From Halorubrum sp. 2020YC2 (GTDB lineage Archaea > Halobacteriota > Halobacteria > Halobacteriales > Haloferacaceae), in assembly GCF_018623055.1 (NCBI RefSeq), contig NZ_CP076019.1:372001-436000 (forward strand): DNA of 64,000 nucleotides, in the 5' to 3' direction. The notes below the pieces were generated by a model. It saw only the letters and a program-made list of their open reading frames with translations. It ran no database searches and was not told the DNA's origin. The position numbers were made by a program, and so were the translations under genes. This document shows, piece by piece, positions 1-64,000 of this stretch (positions within the stretch are counted from its first letter, which is position 1; every line of letters begins with the position of its first letter).

Positions 1-132
1 GAGGTGCCGCATCAGCACGTTCCACGACACCGTCTCGGCGTCGATCATGATCCAGGCGCCGTACAGGAGGAACGGGAGACTCGTCGTCACGGACACCCCG
101 GCGAGCGCCGCGATGACCGACTCGTCGACCAT
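1..132 (-). CDS. Small haloarchaeal membrane protein, N-terminal fragment
   Basis: Forty-four codons are visible from an ATG at 132 to the window edge, where the gene is cut. The N-terminus (MVDESVIAALAG...) leads into one hydrophobic helix ending near GAWIMIDAE. It reads divergently from the following gene. I recall small uncharacterised membrane families (DUF7321-like) next to haloarchaeal cytochrome b clusters, so membership of the respiratory cluster is likely but unproven. No catalytic motif is visible. Confidence 0.55.
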   Translation of the reverse strand, partial: MVDESVIAALAGVSVTTSLPFLLYGAWIMIDAETVSWNVLMRHL

Positions 133-266
133 GCGGCCGGTACGTGCTCGGACGCGTAAAGCCCCGCGATCCGCGTCCGGCGACGCGGTCTCGATCCGTC
201 CGGTTCCCCTTCTCGGTCGCCGGGCGCGGACGAAAACAGTTAGCGTCAGGAGCACGTACCGCCGAG

Positions 267-1154
267 ATGATGGAGGACACCTCGACGCGGTCGGAGTCGG
301 AGTCGCCGCCGGAGGAGCCGGCCGATCCGGCGTCCGACGGGCCGAGAGACCCGGATCCGGAGACCGACGGCGACGGGTCGGGGGTGACTGACGGCGAGGG
401 CGCTTCCGACGACGAGACCGACATCGAGGCCCTCCGCGAGCGCGTCGAGGCGGAGTACGACTTCGACGACTTCGGGCCCTCCGACATGGCGCAGATGAGC
501 GCGGAGGAGTGGGACGCCGCCTTCGATCCCGACACGTGGATCACCGGCGACCGACTCTTAGACCGCGTCGACGCCGAACTGAAGTCGCGGATCGCGACCC
601 GCGACGTGTTCGGCGTCTTAGAGCGCGTCCGCGAGGACGGCGAGGAGCGCATCCTCGTCTACTCGGACGAGGGGTACGCGATCATCCGCCCCTCCGGCGA
701 GGTCCGCGGCGAGGGGACGGTGCTCCGGGACATCGAACCCGTCGTCGCGCTCGCGGCGATGGACTCGTACGAGGTGCCCGAGCCGCCGGACGACTGGTCG
801 CTCCCGCACCCGGACGACGTCCCGAACGGGTCCGGCGAGTTCGGCAACCTCGTGATACAGGCCGTCGCGGCGGTTCAGGTGCTCGCCGGGGCCGCCCTCC
901 TCGTCGCGAGCGCCGTGGCCGACCTCGGCACCATCGTCGCGCCGGCGATGGGGGTCGTCTTCCTCCTCGTCGGCGCCTTCCTGTTCGCGATGGTGGCGAA
1001 CGCGCGGCTCTCCGACCGGTTCCGCTCGGAGGAGTACCGGGACCGACTGCGCGCGCTCCGCGAGGCCAAGGAGCGGCCCGAGTTCGTCCCGGTCGAAGAC
1101 GGCGTCGTGACGGACGGCGACGCCGCCGAAACGGCCCGCGGCCGCGACGAGTAA
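267..1154 (+). CDS. Acidic protein with two C-terminal membrane helices (DUF7319-like)
   Basis: 295 residues. I start at ATG 267 (Met-Met-Glu-Asp); an upstream in-frame ATG at 144 would add an Arg-rich stretch unlike haloarchaeal coding sequence. The first 50 residues are a low-complexity Asp/Glu/Ser/Gly segment. A soluble middle follows (DFGPSDMAQMSAEEWDAAFDP region), then two hydrophobic helices at about residues 195-250 and a charged tail. It precedes halocyanin and cytochrome b and matches what I recall as DUF7319, a partner of haloarchaeal bc-type clusters. Its biochemical role is unknown. Confidence 0.65.
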   Translation: MMEDTSTRSESESPPEEPADPASDGPRDPDPETDGDGSGVTDGEGASDDETDIEALRERVEAEYDFDDFGPSDMAQMSAEEWDAAFDPDTWITGDRLLDRVDAELKSRIATRDVFGVLERVREDGEERILVYSDEGYAIIRPSGEVRGEGTVLRDIEPVVALAAMDSYEVPEPPDDWSLPHPDDVPNGSGEFGNLVIQAVAAVQVLAGAALLVASAVADLGTIVAPAMGVVFLLVGAFLFAMVANARLSDRFRSEEYRDRLRALREAKERPEFVPVEDGVVTDGDAAETARGRDE

Positions 1155-1250
1155 TTCCTCCGATTTCACGGGTCTCAGCCCCCGATACTCCCTCCCCGTC
1201 GGCGGTTTCAGTCGGTGGGTTTAAGCGGACCCCGTCCTGAGGGAAACTGT

Positions 1251-1901
1251 ATGAAAAGGCGGGACTTCGTGCGGACGGCCGGCGGCGCGACCGCCGCCGT
1301 CGCGGCCTCCGCCGGGGCGACCGGAACGGCGGCTGCACAGGAGGTACAGCCCGACTGGCCGAGCGGGGCGGCCGACGGGAACGTCGGGTCGTACACCGAC
1401 GCCCGCGGCCAGGACGAGGTGACCATCTCGGTCGGCGCCGGCAGCGACGGCCTCGCGTTCGACCCGACCCTCGTGTGGGTCGACGAGGGGACGACCGTCG
1501 TCTGGGAGTGGACCGGAAACGGCGGGGACCACAACGTCCAGACGGTCGACGACGGCGGTCCGGCCGCCCTCGACAGCGGCAATCCCGTCGGAGAGGAGGG
1601 GTACACCTACGAGTACGAGACATCCGGCGAGGACGCCGGCATCACCCACTACCACTGCGTGCCTCACACCGCGGTCGGCATGCACGGCGGCATCGCCGTC
1701 GGTGAAGACGTCGCCACCGTCGAGGTCGGCGGCGGCGCTAGCACCGGGTGGCCAGAGGACATCGCGAAGGTGGGCGTCCCGCTCCACGCCCACTGGGTCG
1801 GCATCTCCGCGATCCTCGGCATCGGGATGACGTTCGTGTTCACGTTCTACATGCTCAAGTACGGCGAGTCGGCTCACACCGGTCACGGGGGTGCCAGATG
1901 A
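1251..1901 (+). CDS. Halocyanin-type blue copper protein with C-terminal membrane anchor
   Basis: 216 residues. A Tat signal begins at residue 2 (KRRDFVRTAGG). The cupredoxin fold carries a type 1 copper site: His94 (GDHNV), then Cys136, His139 and Met144 in HYHCVPHTAVGM. A hydrophobic helix at about 185-206 should anchor the domain on the outer membrane face. It sits directly upstream of cytochrome b, where it could accept electrons in place of cytochrome c. Its stop overlaps the next start (ATGA at 1898). No Rieske gene is in view; it may lie left of the window. Confidence 0.88.
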   Translation: MKRRDFVRTAGGATAAVAASAGATGTAAAQEVQPDWPSGAADGNVGSYTDARGQDEVTISVGAGSDGLAFDPTLVWVDEGTTVVWEWTGNGGDHNVQTVDDGGPAALDSGNPVGEEGYTYEYETSGEDAGITHYHCVPHTAVGMHGGIAVGEDVATVEVGGGASTGWPEDIAKVGVPLHAHWVGISAILGIGMTFVFTFYMLKYGESAHTGHGGAR

Positions 1902-2287
1902 GCTCCGGCAACTCCTCGTACGGCGACATCCATCGGTACGAGCCGGCCCGCGAGAGCACGGCGGCCGCGATCGCGATCGTCCTCCTCACCGTCATCGAGG
2001 TCGTCTTCGTCGCGCTGTTCACCTACGGGCTGATGTCCGCGTGGGCGTCGACGGAGGCCGGGAACATGTACGTCGGAGCGCTGCTGGCGCTCATCTTCAT
2101 CGACCTCGCGTTCATCCTGCTGCTGTACCGAAAGGAGTTCCTCCCGGACGTGATGATCGTGAAGAAACGCCGTCGCAAGTGGGAGGACCTGTACGTCCGC
2201 GAGGAGGACAAAGACGGCAAGGGAATCGACACCGGCAACCTCGCGGACACCCTGAAGCGGGCAGTGTACCCGTACTACAAGAAGTGA
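1898..2287 (+). CDS. Small membrane protein of the cytochrome b cluster (DUF7318-like)
   Basis: 129 residues with two membrane helices (about 24-50 and 58-80), then a basic stretch (KKRRRKWEDLY) and a cytoplasmic tail ending VYPYYKK. The start is fixed by the ATGA overlap with halocyanin, which implies translational coupling. Cytochrome b follows after 7 bases. It matches a haloarchaeal family I recall as DUF7318, always beside petB-like genes; a structural subunit of the complex is likely but unproven. Confidence 0.7.
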   Translation: MSSGNSSYGDIHRYEPARESTAAAIAIVLLTVIEVVFVALFTYGLMSAWASTEAGNMYVGALLALIFIDLAFILLLYRKEFLPDVMIVKKRRRKWEDLYVREEDKDGKGIDTGNLADTLKRAVYPYYKK

Positions 2288-2294
2288 TTCGACA

Positions 2295-3104
2295 ATGAGT
2301 CTGAAAAAACAAGACGACATGGACCACAACGCGTGGCTCAAGAGTCAGGACCTCACGACCATCGAGACGGCGTTCCTGACCACGCTCATCTGGCTGGACA
2401 AGCGGCTCCGCATCGTCGACTACCTCGAACTGCTGGAGACGATGTACTACCGCGCCAACCTCCAGATGCCGAAGAGCCACACCGAACAGTACGACCTCGA
2501 CAACAAGTTCTGGTACTGGTACCCGCTGTACTCGCTCGGGTCCCTCTCGATCATCGCGTACCTGCTCGCGGCGGTGTCGGGCGCGATGCTCGGGTTCTAC
2601 TACGCACCGTCGACCGCGGGGGCGGCGGCGCAGGGCGACCCCACCGCCGCGTACGACTCGATGGTGATGATCATGAAGGACGTCCAGTTCGGCTTCATGC
2701 TCCGCTCCATCCACCGCTGGGCGGCGCAGTTCATGGTGGCGGCGGTGTTCCTCCACATGCTGCGGGTCTACTTCACCGGAGCGTACAAGGAGCCGCGCGA
2801 GGTCAACTGGATCCTCGGCGTCGTGCTCATCGCCCTGACGCTACTGTTCGGCTTCTCCGGGTACGTCCTCCCGTGGAAGCAGCTGTCCTTCTGGGCGGCG
2901 CAGATCGGCGTCGAACTGGCCCTCGCGACCCCCATCGTGGGCGAGTGGGCGGCTCAGTTACTGTTCGGCGGCTTCACGCTCGGGCAGGCGACGCTCGTGA
3001 GAATGTACATCCTGCACGTGTTCGTGTTACCGTTCGTGGTCACCGCGCTCATCGCGGTCCACGTCGGCATCGTCTGGGTGCAGGGCATCGCGGAACCGCA
3101 CTAA
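2295..3104 (+). CDS. petB: Cytochrome b, N-terminal (b6-like) subunit
   Basis: 269 residues. It carries the four-helix haem-binding half of cytochrome b, which passes electrons across the membrane in a quinol-oxidising bc/b6f-type complex. Haem ligands are visible as His140 and His154 (RSIHRWAAQ... FLHMLRVY) and His241 and His256 (ILHVF... AVHVG). The pairs have 13 and 14 residues between them, the spacing of b6-type rather than mitochondrial cytochrome b. The GYVLPWKQLSFWAA segment is the conserved quinol-site region. The C-terminal half is a separate gene 4 bases downstream. Confidence 0.93.
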   Translation: MSLKKQDDMDHNAWLKSQDLTTIETAFLTTLIWLDKRLRIVDYLELLETMYYRANLQMPKSHTEQYDLDNKFWYWYPLYSLGSLSIIAYLLAAVSGAMLGFYYAPSTAGAAAQGDPTAAYDSMVMIMKDVQFGFMLRSIHRWAAQFMVAAVFLHMLRVYFTGAYKEPREVNWILGVVLIALTLLFGFSGYVLPWKQLSFWAAQIGVELALATPIVGEWAAQLLFGGFTLGQATLVRMYILHVFVLPFVVTALIAVHVGIVWVQGIAEPH

Positions 3105-3108
3105 TCCA

Positions 3109-3897
3109 ATGACCGACGACACCACCCCCATGACCGACGGAGGCACCGACGACGAGGCGCGCACCGACGGCGGCCCGCCGGCGACGGTCCCGCCGGACGA
3201 CGAGACGCCCACCTGGTCCGAGCGGAAGGAGCGCAGCCAGGGGCTCGCACAGCTCACCTACCAGTACTTCGAGCGCTCCCGCCGCGAGGACGAGGACCTG
3301 CGCGCGGAGTCGACGTACGTCGAGCGCGACGTGCTCGGCTTCCCGACGTGGCCCCACGAGACGATCCGCAACCTCGCGATCACGTCGTTTTTCATCGGAG
3401 TCATCCTGCTCGTGTCCTCGATCCTGCCGTCCCACTTCGGCGATCCGGCGAACCCCGGTTCCACGCCGGCGATCATCCTGCCCGACTGGTACCTCTACTG
3501 GTCGTTCGGCCTGCTGAAGCTCAGCCCGATCAACCCCGAGCTCGCCGTGCTGGGCGGCAACATCGTGATGTCCAACGAGCTGTACGGACTCGTCGCCCAC
3601 GGGGGCATCTTCGGCGTCATCACGCTCGTTCCCTTCCTCAACAAGGGGAACGCGCGGCGCCCCGTCGAGGAACCGGGCTGGGCAGCGCTCGGCGTGGCCG
3701 GGGTCATCCTGGCGTTCACGCTGGCGGTGCTCGCTATCCAGAACTTCTTCCCGATCCAGCTCGATCTGCTGTTCTCGCTCGTGTTCATGCTCCCCATCGC
3801 GGGCGGGGTAATCACCTACGCGGTGTTGAAGACGATGCGCGAGGGGTACATGTACGACCTCAACCGTCGGTACTTCATGCTGCGGCCGCCGAAGTAA
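3109..3897 (+). CDS. petD: Cytochrome b, C-terminal (subunit IV-like) subunit
   Basis: 262 residues. A disordered acidic N-terminus of about 45 residues precedes a soluble segment, then four membrane helices at roughly 85-110, 135-180, 200-220 and 225-245. PDWYLYWSFG corresponds to the PEWY quinol-oxidation motif, with Asp replacing Glu. Cytochrome b divided into two chains resembles the b6 plus subunit IV arrangement. It is tightly spaced to petB and surely co-transcribed. An internal Met at residue 8 could also start it. Confidence 0.9.
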   Translation: MTDDTTPMTDGGTDDEARTDGGPPATVPPDDETPTWSERKERSQGLAQLTYQYFERSRREDEDLRAESTYVERDVLGFPTWPHETIRNLAITSFFIGVILLVSSILPSHFGDPANPGSTPAIILPDWYLYWSFGLLKLSPINPELAVLGGNIVMSNELYGLVAHGGIFGVITLVPFLNKGNARRPVEEPGWAALGVAGVILAFTLAVLAIQNFFPIQLDLLFSLVFMLPIAGGVITYAVLKTMREGYMYDLNRRYFMLRPPK

Positions 3898-3963
3898 GCG
3901 ACCCCCTCCTCGGTCCCCCGGCGGAGACGCGGTTGCCCCCCGTTCCGACGCTCCGTATCACCC

Positions 3964-4395
3964 ATGTCATCCTCAACAGACGGCGACTCCTCGCAGGCGT
4001 TCGACGAGACCGGCGACCCGATCGCGAGCGACGACGACGCCGACCCGCGCAACGAGCAGACGGGGCCGCGAGACGGTCCGAGCGGTCGGGAGGTCGTCGT
4101 TCCCTTCCGGCTGTACAAGGCCGTGACCGTCTTCTCGACGCTCGCCGCGGTCGTCACCTACTTCGTCGGGTTCACCCTCATCGACGCCGCGACGCTCCAG
4201 ATCAGCTTCGTCCGAACGACCATCGTCTACCTGCTCGACAACGCCGGAATCCTGCCGCCGGAAGACGTCTTGGTGGCGGTGATGGCGATAACCGGCGTGG
4301 GGTTCATCGTCCTCGGAACCGCCGTGTACGTGCTCGGGACGCGGTTCCGCGGACAGGGGATGGGAAAGTCTCAAGACGACTCCAGCGAAACGTAA
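3964..4395 (+). CDS. Small membrane protein of the cytochrome b cluster (DUF7315-like)
   Basis: 143 residues. About 42 acidic residues are followed by VVVPFRLYKAVTVFSTL and two predicted membrane helices (about 50-72 and 98-125). The gene follows petD by 66 bases and is 4 bases from the next gene. I recall the family as DUF7315, confined to haloarchaeal cytochrome b neighbourhoods. No redox-cofactor motif is visible, so an accessory or assembly subunit is only inferred. Confidence 0.65.
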   Translation: MSSSTDGDSSQAFDETGDPIASDDDADPRNEQTGPRDGPSGREVVVPFRLYKAVTVFSTLAAVVTYFVGFTLIDAATLQISFVRTTIVYLLDNAGILPPEDVLVAVMAITGVGFIVLGTAVYVLGTRFRGQGMGKSQDDSSET

Positions 4396-4399
4396 GATA

Positions 4400-4681
4400 A
4401 TGGCAGACGAGTTCATGAAGGGCTTCGCCCTGTTTACGATCGGCGGTCTCGGGTGGATCACCTTCGGCGGCTGGTACCGCACGCCGTCGTACTACGAGAT
4501 CGTGCAACTCGTTAACCCGCCGGAGGGCGTGAACACGGCGTACGGCGAGATCGGCCTGCTCGCGGGCGACATGTTCTTCTGGCTGATGGTCCTTGGCGCG
4601 CTGACGTTCTGGGTGCTCATCCCGACCAGCCGACAGCTCCGCGACGCGCTCGGCGGCGACGACGACGCGGCCGCGAACTGA
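4400..4681 (+). CDS. Small two-helix membrane protein (DUF7314-like)
   Basis: 93 residues starting MADEFMKGFALFTIGGLGW, with two hydrophobic helices (about 6-22 and 52-76) joined by a loop rich in aromatic residues (WYRTPSYYEIVQL). It is the last gene of the run from halocyanin onward, 4 bases after the previous stop. I recall it as DUF7314. It has no Cys or His pattern for metal binding. Confidence 0.65.
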   Translation: MADEFMKGFALFTIGGLGWITFGGWYRTPSYYEIVQLVNPPEGVNTAYGEIGLLAGDMFFWLMVLGALTFWVLIPTSRQLRDALGGDDDAAAN

Positions 4682-4793
4682 ACGCGCTGCCCGCCGCCTC
4701 GCCTCTCCTCGGTTCGGTCTCACCCTCGGCCGATGCGGCTGCGGCCGCCGACGAACCGGGAGCTTTTCACCCCCGCTGGTCTCACCCCTGCGC

Positions 4794-5540
4794 ATGAGCG
4801 AGCGGACGCGTAGCCTCGCGGTTCTCGGCGACGGCGAGCCGGCGGCGGCGGTGCGATCGGCGGCGACAGCCGCGGACGCCCGCCTCACCGACCGCTCAGA
4901 GGCGGACGGGATCGTCGCCGTCGGGGACGCCGCGCTGCGGGACGCGATGCGCGCGGTCGCGGACGGGGACGCGCGTCCGGTGCCGGTCCTCCCGGTCGGC
5001 GGCGGCCGTCACGCGGTCGAACACGACTTCGCGACCGACCGGCTCGGCGCCGTCGTCGACGGTCTCGGCGGGTCTGCGGCGTCGTTCGACGGGTTCTCGC
5101 GCGTCGCGCATCCGGTCCTCGCGGTCGACGGAGCGGGGGTCGACCGGCGCCGGTTCGCGGCCGCGGACGCCGCGTTCGTAACGGCGGCGCCCGCCCGGAT
5201 CTCGGAGTACGAGATCGCGTTCTCCGACGGCGAGTCGGTCTCGGTGCGCGCCGACGGCGCCGTGGTCGCGACGCCGCTCGGGAGCGACGGCTACGCGGCC
5301 GCGGCCGGCGGGCCGGCGGTGTCGCCCGGCGGCGGCCTCTCGGTCGTCCCCGTCGCGCCGTTCACGACCCGGCCCGGCAGGTGGGTCGCGCCGGACGGGG
5401 TCCGCGTTACCGTCGAGCGCGAGGAGGAACCGGTGGCGCTGGTCGTCGACGGGACGCGGCGGGGGACCGTTGCGCCACACCGCGCGGTCCGCGTCGAGAC
5501 CGCGGCGACGGTCGACCTCCTCGCGCCGACGTCGGAGTGA
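4794..5540 (+). CDS. NAD kinase-like protein, degenerate
   Basis: 248 residues. The C-terminal half matches the NAD kinase fold: RISEYEIAFSDG, VVATPLGSDGYAAAAGGPAVSP and VVPVAPF correspond to the family's TPTGSTAY and GGP regions. The N-terminal half lacks the catalytic GGDGT motif, with PVGGGRHAVEHD in that position, and has no clear NNE motif. It may bind NAD or ATP without phosphorylating it, or have a divergent active site. It lies downstream of the respiratory cluster. Identification of the fold is firm; activity is uncertain. Confidence 0.65.
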   Translation: MSERTRSLAVLGDGEPAAAVRSAATAADARLTDRSEADGIVAVGDAALRDAMRAVADGDARPVPVLPVGGGRHAVEHDFATDRLGAVVDGLGGSAASFDGFSRVAHPVLAVDGAGVDRRRFAAADAAFVTAAPARISEYEIAFSDGESVSVRADGAVVATPLGSDGYAAAAGGPAVSPGGGLSVVPVAPFTTRPGRWVAPDGVRVTVEREEEPVALVVDGTRRGTVAPHRAVRVETAATVDLLAPTSE

Positions 5541-5626
5541 GGGGGGCCGCCGCTCTCCGCCCGCGACCTCGTCTCGGGCGCGGCGATCGGAAAGGCTCTA
5601 ATACGTCCTGACCGGAAGTGGTGGAT

Positions 5627-6070
5627 ATGGACCCACTGCAGTTCCTCGTTCCCCTCGGCTGGCTGGCGGCCGTCGGGCCGGTGCTGCCGTACGCGATCTT
5701 CGTGATGACCGTCGCGAACCTCGCGACGCGGCACCTCGCGCACAGGCGGCACGTCGATCAGGGAGAGGCGGCCGACAGCGTGGAGGCGTACACGCCACAC
5801 GTGTTCACCAACGTCGGGCTCGTCCTCCTGAGCTTCCTCTTCATCCTCGACTCGCCGGTGAGCGGGACGATCCTGTCGGTGCTCGTGCTCGCGATGTTCA
5901 TCGCGGACTTCTTCGAACTGGAGGCGCGCAACGTCGAGGCGCGCAACGACCTGGATATCGAGGCGCCGAAGAGCTCGATCGCCGCCTCGCTGGTCGTGCT
6001 GGTGTGGTCGTCGTACTACGCGCTGTTCTTCGTCATCGAAGGGATCTGGAACCAGTTCGTCGTCGCCTGA
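5627..6070 (+). CDS. Haloarchaeal membrane protein (DUF7313-like)
   Basis: 147 residues starting at ATG 5627 (MDPLQFLVPLGW); GTG codons at 5618 and 5621 are alternatives. Helices fall at about residues 5-35, 62-95 and 120-142, with a charged segment between (HLAHRRHVDQGEAADS). I recall this family as DUF7313, which usually accompanies the cytochrome b cluster. No functional residue is evident. Confidence 0.65.
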   Translation: MDPLQFLVPLGWLAAVGPVLPYAIFVMTVANLATRHLAHRRHVDQGEAADSVEAYTPHVFTNVGLVLLSFLFILDSPVSGTILSVLVLAMFIADFFELEARNVEARNDLDIEAPKSSIAASLVVLVWSSYYALFFVIEGIWNQFVVA

Positions 6071-6119
6071 CGGACCGCGGACCGAACCTCGCCGGGCGCG
6101 ACCGACTCCCGCTTTTCAC

Positions 6120-7463
6120 CTACTCGCCGTCCGCTTCGGTTCCGAACGTCCAGTCGCCGGTGAGCTTCATCCCCGTCGCCTTCCCCTCGGCTTCGAGCGC
6201 CGCGGCGATCTCGTCGGTGTCGCCGCGGGGGATCGACGCGTCCGCCTCGGCGAGGTAGACGACCAGTTCGGTCAGGAGGATCGCCTGCTCCCTGAGGTTC
6301 CGCGACTCCAGCTTGTCCAGCGTGTCGGCGTGAGTGTGTCCCCAGCCGCGGCCGCGCCCCTCGGTCTCTCCCGAGACCATGTACCCCGGAATGCCCCGCT
6401 TCACGAACGGCCAGTGGTCGCTGTGGGGCACCAGCTTCCCGCCGGTCGAAACCGGGTGGCCGAACTTATCGCTCACGCGCTCGGCGGCCGCCGCGAGCGC
6501 GTCGAAGCCGTGGTGATCGAGCCGGAGCGTCCGGCCGTACACGTTGCTGTCGACGTTGACGACGGCGCGGACGGCTTCCCGGTCGGCCGCCTCCGCGGCC
6601 GTCGAGGAGCCGACGAGCCCGACCTCCTCGGCGCCGAACGCGGCGAACCGCACCTTGATACCGAGTTCGTCCTCGCGCGTCGCGAGCGCCCGCGCGACCT
6701 CGACGATGGTAGCCGTCCCCGCGCCGTTGTCCATCGCGCCCTCCGCGAGGTCGTGGGCGTCGACGTGCGAGGAGACGAGCAGGTGCTCGTCGGTGTCGGG
6801 CCCCAGTTCTGCGACGGCGTTCCCGCTCGTCGCCGTGGGCGTCTCGCAGTCGACCGCGACGGTCACCTCGTCGCCCTCGTTACGCCGCGAGAGCCGGGCG
6901 CCGGTCTCCCTCGAGACGCCCACCGCCGGAACCTCCCCGATCGGGGCGTCCGCGGTCCCGACGCTACCGGTCGGCGGGAGCGTCCCCTCGACGTGGTTCG
7001 CGAAGACGAACGCCGCGGCGCCGGCGTCGACCGCGCGGTAGTACTTCTCGCGGCGGTGGAGGAACCGGTCGACCGAGTCCGGCGTGTCCGACGAGACCAT
7101 CACGACCTTGCCGTCGAGGTCGGCCTCGAAGTCCTCCGGGACCCCGTAGCCGAGGTCGACGAACTCCCCGGTCACCTCGCCGCTCGGGCTCCGCGGCAGC
7201 GCGATACAGGCGTTCGGACCGACCGCGAGCGGCTCCTCGGTCGCGGCGTCTCGGACCGCGCTGTCGCCCCGCTCCCAGCCCTGAATCTCGAACTCCGCTA
7301 TCGTCGCGTTCTGCGCGCCGGCGTCGTCGAACGCGTCGCGGGTCAGCTCTAGGGCCTCGCGCTCGCCCGCCGAGCCGGCCATCCGATCGCCGACGTCGAC
7401 GAGGTCGAGGAGGTGGTTCCAGCCCGTGTCGCTCGTGAACGTCTCACCGATCCACTGTGTCAT
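6120..7463 (-). CDS. M28-family zinc aminopeptidase
   Basis: 447 residues. A protease-associated insert lies at about 100-200 and the M28 catalytic domain after it. Two-zinc ligands and catalytic residues are visible in order: SSHVDAHD, AMDNGAGTA, FGAEEVGLVGS (catalytic Glu pair), VNVDSN and WGHTHADTLDKL. Such enzymes trim N-terminal residues from peptides. There is no clear signal peptide, so a cytoplasmic role in peptide recycling is plausible. Substrate preference cannot be read from sequence. Confidence 0.85.
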   Translation of the reverse strand: MTQWIGETFTSDTGWNHLLDLVDVGDRMAGSAGEREALELTRDAFDDAGAQNATIAEFEIQGWERGDSAVRDAATEEPLAVGPNACIALPRSPSGEVTGEFVDLGYGVPEDFEADLDGKVVMVSSDTPDSVDRFLHRREKYYRAVDAGAAAFVFANHVEGTLPPTGSVGTADAPIGEVPAVGVSRETGARLSRRNEGDEVTVAVDCETPTATSGNAVAELGPDTDEHLLVSSHVDAHDLAEGAMDNGAGTATIVEVARALATREDELGIKVRFAAFGAEEVGLVGSSTAAEAADREAVRAVVNVDSNVYGRTLRLDHHGFDALAAAAERVSDKFGHPVSTGGKLVPHSDHWPFVKRGIPGYMVSGETEGRGRGWGHTHADTLDKLESRNLREQAILLTELVVYLAEADASIPRGDTDEIAAALEAEGKATGMKLTGDWTFGTEADGE

Positions 7464-7562
7464 GGGTAAGGGTGTCGCGGCCGCCTGTCAAGCGTTTCGG
7501 TGGCGGCGGGCGCGGCCGGGAGTGGCGGGAGGACCGGGAAGCCGGCCGAAAGCGCAGAACGC

Positions 7563-8222
7563 TCAGACCGGAACGGCCGGCAGGAGGGCCGTCGCGGCCT
7601 CGGCGGCCGCGAACGTCGAGTCGTACAGGTGGTTCAAGAGGAGGTAGGTGACGACCCCGAGGACGAGCGAGAGGATCCACGCGCTCGCCGCGATCCGCCC
7701 GACGCGCCGGTGGGGCGTCTCGTTCCGGAGCTCCCGCTCCGTGTGCGTGAGCCCGAGGACGATTGCGTAGAGGACGACGGGGACCGAAACCACGGAGAGG
7801 ACGATATGGATCGCGAGCATGACCAGGTACGCGGGGTACACCCAGTCCCACAGTGGGACCCACGCGTACGCCGAGTCAAGCACGAACTCCTTGGTGCCGC
7901 CGCCGGCGACCTTCGGGAGGTACATCGCGAGGAACAGGAGGATGAGACCGAACGACGTCGTCATCGCCGCGGCGTGTTTCTTCACCTCGTCGTTGCGGAT
8001 CCAGTACCACCCGAGCGAGAGTGTGATCACGGTGACCGTGTTGACGGCGGCGATGGCGTCTGCGAGCAGGTCGACGGTCCCCTGCGTGAGCGTTGGGAAC
8101 AGCGCCTGGAACTCGGGCACGAGGAACACCCCGCCGACGGCGCCGTAACCGACGACGGTGAGGAGGAGGGTTATCGCGCCGGGATGTTCTTTCGCCCTGT
8201 CGCGAGCGCTGGCGGTGGACAT
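7563..8222 (-). CDS. DUF420 family membrane protein
   Basis: 219 residues with about six membrane helices. The order and the histidines (KKHAAAMTTSFGLILLF, AIHIVLSVVSVPVV) match DUF420, a family often found near haem-copper oxidases or cytochrome biogenesis genes. Conserved His residues in helices suggest a metal or haem role, but this is inference. It stands alone, 99 bases downstream of the M28 gene in reading direction reversed. Confidence 0.75.
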   Translation of the reverse strand: MSTASARDRAKEHPGAITLLLTVVGYGAVGGVFLVPEFQALFPTLTQGTVDLLADAIAAVNTVTVITLSLGWYWIRNDEVKKHAAAMTTSFGLILLFLAMYLPKVAGGGTKEFVLDSAYAWVPLWDWVYPAYLVMLAIHIVLSVVSVPVVLYAIVLGLTHTERELRNETPHRRVGRIAASAWILSLVLGVVTYLLLNHLYDSTFAAAEAATALLPAVPV

Positions 8223-8288
8223 ATCGGACGGAGGGAACGGAGCGATAAGTCGGCTTCGGGTGCTCCCGCGGGCCGGGAGGTTTCGCCC

Positions 8289-8349
8289 CGGGCGCGTCGC
8301 CGCGACTACCGGTCGGTGATCTCGGGCGCGTCGCCGCGACTACCGGTCG
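8289..8349. repeat. 27-bp direct repeat overlapping the egsA stop
   Basis: A 27-base sequence occurs at 8289-8315 and again at 8323-8349, period 34. The second copy contains the last codons and stop of egsA. The first copy is therefore an extra, untranslated duplicate of the gene end, the footprint of a short tandem duplication. Confidence 0.85.
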
Positions 8350-9392
8350 ATGACCCCGGTCGCGGTCGCGACCTCGACCGCCGCCTCCTCGTTGATCCCG
8401 CCCTGGAGGATTGTGTAGCGGTCGCGGATCTCGTGGGCGCTCGTTAGTGCGGCGAGCAGCTCCGCGTCGTCGATCCCGAGCTCGCTCGCGGTCGTCGGGG
8501 CGTCAAGCTCCGCGAGCGCGTCGCGGATGGCGCTCCACCGCCCGTTCTCGCCGCTGTGGAGGTACTCGGTCATGATCGACGCGACGCCCACCTGGTGGCC
8601 GTGGAGCGCCTTCCCCGGAGCGATCCGGTCGAGCTGGTGGGAGATGAGGTGTTCCGCGCCGGACGCGGGCCGGGAGGAGCCGGCGATCGACATCGCGACG
8701 CCGGAGGAGACGAGCGCCTTCACGACGACCCACGCCGACTCCTCTAAGCCGGGCCGGATCATGTCGGCGTTCTCGACGAGCAGCTCCGCCGTCATCTCCG
8801 AGAGCGCGCCCGCGTACTCGCTGTACTCGACGTTGCGCAGGCGGCGCGCGAGCCGCCAGTCTTTCACCGCGGTGTAGTTCGAGATGATGTCCGCACAGCC
8901 CGCGGTGGTGAGCCGCCACGGCGCGTCCGCGATCAGCGTCGTGTCCGCGACGACCGCGAGCGGCGGGTCGGCCGCGACCGAGTGACGCGTGTCGCCCTCG
9001 GGGATCGAGGAGCGCCCGGAGACGATGCCGTCGTGGGAGGCGACCGTCGGAACGGAGACGAACCCGACGTCGAGGTGGTCGGCGGCCATCTTCGCGATGT
9101 CGATCGGCTTCCCGCCGCCGAGGGCGATCAGGTAGCCGGGGTCGACCGCCTCGGCGGTCTCCGTGAGCTTCTCGACCGCATCGAAGGAGGCGTCCTCGAC
9201 GACGGCGGTCGCGGGGTCGTCGAACTGCGCCCGGACGCGGTCGCCGGCGATCTCGTTCGGCGTGGGGCTGGTCACGATCAGCGGCCGCCCCGTCAGGTAG
9301 AGGTCCCCGACCGCCTCCCCGAGGTCGTCGACCACGTCGTGTCCCACGAGGACGTTCCGCGGGAGCTTGATCCACGTCGTCTTCTCGAACAT
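8340..9392 (-). CDS. egsA: sn-Glycerol-1-phosphate dehydrogenase
   Basis: 350 residues from ATG 9392 (MFEKTTWIKLPRNV), the typical haloarchaeal start; an upstream ATG at 9431 would add 13 residues. The enzyme reduces dihydroxyacetone phosphate to glycerol-1-phosphate, which sets the archaeal lipid backbone stereochemistry. The nucleotide-binding GGGKPIDIAK and the metal-site segments (SGAEHLISHQLD, ALHGHQVG) of the iron-alcohol-dehydrogenase-like fold are present. It is monocistronic and cytoplasmic. Confidence 0.94.
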   Translation of the reverse strand: MFEKTTWIKLPRNVLVGHDVVDDLGEAVGDLYLTGRPLIVTSPTPNEIAGDRVRAQFDDPATAVVEDASFDAVEKLTETAEAVDPGYLIALGGGKPIDIAKMAADHLDVGFVSVPTVASHDGIVSGRSSIPEGDTRHSVAADPPLAVVADTTLIADAPWRLTTAGCADIISNYTAVKDWRLARRLRNVEYSEYAGALSEMTAELLVENADMIRPGLEESAWVVVKALVSSGVAMSIAGSSRPASGAEHLISHQLDRIAPGKALHGHQVGVASIMTEYLHSGENGRWSAIRDALAELDAPTTASELGIDDAELLAALTSAHEIRDRYTILQGGINEEAAVEVATATGVIDR

Positions 9393-9510
9393 ACGGGTCG
9401 GTCGCGCCGACGGGTCAAAGCCGTTGTCCATGCGGGTCGCTGACCGGCCGGAAAGCGGCTCGGCGGGGGCAGGCGGTCGAGCGGTTCCCTTGCTCGATCG
9501 GTCGCCCCCG

Positions 9511-10209
9511 CTACGCGCCGAGCGCCGCCAGCGTCGTCGCCGCGTCGTAGAGGAAGTAGACCCCGAAGCCGGCGAGCACGACCGCGGAGCCGACGGCGAC
9601 GAGCGGCGCGAACGTCTCGATCCGGCGCTCGGCGGCGACGAGCCCTGTGGGGAACCCCACGATCCACGTCAGCACGCCGAGGAAGAACCCGCCGATGAGC
9701 GCCGGCGAGCCGGTGGCGACCACGAGCGTCCCGGCGAGGTCGGCGCCGACGACGGGCAGTCGGGAGAGCACGTCGAGTCGGCCAGGCCGAAGCAGGCCGA
9801 CGCCGATCGTCAGCCAGAACAGCACCTGATACGGGTTCGTTAAGGCGAGCACCAGCGCCTTGCGGAACCCCTTCCCCTCCGCGGCGATCGGCTCCTCGCC
9901 CGAGGTCGGGCGGAAGGACTCTCTGGCTCCCCGGGCCGCGCCGACGGCGAAGTACAGCATGAGGACGCCGCCGACAGCGACCATGACGCCCTGTAACAGC
10001 GGGAACGACTCCACGACCGCGACGACGCCGACGTACGCGAGGACGAAGAAGATCGCGTCGGCGGTCGCGGCGCCGAGCCCAGCCCGGAAGCCGGCGAGGC
10101 GACCGCGAAGGACGGACTCCTCCGCGATCACCGCGTTCATCGGACCCGGCGGCGCCGCGAGCGCCAGGCCGAAGACGACGCCCGCACCGAGCGTGACGAG
10201 GGTACTCAC
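9511..10209 (-). CDS. LysE-family exporter
   Basis: 232 residues from GTG 10209 (VSTLVTLGAGVVFGLALAAPPGPMNA), which puts the first helix at the N-terminus as in the family; an upstream ATG near 10302 would add an Arg-rich non-membrane leader. Six helices are expected. The PPGPMN motif after helix 1 and the ALTNPYQVLFW segment are LysE/RhtB hallmarks. It probably exports an amino acid or small metabolite; the substrate is unknown. Confidence 0.82.
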   Translation of the reverse strand: MSTLVTLGAGVVFGLALAAPPGPMNAVIAEESVLRGRLAGFRAGLGAATADAIFFVLAYVGVVAVVESFPLLQGVMVAVGGVLMLYFAVGAARGARESFRPTSGEEPIAAEGKGFRKALVLALTNPYQVLFWLTIGVGLLRPGRLDVLSRLPVVGADLAGTLVVATGSPALIGGFFLGVLTWIVGFPTGLVAAERRIETFAPLVAVGSAVVLAGFGVYFLYDAATTLAALGA

Positions 10210-10346
10210 ACCGCGCGAAACGCTCGGTTTCGTGAAAAAGCCCGCGACAGAGAGGCGCTCAGTAGCGGCCGGTTCCGGGCCGCGTGCCCGGGATCGACGC
10301 ATCGACGGACGGATCCGGACACGGGTGTCGGAACTCGGACGAACGG

Positions 10347-11129
10347 CTACGGATCCTGAAGCTCCGCCTCGCGGAGCGCCTCGTTGAGGTCCTCGCGGAC
10401 CCGCTCGCCGGTCTCGCGGTCCATCGCCGTGGTGACGATCCGGTTCTCTTGGACGCTTGAGCCGTCGCGTAAGAGGAGCCGGACGTTCCCGTTCGTCCCC
10501 GCGCGCGTCGCCTTCGCGCGGAGGCCGGTCCGCGACCCCGTTCCGCCGGCGTCGATAGGGCCGGGGACGATCTTCTTGACGTGCGGGTGTTCCGCCACCG
10601 TCTGAACGGCCTTCCGCCCCTTCCGGTCCCCGATGAGGGTGGAGTGCGACCCACCGATCTTCTCGCGGGGCGGCGTCTCGACGACCGCCAGCGACCGGTC
10701 GCCCCGGCGCTCTAAGACCCACGCGACGACCGGGCTCACGCCCTCGTCGCGCTCGCCGTCCGCTGTCGCCCCGCCGCCGTCGCGTCCGCCGCCGTCGGGA
10801 ACGCGGTAGAACTCGTGGTGGACCTGCGCGCGCGTCTCGCGGAGGGGCTCGCGCTTCCCGGCGGCGTAGACGGTGTCGGGGCGCTTCCGCCGGATCTCGT
10901 CCGCGACGCGGCCGGCGAAGTTCCGGAGCTGAATCTCGGTCAGCTGTTCGTCGCTCTCCGGACGGGTCGTCACGGTCGTCCGGCCGACGACCTCGTCCTC
11001 GTCGAGCATCGTGAGCCGTGCGCGGTCCGCCTCGAACTCGACCACGACCGCGTCCGCGTTGGCGGTGTTACAGGTCAGACAGTAGTCCCCCGGCTTCTTG
11101 ATCGGGGTGCCACACCGCCGACAGTTCAT
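10347..11129 (-). CDS. Zn-ribbon protein, DUF2103 family
   Basis: 260 residues. An N-terminal zinc ribbon uses CRRCGTP...CLTCNTA (Cys at about 3, 6, 17 and 20). The body fits DUF2103: HSTLIGDRKGRKAVQTV, HPHVKKIVPGPID, and a basic Lys/Arg patch before NVRLLLRDGSSVQENRIVTTA. I start at ATG 11129 so the ribbon is N-terminal. The family is archaeal and uncharacterised; the ribbon and basic patch suggest nucleic-acid binding. Confidence 0.78.
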   Translation of the reverse strand: MNCRRCGTPIKKPGDYCLTCNTANADAVVVEFEADRARLTMLDEDEVVGRTTVTTRPESDEQLTEIQLRNFAGRVADEIRRKRPDTVYAAGKREPLRETRAQVHHEFYRVPDGGGRDGGGATADGERDEGVSPVVAWVLERRGDRSLAVVETPPREKIGGSHSTLIGDRKGRKAVQTVAEHPHVKKIVPGPIDAGGTGSRTGLRAKATRAGTNGNVRLLLRDGSSVQENRIVTTAMDRETGERVREDLNEALREAELQDP

Positions 11130-11284
11130 ACCGATCGCACGGTCGTACGGGGTAAAAGGGCGTCCGTTCGCCGTTCGGCTCGGTGGTTCGTCTCCCTTCG
11201 CGTCAAGCGCGCCCGACGGGCGAGCCGCCCCCGCCCGCGTCCGGGAGCGACTTCTTATTACGTTCCCCGGCCTCCGTGTCGGAC

Positions 11285-11989
11285 ATGGACGGAGACCGAC
11301 GCCGCGACGTCGACGGCGGCGCGGGGGCGGACGCCGACGACTCGGGGGCACACGGGACCGAACCCGGCGAGCCGGAACCAGACGAGCCGGAGACCGTCGA
11401 GGACAGGCTCGCGCGGTTGGTCCGTGACGGTCGGCTCAACGCGCTCGCCGCGTGGGCGATGATCACGGTTCTCGTCGGCGTGCTCGTCGAGAGCGCGCTC
11501 GACTACGACCTGTTGTCGGCGGCGATCGTCGTCGGTCTCGGCGCGGTCGTGCTCGCGCCGACGGCCGCGGCCCGGGACTGGCGAGCGATGTTGCCGGCGG
11601 AGCTTGTCGGGCTGGCGCTGCTGCCGGTTCTGGTTCGGGTGATTCTCGGCGGAGAACTGGGCACGTTCGCGACGTACGTCGCCATCGCGGCGCTGGCGCT
11701 CGTGATCGCCGTCGACCTCCACATGTTCACGACGCTGCGGCTCACCCATTGGTTCGCGGTCGCCTTCGTCGTGCTGGCGACGCTGGCGACGGCGGCGGTG
11801 TGGACGGTGCTGCGCTGGAACCTCGACCAGCGCGTCGGCACCGAGTTCCTGACGACGAACGACGCGCTGATGATCGAGTGGATCTACGTCACGCTGGCCG
11901 GGCTCGCGGCCGGGGTCCTCTTCGACGGCTACTTCCGGCAACGCGGGCTCGTGCTCCGGCGTGCCATCCGTCGGGTGATGCGGCGATGA
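11285..11989 (+). CDS. Haloarchaeal membrane protein, unknown function
   Basis: 234 residues from ATG 11285. About 45 acidic residues are followed by six predicted helices between 54 and 225, then a basic C-terminus (RQRGLVLRRAIRRVMRR). It ends with an ATGA overlap with the next membrane protein, so the two are translationally coupled and may form a complex. I recognise no family motif. Confidence 0.65.
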   Translation: MDGDRRRDVDGGAGADADDSGAHGTEPGEPEPDEPETVEDRLARLVRDGRLNALAAWAMITVLVGVLVESALDYDLLSAAIVVGLGAVVLAPTAAARDWRAMLPAELVGLALLPVLVRVILGGELGTFATYVAIAALALVIAVDLHMFTTLRLTHWFAVAFVVLATLATAAVWTVLRWNLDQRVGTEFLTTNDALMIEWIYVTLAGLAAGVLFDGYFRQRGLVLRRAIRRVMRR

Positions 11990-12621
11990 CGCTGCTTCCC
12001 CGTCCCTCGATCGCGTCGCAGCGGCGGCTCACGGGCGCGATGCAGGTCCTCCTCGTCGGCATCGTCGCATACGGTTTCCTCGCGGGCGAGCAGAAGGCGA
12101 TAAGCAACGGAATAATCGGGTTCTTCGTCACGCTGATCCCCGCCGCCTCGGAGCGGCGGTACGACCTCCCGCTCGACCCGTGGCTCGCGCTGTGGATCAC
12201 CTCCGCCGTCTTCCTCCACACCGTCGGGTCCGCGGGATTCTACGCCCGGATAGAGTGGTGGGATCACGTCACGCACTCGCTTTCGGCCTCGGTCGTCGCG
12301 GCCGCCGGCTACACGGCGCTCCGCGGGGTCGACCTCCACAGCGACGGGATCCGGATCCCGTCGCGGTTCGCGTTCGTCTTCATCGTCGTCGTCGTGCTGG
12401 CGTTCGGCGTGCTCTGGGAGCTGTTCGAGTTCGGGCTCGACATCGTCGCCACCGAGACCGGGATCGACATGCCGCTCGCCCAACACGGGCTCGAAGACAC
12501 GATCTCCGATCTCACGTACAACACCGTCGGCGCGATCCTCGTGGGGCTGTTCGGGCAGGCGCACCTCTCGGGGCTCGCGGAGCGAGTCCGCGATCAGCTG
12601 CTGACTCGCACGCAGGGCTGA
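11986..12621 (+). CDS. YjdF/DUF2238-like membrane protein
   Basis: 211 residues with about five to six helices. Motifs resembling the DUF2238 (YjdF) family are present: WWDHVTHSLSASVVAAAGY, VVVVLAFGVLWELFEFG and EDTISDLTYNTVGA. The acidic and histidine residues inside helices suggest metal coordination or intramembrane catalysis, but no activity is established. Its start overlaps the preceding stop by 4 bases. Confidence 0.65.
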   Translation: MTLLPRPSIASQRRLTGAMQVLLVGIVAYGFLAGEQKAISNGIIGFFVTLIPAASERRYDLPLDPWLALWITSAVFLHTVGSAGFYARIEWWDHVTHSLSASVVAAAGYTALRGVDLHSDGIRIPSRFAFVFIVVVVLAFGVLWELFEFGLDIVATETGIDMPLAQHGLEDTISDLTYNTVGAILVGLFGQAHLSGLAERVRDQLLTRTQG

Positions 12622-12633
12622 GTTCCGGCGCGT

Positions 12634-13818
12634 CTACGCCAGACAGGCCGCCACGACCCGCAGCGCGGCCTCGCCCCGCACCTCGTTCGCGAGGAGTGGC
12701 ACGCGCTTCACGTCGCGGCCGCGGAACAGGTCCGTCGCCTCGCGGAGCGCGTTCTGCTGGACCTCCCAGCGGCGCGCGCAGAACTCGCAGGTGTCCGGGT
12801 TCGGCTCGACCACCCAGTCGGGGTCGATGCTCGGTCCGTCCCCGCCGGTCACGTCGCCGACGCCCTCCATCACCCGGTTGACGACGAGCGTGTTCACCGG
12901 AATGCCGAACTCATCGAGGCGCGCGACGAGCCGCTCGGACTCGACGACGCTCATCTCCTCGGGGATCATCACGGCGCGGAAGTCCGTCTTCGCGGGGTCG
13001 CGGAGCACGGCCCGCAGGCGCTCGATGCGCTCGCGGAGTTCCTCGAGGTCGGCCGACGGGTCGGGATCGTCGTCGCCCCCGCCGAACATCCCCTTGATCC
13101 CGTCCATCATCCCGGAGAAGCGCTGGCGGAGCTTCATCACGCGGCCGAGCATCGAGTCCATGATCTCGGGTAGCTGGAGCAGCCGGAGGGTGTGCCCGGT
13201 CGGCGCGGTGTCGACGACGACGCGGTCGAACCGCGGGTCGTCGAGGTACTCCAGCAGTTGGCGCATCGCCGCGGCCTCGTCGGCGCCGGGCATCGTGCCG
13301 CCGAGGAGGCCGCCGAGCCCCTCGCCGTCCTCGCCCGCCGCTCCGGCGCCGCCGCCCGCGCCGCCCATCGGCCCCTCGCCGCCCATCCCGCCCATCGCGT
13401 CGCCCATCTCGCCCAGCCCGCCGAGGGGGTCGGCGTCGGCGCCGAACATCCCCTCCTCCATCGCGGCGTCGGGGTCGATCTCGGCGGCGTACAGGGGTAT
13501 CTCCTCGCGGATGCGCGACGGCTCGGCGGGGATCTCCGTCTCGTAGGTGTCCGACAGCGAGTGCGCGGGGTCGGTGGAGACGACGAGCGTCCGGACGCCG
13601 CCCGCGGCCGAGGCGAGCCCCGTCGCGGCCGCCATCGTCGTCTTCCCGACGCCGCCTTTCCCGCCGTACAGCACGTAGTCGGGCGCGTCGACGCCCGCCG
13701 GGAGGTCGGCGAGGTCGTCGTCGACGGTGAGGGATTCGTCGCCGTCGGCCGGCTCAACGGGACCTTCGTCTTCGGGCTCGTCGACCCGGTCGACGGGTTC
13801 GACGTCGATGTCGTCCAT
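12634..13818 (-). CDS. ArsA/Get3-family ATPase
   Basis: 394 residues from ATG 13818 (MDDIDVEPVDRVDEPE). Visible motifs: P-loop GGKGGVGKTTMA, switch I STDPAHSLSD, switch II VVDTAPTGHTLRLL, and a C-terminal CEFC pair as in zinc-bridged Get3 dimers. Between the switches is a Gly/Met-rich insert (about 140-185) that could act like the methionine-rich client-binding region. A role in tail-anchored membrane protein targeting is more likely than arsenite export, as no arsenic genes are nearby. It has an acidic haloarchaeal N-terminal extension of about 45 residues. Confidence 0.82.
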   Translation of the reverse strand: MDDIDVEPVDRVDEPEDEGPVEPADGDESLTVDDDLADLPAGVDAPDYVLYGGKGGVGKTTMAAATGLASAAGGVRTLVVSTDPAHSLSDTYETEIPAEPSRIREEIPLYAAEIDPDAAMEEGMFGADADPLGGLGEMGDAMGGMGGEGPMGGAGGGAGAAGEDGEGLGGLLGGTMPGADEAAAMRQLLEYLDDPRFDRVVVDTAPTGHTLRLLQLPEIMDSMLGRVMKLRQRFSGMMDGIKGMFGGGDDDPDPSADLEELRERIERLRAVLRDPAKTDFRAVMIPEEMSVVESERLVARLDEFGIPVNTLVVNRVMEGVGDVTGGDGPSIDPDWVVEPNPDTCEFCARRWEVQQNALREATDLFRGRDVKRVPLLANEVRGEAALRVVAACLA

Positions 13819-13894
13819 ATCGACCCCTCGTTCCGGCGGGCTTGTGTACCCGTCGGTCCAGATAAGCAATCGACGTCGTTCCTACTGCGAAGCT

Positions 13895-14051
13895 CCTCGA
13901 ACTCCCGACCGCTCATTTATAAATAGTCGATCGCGGAGTGGCGGTGACTGCCGCCAGAGTCCCTGCCACTCGATTATAAAAAGGAACTGGCAGGTCGACG
14001 GTGAATACCTCCAAAGCCCCGACCGATTACTTATAAATAACCGATCGCGGA
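13895..14051. repeat. Imperfect direct repeats carrying TATA-like boxes
   Basis: Units at about 13895-13937 and 14008-14051 are roughly 80 percent identical. Both hold a CCGACCG motif, a TTATAAATA box and GATCGCGGA. Between them GATTATAAAAA sits inside a shorter inverted repeat (CTGCCA/TGGCAG). No protein gene is supported from 13819 to 14367. The boxes could be promoters of small RNAs or parts of a dispersed intergenic repeat. Confidence 0.6.
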
Positions 14052-14076
14052 TCGGCGAAGAACACCGCCAAAGCCC

Positions 14077-14180
14077 CAGTCGCGAGGCGGCCGCACGCTC
14101 GCTGCGCTCCTCACTCGGTCACTCACTTCGTTCGCTCTCTCGTTGCGGTGCTTACGTCGCCTGCGGCCGCCTCGCGACTG
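14077..14180. repeat. Long hairpin: 19-bp perfect inverted repeat
   Basis: The arms at 14077-14095 and 14162-14180 are perfect inverted copies of 19 bases separated by 66 bases rich in CGCTCGCTGCGCTC and TCACTTCGTTCGCTC motifs. It lies in a stretch without genes. It could be a non-autonomous element, a structured RNA or a transcription terminator between arsA-like and aroA-side genes. Confidence 0.7.
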
Positions 14181-14367
14181 CCCCTTTGAGTCCCGCCCCG
14201 CACAGCGACCGCACCACCTCACGCCTCCCCAGCCTCGTCGGGCGCATCCTTCGGGCTCCCTTCGGTCGCCCTCGAAGCGCTCGACTCCCTCGCGCGTGCT
14301 CCTCGCGGCCGCCGGGGGCGGCCGCTCGCAGGCACGCGCCACCGCACAGCCGGTTGTTTATAAATGG

Positions 14368-14463
14368 TTATTCGGTCGCGCAGTCGCGCTCGACGGCCAT
14401 CCCGAGGTCGGTCAGCGCGTCGAAGAAGTCGGGGAAGGGGACGCCGACGTGTTCGGCGCCGCC
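14368..14463 (-). pseudogene. Relic of an aroA 3' end
   Basis: On the minus strand this reads AEHVGVPFPDFFDALTDLG, then MAVERD, and stops at 14368. It aligns with the C-terminus of the intact EPSP synthase nearby ([25 protein letters not shown]). The DNA matches at most positions but is clearly diverged, so this is an old or foreign copy rather than a fresh duplication. No upstream aroA coding remains; the small membrane gene begins 8 bases away. Confidence 0.75.
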
Positions 14464-14470
14464 GTCGGCG

Positions 14471-14728
14471 TCAGCCCAGCCGCTTCATCGAGATCAGCGC
14501 CGTCGGGATCATGATCGGGATCGTGAGGATGGCGCCGGTGATCACGACGAACGGCGCGACCCCGGCGATCGGGTACGCGAGCAGGTCGACGGCCAACGCG
14601 TTGACCGCGCTCACCGTCACGGTGTACGCGATAACGGTGAGCGCGACGATCGTCGAGAACACGACGCCGACGACGAGCGCCGCGTTCGGTCCGCCCGCCT
14701 CTTCGTTCGGCGACGGTTCGCCGCTCAT
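14471..14728 (-). CDS. Small two-helix membrane protein, unknown
   Basis: 85 residues from ATG 14728 (MSGEPSPNEEAGG). Two hydrophobic helices (about 17-45 and 52-78) are followed by a short basic end (MKRLG). It lies between the intact aroA 3' end and the aroA relic, which suggests that it entered or was rearranged there. I recognise no family. Coding is supported by helix periodicity and haloarchaeal codon use. Confidence 0.55.
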   Translation of the reverse strand: MSGEPSPNEEAGGPNAALVVGVVFSTIVALTVIAYTVTVSAVNALAVDLLAYPIAGVAPFVVITGAILTIPIMIPTALISMKRLG

Positions 14729-14795
14729 CTGCTGTCTGCCACCATTTGATATTGTGTATATTGCGAACGGCTATAACCATTGGCTTCTCCGCGCG

Positions 14796-16169
14796 TCAGT
14801 CGCGATCGACGGTCATCCCGAGGTCGGCCATGGTCCCGAAGAAGCCGGGGAAGGAGACGTCGACGTGTTCGGCGCCGCGGACGGTCGTCGTCCCCTCGGC
14901 GGCGAGCGCAGCGACGGACAGCGCCATCACGATCCGGTGGTCGTGGCGGCCGTCGACGGTCGCGCCGCGGAGGTCGCTCTCGCCGCCGTGGATCGTGAGG
15001 ACGTCCCGTTCCTCGGTCGTCTCTGCCCCCATCTTTTCGAGTTCCTCGGCCATCGCGGCGACGCGGTCGGTCTCCTTGTACCGGACGTGCTCGCAGTTCT
15101 CGATCCGGGTCTCCCCGTCCGCGACCGCGCCGAGCGCGGCGATAGTGGGGAGGAGGTCGGGGGTGTCCCCCACGTCGACGGTGACGCCGGAGAGGTCGGC
15201 GCGCTCGACGGCAATCTCGCCGGCCTCGCGGTCCCAGTCGACGGGCGCGCCCATCTCCTCGACGATTTCGACGATGGCGGCGTCGCCCTGCGCGCTCGGC
15301 CGCGCGCCCTCGATCCGAACCGCCTCGTCGGGCGCGGCCGCGACCGCGCCCGCGCCGAGCAGGTACGAGATGGACGAGAAGTCGCCCGGCACGGCGTAGC
15401 TGCCGCCCGCGGGCTCGTACGTCTGTCCGCCCGGGACGGTGAATCCCGCGGCGCCCGCGGCGCCGTCGAGGGGGTCGCCGGCCCCGTCGACCGGGGTCGC
15501 CTCGACGCCGAAGTCGGCGAGCAGTTCGAGCGTGATGTCGACGTACGGCGCCGACTTGAGGTCGGTCGTGAGGTCGATTTCGACCCCCTCGTCGGTCACC
15601 GCGCCGGCCATCAGCAGCGCGGTGACGTACTGCGAGGAGACGTCGCCCGGGATGGCGACCTCGCCGCCCGCGAGCGGGCCGGCGACGACGAGCGGGGCCT
15701 GCCCGTTCGACCGGGTCGACTCCGCGCGGACCCCGAGGTCGGCCAGCGCGTCGAGGAGCGGTCCCTGCGGACGCGAGCGCAGCGAGCCGTCGCCAGTGAG
15801 GACGGTGGCGCCGTCCGCGAGCGCGGCCGCGGCGGTGACGAGCCGCATCGTCGTCCCCGAGTTCGCGCAGTCGATCACGTCGTCGGGGACTGCGGGGCGG
15901 CCGCCGAACCCGTCGACCGCGAGCGCGTCGGCGCCGGCGAGGTCGGACTCGGCGCCGCCGGTCGACGCGTCGGTGCCCGCGGGCGCGACCGAGCCGCCGA
16001 ACGCGGCGACGGCGCGGGCGGTGGCTCGCGTGTCGGCGGAGATTAGCGGCGACTCGACGGTCGCGCCGTCGCTGTAGCCGGCCGCGAGCAGCGCGCGGTG
16101 GGTGTAGCTCTTCGACGGCGGGGCGCGCGCGGTCCCTCGGAGGTCTGAGCGCGTGACGTGGACGTCCAT
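14796..16169 (-). CDS. aroA: 3-Phosphoshikimate 1-carboxyvinyltransferase (EPSP synthase)
   Basis: 457 residues from ATG 16169 ([12 protein letters not shown]). It joins shikimate-3-phosphate and phosphoenolpyruvate in aromatic amino acid synthesis. Substrate-binding motifs are in order: [12 protein letters not shown] near residue 20, [50 protein letters not shown] and DHRIVMAL. Its length is normal for the family. A diverged copy of its 3' end lies downstream beyond a small membrane gene. Confidence 0.95.
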
Positions 16170-16306
16170 ACCCACTCTGCCGGCCGCGGCGACAAGTCGG
16201 TACCGACCGCGGCACGATTGCGACCGGGACGCGGTCGGCACGCGTCGACTCGCGTCCCGTGCCGGAACGCGACCGCTGGCGCCCCGCCGCGAGGCCGCGG
16301 CACACC

Positions 16307-16314
16307 CTTTATAC
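16307..16314 (+). promoter_or_regulatory. TATA box of the aMBF1 gene
   Basis: A TTTATA box at 16308-16313 lies about 27 bases before the ATG at 16338, so the transcript is probably leaderless, as is usual in haloarchaea. Confidence 0.6.
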
Positions 16315-16337
16315 CAACGGGAGCGTTAGCGTCGCGT

Positions 16338-16877
16338 ATGCCCCAGTGTGAGATGTGCGGCGCCGAGGAGGCCTCGCTGACGACGACGAAGGTCGAAGGC
16401 GCCGAACTGGAGCTTTGCAGCTCGTGTACGGACTTCGGCACCGAGGTCCGCGACGAGTCGACGAGCTCCGGCGGCGGCAAGTACTCCACCAGCTCCAGCA
16501 CCGGGAAGTCGTCCTCGTCGTCCGGATCGTCCGGGTCGTCCGGGGGCTCCGGCGGCTCGTCGGGTGGCTCGACCCGCCCCCGCGACATGTTCGACGACAT
16601 GGACGAGATCGCCACCGACTACGACGACCAGATCCGCGACGCGCGAGAGTCTCGCGGGCTGAGTCAGGAGGAGCTGGCCGACCAGCTCAACGAGAAGGCG
16701 AGCCTCATCCGCAAGCTCGAACGCGGCGACACGCTCCCGACCGACGAGGTCCAGCGCAAGCTCGAACGCGCGCTCGACATCTCGCTGGTCGAGGGGCAGT
16801 CGTCAGACGACGCCGAGTGGGAGACCGACGACGCCGGCACGATGACGCTCGGCGATGTCGTCAAGCGGAAGGACTAA
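16338..16877 (+). CDS. Archaeal multiprotein bridging factor 1 (aMBF1)
   Basis: 179 residues. An N-terminal zinc ribbon (CEMCGAEE... LCSSCTDFG; Cys at about 4, 7, 32 and 35) is followed by a Ser/Gly linker of about 40 residues. A helix-turn-helix of the Cro/C1 type follows at about 95-155 (RESRGLSQEELADQLNEK, SLIRKLERGDTLPTDEV). This order is the aMBF1 architecture. The protein links transcription or translation factors; its precise role in archaea is unsettled. The linker is unusually long and Ser-rich. Confidence 0.88.
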   Translation: MPQCEMCGAEEASLTTTKVEGAELELCSSCTDFGTEVRDESTSSGGGKYSTSSSTGKSSSSSGSSGSSGGSGGSSGGSTRPRDMFDDMDEIATDYDDQIRDARESRGLSQEELADQLNEKASLIRKLERGDTLPTDEVQRKLERALDISLVEGQSSDDAEWETDDAGTMTLGDVVKRKD

Positions 16878-16932
16878 ACCGGAATCGTCGGGCGGCCCCG
16901 TCGCGACCGGCGGCCGCCCCGCTCGTTTTCTC

Positions 16933-17220
16933 TCAGGCGCGTCGCCGCGCTCCGACGAGCAGCCCCCCGAGCAGCGCGAACGCGACGAGCGAGAGGTTCG
17001 GGATCGTGAGCCCGAACACCGGGCTCTCCCACAGCACGGCCGCGCACGGGCCGCCGAGGACCACGGTGAGCGGGTACATGGCGATCCGCTGGTACCAGCA
17101 CAGGTCGCAGGGCGTGAGGCCGAGTCCGAGGCTGAACCAGAGGCTCCCGGCGGTGGCGACCGTCGCCACGACCGTCGCGGCCGACAGCCACGCGGTCGCT
17201 CCCGTGCCGCGGGCCGTCAC
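16933..17220 (-). CDS. dsbB: Shortened DsbB-like disulfide oxidoreductase
   Basis: 95 residues from GTG 17220, which overlaps the preceding stop as GTGA. It keeps the quinone-linked active-site motif [16 protein letters not shown] (Cys38, Cys41). Normal DsbB has four helices and a second Cys pair, about 130-170 residues. Here VVLG is followed at once by GPCAAVLWE and the last helix ([14 protein letters not shown]). Helix 3 and one Cys of the second pair appear to be missing through an in-frame internal deletion; only Cys59 is left there. Whether it still oxidises a partner is doubtful. Confidence 0.78.
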
Positions 17221-17996
17221 ACCGTCGCGCCGCCGTCGTCCGTCTGCTCCGAGCCGCCGTACCGTTCGGTCAGGTAGTCGATGATGTAATCGACCGTCTC
17301 GGGGTCGTAGCTCCAGAAGCCGTAGAACTCGCCGGGGGCGCGCTCCTCCGCGAGCAGCGCGCACTTGGCGTCCTCGTACCCGCCCCCGTCGTACGCGACG
17401 AACCACGTCTCCCGGATCTCGGCGGTCTTTCCGACGTGGACGGTGTAGTGTTCGACGTCGGGCGCGTCGCCCTCGTCGGCGGCGTACGCGTGGACGTCGA
17501 GCCGCTCCTTCTCACCGAGCAGGTCGTAGGTGTCCGTCTCGCCGGTGAGGACGTCGAGCGTCTGGAACCCCGCGTGGAGCTCACCGTCCCCCACCCGCCA
17601 GGCGCGGTCCTCGATCTCTCTGGAGGCGGCGACCATGTCGTCGCGGGAGTAGGAGGTGAACATCGTCTCGTCGAGGTGGTCCAACACCGGCCTCCCGACG
17701 CGTCCGTCGTCTTCCCCTTCGCCCTCTGGTCCGTCGCTTCCGCCCGCCGACGCGGTCGCTCCGTCTCCCTCCGGGTCCGGGAGCAGGTCGTCGACGGTCA
17801 CGGCGGTGACGAACTCGCCGTCCCGCGCCAAGACGGCGAACTCCTTCGGCCCGGAGGCCGTCTGGTCGTCGACGATCCGGACGTTGCGGTCGGCGAAGTA
17901 CTCCCGGAGTTCCTCCGTAACCGCCGGATCGGCGTTGAACACGGTCAGCGTGGCCTCGTGAGCTTCCACGCCCGCGATGAGCTCGATGAGGGACAT
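17217..17996 (-). CDS. DICT-domain sensory protein
   Basis: 259 residues from ATG 17996 ([21 protein letters not shown]). It matches the DICT domain, found in haloarchaeal signalling proteins and beside histidine kinases: N-terminal SLIELI..VE, central [33 protein letters not shown], and a C-terminal [19 protein letters not shown]. An acidic Gly-rich linker lies at about 90-112. It is coupled to the DsbB-like gene by a 4-base overlap, which hints at a link to redox state. Confidence 0.75.
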
Positions 17997-18020
17997 CTCT
18001 TGTCGGACCCACAGCGTCGG

Positions 18021-18030
18021 GGTATAAGGT
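18021..18030 (-). promoter_or_regulatory. TATA box of the DICT-dsbB pair
   Basis: On the minus strand the sequence reads ACCTTATACC, about 28 bases ahead of the ATG at 17996, which fits a leaderless transcript for the two-gene unit. Confidence 0.5.
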
Positions 18031-18171
18031 CGTTTCTGCTCTCGGGGCCGCGAGCGCCACCCGGACCCGGCGCTCGCGGCGGGTCGCGGGAGCGGCGAGA
18101 GGGACGTGGGAGAGACGCGGGGAGCGCCGCGAAGCATGAAGCTATTTGCGCCGCGCCCTCCGAGTGAGCGT

Positions 18172-18816
18172 ATGTTCATCTTGGTGAACCTCAAGGCGTA
18201 CCCGTGCGATCCGATCGAAGTCGCGACCGCGGCCCGCGACGTGGCCGAGGCGTCCGGCGCGCGGATCGCGGTCTCGCCGCAGGCCGCCGACATCGCCCGC
18301 GTCGCGGACACCGGCGTCGAGACGTGGGCCCAGCACGCCTCACCGAACGCGCACGGCTCGCACACGGGGTCGACGCTCGCGGAGGCGGCCGCCGACAACG
18401 GCGCCGAGGGGACGCTCATCAACCACTCCGAGAAGCGGCTGAAGCTCGCGGACGTCGACGGGTCCGTGGGCGCCGCCGAGCGCGCCGATCTGGAGACGAT
18501 CGTCTGCGCGAACAACCCCGCACAGGTCGGCGCCGCCGCCGCGCTCGGTCCCGACGCGGTCGCCGTCGAGCCGCCGGAGCTCATCGGCGGCGACGTCTCC
18601 GTCGCCACGGCGGACCCCGGGATCGTCGAGGACGCGGTCGCGGCCGCCGAGGCCGTCGACCCCGCGGTCGACGTGTTCTGCGGCGCCGGCGTCTCGACCG
18701 GCGAGGACGTGTCGACGGCGGGCGACCTCGGCGCCGCCGGCGTCCTGCTGGCCTCCGGCGTCGCGAAGGCAGACGACCCCGAGGCCGTGCTCGAAGACCT
18801 CGTGAGCGGGATCTGA
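18172..18816 (+). CDS. tpiA: Triosephosphate isomerase
   Basis: 214 residues from ATG 18172 ([13 protein letters not shown]). An upstream ATG at 18136 would add an unlikely 12-residue leader. It interconverts dihydroxyacetone phosphate and glyceraldehyde-3-phosphate. Visible sites: NLKAY (Asn/Lys substrate contacts), the catalytic His in INHSEKR, the catalytic Glu in VEPPELIG, and the phosphate loop GAGVSTGED. It has the short archaeal form of the enzyme. Confidence 0.95.
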
Positions 18817-18861
18817 GCCGGCGGACGCGGGCCGGTTCGGTAACTGTGGCCTTCCGACCGG

Positions 18862-18886
18862 CCGCGAACGCTCGCTGCGTTTGCGG
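18862..18886. terminator. Hairpin downstream of tpiA
   Basis: Arms at 18862-18871 (CCGCGAACGC) and 18877-18886 (GCGTTTGCGG) pair over ten bases with one G:U, leaving a 5-base loop TCGCT. It lies 46 bases after the tpiA stop. No strong T-run follows, so termination is only one possibility. Confidence 0.4.
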
Positions 18887-18980
18887 ATCTGTATAAAGAC
18901 ATCGATGTGACCGACTCACACGATCCAGAAATCGCATGACAGCGGCGGGTTCCATCTTGGGGCCAAATGGCGGCGTCTAG

Positions 18981-18990
18981 TAACCTTTAA
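18981..18990 (+). promoter_or_regulatory. Probable TATA region of dnaK
   Basis: TAACCTTTAA lies about 25 bases before GTG 19010 and 33 before ATG 19019. It is the only TATA-like sequence close to the gene and probably drives dnaK. The start of translation could be either codon. Confidence 0.45.
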
Positions 18991-19018
18991 CCGAAACAAG
19001 CCGCTATCTGTGAGCAAG

Positions 19019-20941
19019 ATGGCGAGCAACAAAATTCTCGGTATCGACCTCGGTACCACCAACTCCGCGTTCGCGGTGATGGAGGGCGACGAGCCCGAGA
19101 TCATCGCCAACGCGGAAGGCGACCGAACCACCCCGTCGGTCGTCGCCTTCGCCGACGACGACGAGCGGCTCGTCGGCAAGCCGGCGAAGAACCAGGCCGT
19201 CCAGAACCCCGACCGCACGATCCAGTCGATCAAGCGGCACATGGGCGAGGACGACTACACCGTCGAGATCGGCGACGACGAGTACACGCCGGAGCAGGTC
19301 TCGGCGATGATCCTCCAGAAGATCAAACGCGACGCCGAGGAGTATCTCGGCGACGACGTCGAGAAGGCGGTCATCACCGTCCCCGCGTACTTCAACGACA
19401 AGCAGCGGCAGGCGACCAAAGACGCCGGCGAGATCGCCGGCTTCGAGGTCGAGCGCATCGTCAACGAGCCGACCGCGGCCTCCATGGCGTACGGCCTCGA
19501 CGACGAGTCCGACCAGACCGTCCTCGTGTACGACCTCGGCGGCGGCACGTTCGACGTCTCGGTCCTCGATTTGGGCGGCGGCGTCTACGAGGTCGTCGCC
19601 ACGAACGGGGACAACGACCTCGGCGGCGACGACTGGGACGAGGCGCTCATCGACCACCTCGCCGACGAGTTCGAAAACGACCACGGGATCGACCTCCGCG
19701 AGGACCGGCAGGCGCTCCAGCGGCTGAAAGACGCCGCGGAGGAGGCGAAGATCGAGCTGTCGAACAAGAAGGAGACCACGGTCAACCTCCCCTTCATCAC
19801 CGCGACCGACAGCGGCCCGGTCCACCTCGAACAGTCCGTCACCCGCGCGACGTTCGAGAAGCTCACGAGCGACCTCATCGAGCGCACCGTCGAGCCGACC
19901 GAGCAGGCGCTCTCCGACGCCGGCTACTCGAAGTCGGACATCGACGAGGTCATTCTCGTCGGCGGTTCGACCCGGATGCCGCAGGTCCAAGAGCAGGTCG
20001 AAGAGCTGGTCGGGCAGGAGCCGAAGAAGAACGTCAACCCCGACGAGGCGGTCGCGCTCGGCGCGGCGGTCCAGGGCGGCGTCCTCTCCGGCGACGTCGA
20101 CGACATCGTCCTGCTGGACGTGACCCCGCTCTCGCTCGGTATCGAGGTGAAGGGCGGCCTCTTCGAGCGGCTCATCGAGAAGAACACCACGATCCCGACC
20201 GAGGAGTCGAAGGTGTTCACCACGGCCGCGGACAACCAGACCTCCGTCAACGTCCGCGTCTTCCAGGGCGAGCGCGAGATAGCCGAGGAGAACGAACTGT
20301 TGGGCGCGTTCCAGCTCTCGGGCATCCCGCCGGCGCCGGCCGGAACCCCCCAGATCGAGGTATCGTTTAACATCGACGAGAACGGCATCGTCAACGTCGA
20401 GGCCGAGGATCAGGGCTCGGGCAACGCCGAGTCGATCACCATCGAGGGCGGCGTCGGTCTCTCCGACGAGGAGATAGATGAGATGCAAGCGGAGGCGGAG
20501 CAGCACGCCGAGGAGGACGAGGCCCGCCGCGAGCGGATCGAGGCCCGCAACGAGGCCGAGACGACGATCCAGCGCGCCGAGACGCTCCTCGAAGAGAACG
20601 AGGAGGAACTGGACGACGACGCGCTCGTCGAGGACATCGAGGCGGCCATCGAGGACGTTGAGGAAGTCCTCGAAGACGAGGACGCCGACACCGACGAGAT
20701 CGAGTCCGCCACCGAGGCGCTCACCGAGGAACTCCAGGAGATCGGCAAGCAGATGTACGAGGGGCAGGCCGCGCAGGCCGGTCCGGGCGGCGCCGGTCCC
20801 GGCGGTATGGGCGGGATGGGCGGCGCGGGCGGTCCCGGAGGAGCAGCGGGCCCCGGCGGCGCCGGTCCCGGCGGCGACGCGGACGACGAGGAGTACGTCG
20901 ACGCCGACTTCGAGGACGTTGATGAGAACGACGACGAGTAG
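19019..20941 (+). CDS. dnaK: Hsp70 chaperone DnaK
   Basis: 640 residues from ATG 19019 ([20 protein letters not shown]); a GTG three codons earlier is possible. The nucleotide-binding domain shows [21 protein letters not shown] and [11 protein letters not shown]. The linker [13 protein letters not shown] leads to the substrate-binding domain and a helical lid. The tail is Gly/Met-rich (about 585-620) with an acidic end (EDVDENDDE). The last codons and stop are supplied by a double-hairpin insertion; without it the frame would read EDVDDDEE and stop. dnaJ follows; grpE is not in the window. Confidence 0.96.
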
Positions 20942-20982
20942 TCGTTCTCATCAGCCAACCAGAACTGCTTCGCAGTTCTGGT
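20920..20982. mobile_element. Double-hairpin element at the end of dnaK
   Basis: Hairpin 1 has 12-base arms at 20921-20932 and 20941-20952 and contains the dnaK stop codon. A 6-base spacer AGCCAA (20953-20958) follows, then hairpin 2 with arms CCAGAACTGC (20959-20968) and GCAGTTCTGG (20972-20981). GACGT stands on both sides (20915-20919 and 20983-20987), like a target-site duplication. Removing the element and one GACGT restores an alternative DnaK end. A second element with the same plan lies in purK. Confidence 0.7.
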
Positions 20983-21080
20983 GACGTGGACGACGACGAG
21001 GAGTAACCCCCGCCGACCGGATCCTCGACCCCGCCGCTTAAATCGACCCGTCGATCAACACTAATCAACGAACGTAACGC

Positions 21081-22256
21081 ATGAGCGAAGATTTCTACGA
21101 CGTCCTCGGCGTGTCGCGGGACGCCAGCGAGGAGGAGATAAAGAAGGCGTACCGCAAGCAGGCCGCCGAACACCACCCCGACGTCAGCGACGACGAGAAC
21201 GCCGAGGAGCGGTTCAAGAAGATCCAGAAGGCCAAGGAGGTGCTCACCGACGAGCAGAAGCGGAAGCAGTACGACCAGATGGGTCACGACCGGTTCACCG
21301 AGGCCGACAAGCGCGGCGCGACCGGCGGTGGCGGCGGCCCGGGCGGCGCCGGCGGTCCCTTCGGCGGCGCGGGCGGCGCCGGGGGCGCCGGCGGGTTCGA
21401 GGACATCTTCAACCAGTTCTTCGGCGGCGGTGGCGGCGGTCGCGGCCGCGGCGGCGGTGGCGGCGGTAACCGACCGCGGCAGGGCCGCGACCTCAAGACC
21501 GGGCTGACGATCAACCTCGAGGAGGCGTTCGAGGGCGCGACCAAGGAGGTCACGCTCACGCGGCCGACGACCTGCGCCACCTGCGACGGCGCGGGTCACC
21601 CCCCTGACGCCGACGTGGAGACCTGCCCGCAGTGTAACGGTCGCGGGCAGGTCCAGCAGGTCCAGCAGACGCCGCTCGGCCGCGTTCAGCAGACCTCCAC
21701 CTGTCCCCGCTGCGAGGGGGAAGGCGAACTGTACAGCGAGGACTGTTCCGACTGCGGCGGCGACGGCGTCGTCCGCGAGGAGGCGACGCTCTCCGTCGAG
21801 ATTCCGGCGGGGATCCGCTCCGGACAGAGCCTCCGGATGGAGCGCGAGGGCGCGCCCGGCGAGAACGGCGGGCCGAAGGGCGACCTCCTCATCGAGGTCG
21901 ACGTCGACGCCGGCGAGCGGTTCGAGCGCGACGGCGACGACCTCCGCGTCAACGAGGCCATCTCCTTCCCGCAGGCGGTCTTCGGTGACACCGTCGAGGT
22001 GGAGACGCTCGACGGCAGCGTCGAGATGGACGTGCCCGCCGGCACGCAGAGCGGCGAGACGTTCCGCCTCAAGGGGAAGGGAATGCCCCGCCTCCGCCGC
22101 CGGGGGCGCGGCGACCTCTACGTGCAGGTCGGGGTCGTCGTCCCCGACTCGCTGAACGACGAACAGCGAGAGGCGCTGGAGGCGTTCGCGGAGGCCGGCG
22201 GCGAGGACATCGACGTCGGCGGCGGCTTCTTCGAGAAGCTGAAAAGCTCGTTTTGA
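21081..22256 (+). CDS. dnaJ: Hsp40 co-chaperone DnaJ
   Basis: 391 residues. The J domain is at 1-70 with the HPD motif (EHHPDVS), followed by a Gly-rich region to about 132. Four CxxCxGxG-type zinc repeats follow ([32 protein letters not shown]), then the two C-terminal substrate-binding barrels. It stimulates DnaK ATPase activity and delivers clients. It is separated from dnaK by about 140 bases that hold the double-hairpin element, and has its own upstream TTAA-type box near 21040. Confidence 0.96.
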
Positions 22257-22351
22257 CCGGCGGTCGCGGTCCCGCGCGCGGATCCCGCCCGGACCGCCGA
22301 CGTCCTTCCGCGGCCCGTAGCTTTTCCGCCCTCCGCACCGTCCCCCGAGGT

Positions 22352-22672
22352 ATGGGCTACGACACGACGGCCTACGACGACGTCGAACCGCGCGCGCCCG
22401 GGATGTACTTCCTCCGTGACGCGCTCGACTGCGAACACCTCGGCGTGACCGTCGTCGAGGCCGACGACGGGTGGGAGGGAATGGAACACGACCACGGCGA
22501 CGGCGACCACGAGGAGGTGTACGTGCTCCTCCACGGCGAGGCGACGCTCACCGTCGACGGCGACGCCGTCGACCTCGCTCCCGGCGACGCGGTCCGCGTC
22601 GACCCCGGATCCACGCGCGACCTCGCCTTCTCGGCCGACGGCTCGAAGATGGTTATCGCCGGCGCGCCCTGA
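22352..22672 (+). CDS. Small cupin-domain protein
   Basis: 106 residues from ATG 22352 (MGYDTTAYDDVEPR). A single cupin barrel has the metal site in MEHDHGDGDHEEVYVLLHGEA (His/His/Glu) and a second motif, PGDAVRVDPGSTRDL. Mononuclear metal binding is likely. Substrate and role are unknown; neighbours do not help. Confidence 0.78.
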   Translation: MGYDTTAYDDVEPRAPGMYFLRDALDCEHLGVTVVEADDGWEGMEHDHGDGDHEEVYVLLHGEATLTVDGDAVDLAPGDAVRVDPGSTRDLAFSADGSKMVIAGAP

Positions 22673-22759
22673 CGCCGGCTCGACCCGAGCCGACTGACCG
22701 AACGCGAATCTTTTGATCGACGCCGCAGCGTTAAGGCTCGCGCGCCCCGAGGGCCGCGC

Positions 22760-23518
22760 ATGGACCTCGTCGGGGACCTGCTCGCGCGCGATCGGCGCAC
22801 CCGCGACACGGCGCTCGTCACGCCGGACGGCCGGGAGCGGACCCATCACGACCTGATCACGAACGGGTACAAGTCGGCGAACGTGCTCCGATACCTCGGC
22901 GTCCGCGCGGGCGCGACCGTCGCGGTCGACCCGACGCCGGGGTTCCACACGACGCTCGCGTTCCTCGGCGCCGCCGCCGTCGGCGCCCCGGTCCGGTTCG
23001 ACCCGGAGGCGGGCATCGAGGCGGGCGACCGCGTCGTGCTCGCGCCGGTCGCGACCGCGGCCGGTCTCACTCCGGCGGCCGGGACCAACCTCGCCGCGTT
23101 CGGCGGGCCGCCGGAGCGGCCCGACACCACCCACTGGGAGCAGGAGCTGTGGAGCGAGAACCCGGGAACCCCGCCGAGCGACGTCGGTCCCGACGACGCC
23201 GCGATCGTCGGCCCGGACCGGGCGTTCAGTCACCGCGACCTGTGTTCGATCGCGGCGGCCGCGGTCGAGGAGGCGGAGATGGACGCGGAGACGCGAGTCG
23301 TCCTCCGTCGCCCGTTCTCCGACCCGCCGGCCGTCGCGGCCGGTCTCGTCGCCCCCCTGTCGGTCGGCGGGACCGCGGTGCTCGCTCCGCTGGGCGTAGA
23401 GGTCGGAACGGACGACGCGGCCGACGAACCCCGCGGGGACGTAGCGGTGGCCCGCGCGGGCGCGGACGTACCGGAACCGCGCCGGATCGACCCGGCGTCC
23501 GTCGGGTCGGTCGAGTGA
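22760..23518 (+). CDS. Short AMP-binding-enzyme-like protein
   Basis: 252 residues, about half the length of an acyl-CoA synthetase. The N-terminal part resembles the start of AMP-forming ligases (ALVTPDGRERTHHDLI, SANVLRYLGVRAGATVAV, GAAAVGAPVRFDPE), with a later repeat of the theme (AFSHRDLCSIAAAAVEEAEM). The adenylate-binding P-loop and the C-terminal lysine domain are absent. It is therefore probably non-catalytic or a regulatory relative; I recall similar short haloarchaeal proteins. Confidence 0.6.
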   Translation: MDLVGDLLARDRRTRDTALVTPDGRERTHHDLITNGYKSANVLRYLGVRAGATVAVDPTPGFHTTLAFLGAAAVGAPVRFDPEAGIEAGDRVVLAPVATAAGLTPAAGTNLAAFGGPPERPDTTHWEQELWSENPGTPPSDVGPDDAAIVGPDRAFSHRDLCSIAAAAVEEAEMDAETRVVLRRPFSDPPAVAAGLVAPLSVGGTAVLAPLGVEVGTDDAADEPRGDVAVARAGADVPEPRRIDPASVGSVE

Positions 23519-23586
23519 ACGGCCCCGGCGTCCGACTGCCACCCGAGTGACGTCCGCCCGAGGACGGCCGCGCGCCCGCGGTTCCG

Positions 23587-24921
23587 TCAGTCGTCCGCGG
23601 GGTTCGGTTCCGCGGCCGCCCGCTCCTCGTGCCGGAGGCAGGCGGACTCGTGGTCGGCGCCGCGGACGGTCAGGTCGGGGTCGCTCTTCGCACACGGCGT
23701 CGTGACCTCCTCCGCGAGGAGCTCTCCGGCCAGTTCGGTGTTGTCCTCCAGCAGGAGGGTCATCGCCTCCGAGAGCGTCTCCTCGAGGCCGGGGTCGTCG
23801 ACCGTCTCGCTGATGTCGAACTCGCGCCGGATCTCGGCCCGAACCGCCGAGTCGGTCGACTCGGTTCCGCCGGCGTCGACGTTCTCCCGTACCTGTTCGA
23901 CGTCGATTTGGTCCGTGTCGACCTTCTCGCGGAAGTTCAACAGCCCGCGCCAGTCGCCTTGGTCGACGTCGACCCCGTCGGGCTGGATCACCCTGTGACA
24001 CCGGGTGTGGAACCGACAGCCGCTCGGCGGGTTCGTCGGGCTCGGAACGGTGCCTTTCAGCTCGATACCGCCGACGCTCGCCCGCGGGTCCGGGGTCGGG
24101 ATCGACGACAGCAGCGCCTCGGTGTAAGGGTGTTGTGGGTCGGTGAATATCTCCTCGACCGGCCCGATCTCGACTATCTCACCGAGGTACATGACGGCGA
24201 CGCGGTCGCAGATCTGCTGGATGACGGACATGTCGTGGCTGATGAACAGCAGCGACAGCCCGAACTCCTCTTGCAGGTCGTCGATGAGCGAGAGGATCTC
24301 CGCCTGAATCGAGACGTCAAGCGCGCTCACCGGTTCGTCCGCGATGATGAGGTCCGGGTTCAACACGAGCGCCCGGGCGAGCGCGATCCGCTGTTTCTGC
24401 CCGCCGGAGAACTCGTGCGGGTACCGGTCGAAGTCGGTCGCGGAGAGCCCGACGCGTTCGAGCAGGTCCTCGACGATCGCGCGGCGCCGGTGGCGGTCGC
24501 TCATCCCGTGAACCTTGAGCAGCTCGCCCACCGCGTTCCCGACCGACATCCGCGGGTCGAAGCTCGAAGACGGGTCCTGGAAGATCATCTGTGCCCCCCG
24601 ACGGAACTCCATCAGCTCGTCGTCGTCGAACCGCGTCACGTCGTTGGGGTGGGTCCCGTCCCGATCCCGGGTCGCGCCCTCGCGCCCGTTCCCGTTGAAG
24701 ATCACCTCCCCGGAGGTCGGCTCCTCCAGGTGAATCACCGAACTCGCCGCGGTCGACTTCCCGCAGCCGGACTCGCCGACGAGCCCCAGCGTCTCGCCCT
24801 GCGCGATGTCGAAGCTGATCCCGTCGACGGCGCGGGCGGCGCCGACCTGTCGGTTGAATATTCCCTTCCGGATCGGGTAGTGCTTCTTCAGGTCGCGGAC
24901 CGACAGCAGCGGCTCAGTCAT
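23587..24921 (-). CDS. System 1 peptide ABC transporter ATPase (DppF type)
   Basis: 444 residues. Walker A GESGCGKST, Q-loop MIFQDPSSSFDPR, signature FSGGQKQR, Walker B LIIADEP and H-loop LFISHD are all present. The C-terminal oligopeptide-family tail has Cys residues (GCRFHTRC, then TTPC and SACLRH) that in relatives bind an iron-sulfur cluster. Here about 90 helical residues are inserted between the two Cys pairs. It is last in the system 1 operon and overlaps the DppD-type gene by 8 bases. Confidence 0.9.
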   Translation of the reverse strand: MTEPLLSVRDLKKHYPIRKGIFNRQVGAARAVDGISFDIAQGETLGLVGESGCGKSTAASSVIHLEEPTSGEVIFNGNGREGATRDRDGTHPNDVTRFDDDELMEFRRGAQMIFQDPSSSFDPRMSVGNAVGELLKVHGMSDRHRRRAIVEDLLERVGLSATDFDRYPHEFSGGQKQRIALARALVLNPDLIIADEPVSALDVSIQAEILSLIDDLQEEFGLSLLFISHDMSVIQQICDRVAVMYLGEIVEIGPVEEIFTDPQHPYTEALLSSIPTPDPRASVGGIELKGTVPSPTNPPSGCRFHTRCHRVIQPDGVDVDQGDWRGLLNFREKVDTDQIDVEQVRENVDAGGTESTDSAVRAEIRREFDISETVDDPGLEETLSEAMTLLLEDNTELAGELLAEEVTTPCAKSDPDLTVRGADHESACLRHEERAAAEPNPADD

Positions 24922-25978
24922 CGGCGGGACCCACCTCCTCGTCGCCGTCGGCCGTCCCCGCTCCGTCGCCGGGTCCGAACTCCTCGCTGCCGACTATCGA
25001 GGGGTCGCCGCCCGGGCCGTAGTGGACACAGGAGACCCGCTGGTCCGGTGCGACCTCGACTTCGTCGGGCTGTTCGCCGGTGCGACACGCTCCCTCGGCG
25101 TACTCGCAGCGGGGCGCGAACCGACAGCCGTCCGGTGGGTCGTGCGGATCCGGGAGCGTCCCCGGTATCCCACCGCCCGTGCCGCCGAACTCCGGCAGGC
25201 ACTCCAACAGCTGCCGGGTGTACGGATGCGCCGGGTCGTCGAAGATGTCGAGCACGCCGCCGCGCTCCATCACCTTCCCGGCGTACATCACCACGATCCG
25301 GTCGGCGATCTGCGCGACGACGCCGAGGTCGTGCGTCACGAACAGCACCCCCATCCCGAACTCGTCTTGTAGCTCGTCGAGCAGTTCGAGGATCTGCGCT
25401 TGGACCGTGACGTCGAGCGCGGTCGTCGGCTCGTCGGCGATCAGCAGGTCTGGGTCGCCCACGAGCGCCATCGCGATCATCACGCGCTGTTTCTGCCCGC
25501 CGGAGAACTCGTGCGGGTAGTCGTCGAACCGCGAACTCGCGTTCGCGATCCCGACGCGGTCCATGAGGTCGACCGCCTTGGTGCGCGCCTCCTCGTCGGA
25601 GACGTCCCGGTGGATCTGGAGCGCCTCAGTGATCTGCCACCCGACGGTGTAACAGTGGTTCATCGCCTCCTGCGGGTTCTGGAAGATGTGCGCGATCTCG
25701 TTGCCCCGGATCCCCCGGAGCTCCGATCCGGGCATCGACAGCAGGTCGCGCCCCTTGTACCGGACGGTCCCCCCGATCTTCCCCGGCGGGGTGTCGATGA
25801 TGTTGGTGACCGACTCCGTCGCGACCGTCTTGCCGGAGCCCGACTCACCGACGATACAGACCGTCTCGCCGGCCTCGACGGTGAAGTCGATCCCGCCGAC
25901 CGCGGTGAGCGTTCCGTCGTCGGTGCCGAACGTCGTCGTGAGGTCTTCGACCTCGAGTAGTGGCTGATCGTCGGACAT
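24914..25978 (-). CDS. System 1 peptide ABC transporter ATPase (DppD type)
   Basis: 354 residues. Walker [11 protein letters not shown], signature FSGGQKQR, Walker [13 protein letters not shown] and H-loop LFVTHD are visible. The C-terminal Cys set is compact ([16 protein letters not shown], then SCVHYG), the usual four-Cys pattern of DppD/OppD. It pairs with the DppF-type gene to form the ATPase dimer. The start codon shares one base with the preceding permease stop (TAATG). Confidence 0.9.
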
Positions 25979-27162
25979 TATTCGCTCTCGGCCTCCGCTT
26001 CTGGGTTCAACGCGTCCAACAGCGCGTCACCGAGGAAGTTGAACGCGAGGATGGTCAGGAACAGCACGATACCGGGCGCCAACACGATCCACGGGGCGTA
26101 CGAGAGGTCGCTCCGGCCGGCCGAGATGAGCTGTCCCCACGAGGGGACCGTCGAGTCCCCGATCCCGAGGAACGCCAACTGCGCCTCGAACAGCAGGAAG
26201 CCGGGAATGAGTAGCGTGAGCTGGGTGATGATGCTGCTCGCCACGTTCGGGACCACGTGGCCGCGGATCACCTGATACGTGCTCGCGCCGCTGATCCGGC
26301 TCGCCTTGATGAACTCGTCTTCGGAGATCGACAGCGATTTGCTGCGGACGTATCTGGCCGTTCCGCCCCACGCGAACAGCGAGAAGACGACGATGAACAT
26401 CCCCAACCCGCCGCCGTAGATGTACAGGATGAGCAGGAACATCAGGAACGTCGGGAACGAGAGGATGATGTCGACGAACCGCATCATGATCTCGTCTACC
26501 CACCCGCCGGAGTACGCGCTCAGCGTGCCGAACGTGATACCGATCGTCGCGACGATGGTCGTCGTGATGAAGGCGATCTGCATGCTGATCGTCATCCCGT
26601 AGACGATCATCGTGAACACGTCCTTGCCGGCGTTCGTCGTTCCGAGCGGGTGTTCCCAGGTCCCGTGGCAGCGCCCGTTCATCACCTCTCCGACGCAGGT
26701 CGCCGGCGTCGTGTCGACGACGGAGGTGAACACCGGCGGCTGGTAGGCGATGAGCAGCTCCTGTTGCGGTGCGCTCATCACGAGCGGCCCGACGATCCCC
26801 CCGACGAACACGACCCCGAGCCAGCCCATGCTCACCACCGCCGGGCGGTTGCGCCTGAACTCCTTCCAGTAGTACCGCGTCATCCGCGGGTTCTGGTACA
26901 GCGGCAGGACGAGGTACCAGAACGCGAGGAGTAGCGTGAAGATGAAGAAGAAGTCGACGGCCTCCAGCGTCCGATCGAGCCCGACGAACTCGAAGGTCGG
27001 GGTCCGCCGGCCGGTGAACTGCCAGTCGTACACGGCCAGCAGCGCGAGCGGGAGCGTCGTCAGCAGCATCCCGATCGAGTTGACCGACAGATCGAACCGT
27101 CCGGACCGCGAGAGGTCGTTCCAGTCGACTTGATCGAATCGTTCCGAGCCTTCAGTTGCCAT
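25978..27162 (-). CDS. System 1 peptide ABC permease (DppC type), extended
   Basis: 394 residues, about 100 more than typical DppC. Two extra N-terminal helices (about 28-48 and 70-95) precede the usual first helix (VVSMGWLGVVFVGGIVGP). A large outer loop has two Cys (TCVGEVMNGRCHGTWEHPLGT). The inner-membrane transport domain contains the EAA loop region (EDEFIKASRISGASTYQVIRGHVVPN) that contacts the ATPases. System 3 has the same extended form. Confidence 0.88.
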   Translation of the reverse strand: MATEGSERFDQVDWNDLSRSGRFDLSVNSIGMLLTTLPLALLAVYDWQFTGRRTPTFEFVGLDRTLEAVDFFFIFTLLLAFWYLVLPLYQNPRMTRYYWKEFRRNRPAVVSMGWLGVVFVGGIVGPLVMSAPQQELLIAYQPPVFTSVVDTTPATCVGEVMNGRCHGTWEHPLGTTNAGKDVFTMIVYGMTISMQIAFITTTIVATIGITFGTLSAYSGGWVDEIMMRFVDIILSFPTFLMFLLILYIYGGGLGMFIVVFSLFAWGGTARYVRSKSLSISEDEFIKASRISGASTYQVIRGHVVPNVASSIITQLTLLIPGFLLFEAQLAFLGIGDSTVPSWGQLISAGRSDLSYAPWIVLAPGIVLFLTILAFNFLGDALLDALNPEAEAESE

Positions 27163-27176
27163 TGTTCTCTGTTGAG

Positions 27177-28151
27177 TTACCTGTCATCGTAGCTGATACG
27201 CGGGTCGAGCACGGTGAACACGAGGTCCTCGATGAGGTTCCCCACGACGGCGACGAACGTGAAGAACAGCGTCGTTCCCAACACGAGGTTCGTGTCCTGT
27301 GAGCGGAGCGCCTCGAAGGTGAGCCGGCCGAGTCCGGGTATCCCGAACACGACCTCGACGAGCAGCGACGACCCGAGGAACAGCGCGAGGAGCTGTCCGA
27401 CGAGCGTCGTCGAGAGGGGGACGAGCGTCGGCCGCATGACGTGGTACGCGTACGCCCGGAGCGGCGATACCCCCTTGGCCTTCGCCGTCTTCATGAAGTC
27501 CGCGTTCTGGAACTCGGCGGACTCGTTCCGGGAGACGCGCATGACCGCGCCGATCGATCCGGTCACCAGCACGAACACCGGAATCGTCAGTTGAATCGCG
27601 TTTTCGAGGCTGAAGACCGCGACGTCCGTGTCGTACACGATCGGTATCACCTCCAGCCACACCCCGAAGACCAGAAGCAGGATGATGCCGAAGAAGAAGT
27701 TCGGGATGGCGTAGCCGAAGAAGGCGAACCCGGTCGCCGCGTGGTCCCGCCAGCTGTACATGTTCGCGGCGGAGTACACGCCGATGAGGGGGCCGAGGAT
27801 GACCGTGAGGATCGTCCACGGAATCGAGTACTGCGCGGTGTAGTACAGCGCGTTGCCGACCGCCTCGATGACCGGCTGGCTCCGACTGCTCGACCAGCCC
27901 CAGTCGAGGGTGTACACTCCCTGAACGAAATCGAAGTACCTGACGTAGAGCGGTTCGTCGAGCCCCCTGAGCTCTCTCGCCCGCTGTGTGGCCTCCGCCG
28001 GGTCGCCCCCTTGGAGGGCGGCCTGCGTGGCGGCCTGCTGTACGTCCGGGTTCGGAGCGGCCGACAGGAGCAGGAACGTGATCGTCGTGATGATCAGCGA
28101 TACGACTCCTGCCCAGAGGACGCGAGCGGTAACGTATCTTCCAAATCCCAT
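27177..28151 (-). CDS. System 1 peptide ABC permease (DppB type)
   Basis: 324 residues with six helices. The first helix is N-terminal (ARVLWAGVVSLIITTITFLLLSA), followed by the outer domain with LDEPLYVRYFDFVQGVYTLDWGWS, typical of DppB. The EAA loop is FMKTAKAKGVSPLRAYAYHVMRPTL. It lies 14 bases before the DppC-type gene in the operon order binding protein, B, C, D, F. Confidence 0.9.
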   Translation of the reverse strand: MGFGRYVTARVLWAGVVSLIITTITFLLLSAAPNPDVQQAATQAALQGGDPAEATQRARELRGLDEPLYVRYFDFVQGVYTLDWGWSSSRSQPVIEAVGNALYYTAQYSIPWTILTVILGPLIGVYSAANMYSWRDHAATGFAFFGYAIPNFFFGIILLLVFGVWLEVIPIVYDTDVAVFSLENAIQLTIPVFVLVTGSIGAVMRVSRNESAEFQNADFMKTAKAKGVSPLRAYAYHVMRPTLVPLSTTLVGQLLALFLGSSLLVEVVFGIPGLGRLTFEALRSQDTNLVLGTTLFFTFVAVVGNLIEDLVFTVLDPRISYDDR

Positions 28152-28190
28152 GTTGATATCGTAGAGGACGTGTGGTGGAGGCGAGCCGAG

Positions 28191-30128
28191 CTACTCCCCG
28201 TATCTCCACGCCGGGAGGTTCCAGCCGTTGGAGAAGTTCTCGATGGGACCTTCGAGCCCCTCGCGGTACCCGACCGTGTCGTCGGGGAACGTGAGCATGA
28301 TGTACGGCTGCTCCTCGGCGAGGTTGGCGAACAGCTCGATGAGCGCGTCCGCCAGCTCCTCTTGAGACGTCGCCTCTCGCGCGCTCTGGAACAGCTCCTC
28401 AGCGTTGAACCCCGGGTAGTAGCCGACGGGGTTGTACAGCGGGTTCGCGCCCTCGAAGAAGACGCTGTTAGTGAGCGGGTTCCGGGGATACGTGTTCAGG
28501 CCGAACACGACCTCCATGTCCCACGACTCGTTGGACGTGACGTTGCGCGGGCCGGGGTTGGTCGAGGTTGGCTGGGTCCACTCCACCTCCTCGCCGTTCA
28601 CCGTGTCGACGAGCTCCTCCGGCACGCTGGTGACCTCGCCCTCCTCGTTCGTCTCGGGGGTGGGGTAGTCGGTCTGCGTCCAGTACTCGTTGTTGAACCG
28701 GGTCCCGTCGATGGCCTCGACGGTCACGTCCATCCCGAGGTTCTCGCCGAGTTCCTGCGCGATGAAGTCGGCCATCAACTGCTCGGTGTTCTGCCCGGCG
28801 CTGTGGTAGAGACTGAGCTGGACTTGGTTTCCGTCGGGGTCGACCATCGTCTCCCCGTCGAACCGGTAGTCGTACTCGGACTGCTCGAACGCGTCTTCGG
28901 CCAGTCCGCGAGCCACCTCGCTCCCGTAGTTGTCTCCGACGCCGAACGTCGGGATGTCCTCCTCCGGCGGGTAGAAGTTACTGAACCGCGGCTGCCACGT
29001 GAAGTGGGTCTCGGCGAAGTCTCGGAAGACGCCCTGGATCAGTCCCTCCTTGTCGATCGCGGAGGCCATCGCCTGGCGGAACGGCACGTGCCGGAACATG
29101 TTCCCCGGCCCGGTCGTCCACCCGTTGTCTCGCATGTTGAGCGAAATTTTCTCGTTGTACGGCTGCGGGATCCGGTTGACGTATATCTCGTCGTTGTTCT
29201 GGTACGATTCGACCTGGTTGGGCGGGATCGCCGCCGAGTCGACCTCTCCCGTCTCCAGCGCACCGAGCCGCGAGGCCTGCTCGCCTATCACGCGGATCTC
29301 GGCCTCCTCGAAGTACGGGGCCTCGCCGAACACGTCCGGCAGGTCCTCCGCGTCTTGGAGGTAGTAGTCGTCGTTCCGGCTGTATCGGGTTCCGCCGTCT
29401 CGCTGCCACTCGTCGAGGACGTACGGACCGAGGTTCCCCGAGAACTGGAGTTCGAGCAGCTCCTCGTCCTGTCGAAGCCCCTCGGTGTCTTCCTCTTCGA
29501 CGTACGGCTCGAGAAGCCCCTGCGGAATCGGGTACAGCTGCGGCTCATAGCTCTCGGGCCACAGGAGCTGCGGCGTGTTCAGCGTCGCCTGGAACTCGTA
29601 CTCTCCGGTCTCTTCGACCGTGACCCCGTCCCAATCCGCCGACGCGACCGAGCTCGCCCAGCTGCTCTGATGGACCTCCTGAATGAGGTAGACGAAGTCG
29701 CTCGCGGTCACCTCGCCGTACGGGTCGCTGAACTCGAGCCCCTCGCGTACCTCGAAGGTCCACACCTCGCCGTCCTCGGTGGACATGTCGTAGAGGAGCG
29801 GAACGTACTCGTTCTCCTCGTCGAACGTGTACCCGAGATCGAGCGCTCGGGCGATCGCGTTCCCGGCGCCGTTCTCGTCGTTGTATATCGGATTGAGCGT
29901 CGAGAAGGAAGACGCCGCGGCCGTCGCGTATATCTCCTCTTGGCTGAGATCGCTCGAACCGGAGCCGCCGTCGGAGCTGTTGCCCTCGCCGCCGCTGTCG
30001 CCGCCGTCGCCGCCGTTTCCGGAGCACCCCGCGAGCGTTACCGCGCCGGCGAGGCCGAGCGCGGAGAGCCATTGTCGCCGGTTGACGTGTCTGGGGTCGT
30101 CGCCATCATCCATGTCTCGAGATGACAT
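28191..30128 (-). CDS. System 1 peptide-binding lipoprotein (SBP family 5)
   Basis: 645 residues from ATG 30128; ATG 30113 is an alternative. A Tat lipoprotein signal has NRRQWLSALGLAG and the lipobox LAGC. A Gly/Ser-rich linker precedes the binding domain in normal family 5 order: a first lobe starting near STLNPIYNDENGAG, the central FRQAMASAIDKEGLIQGVF, and the closing lobe starting QLSLYHSAGQNTEQLMADFIAQ. It captures peptides at the cell surface for the permeases encoded just downstream. It serves as an in-window control for the permuted system 2 protein. Confidence 0.9.
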   Translation of the reverse strand: MSSRDMDDGDDPRHVNRRQWLSALGLAGAVTLAGCSGNGGDGGDSGGEGNSSDGGSGSSDLSQEEIYATAAASSFSTLNPIYNDENGAGNAIARALDLGYTFDEENEYVPLLYDMSTEDGEVWTFEVREGLEFSDPYGEVTASDFVYLIQEVHQSSWASSVASADWDGVTVEETGEYEFQATLNTPQLLWPESYEPQLYPIPQGLLEPYVEEEDTEGLRQDEELLELQFSGNLGPYVLDEWQRDGGTRYSRNDDYYLQDAEDLPDVFGEAPYFEEAEIRVIGEQASRLGALETGEVDSAAIPPNQVESYQNNDEIYVNRIPQPYNEKISLNMRDNGWTTGPGNMFRHVPFRQAMASAIDKEGLIQGVFRDFAETHFTWQPRFSNFYPPEEDIPTFGVGDNYGSEVARGLAEDAFEQSEYDYRFDGETMVDPDGNQVQLSLYHSAGQNTEQLMADFIAQELGENLGMDVTVEAIDGTRFNNEYWTQTDYPTPETNEEGEVTSVPEELVDTVNGEEVEWTQPTSTNPGPRNVTSNESWDMEVVFGLNTYPRNPLTNSVFFEGANPLYNPVGYYPGFNAEELFQSAREATSQEELADALIELFANLAEEQPYIMLTFPDDTVGYREGLEGPIENFSNGWNLPAWRYGE

Positions 30129-30610
30129 ACACCATGCTATGAACGAGTATACAAAAAACTTCAGACTCACTATCATCTCTCCAATAGATGTGTTGGTTTA
30201 CTCAGATATGAGATATCTCTCACCTTCGTTCGATATTTCGAGGTTAGATAAAGTAGAATATCTCTTATCTGAGTGCCCCCGAGACCTTCTGTGAGAACGC
30301 GTCGACGCGGTCGCCGTTTACGGGGTGCTGCCAATACGAACTCCGTCCGGCGCGCCGCGTCTCCCGACCCGATACACGACGACATTGTTGTTCCGAAGCT
30401 GACGTATTCTGAAACAGTCTCATTTCAAATCGCAAATATTGGTTTGTTCCATAATCATTATTCATGTCTGATTGTCACCTGTTGAGCCTGTCTATTCATA
30501 TTTCAAAATTTTTTTTTGGGCCTATAAATTTATATTATCTAATTATCGGTGCTGAATCCGTTTCACCGACGTATCGCAACATATTATAGTAGTCAGTTGT
30601 AGCTTGTTGT
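30129..30610. promoter_or_regulatory. AT-rich divergent promoter region between systems 1 and 2
   Basis: About 480 bases of distinctly AT-rich sequence separate the two divergent binding-protein genes. It includes long A/T runs (around 30506-30536). CATATTATAG at 30580-30589 is about 25 bases before the system 2 ATG and is its likely TATA box; another box, TATAAAT, lies at 30523. I see no convincing protein gene here; short frames of 60-70 codons lack haloarchaeal composition. Confidence 0.55.
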
Positions 30611-32611
30611 ATGCCAAGTCGGCACAACGAACCTAACTCTAATCAAACGATCAATCGACGGAACGTCATCGTCTCCATCGGGACGGCTGGAGCGGCCGGT
30701 CTGGCCGGCTGTAGTGGCCAATCCGACGGCGACGACGGCGGTGACGGCGGCGACGGCTCCGATGGCGACGACGGCGGAGACTCGGAGGGGCTGTTCCCGC
30801 TCGACGTCCGGCTGGAGACGAACGCGGACAACGACGACCGCGTTCAGCTGGTCGAACTCATCGCCGAGTCGATGGGACAGACCGAGTACTTCAACACTTC
30901 GGTCGAGACGTTCGAGTGGAACACGTACACCGGCCGCGTGCTCGACCCCGAGTACCAGGAGAACGGCTACGTCCCGTGTATCGGCCTTTCCGGCACGTTC
31001 AACCCCGGGAGCTTCTGTAACGCGCTCCACTACTCCGAGAACATCGGCGCGTGCTGTAATCTCAACGGGATCGACGACGCCGAACTCGACGACATGATCG
31101 ACGCCGCTCGGTACGGGCCGGAGGTCGCCGCCGACAACGAGCTCCGCGGCGAGCGCTACGACGAGGTCTGGAACTACCTCGCCGAGGAGCGGTACAGCTC
31201 GATCACGCACTTCGGGCTCGAGACCGCGGTGACCAGTACCGACATCCACGGCTACTCGGTGTACCCGTTCAACGAGAGCGTGATGAGCTACGCCATGTAC
31301 GCCCCGCAGGACGAGCAGGTCATGTGGATCGACCGCGAGAACGAGGCGTCCGAGGAAGAAGAGGACCTCGCGGATCTCGTCGAGGGCGGCGCGCTCGCCG
31401 GTGGGCTCGGCGCCAACATCGAGTCGTTCGACCCGCCCCACAGCAGCGACACCACCTCGACGATGGCCCAGAACTTCATCTTCGAGGCGCTCACGACCAA
31501 CGACCGGCAGGGGAACGTCTACCCGTGGCTCGCGGAGAGCTACGAGTTGCTGGACGCGACTGACGTCACCGAGGCCGACTACGCCGATTACATGAGTACG
31601 GTCGGCACCACCGATGAAGACGCCGTCGACACCGACGAGCAGGTCATCATCCGGCACCCGGAGGACAACCCGGCCGAGGACGACGAAGTCCGCGTTCTGC
31701 TGCCCGAGGACGCCGTCGAGGCGGCCGAGGACGGTACCTACGGGATGCACTACCGGTACGACCTCCACGAGGGGGTTCAGTTCCACAACGGCGACGAGCT
31801 CACCGCGTCGGACGTCGTCGCGACCTACGAGTACGCCGAGAACTCCCAACTGGCGCCCCAGACGTTCGACTCCGTCCTCGCCGTCGTCGAAGAGGACGAG
31901 TATACCGTCGACATCTACGCGCAGATTGCCGACGCGGAGGCCGAGCGCAACCTTCCGGGGCTGCTGATCCTCAACGAGAACCAGATCTCCGATATCGAGA
32001 AGGGGAGCCTCGACCCGCGCGAGGGCAACGAGCCCGTCGGCACCGGTCCGTACGAGTTCTCCGAGTTCGAGGACGAGCAGTACTTCGAAGTCACCAAGTT
32101 CGACGATTACTGGGTCGAGAGCGCCGGCGTCTCCGAGGCGTTCGACTGGTTCGACGGCCCGTCGGAGTTCCCCGACGGCCCCGTCATCGACTCCTTCGAG
32201 CTCGAGATCGTGCCGGACAACTCCACGCGATCGGCCGCGCTTCAGGAGGGCGAGATCGACCTGACCTACGGGCTCAACACGGGGACCCTCGACGACTTCG
32301 ACTCCTCCGAGGACTTCATCCTGTACAGCACCGAGGCCGGCGGCTACACCTACATCCAGTACCCGGTGAACGTCGAGCCGTTCGACGACCGCCGGATCCG
32401 GCAGGCGATCAACCATCTCGTGCCGCGCGAGCAGATCGTCGAAAACATCCTGAACGGCTTCGGGAGCCCGGCGTACACCGACATCCCGTCGCTCGCCCGC
32501 GGCTCCGGGACAGCAGACTACGACGCGCTCGAAGAGAACGTGCGTCCGACCAACGAGTTCGATCAGGAGCGCGCCATCGAGCTGCTCGAGGAAGTCGCCG
32601 CGGAGAACTGA
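30611..32611 (+). CDS. System 2 peptide-binding lipoprotein, apparently circularly permuted
   Basis: 666 residues. A Tat lipoprotein signal (NRRNVIVSIGTAG, lipobox LAGC, Cys34) and an Asp/Gly linker to about residue 60 are normal. Residues 61-243 (from LFPLDVRLETNADNDDR to APQDEQVMWIDRE) look like the closing lobe of SBP family 5, which should be C-terminal. Residues 250-666 (EDLADLVEGG, NIESFDPPHSSDTTS, FHNGDELTASDVVATYEYA, FDDRRIRQAINHLVPREQI, RAIELLEEVAAEN) are the normal N-terminal and central parts and end at the stop. Joined the other way round, the two parts make a standard protein. The frame is intact. Confidence 0.82.
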   Translation: MPSRHNEPNSNQTINRRNVIVSIGTAGAAGLAGCSGQSDGDDGGDGGDGSDGDDGGDSEGLFPLDVRLETNADNDDRVQLVELIAESMGQTEYFNTSVETFEWNTYTGRVLDPEYQENGYVPCIGLSGTFNPGSFCNALHYSENIGACCNLNGIDDAELDDMIDAARYGPEVAADNELRGERYDEVWNYLAEERYSSITHFGLETAVTSTDIHGYSVYPFNESVMSYAMYAPQDEQVMWIDRENEASEEEEDLADLVEGGALAGGLGANIESFDPPHSSDTTSTMAQNFIFEALTTNDRQGNVYPWLAESYELLDATDVTEADYADYMSTVGTTDEDAVDTDEQVIIRHPEDNPAEDDEVRVLLPEDAVEAAEDGTYGMHYRYDLHEGVQFHNGDELTASDVVATYEYAENSQLAPQTFDSVLAVVEEDEYTVDIYAQIADAEAERNLPGLLILNENQISDIEKGSLDPREGNEPVGTGPYEFSEFEDEQYFEVTKFDDYWVESAGVSEAFDWFDGPSEFPDGPVIDSFELEIVPDNSTRSAALQEGEIDLTYGLNTGTLDDFDSSEDFILYSTEAGGYTYIQYPVNVEPFDDRRIRQAINHLVPREQIVENILNGFGSPAYTDIPSLARGSGTADYDALEENVRPTNEFDQERAIELLEEVAAEN

Positions 32612-32695
32612 CGGTCCGGCCACGGACCGCCTTTCAGAGTCTACACGCACACCCAACCACTGACAACTGATGGCTACCACCCTACCCACACGACG

Positions 32696-33649
32696 ATGAG
32701 TCTCCAACGGTTCATCTTGAAGCGCGCACTGTCGATAATCCCGATCATGTTCGGCGTCTCGGTGATCACGTTCGGGATGTTTCACCTCACGCCCGGCGAT
32801 CCAGTCTCGCAGCTGGTTGCGTTGAACCCGGACGTCAGCGCCGCCGAGGAGGCGGCACTTCGGGAGCGGTGGGGGCTCGACGGTCCCGTCTGGCAGCAGT
32901 ACCTCGAGTGGATCTCGAACGTGATCGTCGGCGACTTCGGGGTGGAGCTACAGACCGGCCGCGAGGTGTCCGCCATCGTGTGGCGACGCCTCCCCGAGAC
33001 GATCGCGCTCGGCCTGTTCGGCTGGGCCTTCGCGCTGATCATCGCGATCCCCGCCGGCATTTACGCCGCCGTCAACAAAGGGAAGTTCGGCGACACGGTC
33101 AGCCGCTTCCTCGCGCTGTCTGGCATCTCGATTCCGAACTTCTGGCTCGGGCTGATGCTGATCCTGATTTTCTCGCTGTACCTCGGGCTGTTCCCGGTGC
33201 TTGCGCCGTCCGAGCCCCTGTACCACCCGGATATGCTGTGGTACCTGCTCCTACCGGGGATCACGATCGGGACCGCGTCGGCCGCGAGCATCATGCGCGT
33301 CATGCGGACCTCGATGACCGAGGAGCTGAACAAGGAGTATGTGACTGCCGCCCGCGCGAAGGGGCTCCCGGAGCGCACGGTCATCCTGAAACACGTGTTG
33401 CGGAACTCGCTCATCTCGGTCGTCACCCTGGCGGCGACGCTTACGGCCTCGATCGTCGCCGGCTCCGTCGTCGTGGAGGTCGTCTTCAACTGGCCGGGAC
33501 TCGGCCGGGAGTTCATCAACGCGATCAACCAACGCGAGATCAACGTCGTGATGGCGATCACGCTGTTCACGGGCTTCTTCGTGATCCTCGCAAACTTCGT
33601 CGCGGACGTCGTGTACGCGGCGCTCGACCCAAGAATTCGATATGACTGA
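32696..33649 (+). CDS. System 2 peptide ABC permease (DppB type)
   Basis: 317 residues with six helices. N-terminal FILKRALSIIPIMFGVSVIT and FHLTPGDPV are characteristic of DppB. The EAA loop reads LNKEYVTAARAKGLPERTVILKHVLRN, and the end is DVVYAALDPRIRYD. It follows the permuted binding protein by 84 bases. Its last 8 bases overlap the DppC-type start, so the permeases are translationally coupled. Confidence 0.92.
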   Translation: MSLQRFILKRALSIIPIMFGVSVITFGMFHLTPGDPVSQLVALNPDVSAAEEAALRERWGLDGPVWQQYLEWISNVIVGDFGVELQTGREVSAIVWRRLPETIALGLFGWAFALIIAIPAGIYAAVNKGKFGDTVSRFLALSGISIPNFWLGLMLILIFSLYLGLFPVLAPSEPLYHPDMLWYLLLPGITIGTASAASIMRVMRTSMTEELNKEYVTAARAKGLPERTVILKHVLRNSLISVVTLAATLTASIVAGSVVVEVVFNWPGLGREFINAINQREINVVMAITLFTGFFVILANFVADVVYAALDPRIRYD

Positions 33650-34693
33650 CGAACGACAGCACCACAGCGAACGCGGTCGCATCCGGGTCTCCGGGTTCGA
33701 CTCCGAACGCGTGACGCAGCGCGAACCGCTCTCAGACTGGACCGAGGACGCCGGCGGCGAAACCGTCGGCCGCTGGCGGCGCGGTCTCCGCCGATTCATC
33801 CGAAACCGGGCGGCGATGGGCGCGCTGGTGATCGTCGTCCTCATGGCGCTGGCCGCGTTCCTCGCGCGTCCGATCGAGGTCGGCGGTGTCGTCGTCCAGC
33901 CGTTCTCGCTGGCCCCGTACGACCCGACGACGATCCTCTACCTTCAGGACCCCGCCGTGGACGTCTACGACCCGCCGTCGTGGCAGTACCCGATGGGCAT
34001 CGACGGCTCCGGGCGAGACCTCTTCTCCCGGATGCTCGTCGGCGGCCGGTACAGCATCTCGATCGGGTTCATCGTCGTCGGGCTGACGGCCTCGATCGGG
34101 CTAATATACGGCGCCGTCTCCGGTTACTACGGCGGCAACGTCGACGAGCTCATGATGCGGATCGTCGACACCATCTACGCGTTCCCCGGTCTGGTGTTGG
34201 CGCTGATCATCATCGCCATCCTCGGCGGCGGCTACTGGCAGCTCGTGTTAGCGTTCAGCCTGTTCGGCTGGGCGGGCTACGGACGACTAGTCCGCGGCGA
34301 GGTGTTACAGATCAAGGAGAACGAGTACGTGATGGCGGCAAAGGCGCTGGGCGCGCGCGACCGGTCGGTCGTGTTCAGACACATCGCGCCGAACGCGATG
34401 CCGCCGCTCGTCGTGCTGGCGTCGCTCAACATCGGTAGCGTCGTGATCGGCGTCGCCGCGCTCGGGTTCCTCGGGCTCGGCTTGGAGCCGAGCACCGCCG
34501 AGTGGGGGACGATGCTCGATGCGACCCGCGAGACGCTCATTCAGGGCCCCGGCGGACGGATCCCCTGGTGGGCGACCGTGTATCCCGGCGTGGCCATCTT
34601 CACCTTCGTGATGGCGATGAACATGATCGGCGACGGGATCAACGACGCGCTCGACGCCCAGCAGACTGGCGTCGGTCGCGGGGGTGAAGAGTA

Positions 34694-34694
<1 letters not shown>
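33642..34694 (+). CDS. System 2 peptide ABC permease (DppC type)
   Basis: 350 residues. A soluble N-terminus of about 55 residues is followed by FIRNRAAMGALVIVVLMALAAF, an outer loop with PMGIDGSGRDLFSRML, and the EAA loop NEYVMAAKALGARDRSVVFRHIAPN. It is shorter than its system 1 and 3 counterparts and lacks their extra N-terminal helices and Cys loop, so system 2 belongs to a different subfamily. Confidence 0.92.
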
Positions 34695-35762
<1,068 letters not shown>

Positions 35763-35770
<8 letters not shown>

Positions 35771-37091
35771 GTCCGAGCCGATCCTCCGCGTCGAGGGGTT
35801 AGAGAAGTACTACGAGTCGGCCAGCGGGTTCGTCGACAACCTGCTCGGACGGTCCCAGCCGGTGAAGGCGGTCGACGGCGTCGACCTGACGCTCCACGAG
35901 GGCGAGACGCTCGGCGTCGTCGGCGAGTCCGGCTGCGGGAAGACGACGCTCGGCCGCAGCATGCTCCGCCTGATCGAACCCACGGGCGGCTCCGTCTACT
36001 ACAAGGGCGAAGACATCACCGACCTGTCCAGCTCGGACCTCCGGAACCTCCGGAAAGACATCCAGTACATCTTCCAGGACCCGTTCTCCAGCCTGAACCC
36101 GCGGCTGACCGTCGGCGACATCATCGGGGAACCGCTCGACATCCACGGCATCGCGGAGGGGGAGGAACGGACCGAACGGATCTACGAGCTGCTGGATACC
36201 GTGGGGTTGAACCCGAGCCACGCGAACCGGTACCCGCACGAGTTCTCCGGCGGCCAGCGGCAGCGGATCGGCATCGCCCGCGCGCTCGCTGTCGACCCCG
36301 AGGTCATCGTCTGTGACGAGCCGGTCTCCGCGCTCGATGTGAGCGTCCAGGCGCAGATCCTCAACCTCATGGAGAACCTCCAAGAGGAGTTCGGGCTCTC
36401 GTACGTGTTCATCGCGCACGACCTTAGCGTCGTCGAGCACATCTCCGACCGGATAGCGGTCATGTACCTCGGGGAAGTGGCCGAGATAGCGCCGACGGAG
36501 GAGGTGTTCGAACCGCCGTACCACCCGTACTCGGAGGCGCTCCTCTCGGCAATCCCCGAACCGGACCCGCTCTGGGAGGGGGAACAGATCTTCCTCTCCG
36601 GCACCGTCCCCTCTCCGCTGAACCCGCCGTCTGGCTGCCGGTTCCACACCCGGTGTCCGAAGGTGATCCGCGACGCCGACTACGACCTCTCACAGGAGAC
36701 GTGGCGGTCGGTCATGGACATGAAGCTCCGGACGCGAGAGGCGGACTCCGTCGGATCGGTGACCGCGGAGCTCGAAGCCGAGGTGACAGGATCCCGGACG
36801 TCCCCGACCGACGCATCGCGCGAGCAGTTTGGTGAGATGGTCCGCACCGAGTTCGACCTCCCGGAGACCCTGTCGGACGACGACGCGGAGACCGCGGTCG
36901 CGGAGGCGATCGACCTGCTCCGCGACGAGGAGCTCTCCGCGGCGGCGACGGCGTTGGAGGACGCGTTCACCTCGCCGTGTTCGACGCACGAACCGGACGC
37001 CTACGAGGTGAGCGACAACCACCACATCTCGTGTCTCCGGTTCGACGACCGGTTCGACTCCGAGCGGGAACTGTTCGGTAACGCGGCGTAG
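35763..37091 (+). CDS. System 2 peptide ABC transporter ATPase (DppF type)
   Basis: 442 residues from ATG 35763; a GTG at 35754 is possible. Walker [11 protein letters not shown], signature FSGGQRQR, Walker [13 protein letters not shown] and H-loop FIAHD are present. As in systems 1 and 3, a segment of about 100 residues rich in Asp/Glu/Ala lies between the first Cys pair (GCRFHTRC) and the second (TSPC, SCLRF). The gene closes a five-gene operon. Confidence 0.92.
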
Positions 37092-37231
37092 TCGGCGCCC
37101 CGCCTTTCTCGTCCGGTGTTCCGCGTTTCGCCGTTCACCCCGAATTCCCCCGTTTTCGCCGGTTCAACCCCGCTTTCCGCCTGTCCGACTCCGGCGTAAC
37201 GCTTTATCCTTCGACCCACGTAGCTACCCCA

Positions 37232-37771
37232 ATGCGTCGGATCTACGAGTCGAACGCTCTCCACCGCGACGACGAGGAGGCGCACGCCCCGTCGAAGAAA
37301 GAGCGGAAGACCAAGCTTCAGTCGCTGCGCTCGGTCCCGTCGTCGACGCTGAGCGACCTCCTGATCCCGCGACGGCTGCGCCACCTACCGGTATCGGTCA
37401 CCGTCGAAACGCCCGACGACGAGTACGAGGCCGGCGACCCCGTCCCCTTTACCGTGACCATCCGCAACCGCCTGCCGGTCCCGGTGTCGATCCCGACGGT
37501 CTCGCCGCTCCTCTGGGAGTGGAGCGTCGACGGCAACGTCGAGGCGGCCGAGGTCCCGATTCGGGACCCGCCGGACGAGGGGGGACAGCTGTCGTTCGAC
37601 CGCGGCGAACGCAAGGAGTTCCGGAAGCGGTGGGACCAGCTGTTCAGGGTCTCCGAGCGGGAGTGGGAGCCGGCGGCGGTCGGGGACCACACGATCGGCG
37701 TCGCGGTCAACGCGACGGACGCCGAGAGCCGCGGCCTGACAGACGAGACGACGGTACGGATCGTCCGCTGA
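37232..37771 (+). CDS. Uncharacterised haloarchaeal protein with a beta-sandwich-like domain
   Basis: 179 residues. A basic N-terminus (RRIYESNALHRDDEEAHAPSKKERK) precedes a predicted all-beta domain from about 50 (VSVTVETPDDEYEAGDPVPFTVTIRNRLPVPVSI), with a conserved LLWEWSVDG motif. It recalls the BsuPI-like or CARDB-like immunoglobulin folds. No signal peptide is present. It sits between peptide transporters 2 and 3, but nothing links it to transport. Confidence 0.6.
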   Translation: MRRIYESNALHRDDEEAHAPSKKERKTKLQSLRSVPSSTLSDLLIPRRLRHLPVSVTVETPDDEYEAGDPVPFTVTIRNRLPVPVSIPTVSPLLWEWSVDGNVEAAEVPIRDPPDEGGQLSFDRGERKEFRKRWDQLFRVSEREWEPAAVGDHTIGVAVNATDAESRGLTDETTVRIVR

Positions 37772-37810
37772 GGGGGTCGTCCGAATCCCGAGTCGGTGCC
37801 GCTGCCCGCG

Positions 37811-39154
37811 CTACCGCCCGGTCTCCGCGTCTCCGCCCGAGAGACCCGCCTCTACGCTCTCCCCCCGACCGTGTCGGAGACAGCTGACGGTTCCGGTCGC
37901 TTCCTTCTCCGTTTCGCTCCCGGTCGGGCGGGCGACGGCCGTCGGCGTCTCGCGTTCGCAGACGCTGGGGAACGCCGCGGCCAGTCTCTCGTCCGCGGCG
38001 TCGACGTCGCCGTCTGCCAGGGCCGCGGCCGCGTCGTCGACCGCGGCCTCTGCGTCCGGGTCGGGGATCTCCCCTTCGAGACCGACGGCGCGTCGGACCG
38101 CCGCGGCGGTACGTCCCCCGGGGTCGCCGTCGGCGCCCGTCGCCGTCTCGCTTCCGGGGTCACCGACCGCGCGCTCCGGGAGCTCTCTCGCCTGGACCGA
38201 GAACCGGAGCTCAGCGATCGCCCGCCAGGTCTCCGCGGACACCGAGAGGTCCTCGGGCGGTATCACGTCGGGACACCGAGGGTGGAACCGACAGCCGGAC
38301 GGCGGGTCGCTCGGGTCCGGCACCGTGTCCGTGAGCGGCCGCCCGAGCTCCCGGTCCGTCGGGTCGAGCGAGGGGACCGAGGAGAGCAACACCTGGGTGT
38401 ACGGGTGCGCCGGCTCCGCCAGCACGGTCTCGGTCGCGCCCCGCTCGACGATCTCACCGAGGTACATGACCGCGACCCGGTCGCAGCTCCGCCGGATGAC
38501 GTCGAGGTCGTGACTGACGAACAGGACGGCGATGTCGAACTCGCGCCGGATCCGGTCCAACAGGTCGAGTATCTCGGAGCGGACCCGCGCGTCCAGCGCG
38601 CTCGTCGGCTCGTCCGCGACGATGAGGTCGGGGCTGACGACGAGCGCCCGGGCGATCGAGATGCGCTGTTTCTCGCCCCCGGAGAACTCGTGCGGGTACC
38701 GGTCTACGTCGTCACTCGAGAGGCCGACGCGTTCGAGGATGTCCGCGACGACCGCGCGTCGCCGGTCGGCGTCGTCGAGCCCGTGGATCCGGAGGGGTTC
38801 GGCCACCGCCTCCCCGACGGTCATCCGCGGGTCGAGGGCGTCGTTGGGGTCCTGAACGATCAGCTGGGTGCGCCGACGGAACTCCCGCAGGTCGCCTCCG
38901 GAAAGCTCCGAGACCGGATCCCCGTCGAAGCGGACCTCGCCCGCCGTCGGCTCTTCGATCCCCAAGAGGGTGTGGGCCGTCGTCGTCTTGCCGCTGCCCG
39001 ACTCGCCCACTATTCCGAGCGCCTCCCCGCGCTCGACGTCGAAGCTCACCCCGTCGACGGCGCGGACCCGCCCGACCTCGCGCCGGAGCAGGCCGCGGGT
39101 GATCGGGTAGTGCTTCTCCAGGCCGCGGACCGAGCAGATCGGGTCGTCGGTCAT
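37811..39154 (-). CDS. System 3 peptide ABC transporter ATPase (DppF type)
   Basis: 447 residues. Walker [12 protein letters not shown]-loop LIVQDPNDALDPR, signature FSGGEKQR, Walker [13 protein letters not shown] and H-loop LFVSHD are present. The C-terminal tail has GCRFHPRC, a long Ala/Asp-rich insert (about 340-405), and then PSVC and VSCLRH. It overlaps the DppD-type gene by 4 bases. It is more like the system 1 protein than the system 2 one. Confidence 0.9.
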   Translation of the reverse strand: MTDDPICSVRGLEKHYPITRGLLRREVGRVRAVDGVSFDVERGEALGIVGESGSGKTTTAHTLLGIEEPTAGEVRFDGDPVSELSGGDLREFRRRTQLIVQDPNDALDPRMTVGEAVAEPLRIHGLDDADRRRAVVADILERVGLSSDDVDRYPHEFSGGEKQRISIARALVVSPDLIVADEPTSALDARVRSEILDLLDRIRREFDIAVLFVSHDLDVIRRSCDRVAVMYLGEIVERGATETVLAEPAHPYTQVLLSSVPSLDPTDRELGRPLTDTVPDPSDPPSGCRFHPRCPDVIPPEDLSVSAETWRAIAELRFSVQARELPERAVGDPGSETATGADGDPGGRTAAAVRRAVGLEGEIPDPDAEAAVDDAAAALADGDVDAADERLAAAFPSVCERETPTAVARPTGSETEKEATGTVSCLRHGRGESVEAGLSGGDAETGR

Positions 39155-40266
39155 CGCGACTCGCCCTCCGCGTCCGAGGGCCGCGTCGCGGCCGACTCCG
39201 CGGGCGCGCGCTCCGGGCCCCTCCCGTCTCGGCTGTCAACCGGCGAGGTCGCGTTCTCGCGGATCCGCGAGGCGTCCCCGTCCGGCCCGTAGTGGACGCA
39301 CGACGCCGCGTGGTCCGGGTCCCCGGCGACCGAGCGGAACGCCGGCTGTCCGCCGCCCGCGCACTCGTCGACCGCGTGCGGGCACTCCGCTCGGAACCGG
39401 CAGCCGTCGGTCGGTATCTCGGCGCGGGCGGTCCGCTCCGCGACGGACGCGCCCGCGCGCTCGCCGTAGCTGTCGAACAGCGCCTGCGTGTACGGGTGCG
39501 AAGGGGTCGAGAACACCGACTCGACCGGGCCGCGCTCGACGATCGTCCCGCCGTACATGACCAGCACGCGGTCCGCGACGGCGGCGACGACCCGCAGGTC
39601 GTGGGTCACGAGCAGGATGCTCGTCCCGTCGCCGGCGATCGACCGGAACAGGTCGAGCAGCCGCGCCTGGACGGTCACGTCCACCGCGGTCGTCGGCTCG
39701 TCGGCTATCAGCAGGTCCGGGTCCCCCGCCAGCGCGACCGCGATGGCGATCCGCTGTTGCATCCCGCCCGAGAACTCGTGCGGGTGGCTGTCGAGGCGCT
39801 CGTCCGCCCGGGGGATACCTACCCGGCGCAGCAGGTCGACGGCCCGGTCCCGCGCCGCCGACCGGCTCACGTCCTCGTGGATCCGTATCGGCTCCGTCAC
39901 CTGTTTCCCGACGGTGTACACCGGGTCGAGCGCGCTCTGCGGGTTCTGGAACACGTGCGCGATCCGACGCCCCCGGACCGACCGCAGCGCCGCCGCCGAC
40001 CGGCCGGCGACGGACTCGCCGTCGAACTCGACGGCGTCCGACGACACCTCCGCCGGGGGCTGGGGGACGAGACCGGTGAGCGACTCGCAGGTGACGCTTT
40101 TCCCGCTACCGGACTCCCCGACCAGACACACCGTCTCGCCGCGCTCGACGTCGAAGCTCACCCCGTCGACCGCGTGGAGCCAGCCGTCGTCGGTCCGGAT
40201 CCGCGTCCGGAGGTCGCGCACGGAGAGGAGCGGGGTCTGGGGGGATCCGCCGCGAGAGCGAGTCAC
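39151..40266 (-). CDS. System 3 peptide ABC transporter ATPase (DppD type)
   Basis: 371 residues. Walker A GESGSGKSVT, signature FSGGMQQR, Walker [13 protein letters not shown] and H-loop LLVTHD are visible. The C-terminal motif is DGCRFRAECPHAVDEC, then ASCVHYG, the compact Cys set. ATGA-type overlaps with both neighbours show tight coupling. The extreme C-terminus is a low-complexity charged tail. Confidence 0.9.
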   Translation of the reverse strand: MTRSRGGSPQTPLLSVRDLRTRIRTDDGWLHAVDGVSFDVERGETVCLVGESGSGKSVTCESLTGLVPQPPAEVSSDAVEFDGESVAGRSAAALRSVRGRRIAHVFQNPQSALDPVYTVGKQVTEPIRIHEDVSRSAARDRAVDLLRRVGIPRADERLDSHPHEFSGGMQQRIAIAVALAGDPDLLIADEPTTAVDVTVQARLLDLFRSIAGDGTSILLVTHDLRVVAAVADRVLVMYGGTIVERGPVESVFSTPSHPYTQALFDSYGERAGASVAERTARAEIPTDGCRFRAECPHAVDECAGGGQPAFRSVAGDPDHAASCVHYGPDGDASRIRENATSPVDSRDGRGPERAPAESAATRPSDAEGESR

Positions 40267-41474
40267 GACCGGTCACCCCGCGGGTCGAGGGCGTCGCGAA
40301 CGCCGTCTCCGAGCGTCTTGAACGCGACGAGCGTCGCCGTCAGCGCGGCGGCCGGGAGCGACGACACCCACCAGATCCTGTAGGCGGGCTGGTCGGCCCG
40401 TTCCTGTAGCTGTCCGGCGACCGCCGCGTTGGTCGACTCGCTGATCGTCGACCCCCACGAGTAGGTGCCGATCTCGTGGAACCCGAGGAACGCGACGCCG
40501 GCCTCGATGAGGACGAACAGCGCGAGCAGCTGGAACACGGCCGGAACGAGCGTGTTCGTGCTGTTGGGGAGGATGTGCCGCCGAGCGATGTACGCGCCCG
40601 ACGCTCCGAGGCTCCGTGCGACGAGGACGTACCCCTCCTCGCGGCGCTGGATCACCTCGCTGCGGACTAATCGTGCGATCCCGCCCCAGCTGAGCAGTCC
40701 GAACGTCGCGAGCAGCAGCAGGAGGGAGGGACCGTAGTAGGCGTAGCCGATGAAGTACAACAGGAGCGCCGGGATACACAGCTGAACGTCGACGTACGAC
40801 GACAGCAGGTCGTCGACGACGCCGCCGCGGATCCCCGCGACGACGCCGACCGCCGCGGCCAGCGGAACGATGAACGCCGCCGAGATGACGGTCACGTACG
40901 CCGCCGTGCGCGCGCCCTCGACGAGGAGGTACCCGAGCGGGTGGCCGCGCTCGTTAGTCCCCAGCGGGTACTCCCATGCGCCGTGACACACCCGATCGAA
41001 CGCGCCGCCCGTCTCGACGCCGAGACACTCCTGCGGGGGAACCGTGCTGGCGAATCCGACGGGCGGGTGGTAGGCGTGCTGGAACCGGAGCGGGGGAGCG
41101 TCGCCCAGCGCCGGGCCGGCGACGCCGACGGCGACGACCCCGGCGACGAACGCGCCCGAGAGGAACACGACGGGCCGTCGTCGAACCGCCGCTCGGAGCG
41201 AGGCGCGCCGCCGACGGAGCCGCCTCGCGAGCGGGACCGCGCCGTACGCCGCGACGACCGTCACGGCGAGGAGGAACACCCAGTCGAGGGTGACGGGACG
41301 CCAGCCACCGACCAGGTGTAGTCCCGCCGACCGCGCCTGGTAGACGCGACCGAGCGCGAGGAGCAGCACGCCGACCGCCAGCGTCGCCCGCTCGGCCGTG
41401 ACCGTTCGCTTCGAGCGGTGAATCTCGTCCCAGTCGAGGTCCTCGAACTGCGGGTCGTCTTCTGTCGGCGGCAT
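40263..41474 (-). CDS. System 3 peptide ABC permease (DppC type), extended
   Basis: 403 residues. Two extra N-terminal helices (about 30-46 and 62-80) and a basic loop (ARRLRRRRASLRAAVRRRP) precede the standard DppC core. The outer loop carries two Cys (QECLGVETGGAFDRVCHGAWEYPLGT in two parts), parallel to system 1. The EAA loop is REEGYVLVARSLGASGAYIARRHILPN. First gene of the minus-strand trio; a palindrome overlaps its promoter. Confidence 0.88.
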   Translation of the reverse strand: MPPTEDDPQFEDLDWDEIHRSKRTVTAERATLAVGVLLLALGRVYQARSAGLHLVGGWRPVTLDWVFLLAVTVVAAYGAVPLARRLRRRRASLRAAVRRRPVVFLSGAFVAGVVAVGVAGPALGDAPPLRFQHAYHPPVGFASTVPPQECLGVETGGAFDRVCHGAWEYPLGTNERGHPLGYLLVEGARTAAYVTVISAAFIVPLAAAVGVVAGIRGGVVDDLLSSYVDVQLCIPALLLYFIGYAYYGPSLLLLLATFGLLSWGGIARLVRSEVIQRREEGYVLVARSLGASGAYIARRHILPNSTNTLVPAVFQLLALFVLIEAGVAFLGFHEIGTYSWGSTISESTNAAVAGQLQERADQPAYRIWWVSSLPAAALTATLVAFKTLGDGVRDALDPRGDRS

Positions 41475-41502
41475 GCGGAGGGTGACCGTAGTATCGACGC
41501 AC

Positions 41503-41518
41503 GGTGGTTAAAACCACC
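41503..41518. promoter_or_regulatory. 16-bp palindrome over the system 3 promoter
   Basis: GGTGGTTAAAACCACC is a perfect palindrome 29-44 bases ahead of the DppC-type ATG at 41474. Its TTTTAACC core on the minus strand is where a TATA box would lie, so a repressor bound here could block TBP. The assignment as an operator is inference. Confidence 0.5.
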
Positions 41519-41598
41519 TGACGGATCCGCGACGCCGCGACAAATATCATCCGGCGTTTCGGGTGAATCAACCGGAGAGCGCCGGGCCCCGCCCGTGA

Positions 41599-41606
41599 TT
41601 TAATAT
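41599..41606 (+). promoter_or_regulatory. TATA-like box ahead of the system 3 plus-strand unit
   Basis: TTTAATAT is centred about 29 bases before GTG 41632, the geometry of a leaderless haloarchaeal promoter. Confidence 0.45.
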
Positions 41607-41631
41607 CCCTCCGCTCGTGGTGCCCGCAAAC

Positions 41632-41721
41632 GTGTCCTCCGAACCGCCCTCGAAGCCCTCGCACTTCCCGGGGGCCGCCGACGCGACGGCACAGGCGCCG
41701 AACCCGGGTGAGCACCGGTGA
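41632..41721 (+). CDS. Possible 29-residue leaderless peptide coupled to the permease
   Basis: From GTG 41632 the frame reads VSSEPPSKPSHFPGAADAT and ends GEHR, then stops at 41719-41721. The stop overlaps the permease GTG as GTGA, the pattern used by true overlapping genes here. A TATA-like box stands at the leaderless distance upstream. The peptide is polar and Pro-rich with no known motif. It could be a small protein, a leader peptide or chance. Confidence 0.35.
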   Translation: MSSEPPSKPSHFPGAADATAQAPNPGEHR

Positions 41722-42659
41722 CCCCGCTGCGGATCCTCGCGAAGCGGGTCGCGATGGGTCTCGTGACCTCTTGGGCCGTCCTCACGACGATATTCGCGCT
41801 GTTCACGCTCACCGAAGACTGGGTGCTGTCCGGACAGATCGGCGCCGCCAGGTTCGCCGGCGAGAACGACCCGGAAGCGCTCGCGGCGATCCGAGCGGAG
41901 TACTTCGCGGCGCGCGGACTCGACAGGTCGCTGACCGACGCGTACGTCGACTGGCTCGGGAACATGGTGACGCTTGACTGGGGGAGTTCGATGGCCACCG
42001 GCGAACCGGTGTTCCCGCTCGTCGCGGACGCCGCGGCCCGGACGGCCGCGTACGTCGTCCCCGCGCTCGTCTTGGCCGTGGTCTGCGGGGTCTCGATCGG
42101 GATGTTCGCCGCGTTATACCCGAAGAGCCGTCTCGGGTCCGGCGGCGTCGCGGCGGCGTACCTGCTGTTCGCCGTGCCGACCTTCTGGCTCGGCGGGATG
42201 CTCCTGTCGTTCACACTCGACGGCCGGATCGACCGCACGCCCCTCGTCTTCGACCACCTGCTCCCGATCGGGCTGACGTTCACCGCGCTGCTCGGCGGGT
42301 ACGTCAGCTACTCGCGCGCTCACTCGCGGGAGTACGCCACCGCGGAGTTCGTCTCGCTCGTCAGGGCCAAGGGCGCGTCGGGGTACCGGGTCGCCTCCCA
42401 CGTCCTCCGGAACGCCGCGATCCCGTTCTTCTCGATGCTGTTCACCGAGGCGCTCGGGCTGCTCGTCCTCGCGACCTTCGTGATCGAGGTGCTGTTCGGC
42501 ATCGAGGGGTTCGGCCTCCTGTTGTTGCGGGCGGTCGCTGACCGCGACCTCCCCGTGCTCCTCGGCGGGACCGTCGTGGTGATCGCGGTCGGGGTGCTCG
42601 GGAACATCGTTCAGGACATTGCGTACGGCTACCTCGACCCGCGGGTCGAGATGGGGTAG
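41718..42659 (+). CDS. System 3 peptide ABC permease (DppB type)
   Basis: 313 residues from GTG 41718 (product begins MTPLRILAKRVAMGLVTSW). Six helices; the outer segment has LDRSLTDAYVDWLGNMVTLDWGSS and the EAA loop FVSLVRAKGASGYRVASHVLRN. It is divergent from the other three system 3 genes, unlike the single operons of systems 1 and 2. No binding-protein gene accompanies system 3, so it must use one encoded elsewhere or borrow from systems 1 or 2. Confidence 0.88.
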   Translation: MTPLRILAKRVAMGLVTSWAVLTTIFALFTLTEDWVLSGQIGAARFAGENDPEALAAIRAEYFAARGLDRSLTDAYVDWLGNMVTLDWGSSMATGEPVFPLVADAAARTAAYVVPALVLAVVCGVSIGMFAALYPKSRLGSGGVAAAYLLFAVPTFWLGGMLLSFTLDGRIDRTPLVFDHLLPIGLTFTALLGGYVSYSRAHSREYATAEFVSLVRAKGASGYRVASHVLRNAAIPFFSMLFTEALGLLVLATFVIEVLFGIEGFGLLLLRAVADRDLPVLLGGTVVVIAVGVLGNIVQDIAYGYLDPRVEMG

Positions 42660-42677
42660 AAACCGCCCCGACCGGGC

Positions 42678-43697
42678 TCAGGGCGTGACGCCCGTGTCCT
42701 CGCCCGGCGTCGCGACCTTCTCCGGTTCCAGTTCGAGGATGTGTTCGCCGCAGTCCTCACAGCGGACCGCGACCACTTCGTGCGCCATACAACAGGACTC
42801 GACGGTGTCCGCGGTCGCGGCGACGTCGCCGCCGCACACCGGACACGAGGAGAGGAACGAGCGGAGCGACTGGAGGATCGAGAGCCGCTGTTCGGCCGGC
42901 ACGTCGAGCCACCGGTCGGTGCGCTCGACGAGCGCGAGGTGCGACGCCACGTCCGCGAGGTACGCGCCGTCGCCCGGCCATTTCCGGACGCGTCGCAGGA
43001 CGGTCACGGCGGGGTACTCCCGGTCCTCGAAGGCGACGTCGTCCGGGTCCACGCCGAACATCTCTGCGAGCGTCTCCGCTCCGACGGCCTCGCGTTCGAG
43101 CGACGAGACGCGCGACCCGACCGCCGCGGCGAACTCGTCCTCGAAGACCAGGTCCTCGCCGTCGTCCGTCGGCTCCACGACGCCCACATCGAGGAGGAAC
43201 TCGATCGGGTCCACGGCGTTCTCGCGCTGGTCCCGGATCCGCTCGACCGTCTCGAACTCCGGCTCGTCGGCGTCGGCCTGATCCGCGGTCTCGGCGTCGT
43301 CGGTGTCCGCGTCGTCGGCGGCCCGGCCGGTGGTCTCGTCGACCGTCCCGTCAGGCTCGAACGTGGTCACCGTCACCTCGTCGGACCGCCCGGTCGACGC
43401 CTCCTCCCAGCCGTCTCGGGGGCCCTCGGGGGCCTTCCCGAACAGGCGGAGCACGCGGTCGGGGAGGTACCGCTTCGTGAGTTCGGGCGTGCCGGGGACC
43501 AGATACCCCCGGTAGTAGATGCTTCCCAGCGACGCGACGAGGACGACAGCCGCGACCACCGGGCCGAACACCGCGGTCGCCGCGGTCAGCGCGACGGCGA
43601 GAACCACGTTGAGAACGGTGCACGGAACGCAGCGGTTCTCCCCGGTGTACTCCGGCTCGCGGATCCTGTCTCGCAACGACGTGCCACGGGAGCTCAT
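42678..43697 (-). CDS. Haloarchaeal membrane protein with Zn-ribbon Cys pairs
   Basis: 339 residues. The N-terminus has CVPC followed by two helices (about 30-65). A long acidic linker (about 110-150) leads to a soluble domain, and near the C-terminus CPVCGG, SCCMAHE and CEDCGEH form likely zinc ribbons. The LAEMFGVDPDDVAFEDRE segment is ordered. I know no function; the Cys arrangement suggests metal binding on the cytoplasmic side. Confidence 0.65.
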   Translation of the reverse strand: MSSRGTSLRDRIREPEYTGENRCVPCTVLNVVLAVALTAATAVFGPVVAAVVLVASLGSIYYRGYLVPGTPELTKRYLPDRVLRLFGKAPEGPRDGWEEASTGRSDEVTVTTFEPDGTVDETTGRAADDADTDDAETADQADADEPEFETVERIRDQRENAVDPIEFLLDVGVVEPTDDGEDLVFEDEFAAAVGSRVSSLEREAVGAETLAEMFGVDPDDVAFEDREYPAVTVLRRVRKWPGDGAYLADVASHLALVERTDRWLDVPAEQRLSILQSLRSFLSSCPVCGGDVAATADTVESCCMAHEVVAVRCEDCGEHILELEPEKVATPGEDTGVTP

Positions 43698-43786
43698 GTT
43701 CGCAGGTGTCTCCGCAGCGATAAAAACAGACGGTGTCCCGGATCACGCCGCCGCGAAACCGGCCGGCGAGGACGCCGGGGTCCCGA

Positions 43787-44821
43787 TCAGTCGTCGGCCT
43801 CTCGGGTCTCCTCGCGCGGCGTCGAGTCGCGGTCGCGGCCCTCGGGGCCGCGGTCATCGACGGCGTCGCGTCTCCCGGTCTCGGAGGGATGTCCGGGCGT
43901 CGCGGCGTCGACCGCTCGCTCGTACCGCTCGATCTGTTCGCGGTGGAGCGAGTGGATCATGTCCGCGAGGACGCCGAACACGAGCAGTTGGATCCCGAGG
44001 ATGACCGCGCCGACCGCACCGACGGCGATCACTTCGTGGCTGATCCCGAACGCGAGGTACCGGTACAGCACGAACGCTCCCATCGCGGCTCCCGCCGCCG
44101 TCGACGCCACGCCGGCGCTGCCGAAGTAGAACAGCGGGTTGTTCGTCTTCGCCTTGCGGTACAGCTCCAAGAAGATCACCCCGCCGTCCCGGATCGGGTG
44201 GAGGTTCGTCGCGGAGCCGCCGGGTCGCTCCCGGTAGGTGATCGGCACCACGGCGACCGAGACGCGGTTCTTCACGCACTCGACGGCCATCTCAGTCTCG
44301 ATGCCGAACCCGTCCGCGGTGAGGTGGAGCCGAAGGAACGACTCGCGGGTGAACGCGCGGTACCCCGAGAGGATGTCGCGGTAGCCCTCGCGGTGGATCG
44401 CCCGGAACGCGACGTTGATCAGGCGGTTCCCGATCTGGTTGAGCCGAGTCATCGCGCCCGGTCGCATGTCCGCGAAGCGGTTCCCGATCACGTGGTCGGC
44501 GTCGCCGGCGAGGAGGGGTTCGAGCATTGCGTCCGCGTCCGCCGCGTCGTAGGTGGCGTCGGCGTCCGCCATCAGGACGTACGACGCGGCCACGTGGTCG
44601 CGGACCGCCTCCCGGACCGCCTGTCCCTTCCCGCGACCCGACTGCTCGACGACGCGCGCGCCGGCCTCGCGGGCGATCGACCGCGTCTCGTCCGTCGAGC
44701 CGCCGTCGATCACCAGCACCTCTTCGAACCCGGCGTCGCGGAAGTCCGTGACGACGCGTGCGACCGTCTCGGCCTCGTTCATCGTCGGCAACAGGACGCA
44801 GACGTCGTCGTACTCGCTCAT
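43787..44821 (-). CDS. aglJ: Dolichol-phosphate glycosyltransferase AglJ-like
   Basis: 344 residues from ATG 44821 (MSEYDDVCVLLPTMNEAET). It is a GT2 enzyme with VLVIDGGSTDET, ADADATYDAADADAMLE (DxD-type site) and FGIETEMAVECV, then two C-terminal membrane helices (about 230-290). It closely matches my memory of AglJ, which loads the first hexose on dolichol phosphate for S-layer N-glycosylation in haloarchaea. Other agl genes are not nearby. A further in-frame extension to 45037 is Arg-rich and unlikely to be translated. Confidence 0.85.
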   Translation of the reverse strand: MSEYDDVCVLLPTMNEAETVARVVTDFRDAGFEEVLVIDGGSTDETRSIAREAGARVVEQSGRGKGQAVREAVRDHVAASYVLMADADATYDAADADAMLEPLLAGDADHVIGNRFADMRPGAMTRLNQIGNRLINVAFRAIHREGYRDILSGYRAFTRESFLRLHLTADGFGIETEMAVECVKNRVSVAVVPITYRERPGGSATNLHPIRDGGVIFLELYRKAKTNNPLFYFGSAGVASTAAGAAMGAFVLYRYLAFGISHEVIAVGAVGAVILGIQLLVFGVLADMIHSLHREQIERYERAVDAATPGHPSETGRRDAVDDRGPEGRDRDSTPREETREADD

Positions 44822-45043
44822 CAGACGAGCGATCACGGGGGAGTCGGTAAACTCTGTCCCTCCGGGTCGCCGCCGTCTCGGCGGCGGCTCGGACGACCCC
44901 CGCGTCAGCGGCGGTCGCTCGCGCCGGCGGAGCCCCTCACGCCCGCGGCGGTCCCTCGCGCCGGCGGATATCCCCCGCACCCGGCGACCGCGCACGCGGT
45001 GGCCACCCACACGCTCATGTATGCGAATATCGATCATGGGTGT

Positions 45044-45424
45044 ATGTCACATTCACCGGAGAAACACGGCGACGAACTGCTCAGCGCCGCCCGCACGGCC
45101 ACGGGCGACGAACTGCGGAGCCTCACCTACTTCACGAAGGCGGACGTCGAGCAGTTATACCTCCGCAGCGACCTGAGCCGGACGGCCGACCTCGTCGGCT
45201 TCGCGGAGAACGAGCGACAGGGGTTCCACGCGCAGTCGATGTACGCCGACACCCAGCTCGGTGACTACCGGTTCACCGTCCGCGTGTTCGAGAACGGGTA
45301 CCTCACGCGCGTCATCGCGAACGACCACGGGGTGTGGGTGACCACCGACTCGATGGAGATGGACCGGTTCGAGGAGCTTGCGAGCGCGCTCGCGTCGATC
45401 CTCCGGTCGTTCGACCCCGCCTGA
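45044..45424 (+). CDS. Uncharacterised haloarchaeal protein (DUF7522-like)
   Basis: 126 residues from ATG 45044 (MSHSPEKHGDELLSAART). Conserved-looking segments are RSLTYFTKADVEQLYLRSDLSRTADLVGFAENER and YRFTVRVFENGYLTRVIANDHGVWVTTDSM, an alpha then beta arrangement like sensor domains of haloarchaeal regulators. I recall it as DUF7522. It is convergent with the CheY-like gene 28 bases away, so a signalling role is possible. Confidence 0.62.
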   Translation: MSHSPEKHGDELLSAARTATGDELRSLTYFTKADVEQLYLRSDLSRTADLVGFAENERQGFHAQSMYADTQLGDYRFTVRVFENGYLTRVIANDHGVWVTTDSMEMDRFEELASALASILRSFDPA

Positions 45425-45452
45425 CTCGACGGGAGCCCGGCCCGCGGGGGGG

Positions 45453-45812
45453 TCACCCGAGGTGGCTCTCGAACTCCCCGACCAGCTCCTCGGCGTCGAC
45501 GGGCTTCGTCACGTAGCCGTCGGCGCCCGCCTTCACCGCCTCCATCATCTTCTCCTGCTGGTCGACGCTCGTGCACATCACGATCACCGCGTCGGGCCAG
45601 CGGTCCTTGATCGCGGCGGTCGCCTCGATCCCGGTCATCTCCGGCATCACGACGTCCATCGACACCGCGTCCGGCTCGTACGCCTCGAAGAGCTCGACCG
45701 CCTCCGCGCCGTTTTCCGCCTCGTCGACGACCTCGAACCGCTCTTCTAACGCGTCGCGGACGACGGTCCGCTGGAACGAGGAGTCGTCGACGACGAGTAC
45801 CCGCTCGGTCAT
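45453..45812 (-). CDS. CheY-like single-domain response regulator
   Basis: 119 residues from ATG 45812 (MTERVLVVDDSSFQRTVV). The receiver domain is complete: acidic pair at about 9-10, phospho-acceptor Asp in VSMDVVMPEMTG (about 54), Ser/Thr switch in VMCTSVD, and Lys in VTKPVDAEELVG. No output domain follows. It could be chemotaxis CheY or an orphan; no che genes are nearby. A CTTATG box about 26 bases upstream suits a leaderless start. Confidence 0.9.
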   Translation of the reverse strand: MTERVLVVDDSSFQRTVVRDALEERFEVVDEAENGAEAVELFEAYEPDAVSMDVVMPEMTGIEATAAIKDRWPDAVIVMCTSVDQQEKMMEAVKAGADGYVTKPVDAEELVGEFESHLG

Positions 45813-46032
45813 ACCTAATATCCCCGCCTGACCGACATAAGCGCGCGGATCGCTCGGCGCGACGCCGGCGTCAATGAGCGGTCGGGCCGCGGTCCCGGCC
45901 CCGCGGTGGGTGCCTCCGCCTCTCCCCGCACCGAGCGCGACGCCGTCGCCGGCGGGGTTCCCTTGCATATCCGATGAAGCATATAATGAACATGGGAACA
46001 ACGTTAAGGTCTATCCCACGATACGGTCGCGT

Positions 46033-47064
46033 ATGGAAACGCGGAAGGTCCAACGGTTGGGGCCGTCGACGCTGGCGATGACGCTCCCGGCCGAGTGGGC
46101 GCAGGAACACGGCGTGAACAAAGGCGACGAGGTGTCGCTCCGCATGGGCGGCAAGGGAACGCTCACGGTGCTCCCCGAGTCGGTGAGCAGCGAGGAGTCG
46201 GAGGCGGTGATCAACGCCGACGCGCTCGACGCGCGCTCGCTCGAACGGGCGATCGTCGCGCAGTACGTGTTGGGACGGCGCGTGATCCACGTCCGCAGCG
46301 AGGGCGCGCTCGACAGCGAACACATCAACGCGGTGTACAAGGCCGAGACCCAGCTGATGGGGCTCGGCGTCATCGAGGAGACGCCGGAGGACATCTCGAT
46401 CCGCTGTTCGGTCGACCCGGAGGATTTCACCCTCGACAACCTGCTCGAACGGCTGGAGAACACCGGCTCGACGATGCGGGGCGAGGGCGTGAAGGCGCTC
46501 GCGCACGGCAACCCCGACCTCGCGCAGCGCGCGCTCAACCGCGAGCGGCAGGCGAACAAGATCTTCGTCCTCCTGCTCCGGCTCATCTTCACCGCCTACC
46601 AGAACCCGAACCTCGCCCGCGCGGTCGGTCTCGAAGAGGGCTTCCCGCTGATCGGCTACCGCTCCGTCGCGAAGAACCTCGAACTCACCGCCGACAACGC
46701 GGAAGACATCGCGGAGATCGTGATGGAGGCCGACGGCCACACTCTCGACGTCGACAGCGCGACGATGCGGCAGATCCGCGAGTTCACCGACCAGGTGGAC
46801 GACCTGACCGCGCTCGCGGTCCGGGCCGTCGTCGAGCGCGACTACGACCTCACCGTCGAGTGTCGCGACCTGTTCTCGCGGCTGGAGGACCGCGAGCAGG
46901 AGATCCTCTCCGAGCTGCCGGACGACCTCGACAACGAGACGCTGCTCATGACTCGCGAAGTGCTCGTCAGCCTCCAGCACACCGCGGAGTACGCCATGCG
47001 GAACGCCGAGATCGCGGCGAACCTCGCGCTCAACGAGGCGTCCGAGCACGTCGAGATCCTCTGA
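46033..47064 (+). CDS. PhoU-family phosphate regulator with AbrB-like DNA-binding domain
   Basis: 343 residues. The first 45 residues form a swapped-hairpin AbrB/SpoVT-like domain (METRKVQRLGPSTLAMTLPAEW, HGVNKGDEVSLRM). The rest is helical with two PhoU-like three-helix units, including NRERQANKIFVLLLRLIFTAYQNP and YRSVAKNLELTADNAEDIAEIVM. Such proteins are thought to couple phosphate status to transcription. No pst transporter genes adjoin it here. Confidence 0.85.
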   Translation: METRKVQRLGPSTLAMTLPAEWAQEHGVNKGDEVSLRMGGKGTLTVLPESVSSEESEAVINADALDARSLERAIVAQYVLGRRVIHVRSEGALDSEHINAVYKAETQLMGLGVIEETPEDISIRCSVDPEDFTLDNLLERLENTGSTMRGEGVKALAHGNPDLAQRALNRERQANKIFVLLLRLIFTAYQNPNLARAVGLEEGFPLIGYRSVAKNLELTADNAEDIAEIVMEADGHTLDVDSATMRQIREFTDQVDDLTALAVRAVVERDYDLTVECRDLFSRLEDREQEILSELPDDLDNETLLMTREVLVSLQHTAEYAMRNAEIAANLALNEASEHVEIL

Positions 47065-47152
47065 TCGCGGAGTCGCGGCGGGTCCTCGCTCGCCACGCCG
47101 ACCGCGTCGCGCGGTTCGCATGAACTAAGTGGTCCCCCGCGAAGCGGTTCGT

Positions 47153-47335
47153 ATGAGCGAGGGTTCCATCGAATCGGACAAGGAGGTCGGCGTCGCGCTC
47201 GCGCTCGGCGCCGTCGCGGTCGTCGGCGCCGCGGTGATGCTAGCGTATCCGGGACAGATCGGGAAGGCGTGGGGGTTCGCGGCCGCCTTCGTCTTCGCGA
47301 CGCTCGCCGTCGGCGCGGTTCAGCTGTTCGACTGA
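47153..47335 (+). CDS. Small two-helix membrane protein (DUF7525-like)
   Basis: 60 residues (MSEGSIESDKEVGVALALG). Two helices (about 13-32 and 38-57) are separated by YPGQIGK. Start at ATG 47153. It matches a small conserved haloarchaeal family, which I recall as DUF7525. Nothing indicates function. Confidence 0.6.
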   Translation: MSEGSIESDKEVGVALALGAVAVVGAAVMLAYPGQIGKAWGFAAAFVFATLAVGAVQLFD

Positions 47336-47459
47336 CCGGCCGCTCCGCCGCCGGATTCGGTCCCTCTTCGGTATCGGCTTCGACGCCGCTCCGCCGCCGG
47401 CTTCGGCTTCGTCCGGAATACGAGAAACCGTTAAGAACGTCAGACCCGTACAACCGCCA

Positions 47460-47687
47460 ATGAGCGAGTACACCGAGGAGGAACAGCGGATCCTCGCGTA
47501 CCTCACGGACAGCGTCACCCGTGGCGAGCGGTACGTTCGCTCGAAGACGATCGCCGACGCAATCGGTCTCACCGCGAAGCAGGTGGGGTCGCGGCTCCCC
47601 CGTCTGGCCGAGAAGTCGGACGACGTCGACATCGAGAAGTGGGGCCGCGCCAAGTCGACGACCTGGCGCGTGACGCCGGACGGGTGA
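47460..47687 (+). CDS. Small winged-helix protein (DUF7123-like)
   Basis: 75 residues (MSEYTEEEQRILAYLTDSV). The pattern of helix, helix, recognition helix (SKTIADAIGLTAKQVGSRLPRL) and wing (DVDIEKWGRAKSTTWRVTP) is a winged helix-turn-helix. I recall the family as DUF7123, a likely transcription regulator. A TTAAGA box lies about 30 bases upstream, giving a leaderless gene. Confidence 0.72.
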   Translation: MSEYTEEEQRILAYLTDSVTRGERYVRSKTIADAIGLTAKQVGSRLPRLAEKSDDVDIEKWGRAKSTTWRVTPDG

Positions 47688-47806
47688 CGGTCCCGCCCGG
47701 CCGCACCCTCCGGTCGCCGGCCCGCCGCGTTCTCTGGTTACTTCCCTATCGCGTTCTCCGATTACTTCTCCGCCGCGTTCCCCATGCCTGACTCTGTCGA
47801 CGCGCA

Positions 47807-47814
47807 TTTTTAAC
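47807..47814 (+). promoter_or_regulatory. TATA box of the SRPBCC-nitrilase unit
   Basis: TTTTTAAC stands about 28 bases before the ATG at 47839, matching a leaderless start. Confidence 0.5.
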
Positions 47815-47838
47815 CCCCGTAGCCCCAAACGGGAACGT

Positions 47839-48269
47839 ATGACCGTTCGAGTCTCCCGAACGTTCGAGTTCGACGCGCCGCCGGCCGACGTGTGGGCGTT
47901 CATCTCGGACGCGGAGCAGCGCGCGGGCGCCATCAGCGTGGTCGATTCCTTCGAGGTCCACGATGACGGGACCGCGACCTGGCACGTCGCGCTCCCGGTG
48001 CCGATGATCCGGTCGACGATCGACGTCGAGACGGAGGAAGTCGAGCGCGACCCCCGAACCGGGTGAAGTTCGTCGGGAAGTCGCGCGCCTTCCGCGTCAC
48101 CGGCGAACACGAGATCACCGAGAGCGACGACGGAGGGTGCCGACTCGCCAACGAGTTCGTCGTCGACGGGCGGCTCCCGGGCGTCGAGTCCTTCTTCAAG
48201 CGAAACTTCGACGCCGAACTGGACAACTTGGAGGACGCGCTCCGCGCCTCGCTGGCCTCGCCGGCATGA
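47839..48269 (+). pseudogene. SRPBCC (CoxG-like) ligand-binding protein, frameshifted
   Basis: The first frame (47839-48066) encodes VRVSRTFEFDAPPADVWAFI to EVERDPRTG and stops. The second (48063-48269) continues the same domain with KFVGKSRAFRVTGEHEI and LPGVESFFKRNFDAELDNLEDAL. Adding one C to the run of five C at 48051-48055 would give ERDPPNRVKFVGK in a single frame of about 144 residues, the normal length. The loss of one C therefore broke the gene, or is a sequence error. The halves overlap as GTGA, so coupled translation of two pieces is conceivable. Confidence 0.8.
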
Positions 48270-49072
48270 GGCTCGCCGGCGTCCAACTGGCGGTCGAGGG
48301 CGGCGCCGTCGACGCGAACGTCGAGCGCGCGCTCGACCGCGTCCGGGCGGCCGCCGAGGAGGGCGCCGACCTCGTCGTCCTCCCCGAACTGTTCGACGTG
48401 GGCTACTTCGCGTTCGACTCGTACGGCCGCGCCGCCGAGAGCCTCGCCGGCGACCGCCTCGCCCGGTTCGCGGCCGCGGCCGACGACCACGACGTGGCGG
48501 TGCTGGCCGGGACGGTCGTCGAGGACCTGGCGGCGTCGGCCGCGGACGGCCTCGACGTGCCCGCCGAGTCCGGCTTGGCGAACGCCGCGGTGCTGTTCGA
48601 CGCCGACGGCGAGCGGCGCCTCGTCTACCGGAAGCGGCACCTGTTCGGGTACGGCTCCGAGGAGACCGATCGGATGGTGCCCGGCGAGCGCACGCCCGTG
48701 GTCGAACTTGGCGGCGTCGCGGTCGGCGTGACGACCTGCTACGACCTCCGGTTTCCGGAGCAGTTCCGCGCGATGGTCGACGCGGGCGTCGAGTGCGTGC
48801 TGGTGCCGAGCGCGTGGCCGTACCCCCGGATCGAACACTGGCGGACGCTGGGCCGCGCGCGGGCGATCGAGAACCTCGCGTACGTCGCCGCCGTCAACGG
48901 GAGCGGCCGGTTCGGAGACGACGCGCTCTGCGGACGGAGCGCGGTGTACGACCCCTGGGGAACCACGCTCGCGTCGCTCGGTGACGACGCCGGCGTCGTC
49001 GCCGCGACGGTCGACCCCGAGCGGGTCGCCGCGGTCCGGGAGAAGTTCCCCGCGCTCCGCGACCGCCGGTGA
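48266..49072 (+). CDS. Carbon-nitrogen hydrolase (nitrilase superfamily)
   Basis: 268 residues from ATG 48266, overlapping the previous stop (ATGA). The catalytic triad is clear: Glu in VVLPELFDVGY, Lys in VYRKRHLFG and Cys in TTCYDLRFPEQFR. It hydrolyses an amide or nitrile bond; the FDVGYF and YDLRFPE forms resemble omega-amidases and NIT-type enzymes, but the substrate is unknown. It is probably co-transcribed with the broken SRPBCC gene. Confidence 0.85.
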   Translation: MRLAGVQLAVEGGAVDANVERALDRVRAAAEEGADLVVLPELFDVGYFAFDSYGRAAESLAGDRLARFAAAADDHDVAVLAGTVVEDLAASAADGLDVPAESGLANAAVLFDADGERRLVYRKRHLFGYGSEETDRMVPGERTPVVELGGVAVGVTTCYDLRFPEQFRAMVDAGVECVLVPSAWPYPRIEHWRTLGRARAIENLAYVAAVNGSGRFGDDALCGRSAVYDPWGTTLASLGDDAGVVAATVDPERVAAVREKFPALRDRR

Positions 49073-49763
49073 GCGCCCGCGGGACGAGGGTGGTGGCCCC
49101 CGCTCCGTGAGCGCGGTGCCGTCGGCTCCGGATCTCACATATTTATACCCGTGAGGCGCGTACGTATCGATGCCGAAGTCCGACGCTTTTCTCGTTGGAG
49201 TTCGGCGCTAACGATCCGCGCGCCCGTCCCGACCACTCGGGCGGCATCGCCGCCGACAGCCTGGGGGTCCGCTGTCCGGCCGCCGCCCGTTCGCCCGCCG
49301 CTTCCCTCGCCTTTCGTCCGCCACTTCCCACCTTCACCCCTTTCCGGTCGCTACCTTCGGTCCCGGTCTAGTCGCTACCCTCTGCCCCTCCGGTCCCCGC
49401 CGCTACCGCCCGGACATCCCCGACGAATCGACTCTCGATCCGGCGGCGACGGGGATCCGGAACCGGCCGCCGCGCCGAGGGTATCTATGTTGATAACTCG
49501 GCCGGTAAGTTCTTACGTCGGTCGCCAGAGTGAGTAAACGCCGCGGACGAATCCGGTCGGCCCCATCCCGCTTCGGGCGGGCCGGCCGGCCACTCGCTTC
49601 CACCGTCCGTCGTCCGTCGGCTTGGGTTCGGGTCCACCCGCTCCCACACCGAGCCCGAACCCCTTTCTGTGCGCCGCTCCCGTCGCGACAGCGACCGGTT
49701 CGGTCGGCACTCTCGGAGCGGAAGCGCAAGGACGAAACCCTCGGCCGCCGAACCGGCGGTCGA
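49073..49763. other. Long gap with a leaderless-type promoter and pyrimidine-rich stretch
   Basis: About 690 bases without a convincing gene. A TATTTATA box near 49139-49146 is followed 26 bases later by ATG 49170, a micro-frame MPKSDAFLVGVRR. From about 49290 to 49420 the plus strand is strikingly pyrimidine-rich. The open frames are Pro/Arg-rich and resemble out-of-frame noise. It could hold a small RNA or a long leader for the presenilin-type gene. Confidence 0.4.
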
Positions 49764-50786
49764 ATGTTCCCCCGCGAGTACCGCGGCGTCGCCTTCGTCG
49801 TCGGGCTGTTCGTGATCGTTCAGGTCGGCGCCTTAGCGCTGGTCCCCGAGTTCTCCGAGAGCGGATATCAGGCGGTCGAGAACCCCGAGAACCCCACGAA
49901 CAGCGTGTTGTACGTCGTCGCCATCCTCGCGATGACCGGGCTGATGCTCGCGGCGTTCCGGTACGACCTCGACGGGGCGATCCGGCTTCTGATCATCGGC
50001 GTCTCGGCGTGGCTCTCGTGGTACGTCTTCTCGGCGCTCGTGTCGCCGCTCGCGGCGGCGGTCCCGGCGCTCACCGTCGCGGCCGGCCTGCTCATCCACC
50101 CCGAGTGGTACGTGATCGACACCGCCGGGGTGTTGATGGGCGCGGGCGCGGCGGGGCTGTTCGGCATCTCCTTCGGGCTGTTGCCCGCGCTGATACTGCT
50201 CGCCGCGCTCGCCGTCTACGACGCGATATCGGTGTACGGCACCGAGCACATGCTGTCGCTCGCGGAGGGGATCATGGACCTGAACATCCCGGTGGTGCTG
50301 GTGATCCCGCTGTCGCTGTCGTACTCGCTGCTCGACGCGCAGGCCGCAAGCGAGGAGGCCGCGGGGGTCGGATCGGAGGTCGAATCGGGCGCTCAGGAGG
50401 CTGGCTCGGACGCGGAGACCGACCCCGCGTCCGCCGCCGGCGACGGCGGCGACCGCGACGCCGGACCCGCCGAGGCCGGCGACCGCGACGCCTTCTTCAT
50501 CGGTCTCGGAGACGCCGTCATTCCGACGGTGTTGATCGCGAGCGCGGCGACGTTCTCGCCGGCGGCGGACCTCGCGGTCCCCCTCGTCGGCGTCAACCTC
50601 CCCGCGCTGCTGGCGATGGTCGGGACCCTCGCGGGGCTGGTGGTGCTCATGCGGTGGGTGATACGGGGGCGGCCGCACGCGGGGCTTCCCCTCCTGAACG
50701 GCGGCGCGATCGGCGGCTACCTGATCGGCTCGGTGATCGCCGGGGTCCCGCTGATCGAGGCGCTGGGACTCGCCGGGGTCCTGTAG
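49764..50786 (+). CDS. Presenilin-type intramembrane aspartyl protease (PSH)
   Basis: 340 residues from ATG 49764 (MFPREYRGVAFVVG). Nine helices are expected. Catalytic aspartates are in AVYDAISVYGTE (YD motif) and IGLGDAVIPT (GLGD motif). A disordered acidic cytoplasmic loop of about 55 residues lies between them, as in presenilins. The PAL-like motif reads GLPLLNGGAIGG, with Leu for Ala. It should cleave membrane proteins inside the bilayer; substrates are unknown. Confidence 0.88.
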   Translation: MFPREYRGVAFVVGLFVIVQVGALALVPEFSESGYQAVENPENPTNSVLYVVAILAMTGLMLAAFRYDLDGAIRLLIIGVSAWLSWYVFSALVSPLAAAVPALTVAAGLLIHPEWYVIDTAGVLMGAGAAGLFGISFGLLPALILLAALAVYDAISVYGTEHMLSLAEGIMDLNIPVVLVIPLSLSYSLLDAQAASEEAAGVGSEVESGAQEAGSDAETDPASAAGDGGDRDAGPAEAGDRDAFFIGLGDAVIPTVLIASAATFSPAADLAVPLVGVNLPALLAMVGTLAGLVVLMRWVIRGRPHAGLPLLNGGAIGGYLIGSVIAGVPLIEALGLAGVL

Positions 50787-50796
50787 ATTGGGGCGG

Positions 50797-52035
50797 CTAC
50801 GCGTCGCGGAACGTCAGTCCGTCGCGGAGGTCCCGCGCCCGGGAGAGCAGGTCCCCGCGGTCGACCTCGCCGTCGCCGGGCGCACCGGAGTCTCGGGCCG
50901 TCACCGTGAGGTGCCCCATCTTCCGGAGCGGGTACACGTCGTCTTTCCCGTACCAGTGGAGGTCGGCGTCGGGCGCGTCGAGGACCGTCTCGACGTTCCG
51001 GAGCGCGGCGGGTCGGGTCTCGTCGACGTCACCGGAATCACGCTGTGATTCCGGTTGGCTCACGAGAGCTCTGCTCTCGTGAACGTTGCCGAGGACGTTC
51101 GCGGTGACCGCGGGCGCGACGAGGTCGGTCGGGCCGAGCGGCCAGCCGAGGACGGCGCGGACGTGGTTCTCGAACTGCGAGGTGCGCGCGCCCTCGATCG
51201 TCCAGTGGCCGGAGTTGTGCGGGCGCGGCGCGATCTCGTTGACCAGCACCTCGCCCTCGCGGGTCTCGAACAGCTCGATCCCGTAGACCCCGCGGCCGTC
51301 GAGGGCCGCCAGCACGTCGCGGGCCACCGACTCGGCCTCCTCGACGATCGCGTCGTCGGCGCGGGCCGGGCTGACGCTCTCGCGGAGGATCTCCTCGCGG
51401 TGGACCGTCTCCGTGACGGGGTAGGTCCGCGTCTCGCCGTCGGCGCCCTTCAGCCCCATCACGGCGATCTCGCGCTCGAAATCGAGGAACTCCTCGGCCA
51501 TCGCGGCGCCGCCGACCGCGTCGAGCGCGGCGGCGGCCTCGTCGGGCGCCTCGACGGGGACGTTCCCGCGGCCGTCGTAGCCGCCCTCGCGGGCCTTCAG
51601 CATGACGCCGCCGAACTCCTCGACGACGCGTTCGAGGCCCTCCGCGGTCGCGACCGCGACGAACTCGGGGACGGGGATCCCGGCCTCCGCGAGCGCCTCC
51701 TTCTGTACCAGTTTGTCTTGGATCATCTCTAAGCTGGCCGGATCGGGGTGGACCGGCACCCCGTGTTCCTCGCTCGCGGCCGCGAGGGTCTCCGGGTCCG
51801 CGAGCTCGATTTCGAACGTCAGGGCGTCGACGCGGGCGGCCAGTTCGTCGATCGCGTCCGCGTCGTCGAACTCGCCCACGACCTGGTCGGCCGCGACGGG
51901 CGCCGCCGGACAGTCCGGCGTCGGGTCCAACACGACGAGGTCGACGCCGAGCGGTGCGGCGGCCTCGGCCAGCATCCGGCCCAGCTGTCCGCCGCCGACG
52001 ACGCCGAGCGTCGGTCCCGGCAGGGTGATAGACAT
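50797..52035 (-). CDS. purK: N5-carboxyaminoimidazole ribonucleotide synthase
   Basis: 412 residues. An ATP-grasp enzyme of purine synthesis: N-terminal GVVGGGQLGRMLAEAA, ATP-binding VMLKAREGGYDGRGN, then NEIAPRPHNSGHWTIEGARTSQFENHVRAVLGWPLG. Between NVLGNV and DETRPAALRN there are 19 extra residues (HESRALVSQP, ESQRDSGDV) encoded by a double-hairpin element inserted in frame. This lies in the C-terminal region outside the active site, so the enzyme may still work. purE is not adjacent. An AATACTTATT box at 52061-52070 gives a leaderless start. Confidence 0.93.
   Translation of the reverse strand: MSITLPGPTLGVVGGGQLGRMLAEAAAPLGVDLVVLDPTPDCPAAPVAADQVVGEFDDADAIDELAARVDALTFEIELADPETLAAASEEHGVPVHPDPASLEMIQDKLVQKEALAEAGIPVPEFVAVATAEGLERVVEEFGGVMLKAREGGYDGRGNVPVEAPDEAAAALDAVGGAAMAEEFLDFEREIAVMGLKGADGETRTYPVTETVHREEILRESVSPARADDAIVEEAESVARDVLAALDGRGVYGIELFETREGEVLVNEIAPRPHNSGHWTIEGARTSQFENHVRAVLGWPLGPTDLVAPAVTANVLGNVHESRALVSQPESQRDSGDVDETRPAALRNVETVLDAPDADLHWYGKDDVYPLRKMGHLTVTARDSGAPGDGEVDRGDLLSRARDLRDGLTFRDA
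51031..51082. mobile_element. Double-hairpin element inserted in frame in purK
   Basis: On the plus strand: arms CCGGAATCAC (51032-51041) and GTGATTCCGG (51045-51054), spacer TTGGCT (reverse complement AGCCAA), then CACGAGAGC (51061-51069) and GCTCTCGTG (51073-51081). ACGT flanks both sides (51026-51029 and 51083-51086), with one mismatch if a fifth base is counted. Element plus a 5-base duplication is 57 bases, 19 codons, so purK stays open. Layout, spacer and flanks match the element at the dnaK end, while the arm sequences differ but stay paired. Confidence 0.72.
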
Positions 52036-52060
52036 ACGCGGTCGGTACTGAACAGAGGTG

Positions 52061-52070
52061 AATAAGTATT
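52061..52070 (-). promoter_or_regulatory. TATA box of purK
   Basis: On the minus strand AATACTTATT lies about 30 bases before ATG 52035. Confidence 0.45.
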
Positions 52071-52194
52071 ACCAAAACCGGCGAGATATACACACGGATA
52101 CGGATCAGCACGCCGAAAAAGGGGTCCGACGGACGGGGCTTCCGGGAGCGGCCCGGGACCGCTCGACCGCCCCGCGCTCGCCGGGATGGCCGAC

Positions 52195-53724
52195 CTACTC
52201 CCGGCGCAGCAGCAGGAACCCGCCGGCGACGACGAGCAGCAGGCTCACGAGGCCGACGACCTGCGTGAGACCGACGCCGAACCCTTCGAGCGGCGAGCCG
52301 TCGTCCCCGGGACCGCCGGTCGCGCCGTCGGCCGTCCCGCCGGTGCCCTCGCCGTCGCTCGCGCCGGCGTCGGAGGACGTCGACTCGACGACCGAGACGG
52401 TTCCCACCTCCGTCGGGCCGACGGCGACCTCGTACTCGCCGGTCTCGGGGAACTGCGGCGTGAACGTGACGCGCCGCGTCGCGTCGGCGGGGACGGTTAT
52501 CGTCCGGTCGTCCACCAGTTCGCCGTCTATCCGGAGGCCGACGTTCGTCGTCCCCTCAGCGCCGCCGTCGTTCCGCAGTTCGACGGCCACCTCCGTCGCG
52601 CTCTCGGGAGCCACCTCCTCGGCGTCGAGCGACGCCTCCGCGACCGTCACGTCGGACTGCGGGCCGCCGACGGCGAAGTAGGAGAAGCCGGGCGTCTCCG
52701 CGACGTAGACGCCGTCGCCCTCGTAGGTCGTCGGTAGCTCGCGCCACTGGTTGTTGACGTAGCGGTACAGCGCGACCTCCTCGGGCGACTCGGCGTCGGA
52801 GAACGCCGACATCTCCGTCTCGAAGCGGATCTCAGCGCTGTCGACGTCGCCGGAGTCGAACGTGTCCGACGCGATCTCGAACGCCGATACGGTCTCGGCG
52901 TCCTCGTGGTCGCGCACGTCGTCGGGGATCGCGGCGGGTTCCATCGGCGTCACGTCGAGGTCGAACGAGAGGATGTCGGACGAGGGGGAGACGGTCAACG
53001 CGGAGAGCGTCGCGTTCGACGCCGACAGCTCCGCCGGTAGCTCCGCCTCGACGACCTCGCCCGCGTCGACGCTTCTCGCGGAGAGGGTCGCGGTGGCGTT
53101 CGTCATCTCGACGGACGCCGTCGTCGTCTCGACGGCGTCTCCGCTCGGCGGGGGCGCGACCGCGCCGCCGCCGCCGCCACCGGTGCTTGCGCCGCCGCCG
53201 CTCCCGCCGTCGCCGCTCCCGTCGCCACCGCTACCGCCTGAACCGCCGTCGCCGCTCCCGTCGCCACCGCTACCGCCTGAACCGCCGCCGCCCGAACCGC
53301 CGCCTGAGCCGTCGCCGCCGTCGGCTCCGTCACCGACCGCGAGGTCGACGCGGCGGACCTCGCCCGGCTCCCACTCGACCGTCTCCTCGGTCCCGGCGAC
53401 CTCGCCGTTGACGCGGAACTCGACGGTCGCCCCCGCGTCGTCGCTCGTCCCCTCGACGACGAGCTTCTGGTCGAACGCCGACGACCCGCCGTACGCGCCG
53501 GACTGGGTGGTGGTGAGGCTCCCGCGCTGTTCGCCGCCGACGTATGCGGTGACCTCCACGCCCTCCGGCGCCGGCTCCCCGTCGATCGTGACGTCACCGA
53601 AGTAGGCCGCGGGCGTCGGCGGCGGCCCGTCCTGCGCGACGGCCGCGGGCGCGCCGGCGACCGCGGAGAGCACCAGTAGGGAGGCGATAGCGACCGTGAT
53701 CGGTGTCGAGCGTTTTCGTGACAT
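52195..53724 (-). CDS. Secreted surface protein with PGF-pre-PGF-like domain
   Basis: 509 residues from ATG 53724 (MSRKRSTPITVAIASLLVLS), with a Sec-type signal cleaved near AVAQDG. A beta domain with a conserved Ala-Tyr-Phe-Gly start (about 32-120) is followed by a Gly/Ser/Asp-rich repeat linker (about 130-175). The PGF-pre-PGF domain follows (DILSFDLDVTPMEP, YRYVNNQWRELPTTYEGDGVYVAETPGFSYFAVGG in part), then a CARDB-like domain (VAVELRNDGGAEGTTNVGL). A C-terminal helix with LLLRRE anchors it. It is probably an S-layer-associated or adhesion protein. Confidence 0.8.
   Translation of the reverse strand: MSRKRSTPITVAIASLLVLSAVAGAPAAVAQDGPPPTPAAYFGDVTIDGEPAPEGVEVTAYVGGEQRGSLTTTQSGAYGGSSAFDQKLVVEGTSDDAGATVEFRVNGEVAGTEETVEWEPGEVRRVDLAVGDGADGGDGSGGGSGGGGSGGSGGDGSGDGGSGGSGGDGSGDGGSGGGASTGGGGGGAVAPPPSGDAVETTTASVEMTNATATLSARSVDAGEVVEAELPAELSASNATLSALTVSPSSDILSFDLDVTPMEPAAIPDDVRDHEDAETVSAFEIASDTFDSGDVDSAEIRFETEMSAFSDAESPEEVALYRYVNNQWRELPTTYEGDGVYVAETPGFSYFAVGGPQSDVTVAEASLDAEEVAPESATEVAVELRNDGGAEGTTNVGLRIDGELVDDRTITVPADATRRVTFTPQFPETGEYEVAVGPTEVGTVSVVESTSSDAGASDGEGTGGTADGATGGPGDDGSPLEGFGVGLTQVVGLVSLLLVVAGGFLLLRRE
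53204..53281. repeat. Two perfect 39-bp tandem repeats in the surface-protein gene
   Basis: Units 53204-53242 and 53243-53281 are identical. Each encodes 13 residues of a Gly/Ser/Asp linker, so copy-number change would keep the frame and alter linker length. Confidence 0.85.
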
Positions 53725-53958
53725 GGGGGAACGTCCCACACCGGTTCGATCAGGGCGACCCGAAACGGAGCGGCCCGGAGGCGCCCGGCCGTCGCGGGGG
53801 AGGGACGGCCGAGACCAAGCCGCCGGTGAGGGTAGTTATTGTCCGATTGCTACGACGGATTACCGGACCGAGACGCGGGGTAACGAGTCGTTTCGGTGCC
53901 CGACGCGCCGGGGTCTCGCACCGCCGTCGGGTCCGCTCGGACGGCGGCGGGTCGCGGC

Positions 53959-54693
53959 TCAGACGGAGACGCGCCGGAGGTCGGCCTCCAGCCCGTCGAC
54001 GAACTCGTTGTACGCCTCGACGAACCCGCGGAACCGGTCGGCGTACTCGCGGACGTCGGCCGCGGAGGGGGCCTCGTACTGCGAGATGAGGTAGAGGCCG
54101 CCGGAGCCGCCGACCCGGAGGTACGAGACCGCCCCCTCGTCGTACTTCAACTCCCAGCGGTCCCCCTCGACGCGGGCCGTAAACGTCCCGTAGTCGTCGC
54201 TCTCGTACCGGTGGACCTCGCCGGCGATGACCGCGCAGGTCTCGCGGATCCGGTCGAGGACGCGGTCGCGCTCGGCCACCACGCCGTCCGTGGTCGCCGG
54301 CTCGGGGAACTCCGCGCTCACGCCGTCGAGGACGCCCGAAAGCGAGTCGACGCGCTCGTTCCACGCCGCCACGAACGCCGCGTAGTCGTCGAGCGCGGCC
54401 GCCAGCGCGGCCGGCTCCGGGGGCTGCTTCGTCGAGATGACGTACGTGTCCGAGCCGGAGTCCGGCGAGAACAGCAGGAACTCCAGTTCGCCCGCCTCGT
54501 ACTTCACCGTCCACTCGCCGCCCGGCGTCGAGAGGGTCTCTCGACCGTAGTCGCCCCCCCGAAGCCGCGCGAGCTGGTAGGCGATCCGCCCCGCGTGGTC
54601 GCGCACGGCGGCGACGAGTTCGTCGCGGCGCTCCGCCACCGCCGCGGCGTCGCGGACGTCGAGGTCGATGCCGAGGTCTGCCTGCGTCGTCAC
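53959..54693 (-). CDS. Uncharacterised protein built of two related halves
   Basis: 244 residues. The two halves share a pattern: IAYQLARLRGGDYG, WTVKYEAGELEFL, TYVISTKQPPEP and AFVAAWNERVDSL in the first; IAGEVHRYESDDYG, WELKYDEGAVSYL, LYLISQYEAPSA and GFVEAYNEFVDGL in the second. This points to an internal duplication of an alpha-beta unit. There is no signal peptide, helix or known motif. It reads toward the surface-protein gene but is separated from it by about 230 bases with no gene. Confidence 0.65.
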   Translation of the reverse strand: MTTQADLGIDLDVRDAAAVAERRDELVAAVRDHAGRIAYQLARLRGGDYGRETLSTPGGEWTVKYEAGELEFLLFSPDSGSDTYVISTKQPPEPAALAAALDDYAAFVAAWNERVDSLSGVLDGVSAEFPEPATTDGVVAERDRVLDRIRETCAVIAGEVHRYESDDYGTFTARVEGDRWELKYDEGAVSYLRVGGSGGLYLISQYEAPSAADVREYADRFRGFVEAYNEFVDGLEADLRRVSV

Positions 54694-54791
54694 GGTCTCC
54701 GTGAGCGCGCCACGCGGTTAATCGGTTCGGGTCCGCCGCCGGAGTCGGAGCGCGGCCGTCGGAGCGGAGGCGGAAGCGGTGCGAGCCGCCG

Positions 54792-55964
54792 TCACGCGAT
54801 CGTCTCGCGGATCTCGCGGATCCGCTCCGGCTCGTCGATCCCGGACCGGACCACGACGGCGGAGACGGCGTCGCCGTCCGGAATCGGCGCGTCGCCGCTC
54901 AGGATGGCGTCCGAGCCGGTCTCCTCCGCGAGCCAGCGCCGCCCGTCGGCTATCGCCTCCCGGTTGAGCCACGCGGGCGGCCCGCCGACCACGAGCAGGG
55001 TCCGGTCGGCCCGTCCCTCGGGGACCTCGACCGTGTTCTTCCCGCGGGCCGCCTTCCGGATGACGGTCTCGACGGCCGACACCGCCTCGCTCGTGTCGAC
55101 TTCCGCCGGCCCGGAGGAGCCGAACAGCCCCAGCCCGAACCGGGACCCCTCGTCGGGCGACTCCACCCGCTGGGTCGCGTGGCCGATCGCCGCGATCTCG
55201 CCGTCGCCGCCGGCCGCCCGGGCGACGTCGCTCGCGTCGAGCACCTGCTGGGGCGTCTCCGTCCCCTCGGGCGTCTCGCCGGCGCCGAACAGCGCCCCGA
55301 TCCGCTCGGCGGCGGCCCCGTTGAGCCGGTCGCGGCCCCCGCCGAGCGCCTCGCTCGGGCGGAGCCACGCCGCGTTGTCGAACGGGAAGACCGCCGCGCA
55401 GCGGTCCGACAGCGCGTCGAGGGTCCGCGCCGCGTTCCGCTCGGCCAGCGGGCGGTGCGGGGTCGTCGGCGTCGGGTCGTTCCCGGACGCCGCGGCGGTC
55501 CCGGACGCCGCGCTCGACGGGCCGCCGTCCCCGTCCGGCTCCTCCGTCTCGCCCGGAGTCGGAAGGAACCCGAACGCGTAGACGGGCGCGTCGTAGAGCC
55601 GAGTCAGCTCCTCGGCCAGCGCTGGCGCCGCGCCCGCCCCGGCCGCGCCGCCGAGACCGACGACGATCAGGAACGCCTCTGCGCGCGACGGCCGCTGGTC
55701 GTCCATCGCCCTGCCGAGTTCGCCCGCGTGCGCGTCCCCGAGGCGGCGCCCCGCGTGGAGGTCGCCGCCGAGCCCGTCCCCGCCCGCCGCGTCTCCGAAC
55801 CGGTACCGGCGCTCCTCGCCGAGCGCGTCGAGCGCCCCGAGCGCGTCCATGTCGGTGTCGAAGGCGTTGACGCCCGCGAGGAACGGATCGGCGCCGTGCT
55901 CGGCGGCGAGCCGGTCGGCGGTCCGCCCCCCGGCCCCGCCGAGACCGATGACGTGTACTCGCAT
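54792..55964 (-). CDS. Non-canonical tubulin/FtsZ-family protein (CetZ-like)
   Basis: 390 residues from ATG 55964 (MRVHVIGLGGAGGRTADRL). The N-terminal nucleotide loop GLGGAGG and VNAFDTDMDAL fit the tubulin/FtsZ fold. The signature loop reads VVGLGGAAGAGAAPALAEEL where FtsZ has GGGTGTG, so the Thr is missing. The C-terminal domain is recognisable (TLLVVGGPPAWLNREAIADGRRWL). Haloarchaea carry several such proteins, the CetZ group affecting cell shape. GTPase activity and polymerisation are uncertain here. A Gly/Ala/Asp-rich insert lies at about 135-165. Confidence 0.72.
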   Translation of the reverse strand: MRVHVIGLGGAGGRTADRLAAEHGADPFLAGVNAFDTDMDALGALDALGEERRYRFGDAAGGDGLGGDLHAGRRLGDAHAGELGRAMDDQRPSRAEAFLIVVGLGGAAGAGAAPALAEELTRLYDAPVYAFGFLPTPGETEEPDGDGGPSSAASGTAAASGNDPTPTTPHRPLAERNAARTLDALSDRCAAVFPFDNAAWLRPSEALGGGRDRLNGAAAERIGALFGAGETPEGTETPQQVLDASDVARAAGGDGEIAAIGHATQRVESPDEGSRFGLGLFGSSGPAEVDTSEAVSAVETVIRKAARGKNTVEVPEGRADRTLLVVGGPPAWLNREAIADGRRWLAEETGSDAILSGDAPIPDGDAVSAVVVRSGIDEPERIREIRETIA

Positions 55965-56090
55965 ACGCCCCCGGTCGTCGAGCGGGGATATATGACTTCG
56001 GCTCGGCGCCGGCGGGCGGTGACCGGTCGGCCGACCGCGCGGTCGCTCGCGCCGCGCGGAGACCGGGCGCGGCGGCGGCCCCCGGCCGCC

Positions 56091-57194
56091 TCAGAACTCG
56101 TTGAGCCGGCGCTGGCCCTCTGGGATCTCCGGTCCCGGATCCGGCTCCACGCCGAGCAGGCGCAACAGCGCGGTGTCCACGAACGTCAGCGCCAACACGA
56201 GGATGATCGGCGCCAGGAACAGCCCGTGGAAGCCGAACACGACCGGGCCGAAGATGTACGCGAGCATGAGCAGGCCGACGTGGGTCGTCTCGCCGCTGAA
56301 GTACGGCCGGAGGACGATGTCCGGGATGGTGTCGACGACCACGACCGCGACGGCGAGGAAGCCGGCGACGTACGCGAGCAGCGCGACCTCGCCGTCGAGC
56401 GCGGCCGGGACCGACATCGCCGCCGCCAGCGGGATGTAGACGATCTTCATCCCGATCACGGGGATCAGGCTGGCGATCCCCGTGATCGCGCCGGCGAGCG
56501 TCGGGTACGGGATCTCGACCGCGGCGGAGGCGACCGCGTTGAACCCGAGGTACGTCGCGACGGCGATGATCGAGATGGCGATGACGTTGAGCAGGTTCCC
56601 GTACAGCACCGCCTCCAGTTCGGCGTCGGCGGTCTCTAGGTACTCGCGGACGATCGCGTCGTCGTCGAAGCTGAGCAGCCAGTCGTGGAACCGGGAGCCG
56701 TCGATGAGCAGGTAGTAGGTGACGATGACGGTGATGATCAGGTTCAGGGCGAGCCCCGAGAGCGTGCTCGCCAGCAGCGACGCCTGCTCGGAGACGAGGT
56801 CGATGAGGGGGTCGAACTGCCCGGAGCGGTACGCCACGAGCAGTTCGTCCATCGTCGGGTTCGAAAGCTCCGCGAGGTCGGCTATCACCGAGTTCTCCGC
56901 GCCGATGGTGTCGGCCACCGGGTACTGCTCGATGAACCGCCGCGCCTCCAAGACCAGAAGCACCAGCGTGTAGCTCACCAGCCCGATGAGCGGGAGGCCG
57001 ATGACCGACAGCGACACGACCGCGCGGACCCGGGCCGGCAGCCGGAAGCGTTCGAGCCGGTGGTAGAACCGCCGCGTCGAGTAGTAGAGGAAGACGGCGA
57101 CGGTGAGGGGGGCAACGAACCGATAGGCCACGTAGCCGGCGACGAGCGCGACCGCGAGACCGAAGAGGGCCACGACGAACCGCTTTTCGTCCAT
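56091..57194 (-). CDS. AI-2E family membrane transporter
   Basis: 367 residues from ATG 57194 (MDEKRFVVALFGLAVALVAG). About seven or eight helices with the family layout: an N-terminal helix pair, an amphipathic segment (LYYSTRRFYHRLERFRLP), then core helices with AITGIASLIPVIGMKIVYIP, VVVVDTIPDIVLRPYFSG and AYIFGPVVFGFHGLFLAPI. Some members export autoinducer-2 and others act as ion antiporters, so the substrate is open. Confidence 0.85.
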   Translation of the reverse strand: MDEKRFVVALFGLAVALVAGYVAYRFVAPLTVAVFLYYSTRRFYHRLERFRLPARVRAVVSLSVIGLPLIGLVSYTLVLLVLEARRFIEQYPVADTIGAENSVIADLAELSNPTMDELLVAYRSGQFDPLIDLVSEQASLLASTLSGLALNLIITVIVTYYLLIDGSRFHDWLLSFDDDAIVREYLETADAELEAVLYGNLLNVIAISIIAVATYLGFNAVASAAVEIPYPTLAGAITGIASLIPVIGMKIVYIPLAAAMSVPAALDGEVALLAYVAGFLAVAVVVVDTIPDIVLRPYFSGETTHVGLLMLAYIFGPVVFGFHGLFLAPIILVLALTFVDTALLRLLGVEPDPGPEIPEGQRRLNEF

Positions 57195-57313
57195 GGGCCA
57201 CGGTCGCCAGCGCCTGACATAAACCATGGTGGTCGCCGCGGCCCCGGCGGCGCCCGGGAATCGCGGTCGCGCCGATCCCAAAGCCCCTAACGGCGGGCGG
57301 TGAAGGGGGACGC

Positions 57314-57811
57314 ATGAGCGAGATTCACCCGGACCAACGCGTCGCCGTGCTGGCCGACTCCCAGAACCTGTACCACTCGGCACAGAGCGTCTACTCGCGG
57401 AACATCGACTACTCCGGCCTGCTCGACGAGGCAGTCGCGGACCGGTCGCTCGTCCGCGCCATCGCGTACGTGATCCGCGCCGACTCGCCCGAGGAGGAGA
57501 GCTTCTTCGAGGCGCTTCGCGACATCGGCTTCGAGACCAAGATCAAGGAGATCAAGACGTTCGCGGACGGCTCGAAGAAGGCCGACTGGGACCTCGGCAT
57601 GAGCCTCGACGCCGTCTCCTTGGCGAGCCACGTCGACACCGTCGTCCTCTGTACCGGCGACGGCGACTTCGCGCGGCTCTGCTCGCACCTCCGCCACGAG
57701 GGCGTCCGGGTGGAGGCGATGGGGTTCGGCAACTCGGCCGCCGACGAGCTGATCGAGGCCGCCGACGACTTCGTCGACCTCGCGGAAGAAGAGGAGACGT
57801 TCCTGCTGTAG
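57314..57811 (+). CDS. NYN-domain (LabA/PIN-like) protein
   Basis: 165 residues. Acidic residues typical of NYN nucleases are visible: ADSQNLYH near residue 15, SKKADWDLGMSLDAV and VVLCTGDGDFARL. The fold binds a divalent metal and usually cleaves RNA. It stands alone between the AI-2E-family gene and the convergent lysine operon. The RNA target is unknown. Confidence 0.83.
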   Translation: MSEIHPDQRVAVLADSQNLYHSAQSVYSRNIDYSGLLDEAVADRSLVRAIAYVIRADSPEEESFFEALRDIGFETKIKEIKTFADGSKKADWDLGMSLDAVSLASHVDTVVLCTGDGDFARLCSHLRHEGVRVEAMGFGNSAADELIEAADDFVDLAEEEETFLL

Positions 57812-57842
57812 TCGGCCGCGGGCTTGCGACGTTCCCTGCTCG

Positions 57843-59114
57843 TCACTCCAACAGCGCCGCCACCGCGGCCTCCACCGTCGCCGCGGCCGCCTCCACCTCG
57901 CGCACCCGGACGTACTCCCGCTCGGCGTGCGCGACCGCGCCCGCGTCGTCCGCGAGGTCGCCCGGCCCGAACACCACCGTCGGCGCCGGCGCGAAGTAGG
58001 AGGCCTCCGTCGCGGCGCCGAAGGGTCGCACGCTCCCGCCGCGCTCGCTCGGAAGGCCGACCGCGTCGCCCGCCTCGCGCGCCGCGCCCGCGACCGCTCG
58101 GACGAGTTCGCGGTCCGGGTCCGTCGCGAACGCCTCAAGGAACGGCGACCCGCGGTCGGTGAGCGCGACCGCGGCGTCGACGCCGCCGCGCTCGGCGTCG
58201 GCGTCGCCGCCCTCCCCCGTGCCGTCGGGGATGGACGACCGGACCGCGTCCGCGAGGGAGGACCGGAACTCCTCGGCCGTCTCCGGCGGGACGCTCCGCC
58301 GGTCGACCGTTATCTCGCAGTCCGCCGGCACCTGATTGGTTGCCGCGCCGCCCTCGATGACCGTTGGCGTGAGCTTCGGCGGCCCCAGTTGCGGGTGGGC
58401 GTCCGCGCCGTCGTCGAACGTCCGGACCGCGGCGAGCGCGTCCTCCGCGGCCGCGACCGCGTTCGCGCCGGCGAACTCCGCGGCGTGCGCGGCGGTCCCG
58501 GACAGCTCGACGGTCGCCTGAAATCTCCCCTTCGCGGCGGTGCACGCGTCGAGGCCGGTCGGCTCCCCGACCAGGAACAGGTCGCCGTCGAGCCGGTCGT
58601 CGGTCCCCGGGAGCCGGCCGGTCAGCGCCGCCGCGCCGAGCGACAGCGCCTCCTCGTCGGGCGTGAGCGCGAGCGTGACCCGGCCGCGGTCGGGGTCGGC
58701 GGCGAGGAATCCAGCTACGAGCGCCGCGAGCGGTCCCTTCGCGTCGCAGGCGCCCCGGCCGCGAATCACTTCTTCGGGCTCCCCTTCGGTCGGCGCGGAA
58801 CCGCTGCGCTCGTCCTCTCGCGCCGCGCTCCGCTCGAACGGGACGTTCGGCGTCACCGTGTCGAGGTGGGTGTTCAATACGAGGTGCGGGCCGGCCTCGG
58901 GGGCCGGCGAGCGCTTCTCCGCGAGGACGCAGCCGTCCGCGACGACCGCGGGGTCGGCGCCACGGGCGTCCAGCAGGTCAACGACGAACTCGCGGGTCTC
59001 GTCGGGGGACTCGTGAGAGGGAATCCGGACCGCGTCTTCGAGGAACGAGACCGGGTCGAAGCCGGACCCGGTGTCCGTGTCGGCGTCCGCGTCGGCGTCG
59101 CTTCCGCCGCTCAT
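57843..59114 (-). CDS. dapE: Succinyl-diaminopimelate desuccinylase-like M20 peptidase
   Basis: 423 residues from ATG 59114, which overlaps the dapF stop (ATGA). Zinc ligands and catalytic residues: NTHLDTVTP, GRGACDAKGPLAAL, LTPDEEALSLG, then LVGEPTGLDA. A dimerisation domain carries GTAAHAAEFAGANAVAAAEDAL. In context it removes succinate from N-succinyl-LL-diaminopimelate. The first 18 residues are Asp-rich repeats (DADADADTDTGS). Last gene of the lysine operon. Confidence 0.9.
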   Translation of the reverse strand: MSGGSDADADADTDTGSGFDPVSFLEDAVRIPSHESPDETREFVVDLLDARGADPAVVADGCVLAEKRSPAPEAGPHLVLNTHLDTVTPNVPFERSAAREDERSGSAPTEGEPEEVIRGRGACDAKGPLAALVAGFLAADPDRGRVTLALTPDEEALSLGAAALTGRLPGTDDRLDGDLFLVGEPTGLDACTAAKGRFQATVELSGTAAHAAEFAGANAVAAAEDALAAVRTFDDGADAHPQLGPPKLTPTVIEGGAATNQVPADCEITVDRRSVPPETAEEFRSSLADAVRSSIPDGTGEGGDADAERGGVDAAVALTDRGSPFLEAFATDPDRELVRAVAGAAREAGDAVGLPSERGGSVRPFGAATEASYFAPAPTVVFGPGDLADDAGAVAHAEREYVRVREVEAAAATVEAAVAALLE

Positions 59115-60076
59115 CGCGGGTCGGCGGGGAGCGCCCCCGAGAACTCGTGGGCGACGGGGCCGGTCAGCGTGGCGTGGCCCGCGTCGGGGACGGTGATCTC
59201 CAGTTCGCCGCCCGGGGGTCGGCTCACCGCCGAGTCGCCGTCTATCAGTCCCAGCCGGCGGGCGGCCGCGACGACCGCGACCGCGCCGGTGCCGCAGGAG
59301 CGCGTCTCGCCCTCGACGCCGCGCTCGAAGGTGCGCTGATCGAGGACCGCCGGGCCCCCGCCGCTCCCGTCGTCGACGACCGCCGCGAGGTTCACGTTCG
59401 CGCCCTCCGGGAAGACGTCGGCGTGGCGGACCGGCGGGGCCACGTCGTCGAGGTCGACCGCGTCGATTCCGTCGGGGTCGTTGCGGCCGCCGTCGACGAA
59501 CGCGACCGCGTGCGGGACGCCGGTGTTGGCGGCGGTGACGGTCAGCCCTTCGACGGACTCGTCGACCAGCGGCTCGCCGGCGAGGGGTCCCTCGCGAGCG
59601 ACCGGGACCCGCCGGGGGCCGAACGTCGGCTGGCCCATCTCGATGGTGGCCGCGGTCGCGTCCGCGTTCACGGTGGCGCGCCGGGTGCCGGCCTGCGTGT
59701 CGATCATGAACTCGCGGTCGCCGGTCCGGTCGTGGGCCCACCGCGCGACGACGCGGGCCCCGTTGCCGCACATCGTCGCCGTCGAACCGTCGGGCTGGAC
59801 CAGCGTCATCACGACGCGGGTGGGGTTGAACCGCTCCTCGATGCTCAAAAAGAGGACGCCGTCGGCGCCGCGTCGACCCGTTTCCCCGTCGCGGTCCGCG
59901 CCGGCGTCGCGCGGCGGCTCGGCGTCGAAATCTCCCCCGTCGACGCCCGTCTCGCGGTCGCAGTACGCTCGCGCGAACGCCGCGCGGTCCCCGACGTTCT
60001 CGGCGGCCGCGTCGACGACGAGGAAGTCGTTGCCCGTGCCGTGGTACTTCTCGACCGGGACGGCGTAGACGCTCAT
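59111..60076 (-). CDS. dapF: Diaminopimelate epimerase
   Basis: 321 residues. It converts LL- to meso-diaminopimelate with two active-site Cys: MCGNGARVVARW and TRSCGTGAVAVVAAARRLG. The N-terminus has KYHGTGNDFLVVD and a later PTFGPRRVPV. A loop at about 50-75 is longer and more charged than in bacteria. Its ends overlap both neighbours by 4 bases. Confidence 0.95.
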   Translation of the reverse strand: MSVYAVPVEKYHGTGNDFLVVDAAAENVGDRAAFARAYCDRETGVDGGDFDAEPPRDAGADRDGETGRRGADGVLFLSIEERFNPTRVVMTLVQPDGSTATMCGNGARVVARWAHDRTGDREFMIDTQAGTRRATVNADATAATIEMGQPTFGPRRVPVAREGPLAGEPLVDESVEGLTVTAANTGVPHAVAFVDGGRNDPDGIDAVDLDDVAPPVRHADVFPEGANVNLAAVVDDGSGGGPAVLDQRTFERGVEGETRSCGTGAVAVVAAARRLGLIDGDSAVSRPPGGELEITVPDAGHATLTGPVAHEFSGALPADPR

Positions 60077-61509
60077 CGGTCCCCCTCCGGTCGGTCGGCT
60101 CCCGAGGTCGCTTCCCGTCGGCCCTCCTCGGCGGTTCCCTCTCGTTCGACCGTCGTCAGGTCTCCGAGCGTCTCTCGGCGTCGGGCGATCGTCGCGGCTC
60201 CGTTGTCGAGCGCGACCTCCGCGGGCCGCGGTCGTGAGTTGTATTGGCTCGCCATCTCGTATCCGTACGCGCCCGCGACCCCGACCGCGAGGAGGTCTCC
60301 TCGGGTCGGGTCGGCGAGCGCTCGGTTTCTACCGAGCGTATCGCCGGTCTCACAGATAGGTCCGGCGACCGTGACAGGGGTTGCCTCCCGCTCCGCGACG
60401 GGGGGCGCGTCGCCTCCATCGCGCCCCAGCCCGCCCCCCAGATTGCGGATCGGGTGGTACGCGTCGTACATCGCCGGCCGCAGGAGGTCCGTCATCCCCG
60501 CGTCGACGCCGACGACCGTCTCGTCCGGCGTCGGCTTCACGGCGTTCACCCGGGTCAGGAGGACCCCGGCGTCCGCGACGACGTAGCGTCCGGGCTCTAT
60601 CGCGAGGTCGACGCCATCGGGGAGCGGCCCGACCGCCTCCCGGGTCGCCGCCGCCACCGCCGGCAGGTCGAGCGCCGGGGCGTCCTCCTCGTAGGGGACG
60701 CCGAAGCCGCCGCCGACGTCGACGTAGTCGAGGTCGACGGGGGCGGCGCCGCCGTCGCTCGGTTCGGAGAGGTCGCGCGCCAGTTCGCCCATCCGCGCGA
60801 CCAGTTCGCGGTGGCTGTCCAGCTGGTCCGGGTCGATGCCGGAGCCGGGGTGCGCGTGGATCCCGACGACGTCGAACCGCTCGGCCGCCGCTCGGGTCGC
60901 TTCCGCGGCGCGGTCGTAGGGGATCCCGAACTTCGCGGCGCCGCCGGTGGTGACCTTCTCGTGGTGGCCCGCGCCGACGCCGGGGTTCACCCGGACGCAG
61001 ACCCGGCCGTCGTAGCCGCGCTCCGCGAGGCGGTCGAGGGTGTCGACCGCGCCGACGGTAACCGTGAGGTCCGGCTCCGCCGCCGCGACGCCGACGACGT
61101 AGTCGAGGTCGCGGGCCGGCGGGTTGACCGCGGTGTAGTGGAGCCGCGAGCCGTCGAAGCCGGCCGCGAGCGCGCGGTCGACCTCTCCGGCCGAGGCGCA
61201 CTCGGCGTCGAGGCCGGCGTCGCGGACCGCCTCCAGGACGGCGCGGCCGGTGTGCGCCTTGACGGCGTACCGCACGTCCGCGTCGGGGAACGCCGCGAGC
61301 AAGCGCTCGCAGTTCTCCCGGACGCGGTCGAGGTCCTGAACGTACAGGGGGGTCCCGTGCTCGGTCGCGAGGTCGCGCAGGCGGTCGGCGTCCCAGTCGC
61401 TCACGCGGCGGACCGGCGGGTTGTCGGCGGGGAGTTCGGCCGCTACCTCCGTACCTGCGTCGCCCGTGCCGCCCGCGTCGCCCGTGCCGCCCGCGTCGCG
61501 GTCGCTCAT
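60073..61509 (-). CDS. lysA: Diaminopimelate decarboxylase
   Basis: 478 residues. Removes CO2 from meso-diaminopimelate to give lysine. The PLP lysine is in VRYAVKAHTG; phosphate and substrate sites are GIHAHPGSGID, VGGGFGVPY, AIEPGRYVVADAG and ICETGD. The N-terminus has a tandem DAGGTG repeat and the C-terminus is a charged extension of about 50 residues. It overlaps dapD and dapF by 4 bases. Confidence 0.95.
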   Translation of the reverse strand: MSDRDAGGTGDAGGTGDAGTEVAAELPADNPPVRRVSDWDADRLRDLATEHGTPLYVQDLDRVRENCERLLAAFPDADVRYAVKAHTGRAVLEAVRDAGLDAECASAGEVDRALAAGFDGSRLHYTAVNPPARDLDYVVGVAAAEPDLTVTVGAVDTLDRLAERGYDGRVCVRVNPGVGAGHHEKVTTGGAAKFGIPYDRAAEATRAAAERFDVVGIHAHPGSGIDPDQLDSHRELVARMGELARDLSEPSDGGAAPVDLDYVDVGGGFGVPYEEDAPALDLPAVAAATREAVGPLPDGVDLAIEPGRYVVADAGVLLTRVNAVKPTPDETVVGVDAGMTDLLRPAMYDAYHPIRNLGGGLGRDGGDAPPVAEREATPVTVAGPICETGDTLGRNRALADPTRGDLLAVGVAGAYGYEMASQYNSRPRPAEVALDNGAATIARRRETLGDLTTVEREGTAEEGRREATSGADRPEGDR

Positions 61510-62345
61510 TCGCGGAGCGCGTCCTCCCGCCGCGTCGCTTCGAGGGTGTCCTCCTCGACGTGGGTCGCGACGACCGCGGGCTTGTACGCGCCGCCGTCGA
61601 AGAGGTCGTGGTCCCCGACGGACGACTCCACCATCCGGGTGAACGCGCGGCGCTCGGCCGGGAGGTGCCCGTAGATCACTTCCTCCTCGACGAGGTCGTA
61701 GACCGGGATGCGAGGCGTGAGAAGCGTGTTCTCCCCGACGATCGAGTCCTCCCCGACCCGGAATCCCGAGGTGACCCGGCAGCCCGCGCCCAGCGAGACG
61801 CCGTCTTCGATCACTACCGGCGCGTCCTCGACCGGTTCGAGGACGCCGCCGATCAGCGTGTTGGCGCCGAGCTTGACGTTCTCGCCCAACTGCGCGCAGG
61901 AGCCGACGGTGTCACAGGAGTCGACGAGGGTGCCGTCACCGACGTACGCGCCCATGTTGACGAACGAGGGGCTCATCATGATGCAGTCGCCGCCGAGGTA
62001 CGCCCCGCGGCGGATCGCGGTCCCGTCCGGCGTGTTGCGCGTGCCGCGCTCCGCGAGGTCGTCGGTGTCGCGGAGCGGCAACACGTCGTGGTAGGTGACG
62101 CCGCCGTATTCGCGTGGCTCGGTCTCGCGCAGGCCGAAGTTGAGCAGAATTCCCCGCTTCACCCACTCGTTGGCCTCCCACGAGGTCACGTCGTCGCCGG
62201 TCTTCTCGGCCGCTCGGACCTCGCCCGCCTCCAAGGCGGCGAGGAACTCGTCGATCACGGCCGCGTCCGCGTCGGTCGCGTCCGCGGCGGTCAGCCCGTC
62301 CTGATACCGGTTCCAGAGGTCGGCTACGTCGGCTTCGAGGCTCAT
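61506..62345 (-). CDS. dapD: Tetrahydrodipicolinate N-succinyltransferase
   Basis: 279 residues. A helical N-terminal domain is followed by a left-handed beta helix of hexapeptide repeats (RRGAYLGGDCIMMSPSFVNMG in part, VGSCAQLGENVKLGANTLIGG in part, VGEDSIVGENTLL). It succinylates tetrahydrodipicolinate using succinyl-CoA. With dapE it shows the succinylase branch. A gap of 57 bases before it is the only break in the operon and may hold a second promoter. Confidence 0.95.
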   Translation of the reverse strand: MSLEADVADLWNRYQDGLTAADATDADAAVIDEFLAALEAGEVRAAEKTGDDVTSWEANEWVKRGILLNFGLRETEPREYGGVTYHDVLPLRDTDDLAERGTRNTPDGTAIRRGAYLGGDCIMMSPSFVNMGAYVGDGTLVDSCDTVGSCAQLGENVKLGANTLIGGVLEPVEDAPVVIEDGVSLGAGCRVTSGFRVGEDSIVGENTLLTPRIPVYDLVEEEVIYGHLPAERRAFTRMVESSVGDHDLFDGGAYKPAVVATHVEEDTLEATRREDALRE

Positions 62346-62402
62346 TGGATGGTGTATGGATGAGTGTCGGTATTGAACTGTCGATACACGTATGTCTGAG
62401 AG

Positions 62403-63230
62403 TTATTCATCGGCGTCCCCGGCGTCGCTGCCCTCGCTGCCGTCGCCGCCCGCACCGGCGTCCAGCACGTCCCCGAACCCGTACCACCCCGCGTCGCGGT
62501 CGGAGAGCCACGCGGCGGCGTCGAGCGCGCCCTCCGCGAACACCCCGCGGTCGCCGGCGCGGTGCGTGAGTTCGAGCGTCTCGCGGTTCCCGGCAAGCAG
62601 GACCTCGTGTTCCCCGGTCACGTCGCCCGCGCGGCGGGCGTGGACGCCCACCTCGCCGGCGCTCCGGGGGGCGTCGCCCTCGCGGCCGTGGACGCGCTCG
62701 TCGAGGTCGGAGCGCACGTCCTCGACGTCGTCGAGGATCGACTTTGCGGTGCCAGAGGGGGCGTCGCGCTTCGCGTTGTGGTGCGTCTCGGTCAGCTCCA
62801 CGTCGTAGCCGGGGAGCGCGGCGGCGGCCTCCCGGACCGCCCGGCGCAGCGCGGCCACGCCGCGAGCGAAGTTCGACGCCTTGAGGACGGGCACCGCCTC
62901 GCTCGCGGCCCGGAGACCGTCGATCTGCGCGTCAGAAAACCCGGTCGTCCCCGTCACGAGGGGGACGCCCGCGTCGGCGCAGGTCTCGGCGTACGCGACC
63001 GCCGAGGCCGGCCCGGTGAAGTCGACGAGGACGTCCGGATCTTCGCTCGCGAGCAGGTCGTCGAGGTCGGCGGCGTCCCCGACCGCGACGCCCGCCACCG
63101 GGTCGGTCGGCGTGCGGTTGACCGCGACCGCGACCGCGACGCCCTCGCGGTCGGCGGCCGCCTCGATCACCTCGCGGCCCATGCGACCGCCCGCGCCGGT
63201 GACGGCGATTGCCAGGCCTTCGCCGCTCAT
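62403..63230 (-). CDS. dapB: 4-Hydroxy-tetrahydrodipicolinate reductase
   Basis: 275 residues. NAD(P)-binding VTGAGGRMGREVIEAA is N-terminal; VDFTGPASAVAYAE, VTGTTGFSD and the catalytic HHNAKRDAPSGTAK follow. It reduces the product of dapA. Start ATG 63230 overlaps the dapA stop. The C-terminus ends in a Gly/Asp/Ser-rich tail of about 20 residues. Confidence 0.95.
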   Translation of the reverse strand: MSGEGLAIAVTGAGGRMGREVIEAAADREGVAVAVAVNRTPTDPVAGVAVGDAADLDDLLASEDPDVLVDFTGPASAVAYAETCADAGVPLVTGTTGFSDAQIDGLRAASEAVPVLKASNFARGVAALRRAVREAAAALPGYDVELTETHHNAKRDAPSGTAKSILDDVEDVRSDLDERVHGREGDAPRSAGEVGVHARRAGDVTGEHEVLLAGNRETLELTHRAGDRGVFAEGALDAAAWLSDRDAGWYGFGDVLDAGAGGDGSEGSDAGDADE

Positions 63231-64000
63231 TCCGCGTCCCCCGCGACCGCGGGCTCGGCGGCCGTCAGGTCGAGCGTCCCCGGCGCGTGCTCGTCGTACG
63301 CGGCCAGCAGTTCGCGGAGCGACTCGCGCCGCTCCTCGGAGAGCCGCGAGAGCGGCGACCGGACGCGCGGCCCGCCGCGCCCGCGGACGTGCATCGCCTC
63401 TTTCACCGGGATCGGGTTCGTCTCGGCGAACAGCTCGCGGACGAGCGGCGACAGCTCGTGGTGGAGCGCCCGCGCCCGGCCGTAGTCGCCCGAGAGCGCG
63501 GCGCCGACCATCGCGCAGGCGCGCTCCGGCTCGACGTTGGCGACGACGCTGATCGTGCCCGTGCCGCCGATAGAGAGGACGGGAAGCGTGAGCCCGTCGT
63601 CGCCCGACAGCACCGCGAACTCCTCGTTTCGGGTCCGCTCTATCACCTCGCTGATGAGGTTGAGGTCGCCGGAGGCGGCCTTGTACCCCCGGATGTTCGG
63701 GTGTTCCGCGAGCTCGGCGGTGACGTCGACCGGGATCGACTGTCCCGTGCGGCTCGGCACGTTGTACACGATCTGCGGGAGGTCGACCGCGTCCGCGACC
63801 GTCCGGTAGTGTTCGAGGAAGCCGGCCGGCTCGGGCCTGTTGTAGTACGGCGAGATGAGGAGCAGGCCGTCGGCGCCCGCGTCGGCCGCGCGCTCCGACA
63901 GCGAGAGCGCCTCCGCGGTGTTGTTCGAGCCGGTGCCCGCGATCACGGGGATGTCGTCTACGGCGTCGCGGACCGTCTCGATCACCGCCACGTGCTCGTC
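63227..64000 (-). CDS. dapA: 4-Hydroxy-tetrahydrodipicolinate synthase, N-terminus off the window
   Basis: The final 258 codons are visible; the start is beyond the right edge. It condenses pyruvate with aspartate semialdehyde, the first committed step of lysine synthesis. Motifs: AGTGSNNTAEALSLSERA, SPYYNRPEPAGFLEHY, YNVPSRTGQSIP (catalytic Tyr) and the Schiff-base Lys in IRGYKAASGD. It is first in the visible operon order dapA-B-D-lysA-dapF-E. Confidence 0.95.
   Translation of the reverse strand, partial: DEHVAVIETVRDAVDDIPVIAGTGSNNTAEALSLSERAADAGADGLLLISPYYNRPEPAGFLEHYRTVADAVDLPQIVYNVPSRTGQSIPVDVTAELAEHPNIRGYKAASGDLNLISEVIERTRNEEFAVLSGDDGLTLPVLSIGGTGTISVVANVEPERACAMVGAALSGDYGRARALHHELSPLVRELFAETNPIPVKEAMHVRGRGGPRVRSPLSRLSEERRESLRELLAAYDEHAPGTLDLTAAEPAVAGDAE

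Follow-up and report, generated by a model that had tools for sequence, protein, structure and literature searches.

The window, a stretch of 64,000 nucleotides from Halorubrum sp. 2020YC2, harbours three Dpp/Opp-type ABC systems side by side (23587-40266). One lies on the minus strand (~23.6-30.2 kb), one on the plus strand (30.6-37.1 kb) and one again on the minus strand, from 37.8 kb on. The middle system starts with an open reading frame (ORF) encoding a Tat-type lipoprotein of 666 amino acids, a binding protein (SBP) of family 5 whose segments stand in the order S3-S1-S2 and which is followed by the genes of an importer (Table 1). S1, S2 and S3 denote the N-terminal, the middle and the closing segment of the normal order. 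Frame and limits of the ORF are those given by a first-pass annotation of this DNA.

Table 1. Features of the permuted SBP gene and of the importer genes downstream (positions in the window).
Feature	Position	Strand	Basis
Circularly permuted SBP family 5 lipoprotein	30611..32611	+	Segment comparison, Pfam, profile match to AppA
Tat-type lipoprotein signal, NRRNVIVSIG ... LAGC, Cys34	30611..30712	+	Sequence reading
Acidic Gly/Asp-rich tether, residues 35-60 (26 residues)	30713..30790	+	Sequence; pLDDT <50 for residues 1-58
S3, closing segment, residues 61-243, C-terminal in normal order	30791..31339	+	Corresponds to AppA 340-508
Junction of ~8 aa, residues 244-251, old C-terminus fused to old N-terminus	31340..31363	+	Sequence comparison
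S1, N-terminal segment, residues 252-333	31364..31609	+	Corresponds to AppA 10-76
S2, middle segment, residues 344-661	31640..32593	+	SBP_bac_5 profile to position 276
C-terminal tail VAAEN, probable shortened remnant of canonical linker into S3	32594..32608	+	Linker comparison
Permease, DppB/OppB type (BPD_transp_1)	32696..33649	+	Domain match; position shared by permuted and canonical loci
Permease, DppC/OppC type (BPD_transp_1, OppC_N)	33642..34694	+	Domain match, locus comparison
ATPase, DppD/OppD type (ABC_tran, oligo_HPY)	34694..35770	+	Domain match, locus comparison
ATPase, DppF/OppF type (ABC_tran, oligo_HPY)	35754..37091	+	Domain match, locus comparison

Segment order of the lipoprotein

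The Pfam profile SBP_bac_5 (PF00496) matches the window protein with high significance (E 1.5e-53, 182.7 bits vs a cut-off of 32.4), and the Pfam, AppA-profile and structure comparisons brought up matches to family 5 / cluster C only. The match covers residues 304-662, corresponding to profile positions 3-276 of 368. Thus there is no single uninterrupted domain in the written order; the missing part, S3, sits upstream. In the canonical relative L105 the profile runs uninterrupted to position 339, and the SBP of the first system (28191-30176, minus strand), which had been annotated as normal in order, matches without interruption over profile positions 9-340 and is normal as far as tested.

A profile built from 33 permuted relatives aligned to solved AppA (1xoc) in three pieces and in swapped order: profile positions 228-294 match AppA 10-76, 358-602 match 79-310 and 26-201 match 340-508. 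A profile of 13 canonical relatives matched AppA, GbpA and DppA in the normal order, with a main piece unbroken to about residue 500 (AppA 79-508). All parts are present in the window protein and only their cyclic order is changed. It is a permuted variant of SBP family 5 and not an ordinary member. The first-pass annotation had proposed S3 at residues 61-243, followed by the N-terminal and central parts, and the permutation and the S3 limits hold; more precisely, a junction of ~8 residues (244-251) comes next, and S1 and S2 run from residue 252. For export, the protein carries, by reading, an RR motif and a lipobox, and the importer genes B-C-D-F are adjacent. Residues R16, R17 and C34 of the signal are invariant or nearly so in A1/A2.

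Predicted fold and lipid anchor

AlphaFold2, run with an alignment of 33 rows, predicts one confident fold for the permuted protein (pLDDT 83.8, pTM 0.82), as the first-pass annotation had suggested checking. Only the signal and tether and two short loops have a pLDDT below 50. Residues 260-666 of the model align to DppA 1-342 (1dpe: Z 22.3, 314 aligned), where the alignment ends; a canonical model aligns to DppA 1-507 (Z 26.8, 472 aligned). S1 and S2 of the permuted model match the AppA structure with Z 24.4. The swapped S3 match did not appear in the output of the structure aligners Foldseek and VIA-align. The part of DppA left over by structure (343-507) probably corresponds to what S3 supplies, judging from the sequence alignments. 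The two-lobed cluster C fold is thus found for S1 and S2 by structure and for S3 by sequence, within a confident global model.

Domain II of DppA comprises about residues 261-478. Placed by these limits, the new termini would fall within lobe II, and the old termini, now fused, would belong to lobe I. Lobe I would then be a continuous insert in lobe II, and the lipid anchor would have shifted from lobe I to lobe II.

Relatives, operon slot and selection

Whole-genome searches revealed full-length or near full-length colinear matches to the window protein in 37 genomes (49-91% identity), far more than chance would give. The permuted order is found in Halorubrum trapanicum, H. coriense, H. xinjiangense, H. 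aidingense, Halobellus captivus and Natronocalculus amylovorans, and also in Halobiforma, Natronorubrum, Natronococcus, Halovivax and Halostagnicola. It is an old trait common to many genera and not an oddity of one strain. In an even phylum sample of 295 genomes, itself limited, no permuted relatives were found beyond the taxonomic order at E 1e-40. Relatives of canonical order (e.g. in Halalkalicoccus, Halocatena, Haloarcula and Halomicrobium) stand at about 42-69% identity.

Mis-assembly, i.e. a swap of pieces of a normal gene in this genome, had been named as the main alternative. The window derives from a single assembly and is subject to that general risk. However, the 37 genomes were assembled separately and share the same order and the same breakpoints across many genera, and frame and operon are intact in the window. 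Mis-assembly is refuted by these orthologues and has practically no chance of being correct.

Permuted and canonical loci share the same slot, in which the SBP is followed by two permeases and two ATPases (SBP-B-C-D-F). Permeases and ATPases of canonical loci are 63-81% identical to those in the window. In one locus, L117 (Halostagnicola sp. A-GB9-2), the two ATPase genes downstream have the opposite orientation to the SBP and permease genes. A fast-evolving permuted SBP, L103 (Halorubrum sp. CBA1125) / L009, has no genes of the transporter found in its flanks and a formate dehydrogenase-like ORF close by; it is possibly an orphan receptor.

Pairwise dN/dS is ~0.15-0.35 in S3 and in S1+S2 alike, therefore both halves are maintained and the permuted gene is under purifying selection. 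This bears on a further explanation, under which the permuted copy would be a degenerating leftover, a pseudogene, and transport would rely on another binding protein. The distant relative L103, whose flanks lack the genes of this transporter, and a clade II copy (see below) broken into two frames would fit such decay, but dN/dS lies well below 1 in both segments, invariant residues occur throughout S1, S2 and S3, no further SBP is found beside the permeases inside the operon and the predicted fold is confident. We regard a pseudogene as very improbable. Segment order, conservation, operon slot, selection, predicted fold and the junction remnants described below are all observed, and we are highly confident that the window protein is a genuine and presumably functional natural circular permutant, the SBP of a DppABCDF/OppABCDF-type importer. 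Working transport and a switch of the tether between lobes are what this reading would entail.

Recurrence of the permutation

Sorting of locus ORFs by segment HMMs, with some loci counted in duplicate, gave 99 proteins of order S3-S1-S2, 60 of order S1-S2-S3 and one distinct S2-S3-S1. In quick trees of the re-ordered segments, the S3-S1-S2 proteins fall into two groups with canonical rows between them. The window protein belongs to clade I. Clade II (L014, L121-L150) comprises 32 full-length genomes, mostly of one family, which we take to be Natrialbaceae. One clade II SBP (G359:C5:154975-156586) is split across two frames by a frameshift or a sequencing error.

The two clades differ in their cut. 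In clade II it lies ~16 residues upstream of the clade I cut, on the opposite side of one helix. The helix that precedes the S3 strand has remained attached to S2, at the C-terminus, in clade I; in clade II it has gone along with S3 to the N-terminus (AEELIQEGFAATGIEPPFET; the canonical counterpart is ADTLLEEGFNEAGVEPPFET). Correspondingly, the last matched SBP_bac_5 position is 276 or 275 for clade I and 260 for clade II. A single common clade of all S3-S1-S2 proteins, whose breakpoints differ too, was rejected (AU p 7e-41). One ancient permutation followed by many reversions is not strictly contrary to the topology, but the differing cuts of clades I and II argue against it. From the sequences, permutation in this family appears to have occurred more than once, with a second independent cut and perhaps a third. 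The candidate for a third is L011 (G036:C138, minus-strand ORF), a rotation to S2-S3-S1 with the N-terminal segment of ~90 amino acids at the C-terminus; it comes from one incomplete genome, has the canonical L109 as its sister, and no second genome with this order was found.

Within clade I a single event is not clean, because the SBP tree places canonical rows inside the permuted group. Several origins at the same site, or reversion to the normal order, would explain this in place of one lasting origin, and such a history is a serious contender, if somewhat below an even chance. Monophyly of the permuted SBPs in clade I is rejected by the AU test (p 0.0007), also with S1+S2 alone (p 0.0014), and the canonical L052 groups with the permuted L089. 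Against this, neither S3 alone (p 0.074) nor the tree of permeases and ATPase (p 0.3), likewise of the quick kind, rejects one origin, and the tails share one ancestral pattern. Taken over the whole family, it is close to an even bet that we are dealing with a permutation hotspot, in which S3-S1-S2 would have arisen two or more times, the cuts lying on either side of one helix, and S2-S3-S1 once, the order in clade I would have switched both ways in one conserved operon slot, and the tether would have moved between lobes with the transporter unchanged.

Origin of the permuted gene

Canonical relatives carry a linker between S2 and S3 (e.g. ELLEEVVDDLGLETPIEI). In Natrialbaceae and other groups, permuted proteins have C-termini such as ELIEEVIEDRGYESSV, followed by the stop, and start with EVSFPLQV. 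The tail of the less shortened permuted L091, which ends in EEVIADHGYESTV before the stop, matches the canonical pre-S3 linker DEVIDDTGIETPIEV of L157. Tails scored against canonical linkers gave a mean best score of 22.7, compared with a mean of 16.0 and a maximum of 18.0 for shuffled tails (500 shuffles). In Halorubrum the tail is shortened. By its sequence, the C-terminal tail of the less shortened relatives is recognisable as the linker that formerly led into S3.

A remnant of this kind is expected if a tandem duplication was followed by loss of the outer pieces, a route already put forward in the first-pass annotation and one that fits the junctions. From an ancestor of normal order (signal-S1-S2-S3), the most likely path is an in-frame tandem duplication that fused the end of S3 in one copy to S1 in the following one; losing the leading S1-S2 and the trailing S3 would then have yielded signal-S3-S1-S2. 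No scanned ORF contained any segment twice, as a tandem-duplicate intermediate would. The resulting protein would keep the same two-lobed flytrap and pass its substrate on to the same pair of permeases. The ~8 residues of the junction bridge the old termini, and the new ones would be located in lobe II, where a helix is followed by a strand. This would make lobe I an insert in lobe II, the reverse of the normal arrangement, with the lipid tether on lobe II.

Alternatively, pieces of different SBP genes may have recombined. Trees of S3 only and of S1+S2 only differ in places, e.g. in the placement of clade I permuted and canonical proteins, a point in favour of recombination. Yet the same family is closest to both segments, the cyclic order is complete and the old linker is kept in the C-terminal tail. 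We consider recombination between genes improbable and tandem duplication of one gene the more plausible route.

Known systems and substrate

In our judgement, it is unusual for a natural circular permutant to have recognisable canonical relatives that occupy the same operon slot. A search of open-access journal papers found no permuted SBP of family 5 / cluster C. A natural SBP permutant as such is already known: MglB-2 (Tp0684) of Treponema pallidum, termed 'Type Ic / Cluster Bc', is a natural circular permutant of cluster B which binds glucose (PMC4990184). Its first N-lobe strands are found at the C-terminus, the moved segment is 13% identical to E. coli MglB, and tethering was considered by the authors to have possibly favoured permutation (PMC4990184). 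Like the window protein, MglB-2 is a circularly permuted, two-lobed, tethered binding protein of an ABC importer, and it still binds its ligand. It has a cluster B (sugar) fold, whereas the window protein belongs to cluster C and is cut in lobe II; and in contrast to the 13% identity of MglB-2, canonical relatives of ~60% identity persist here at the same operon location. In general, natural circular permutants have an altered order and a conserved fold and likely arise by tandem duplication (reviewed in PMC3320104); here, permutation recurs within a single SBP family, and canonical relatives occupy the corresponding operon position.

The value of the case lies in the repeated permutation and in the occurrence of both orders at a single operon slot. 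Within one transporter family there are dozens of proteins of each order, two or more independent cuts, and closely related pairs, for instance L089 (permuted) and L052 (canonical). Such pairs allow direct tests of how chain order or tether position affects SBP folding, binding and docking. They are also a natural guide to permuted biosensor scaffolds from cluster C SBPs. Under automatic annotation, permuted cases can stay hidden as ordinary family 5 proteins.

By operon and fold, the window protein is predicted to be the substrate receptor of a Dpp/Opp-type importer. It resembles the cluster C SBPs (PF00496) DppA, AppA and OppA in sequence and fold of all three segments and as an exported SBP in an operon with two permeases and two ATPases. 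It differs from them in its S3-S1-S2 order, in the anchor preceding S3 and in two binding residues. In E. coli DppA, R383 and D436 (precursor numbering) pair with the dipeptide termini (PMC12136057). In clade I these positions align to ETNxDND (ETNADND) and GLSGTFNP, and neither residue is conserved. The label 'peptide-binding' of the first-pass annotation is therefore unproven, and binding of plain dipeptides in the manner of DppA seems unlikely from this alignment. Both motifs are alike in permuted and canonical members of clade I, with no difference by order.

S3 of the window protein also contains three cysteines, C136, C148 and C149, in the motifs FC and GxCCN. The CCN motif is absent from L014 of clade II and invariant in the aligned members of clade I, permuted and canonical. 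These residues lie in a low-confidence part of the model and possibly form a disulphide or a metal site.
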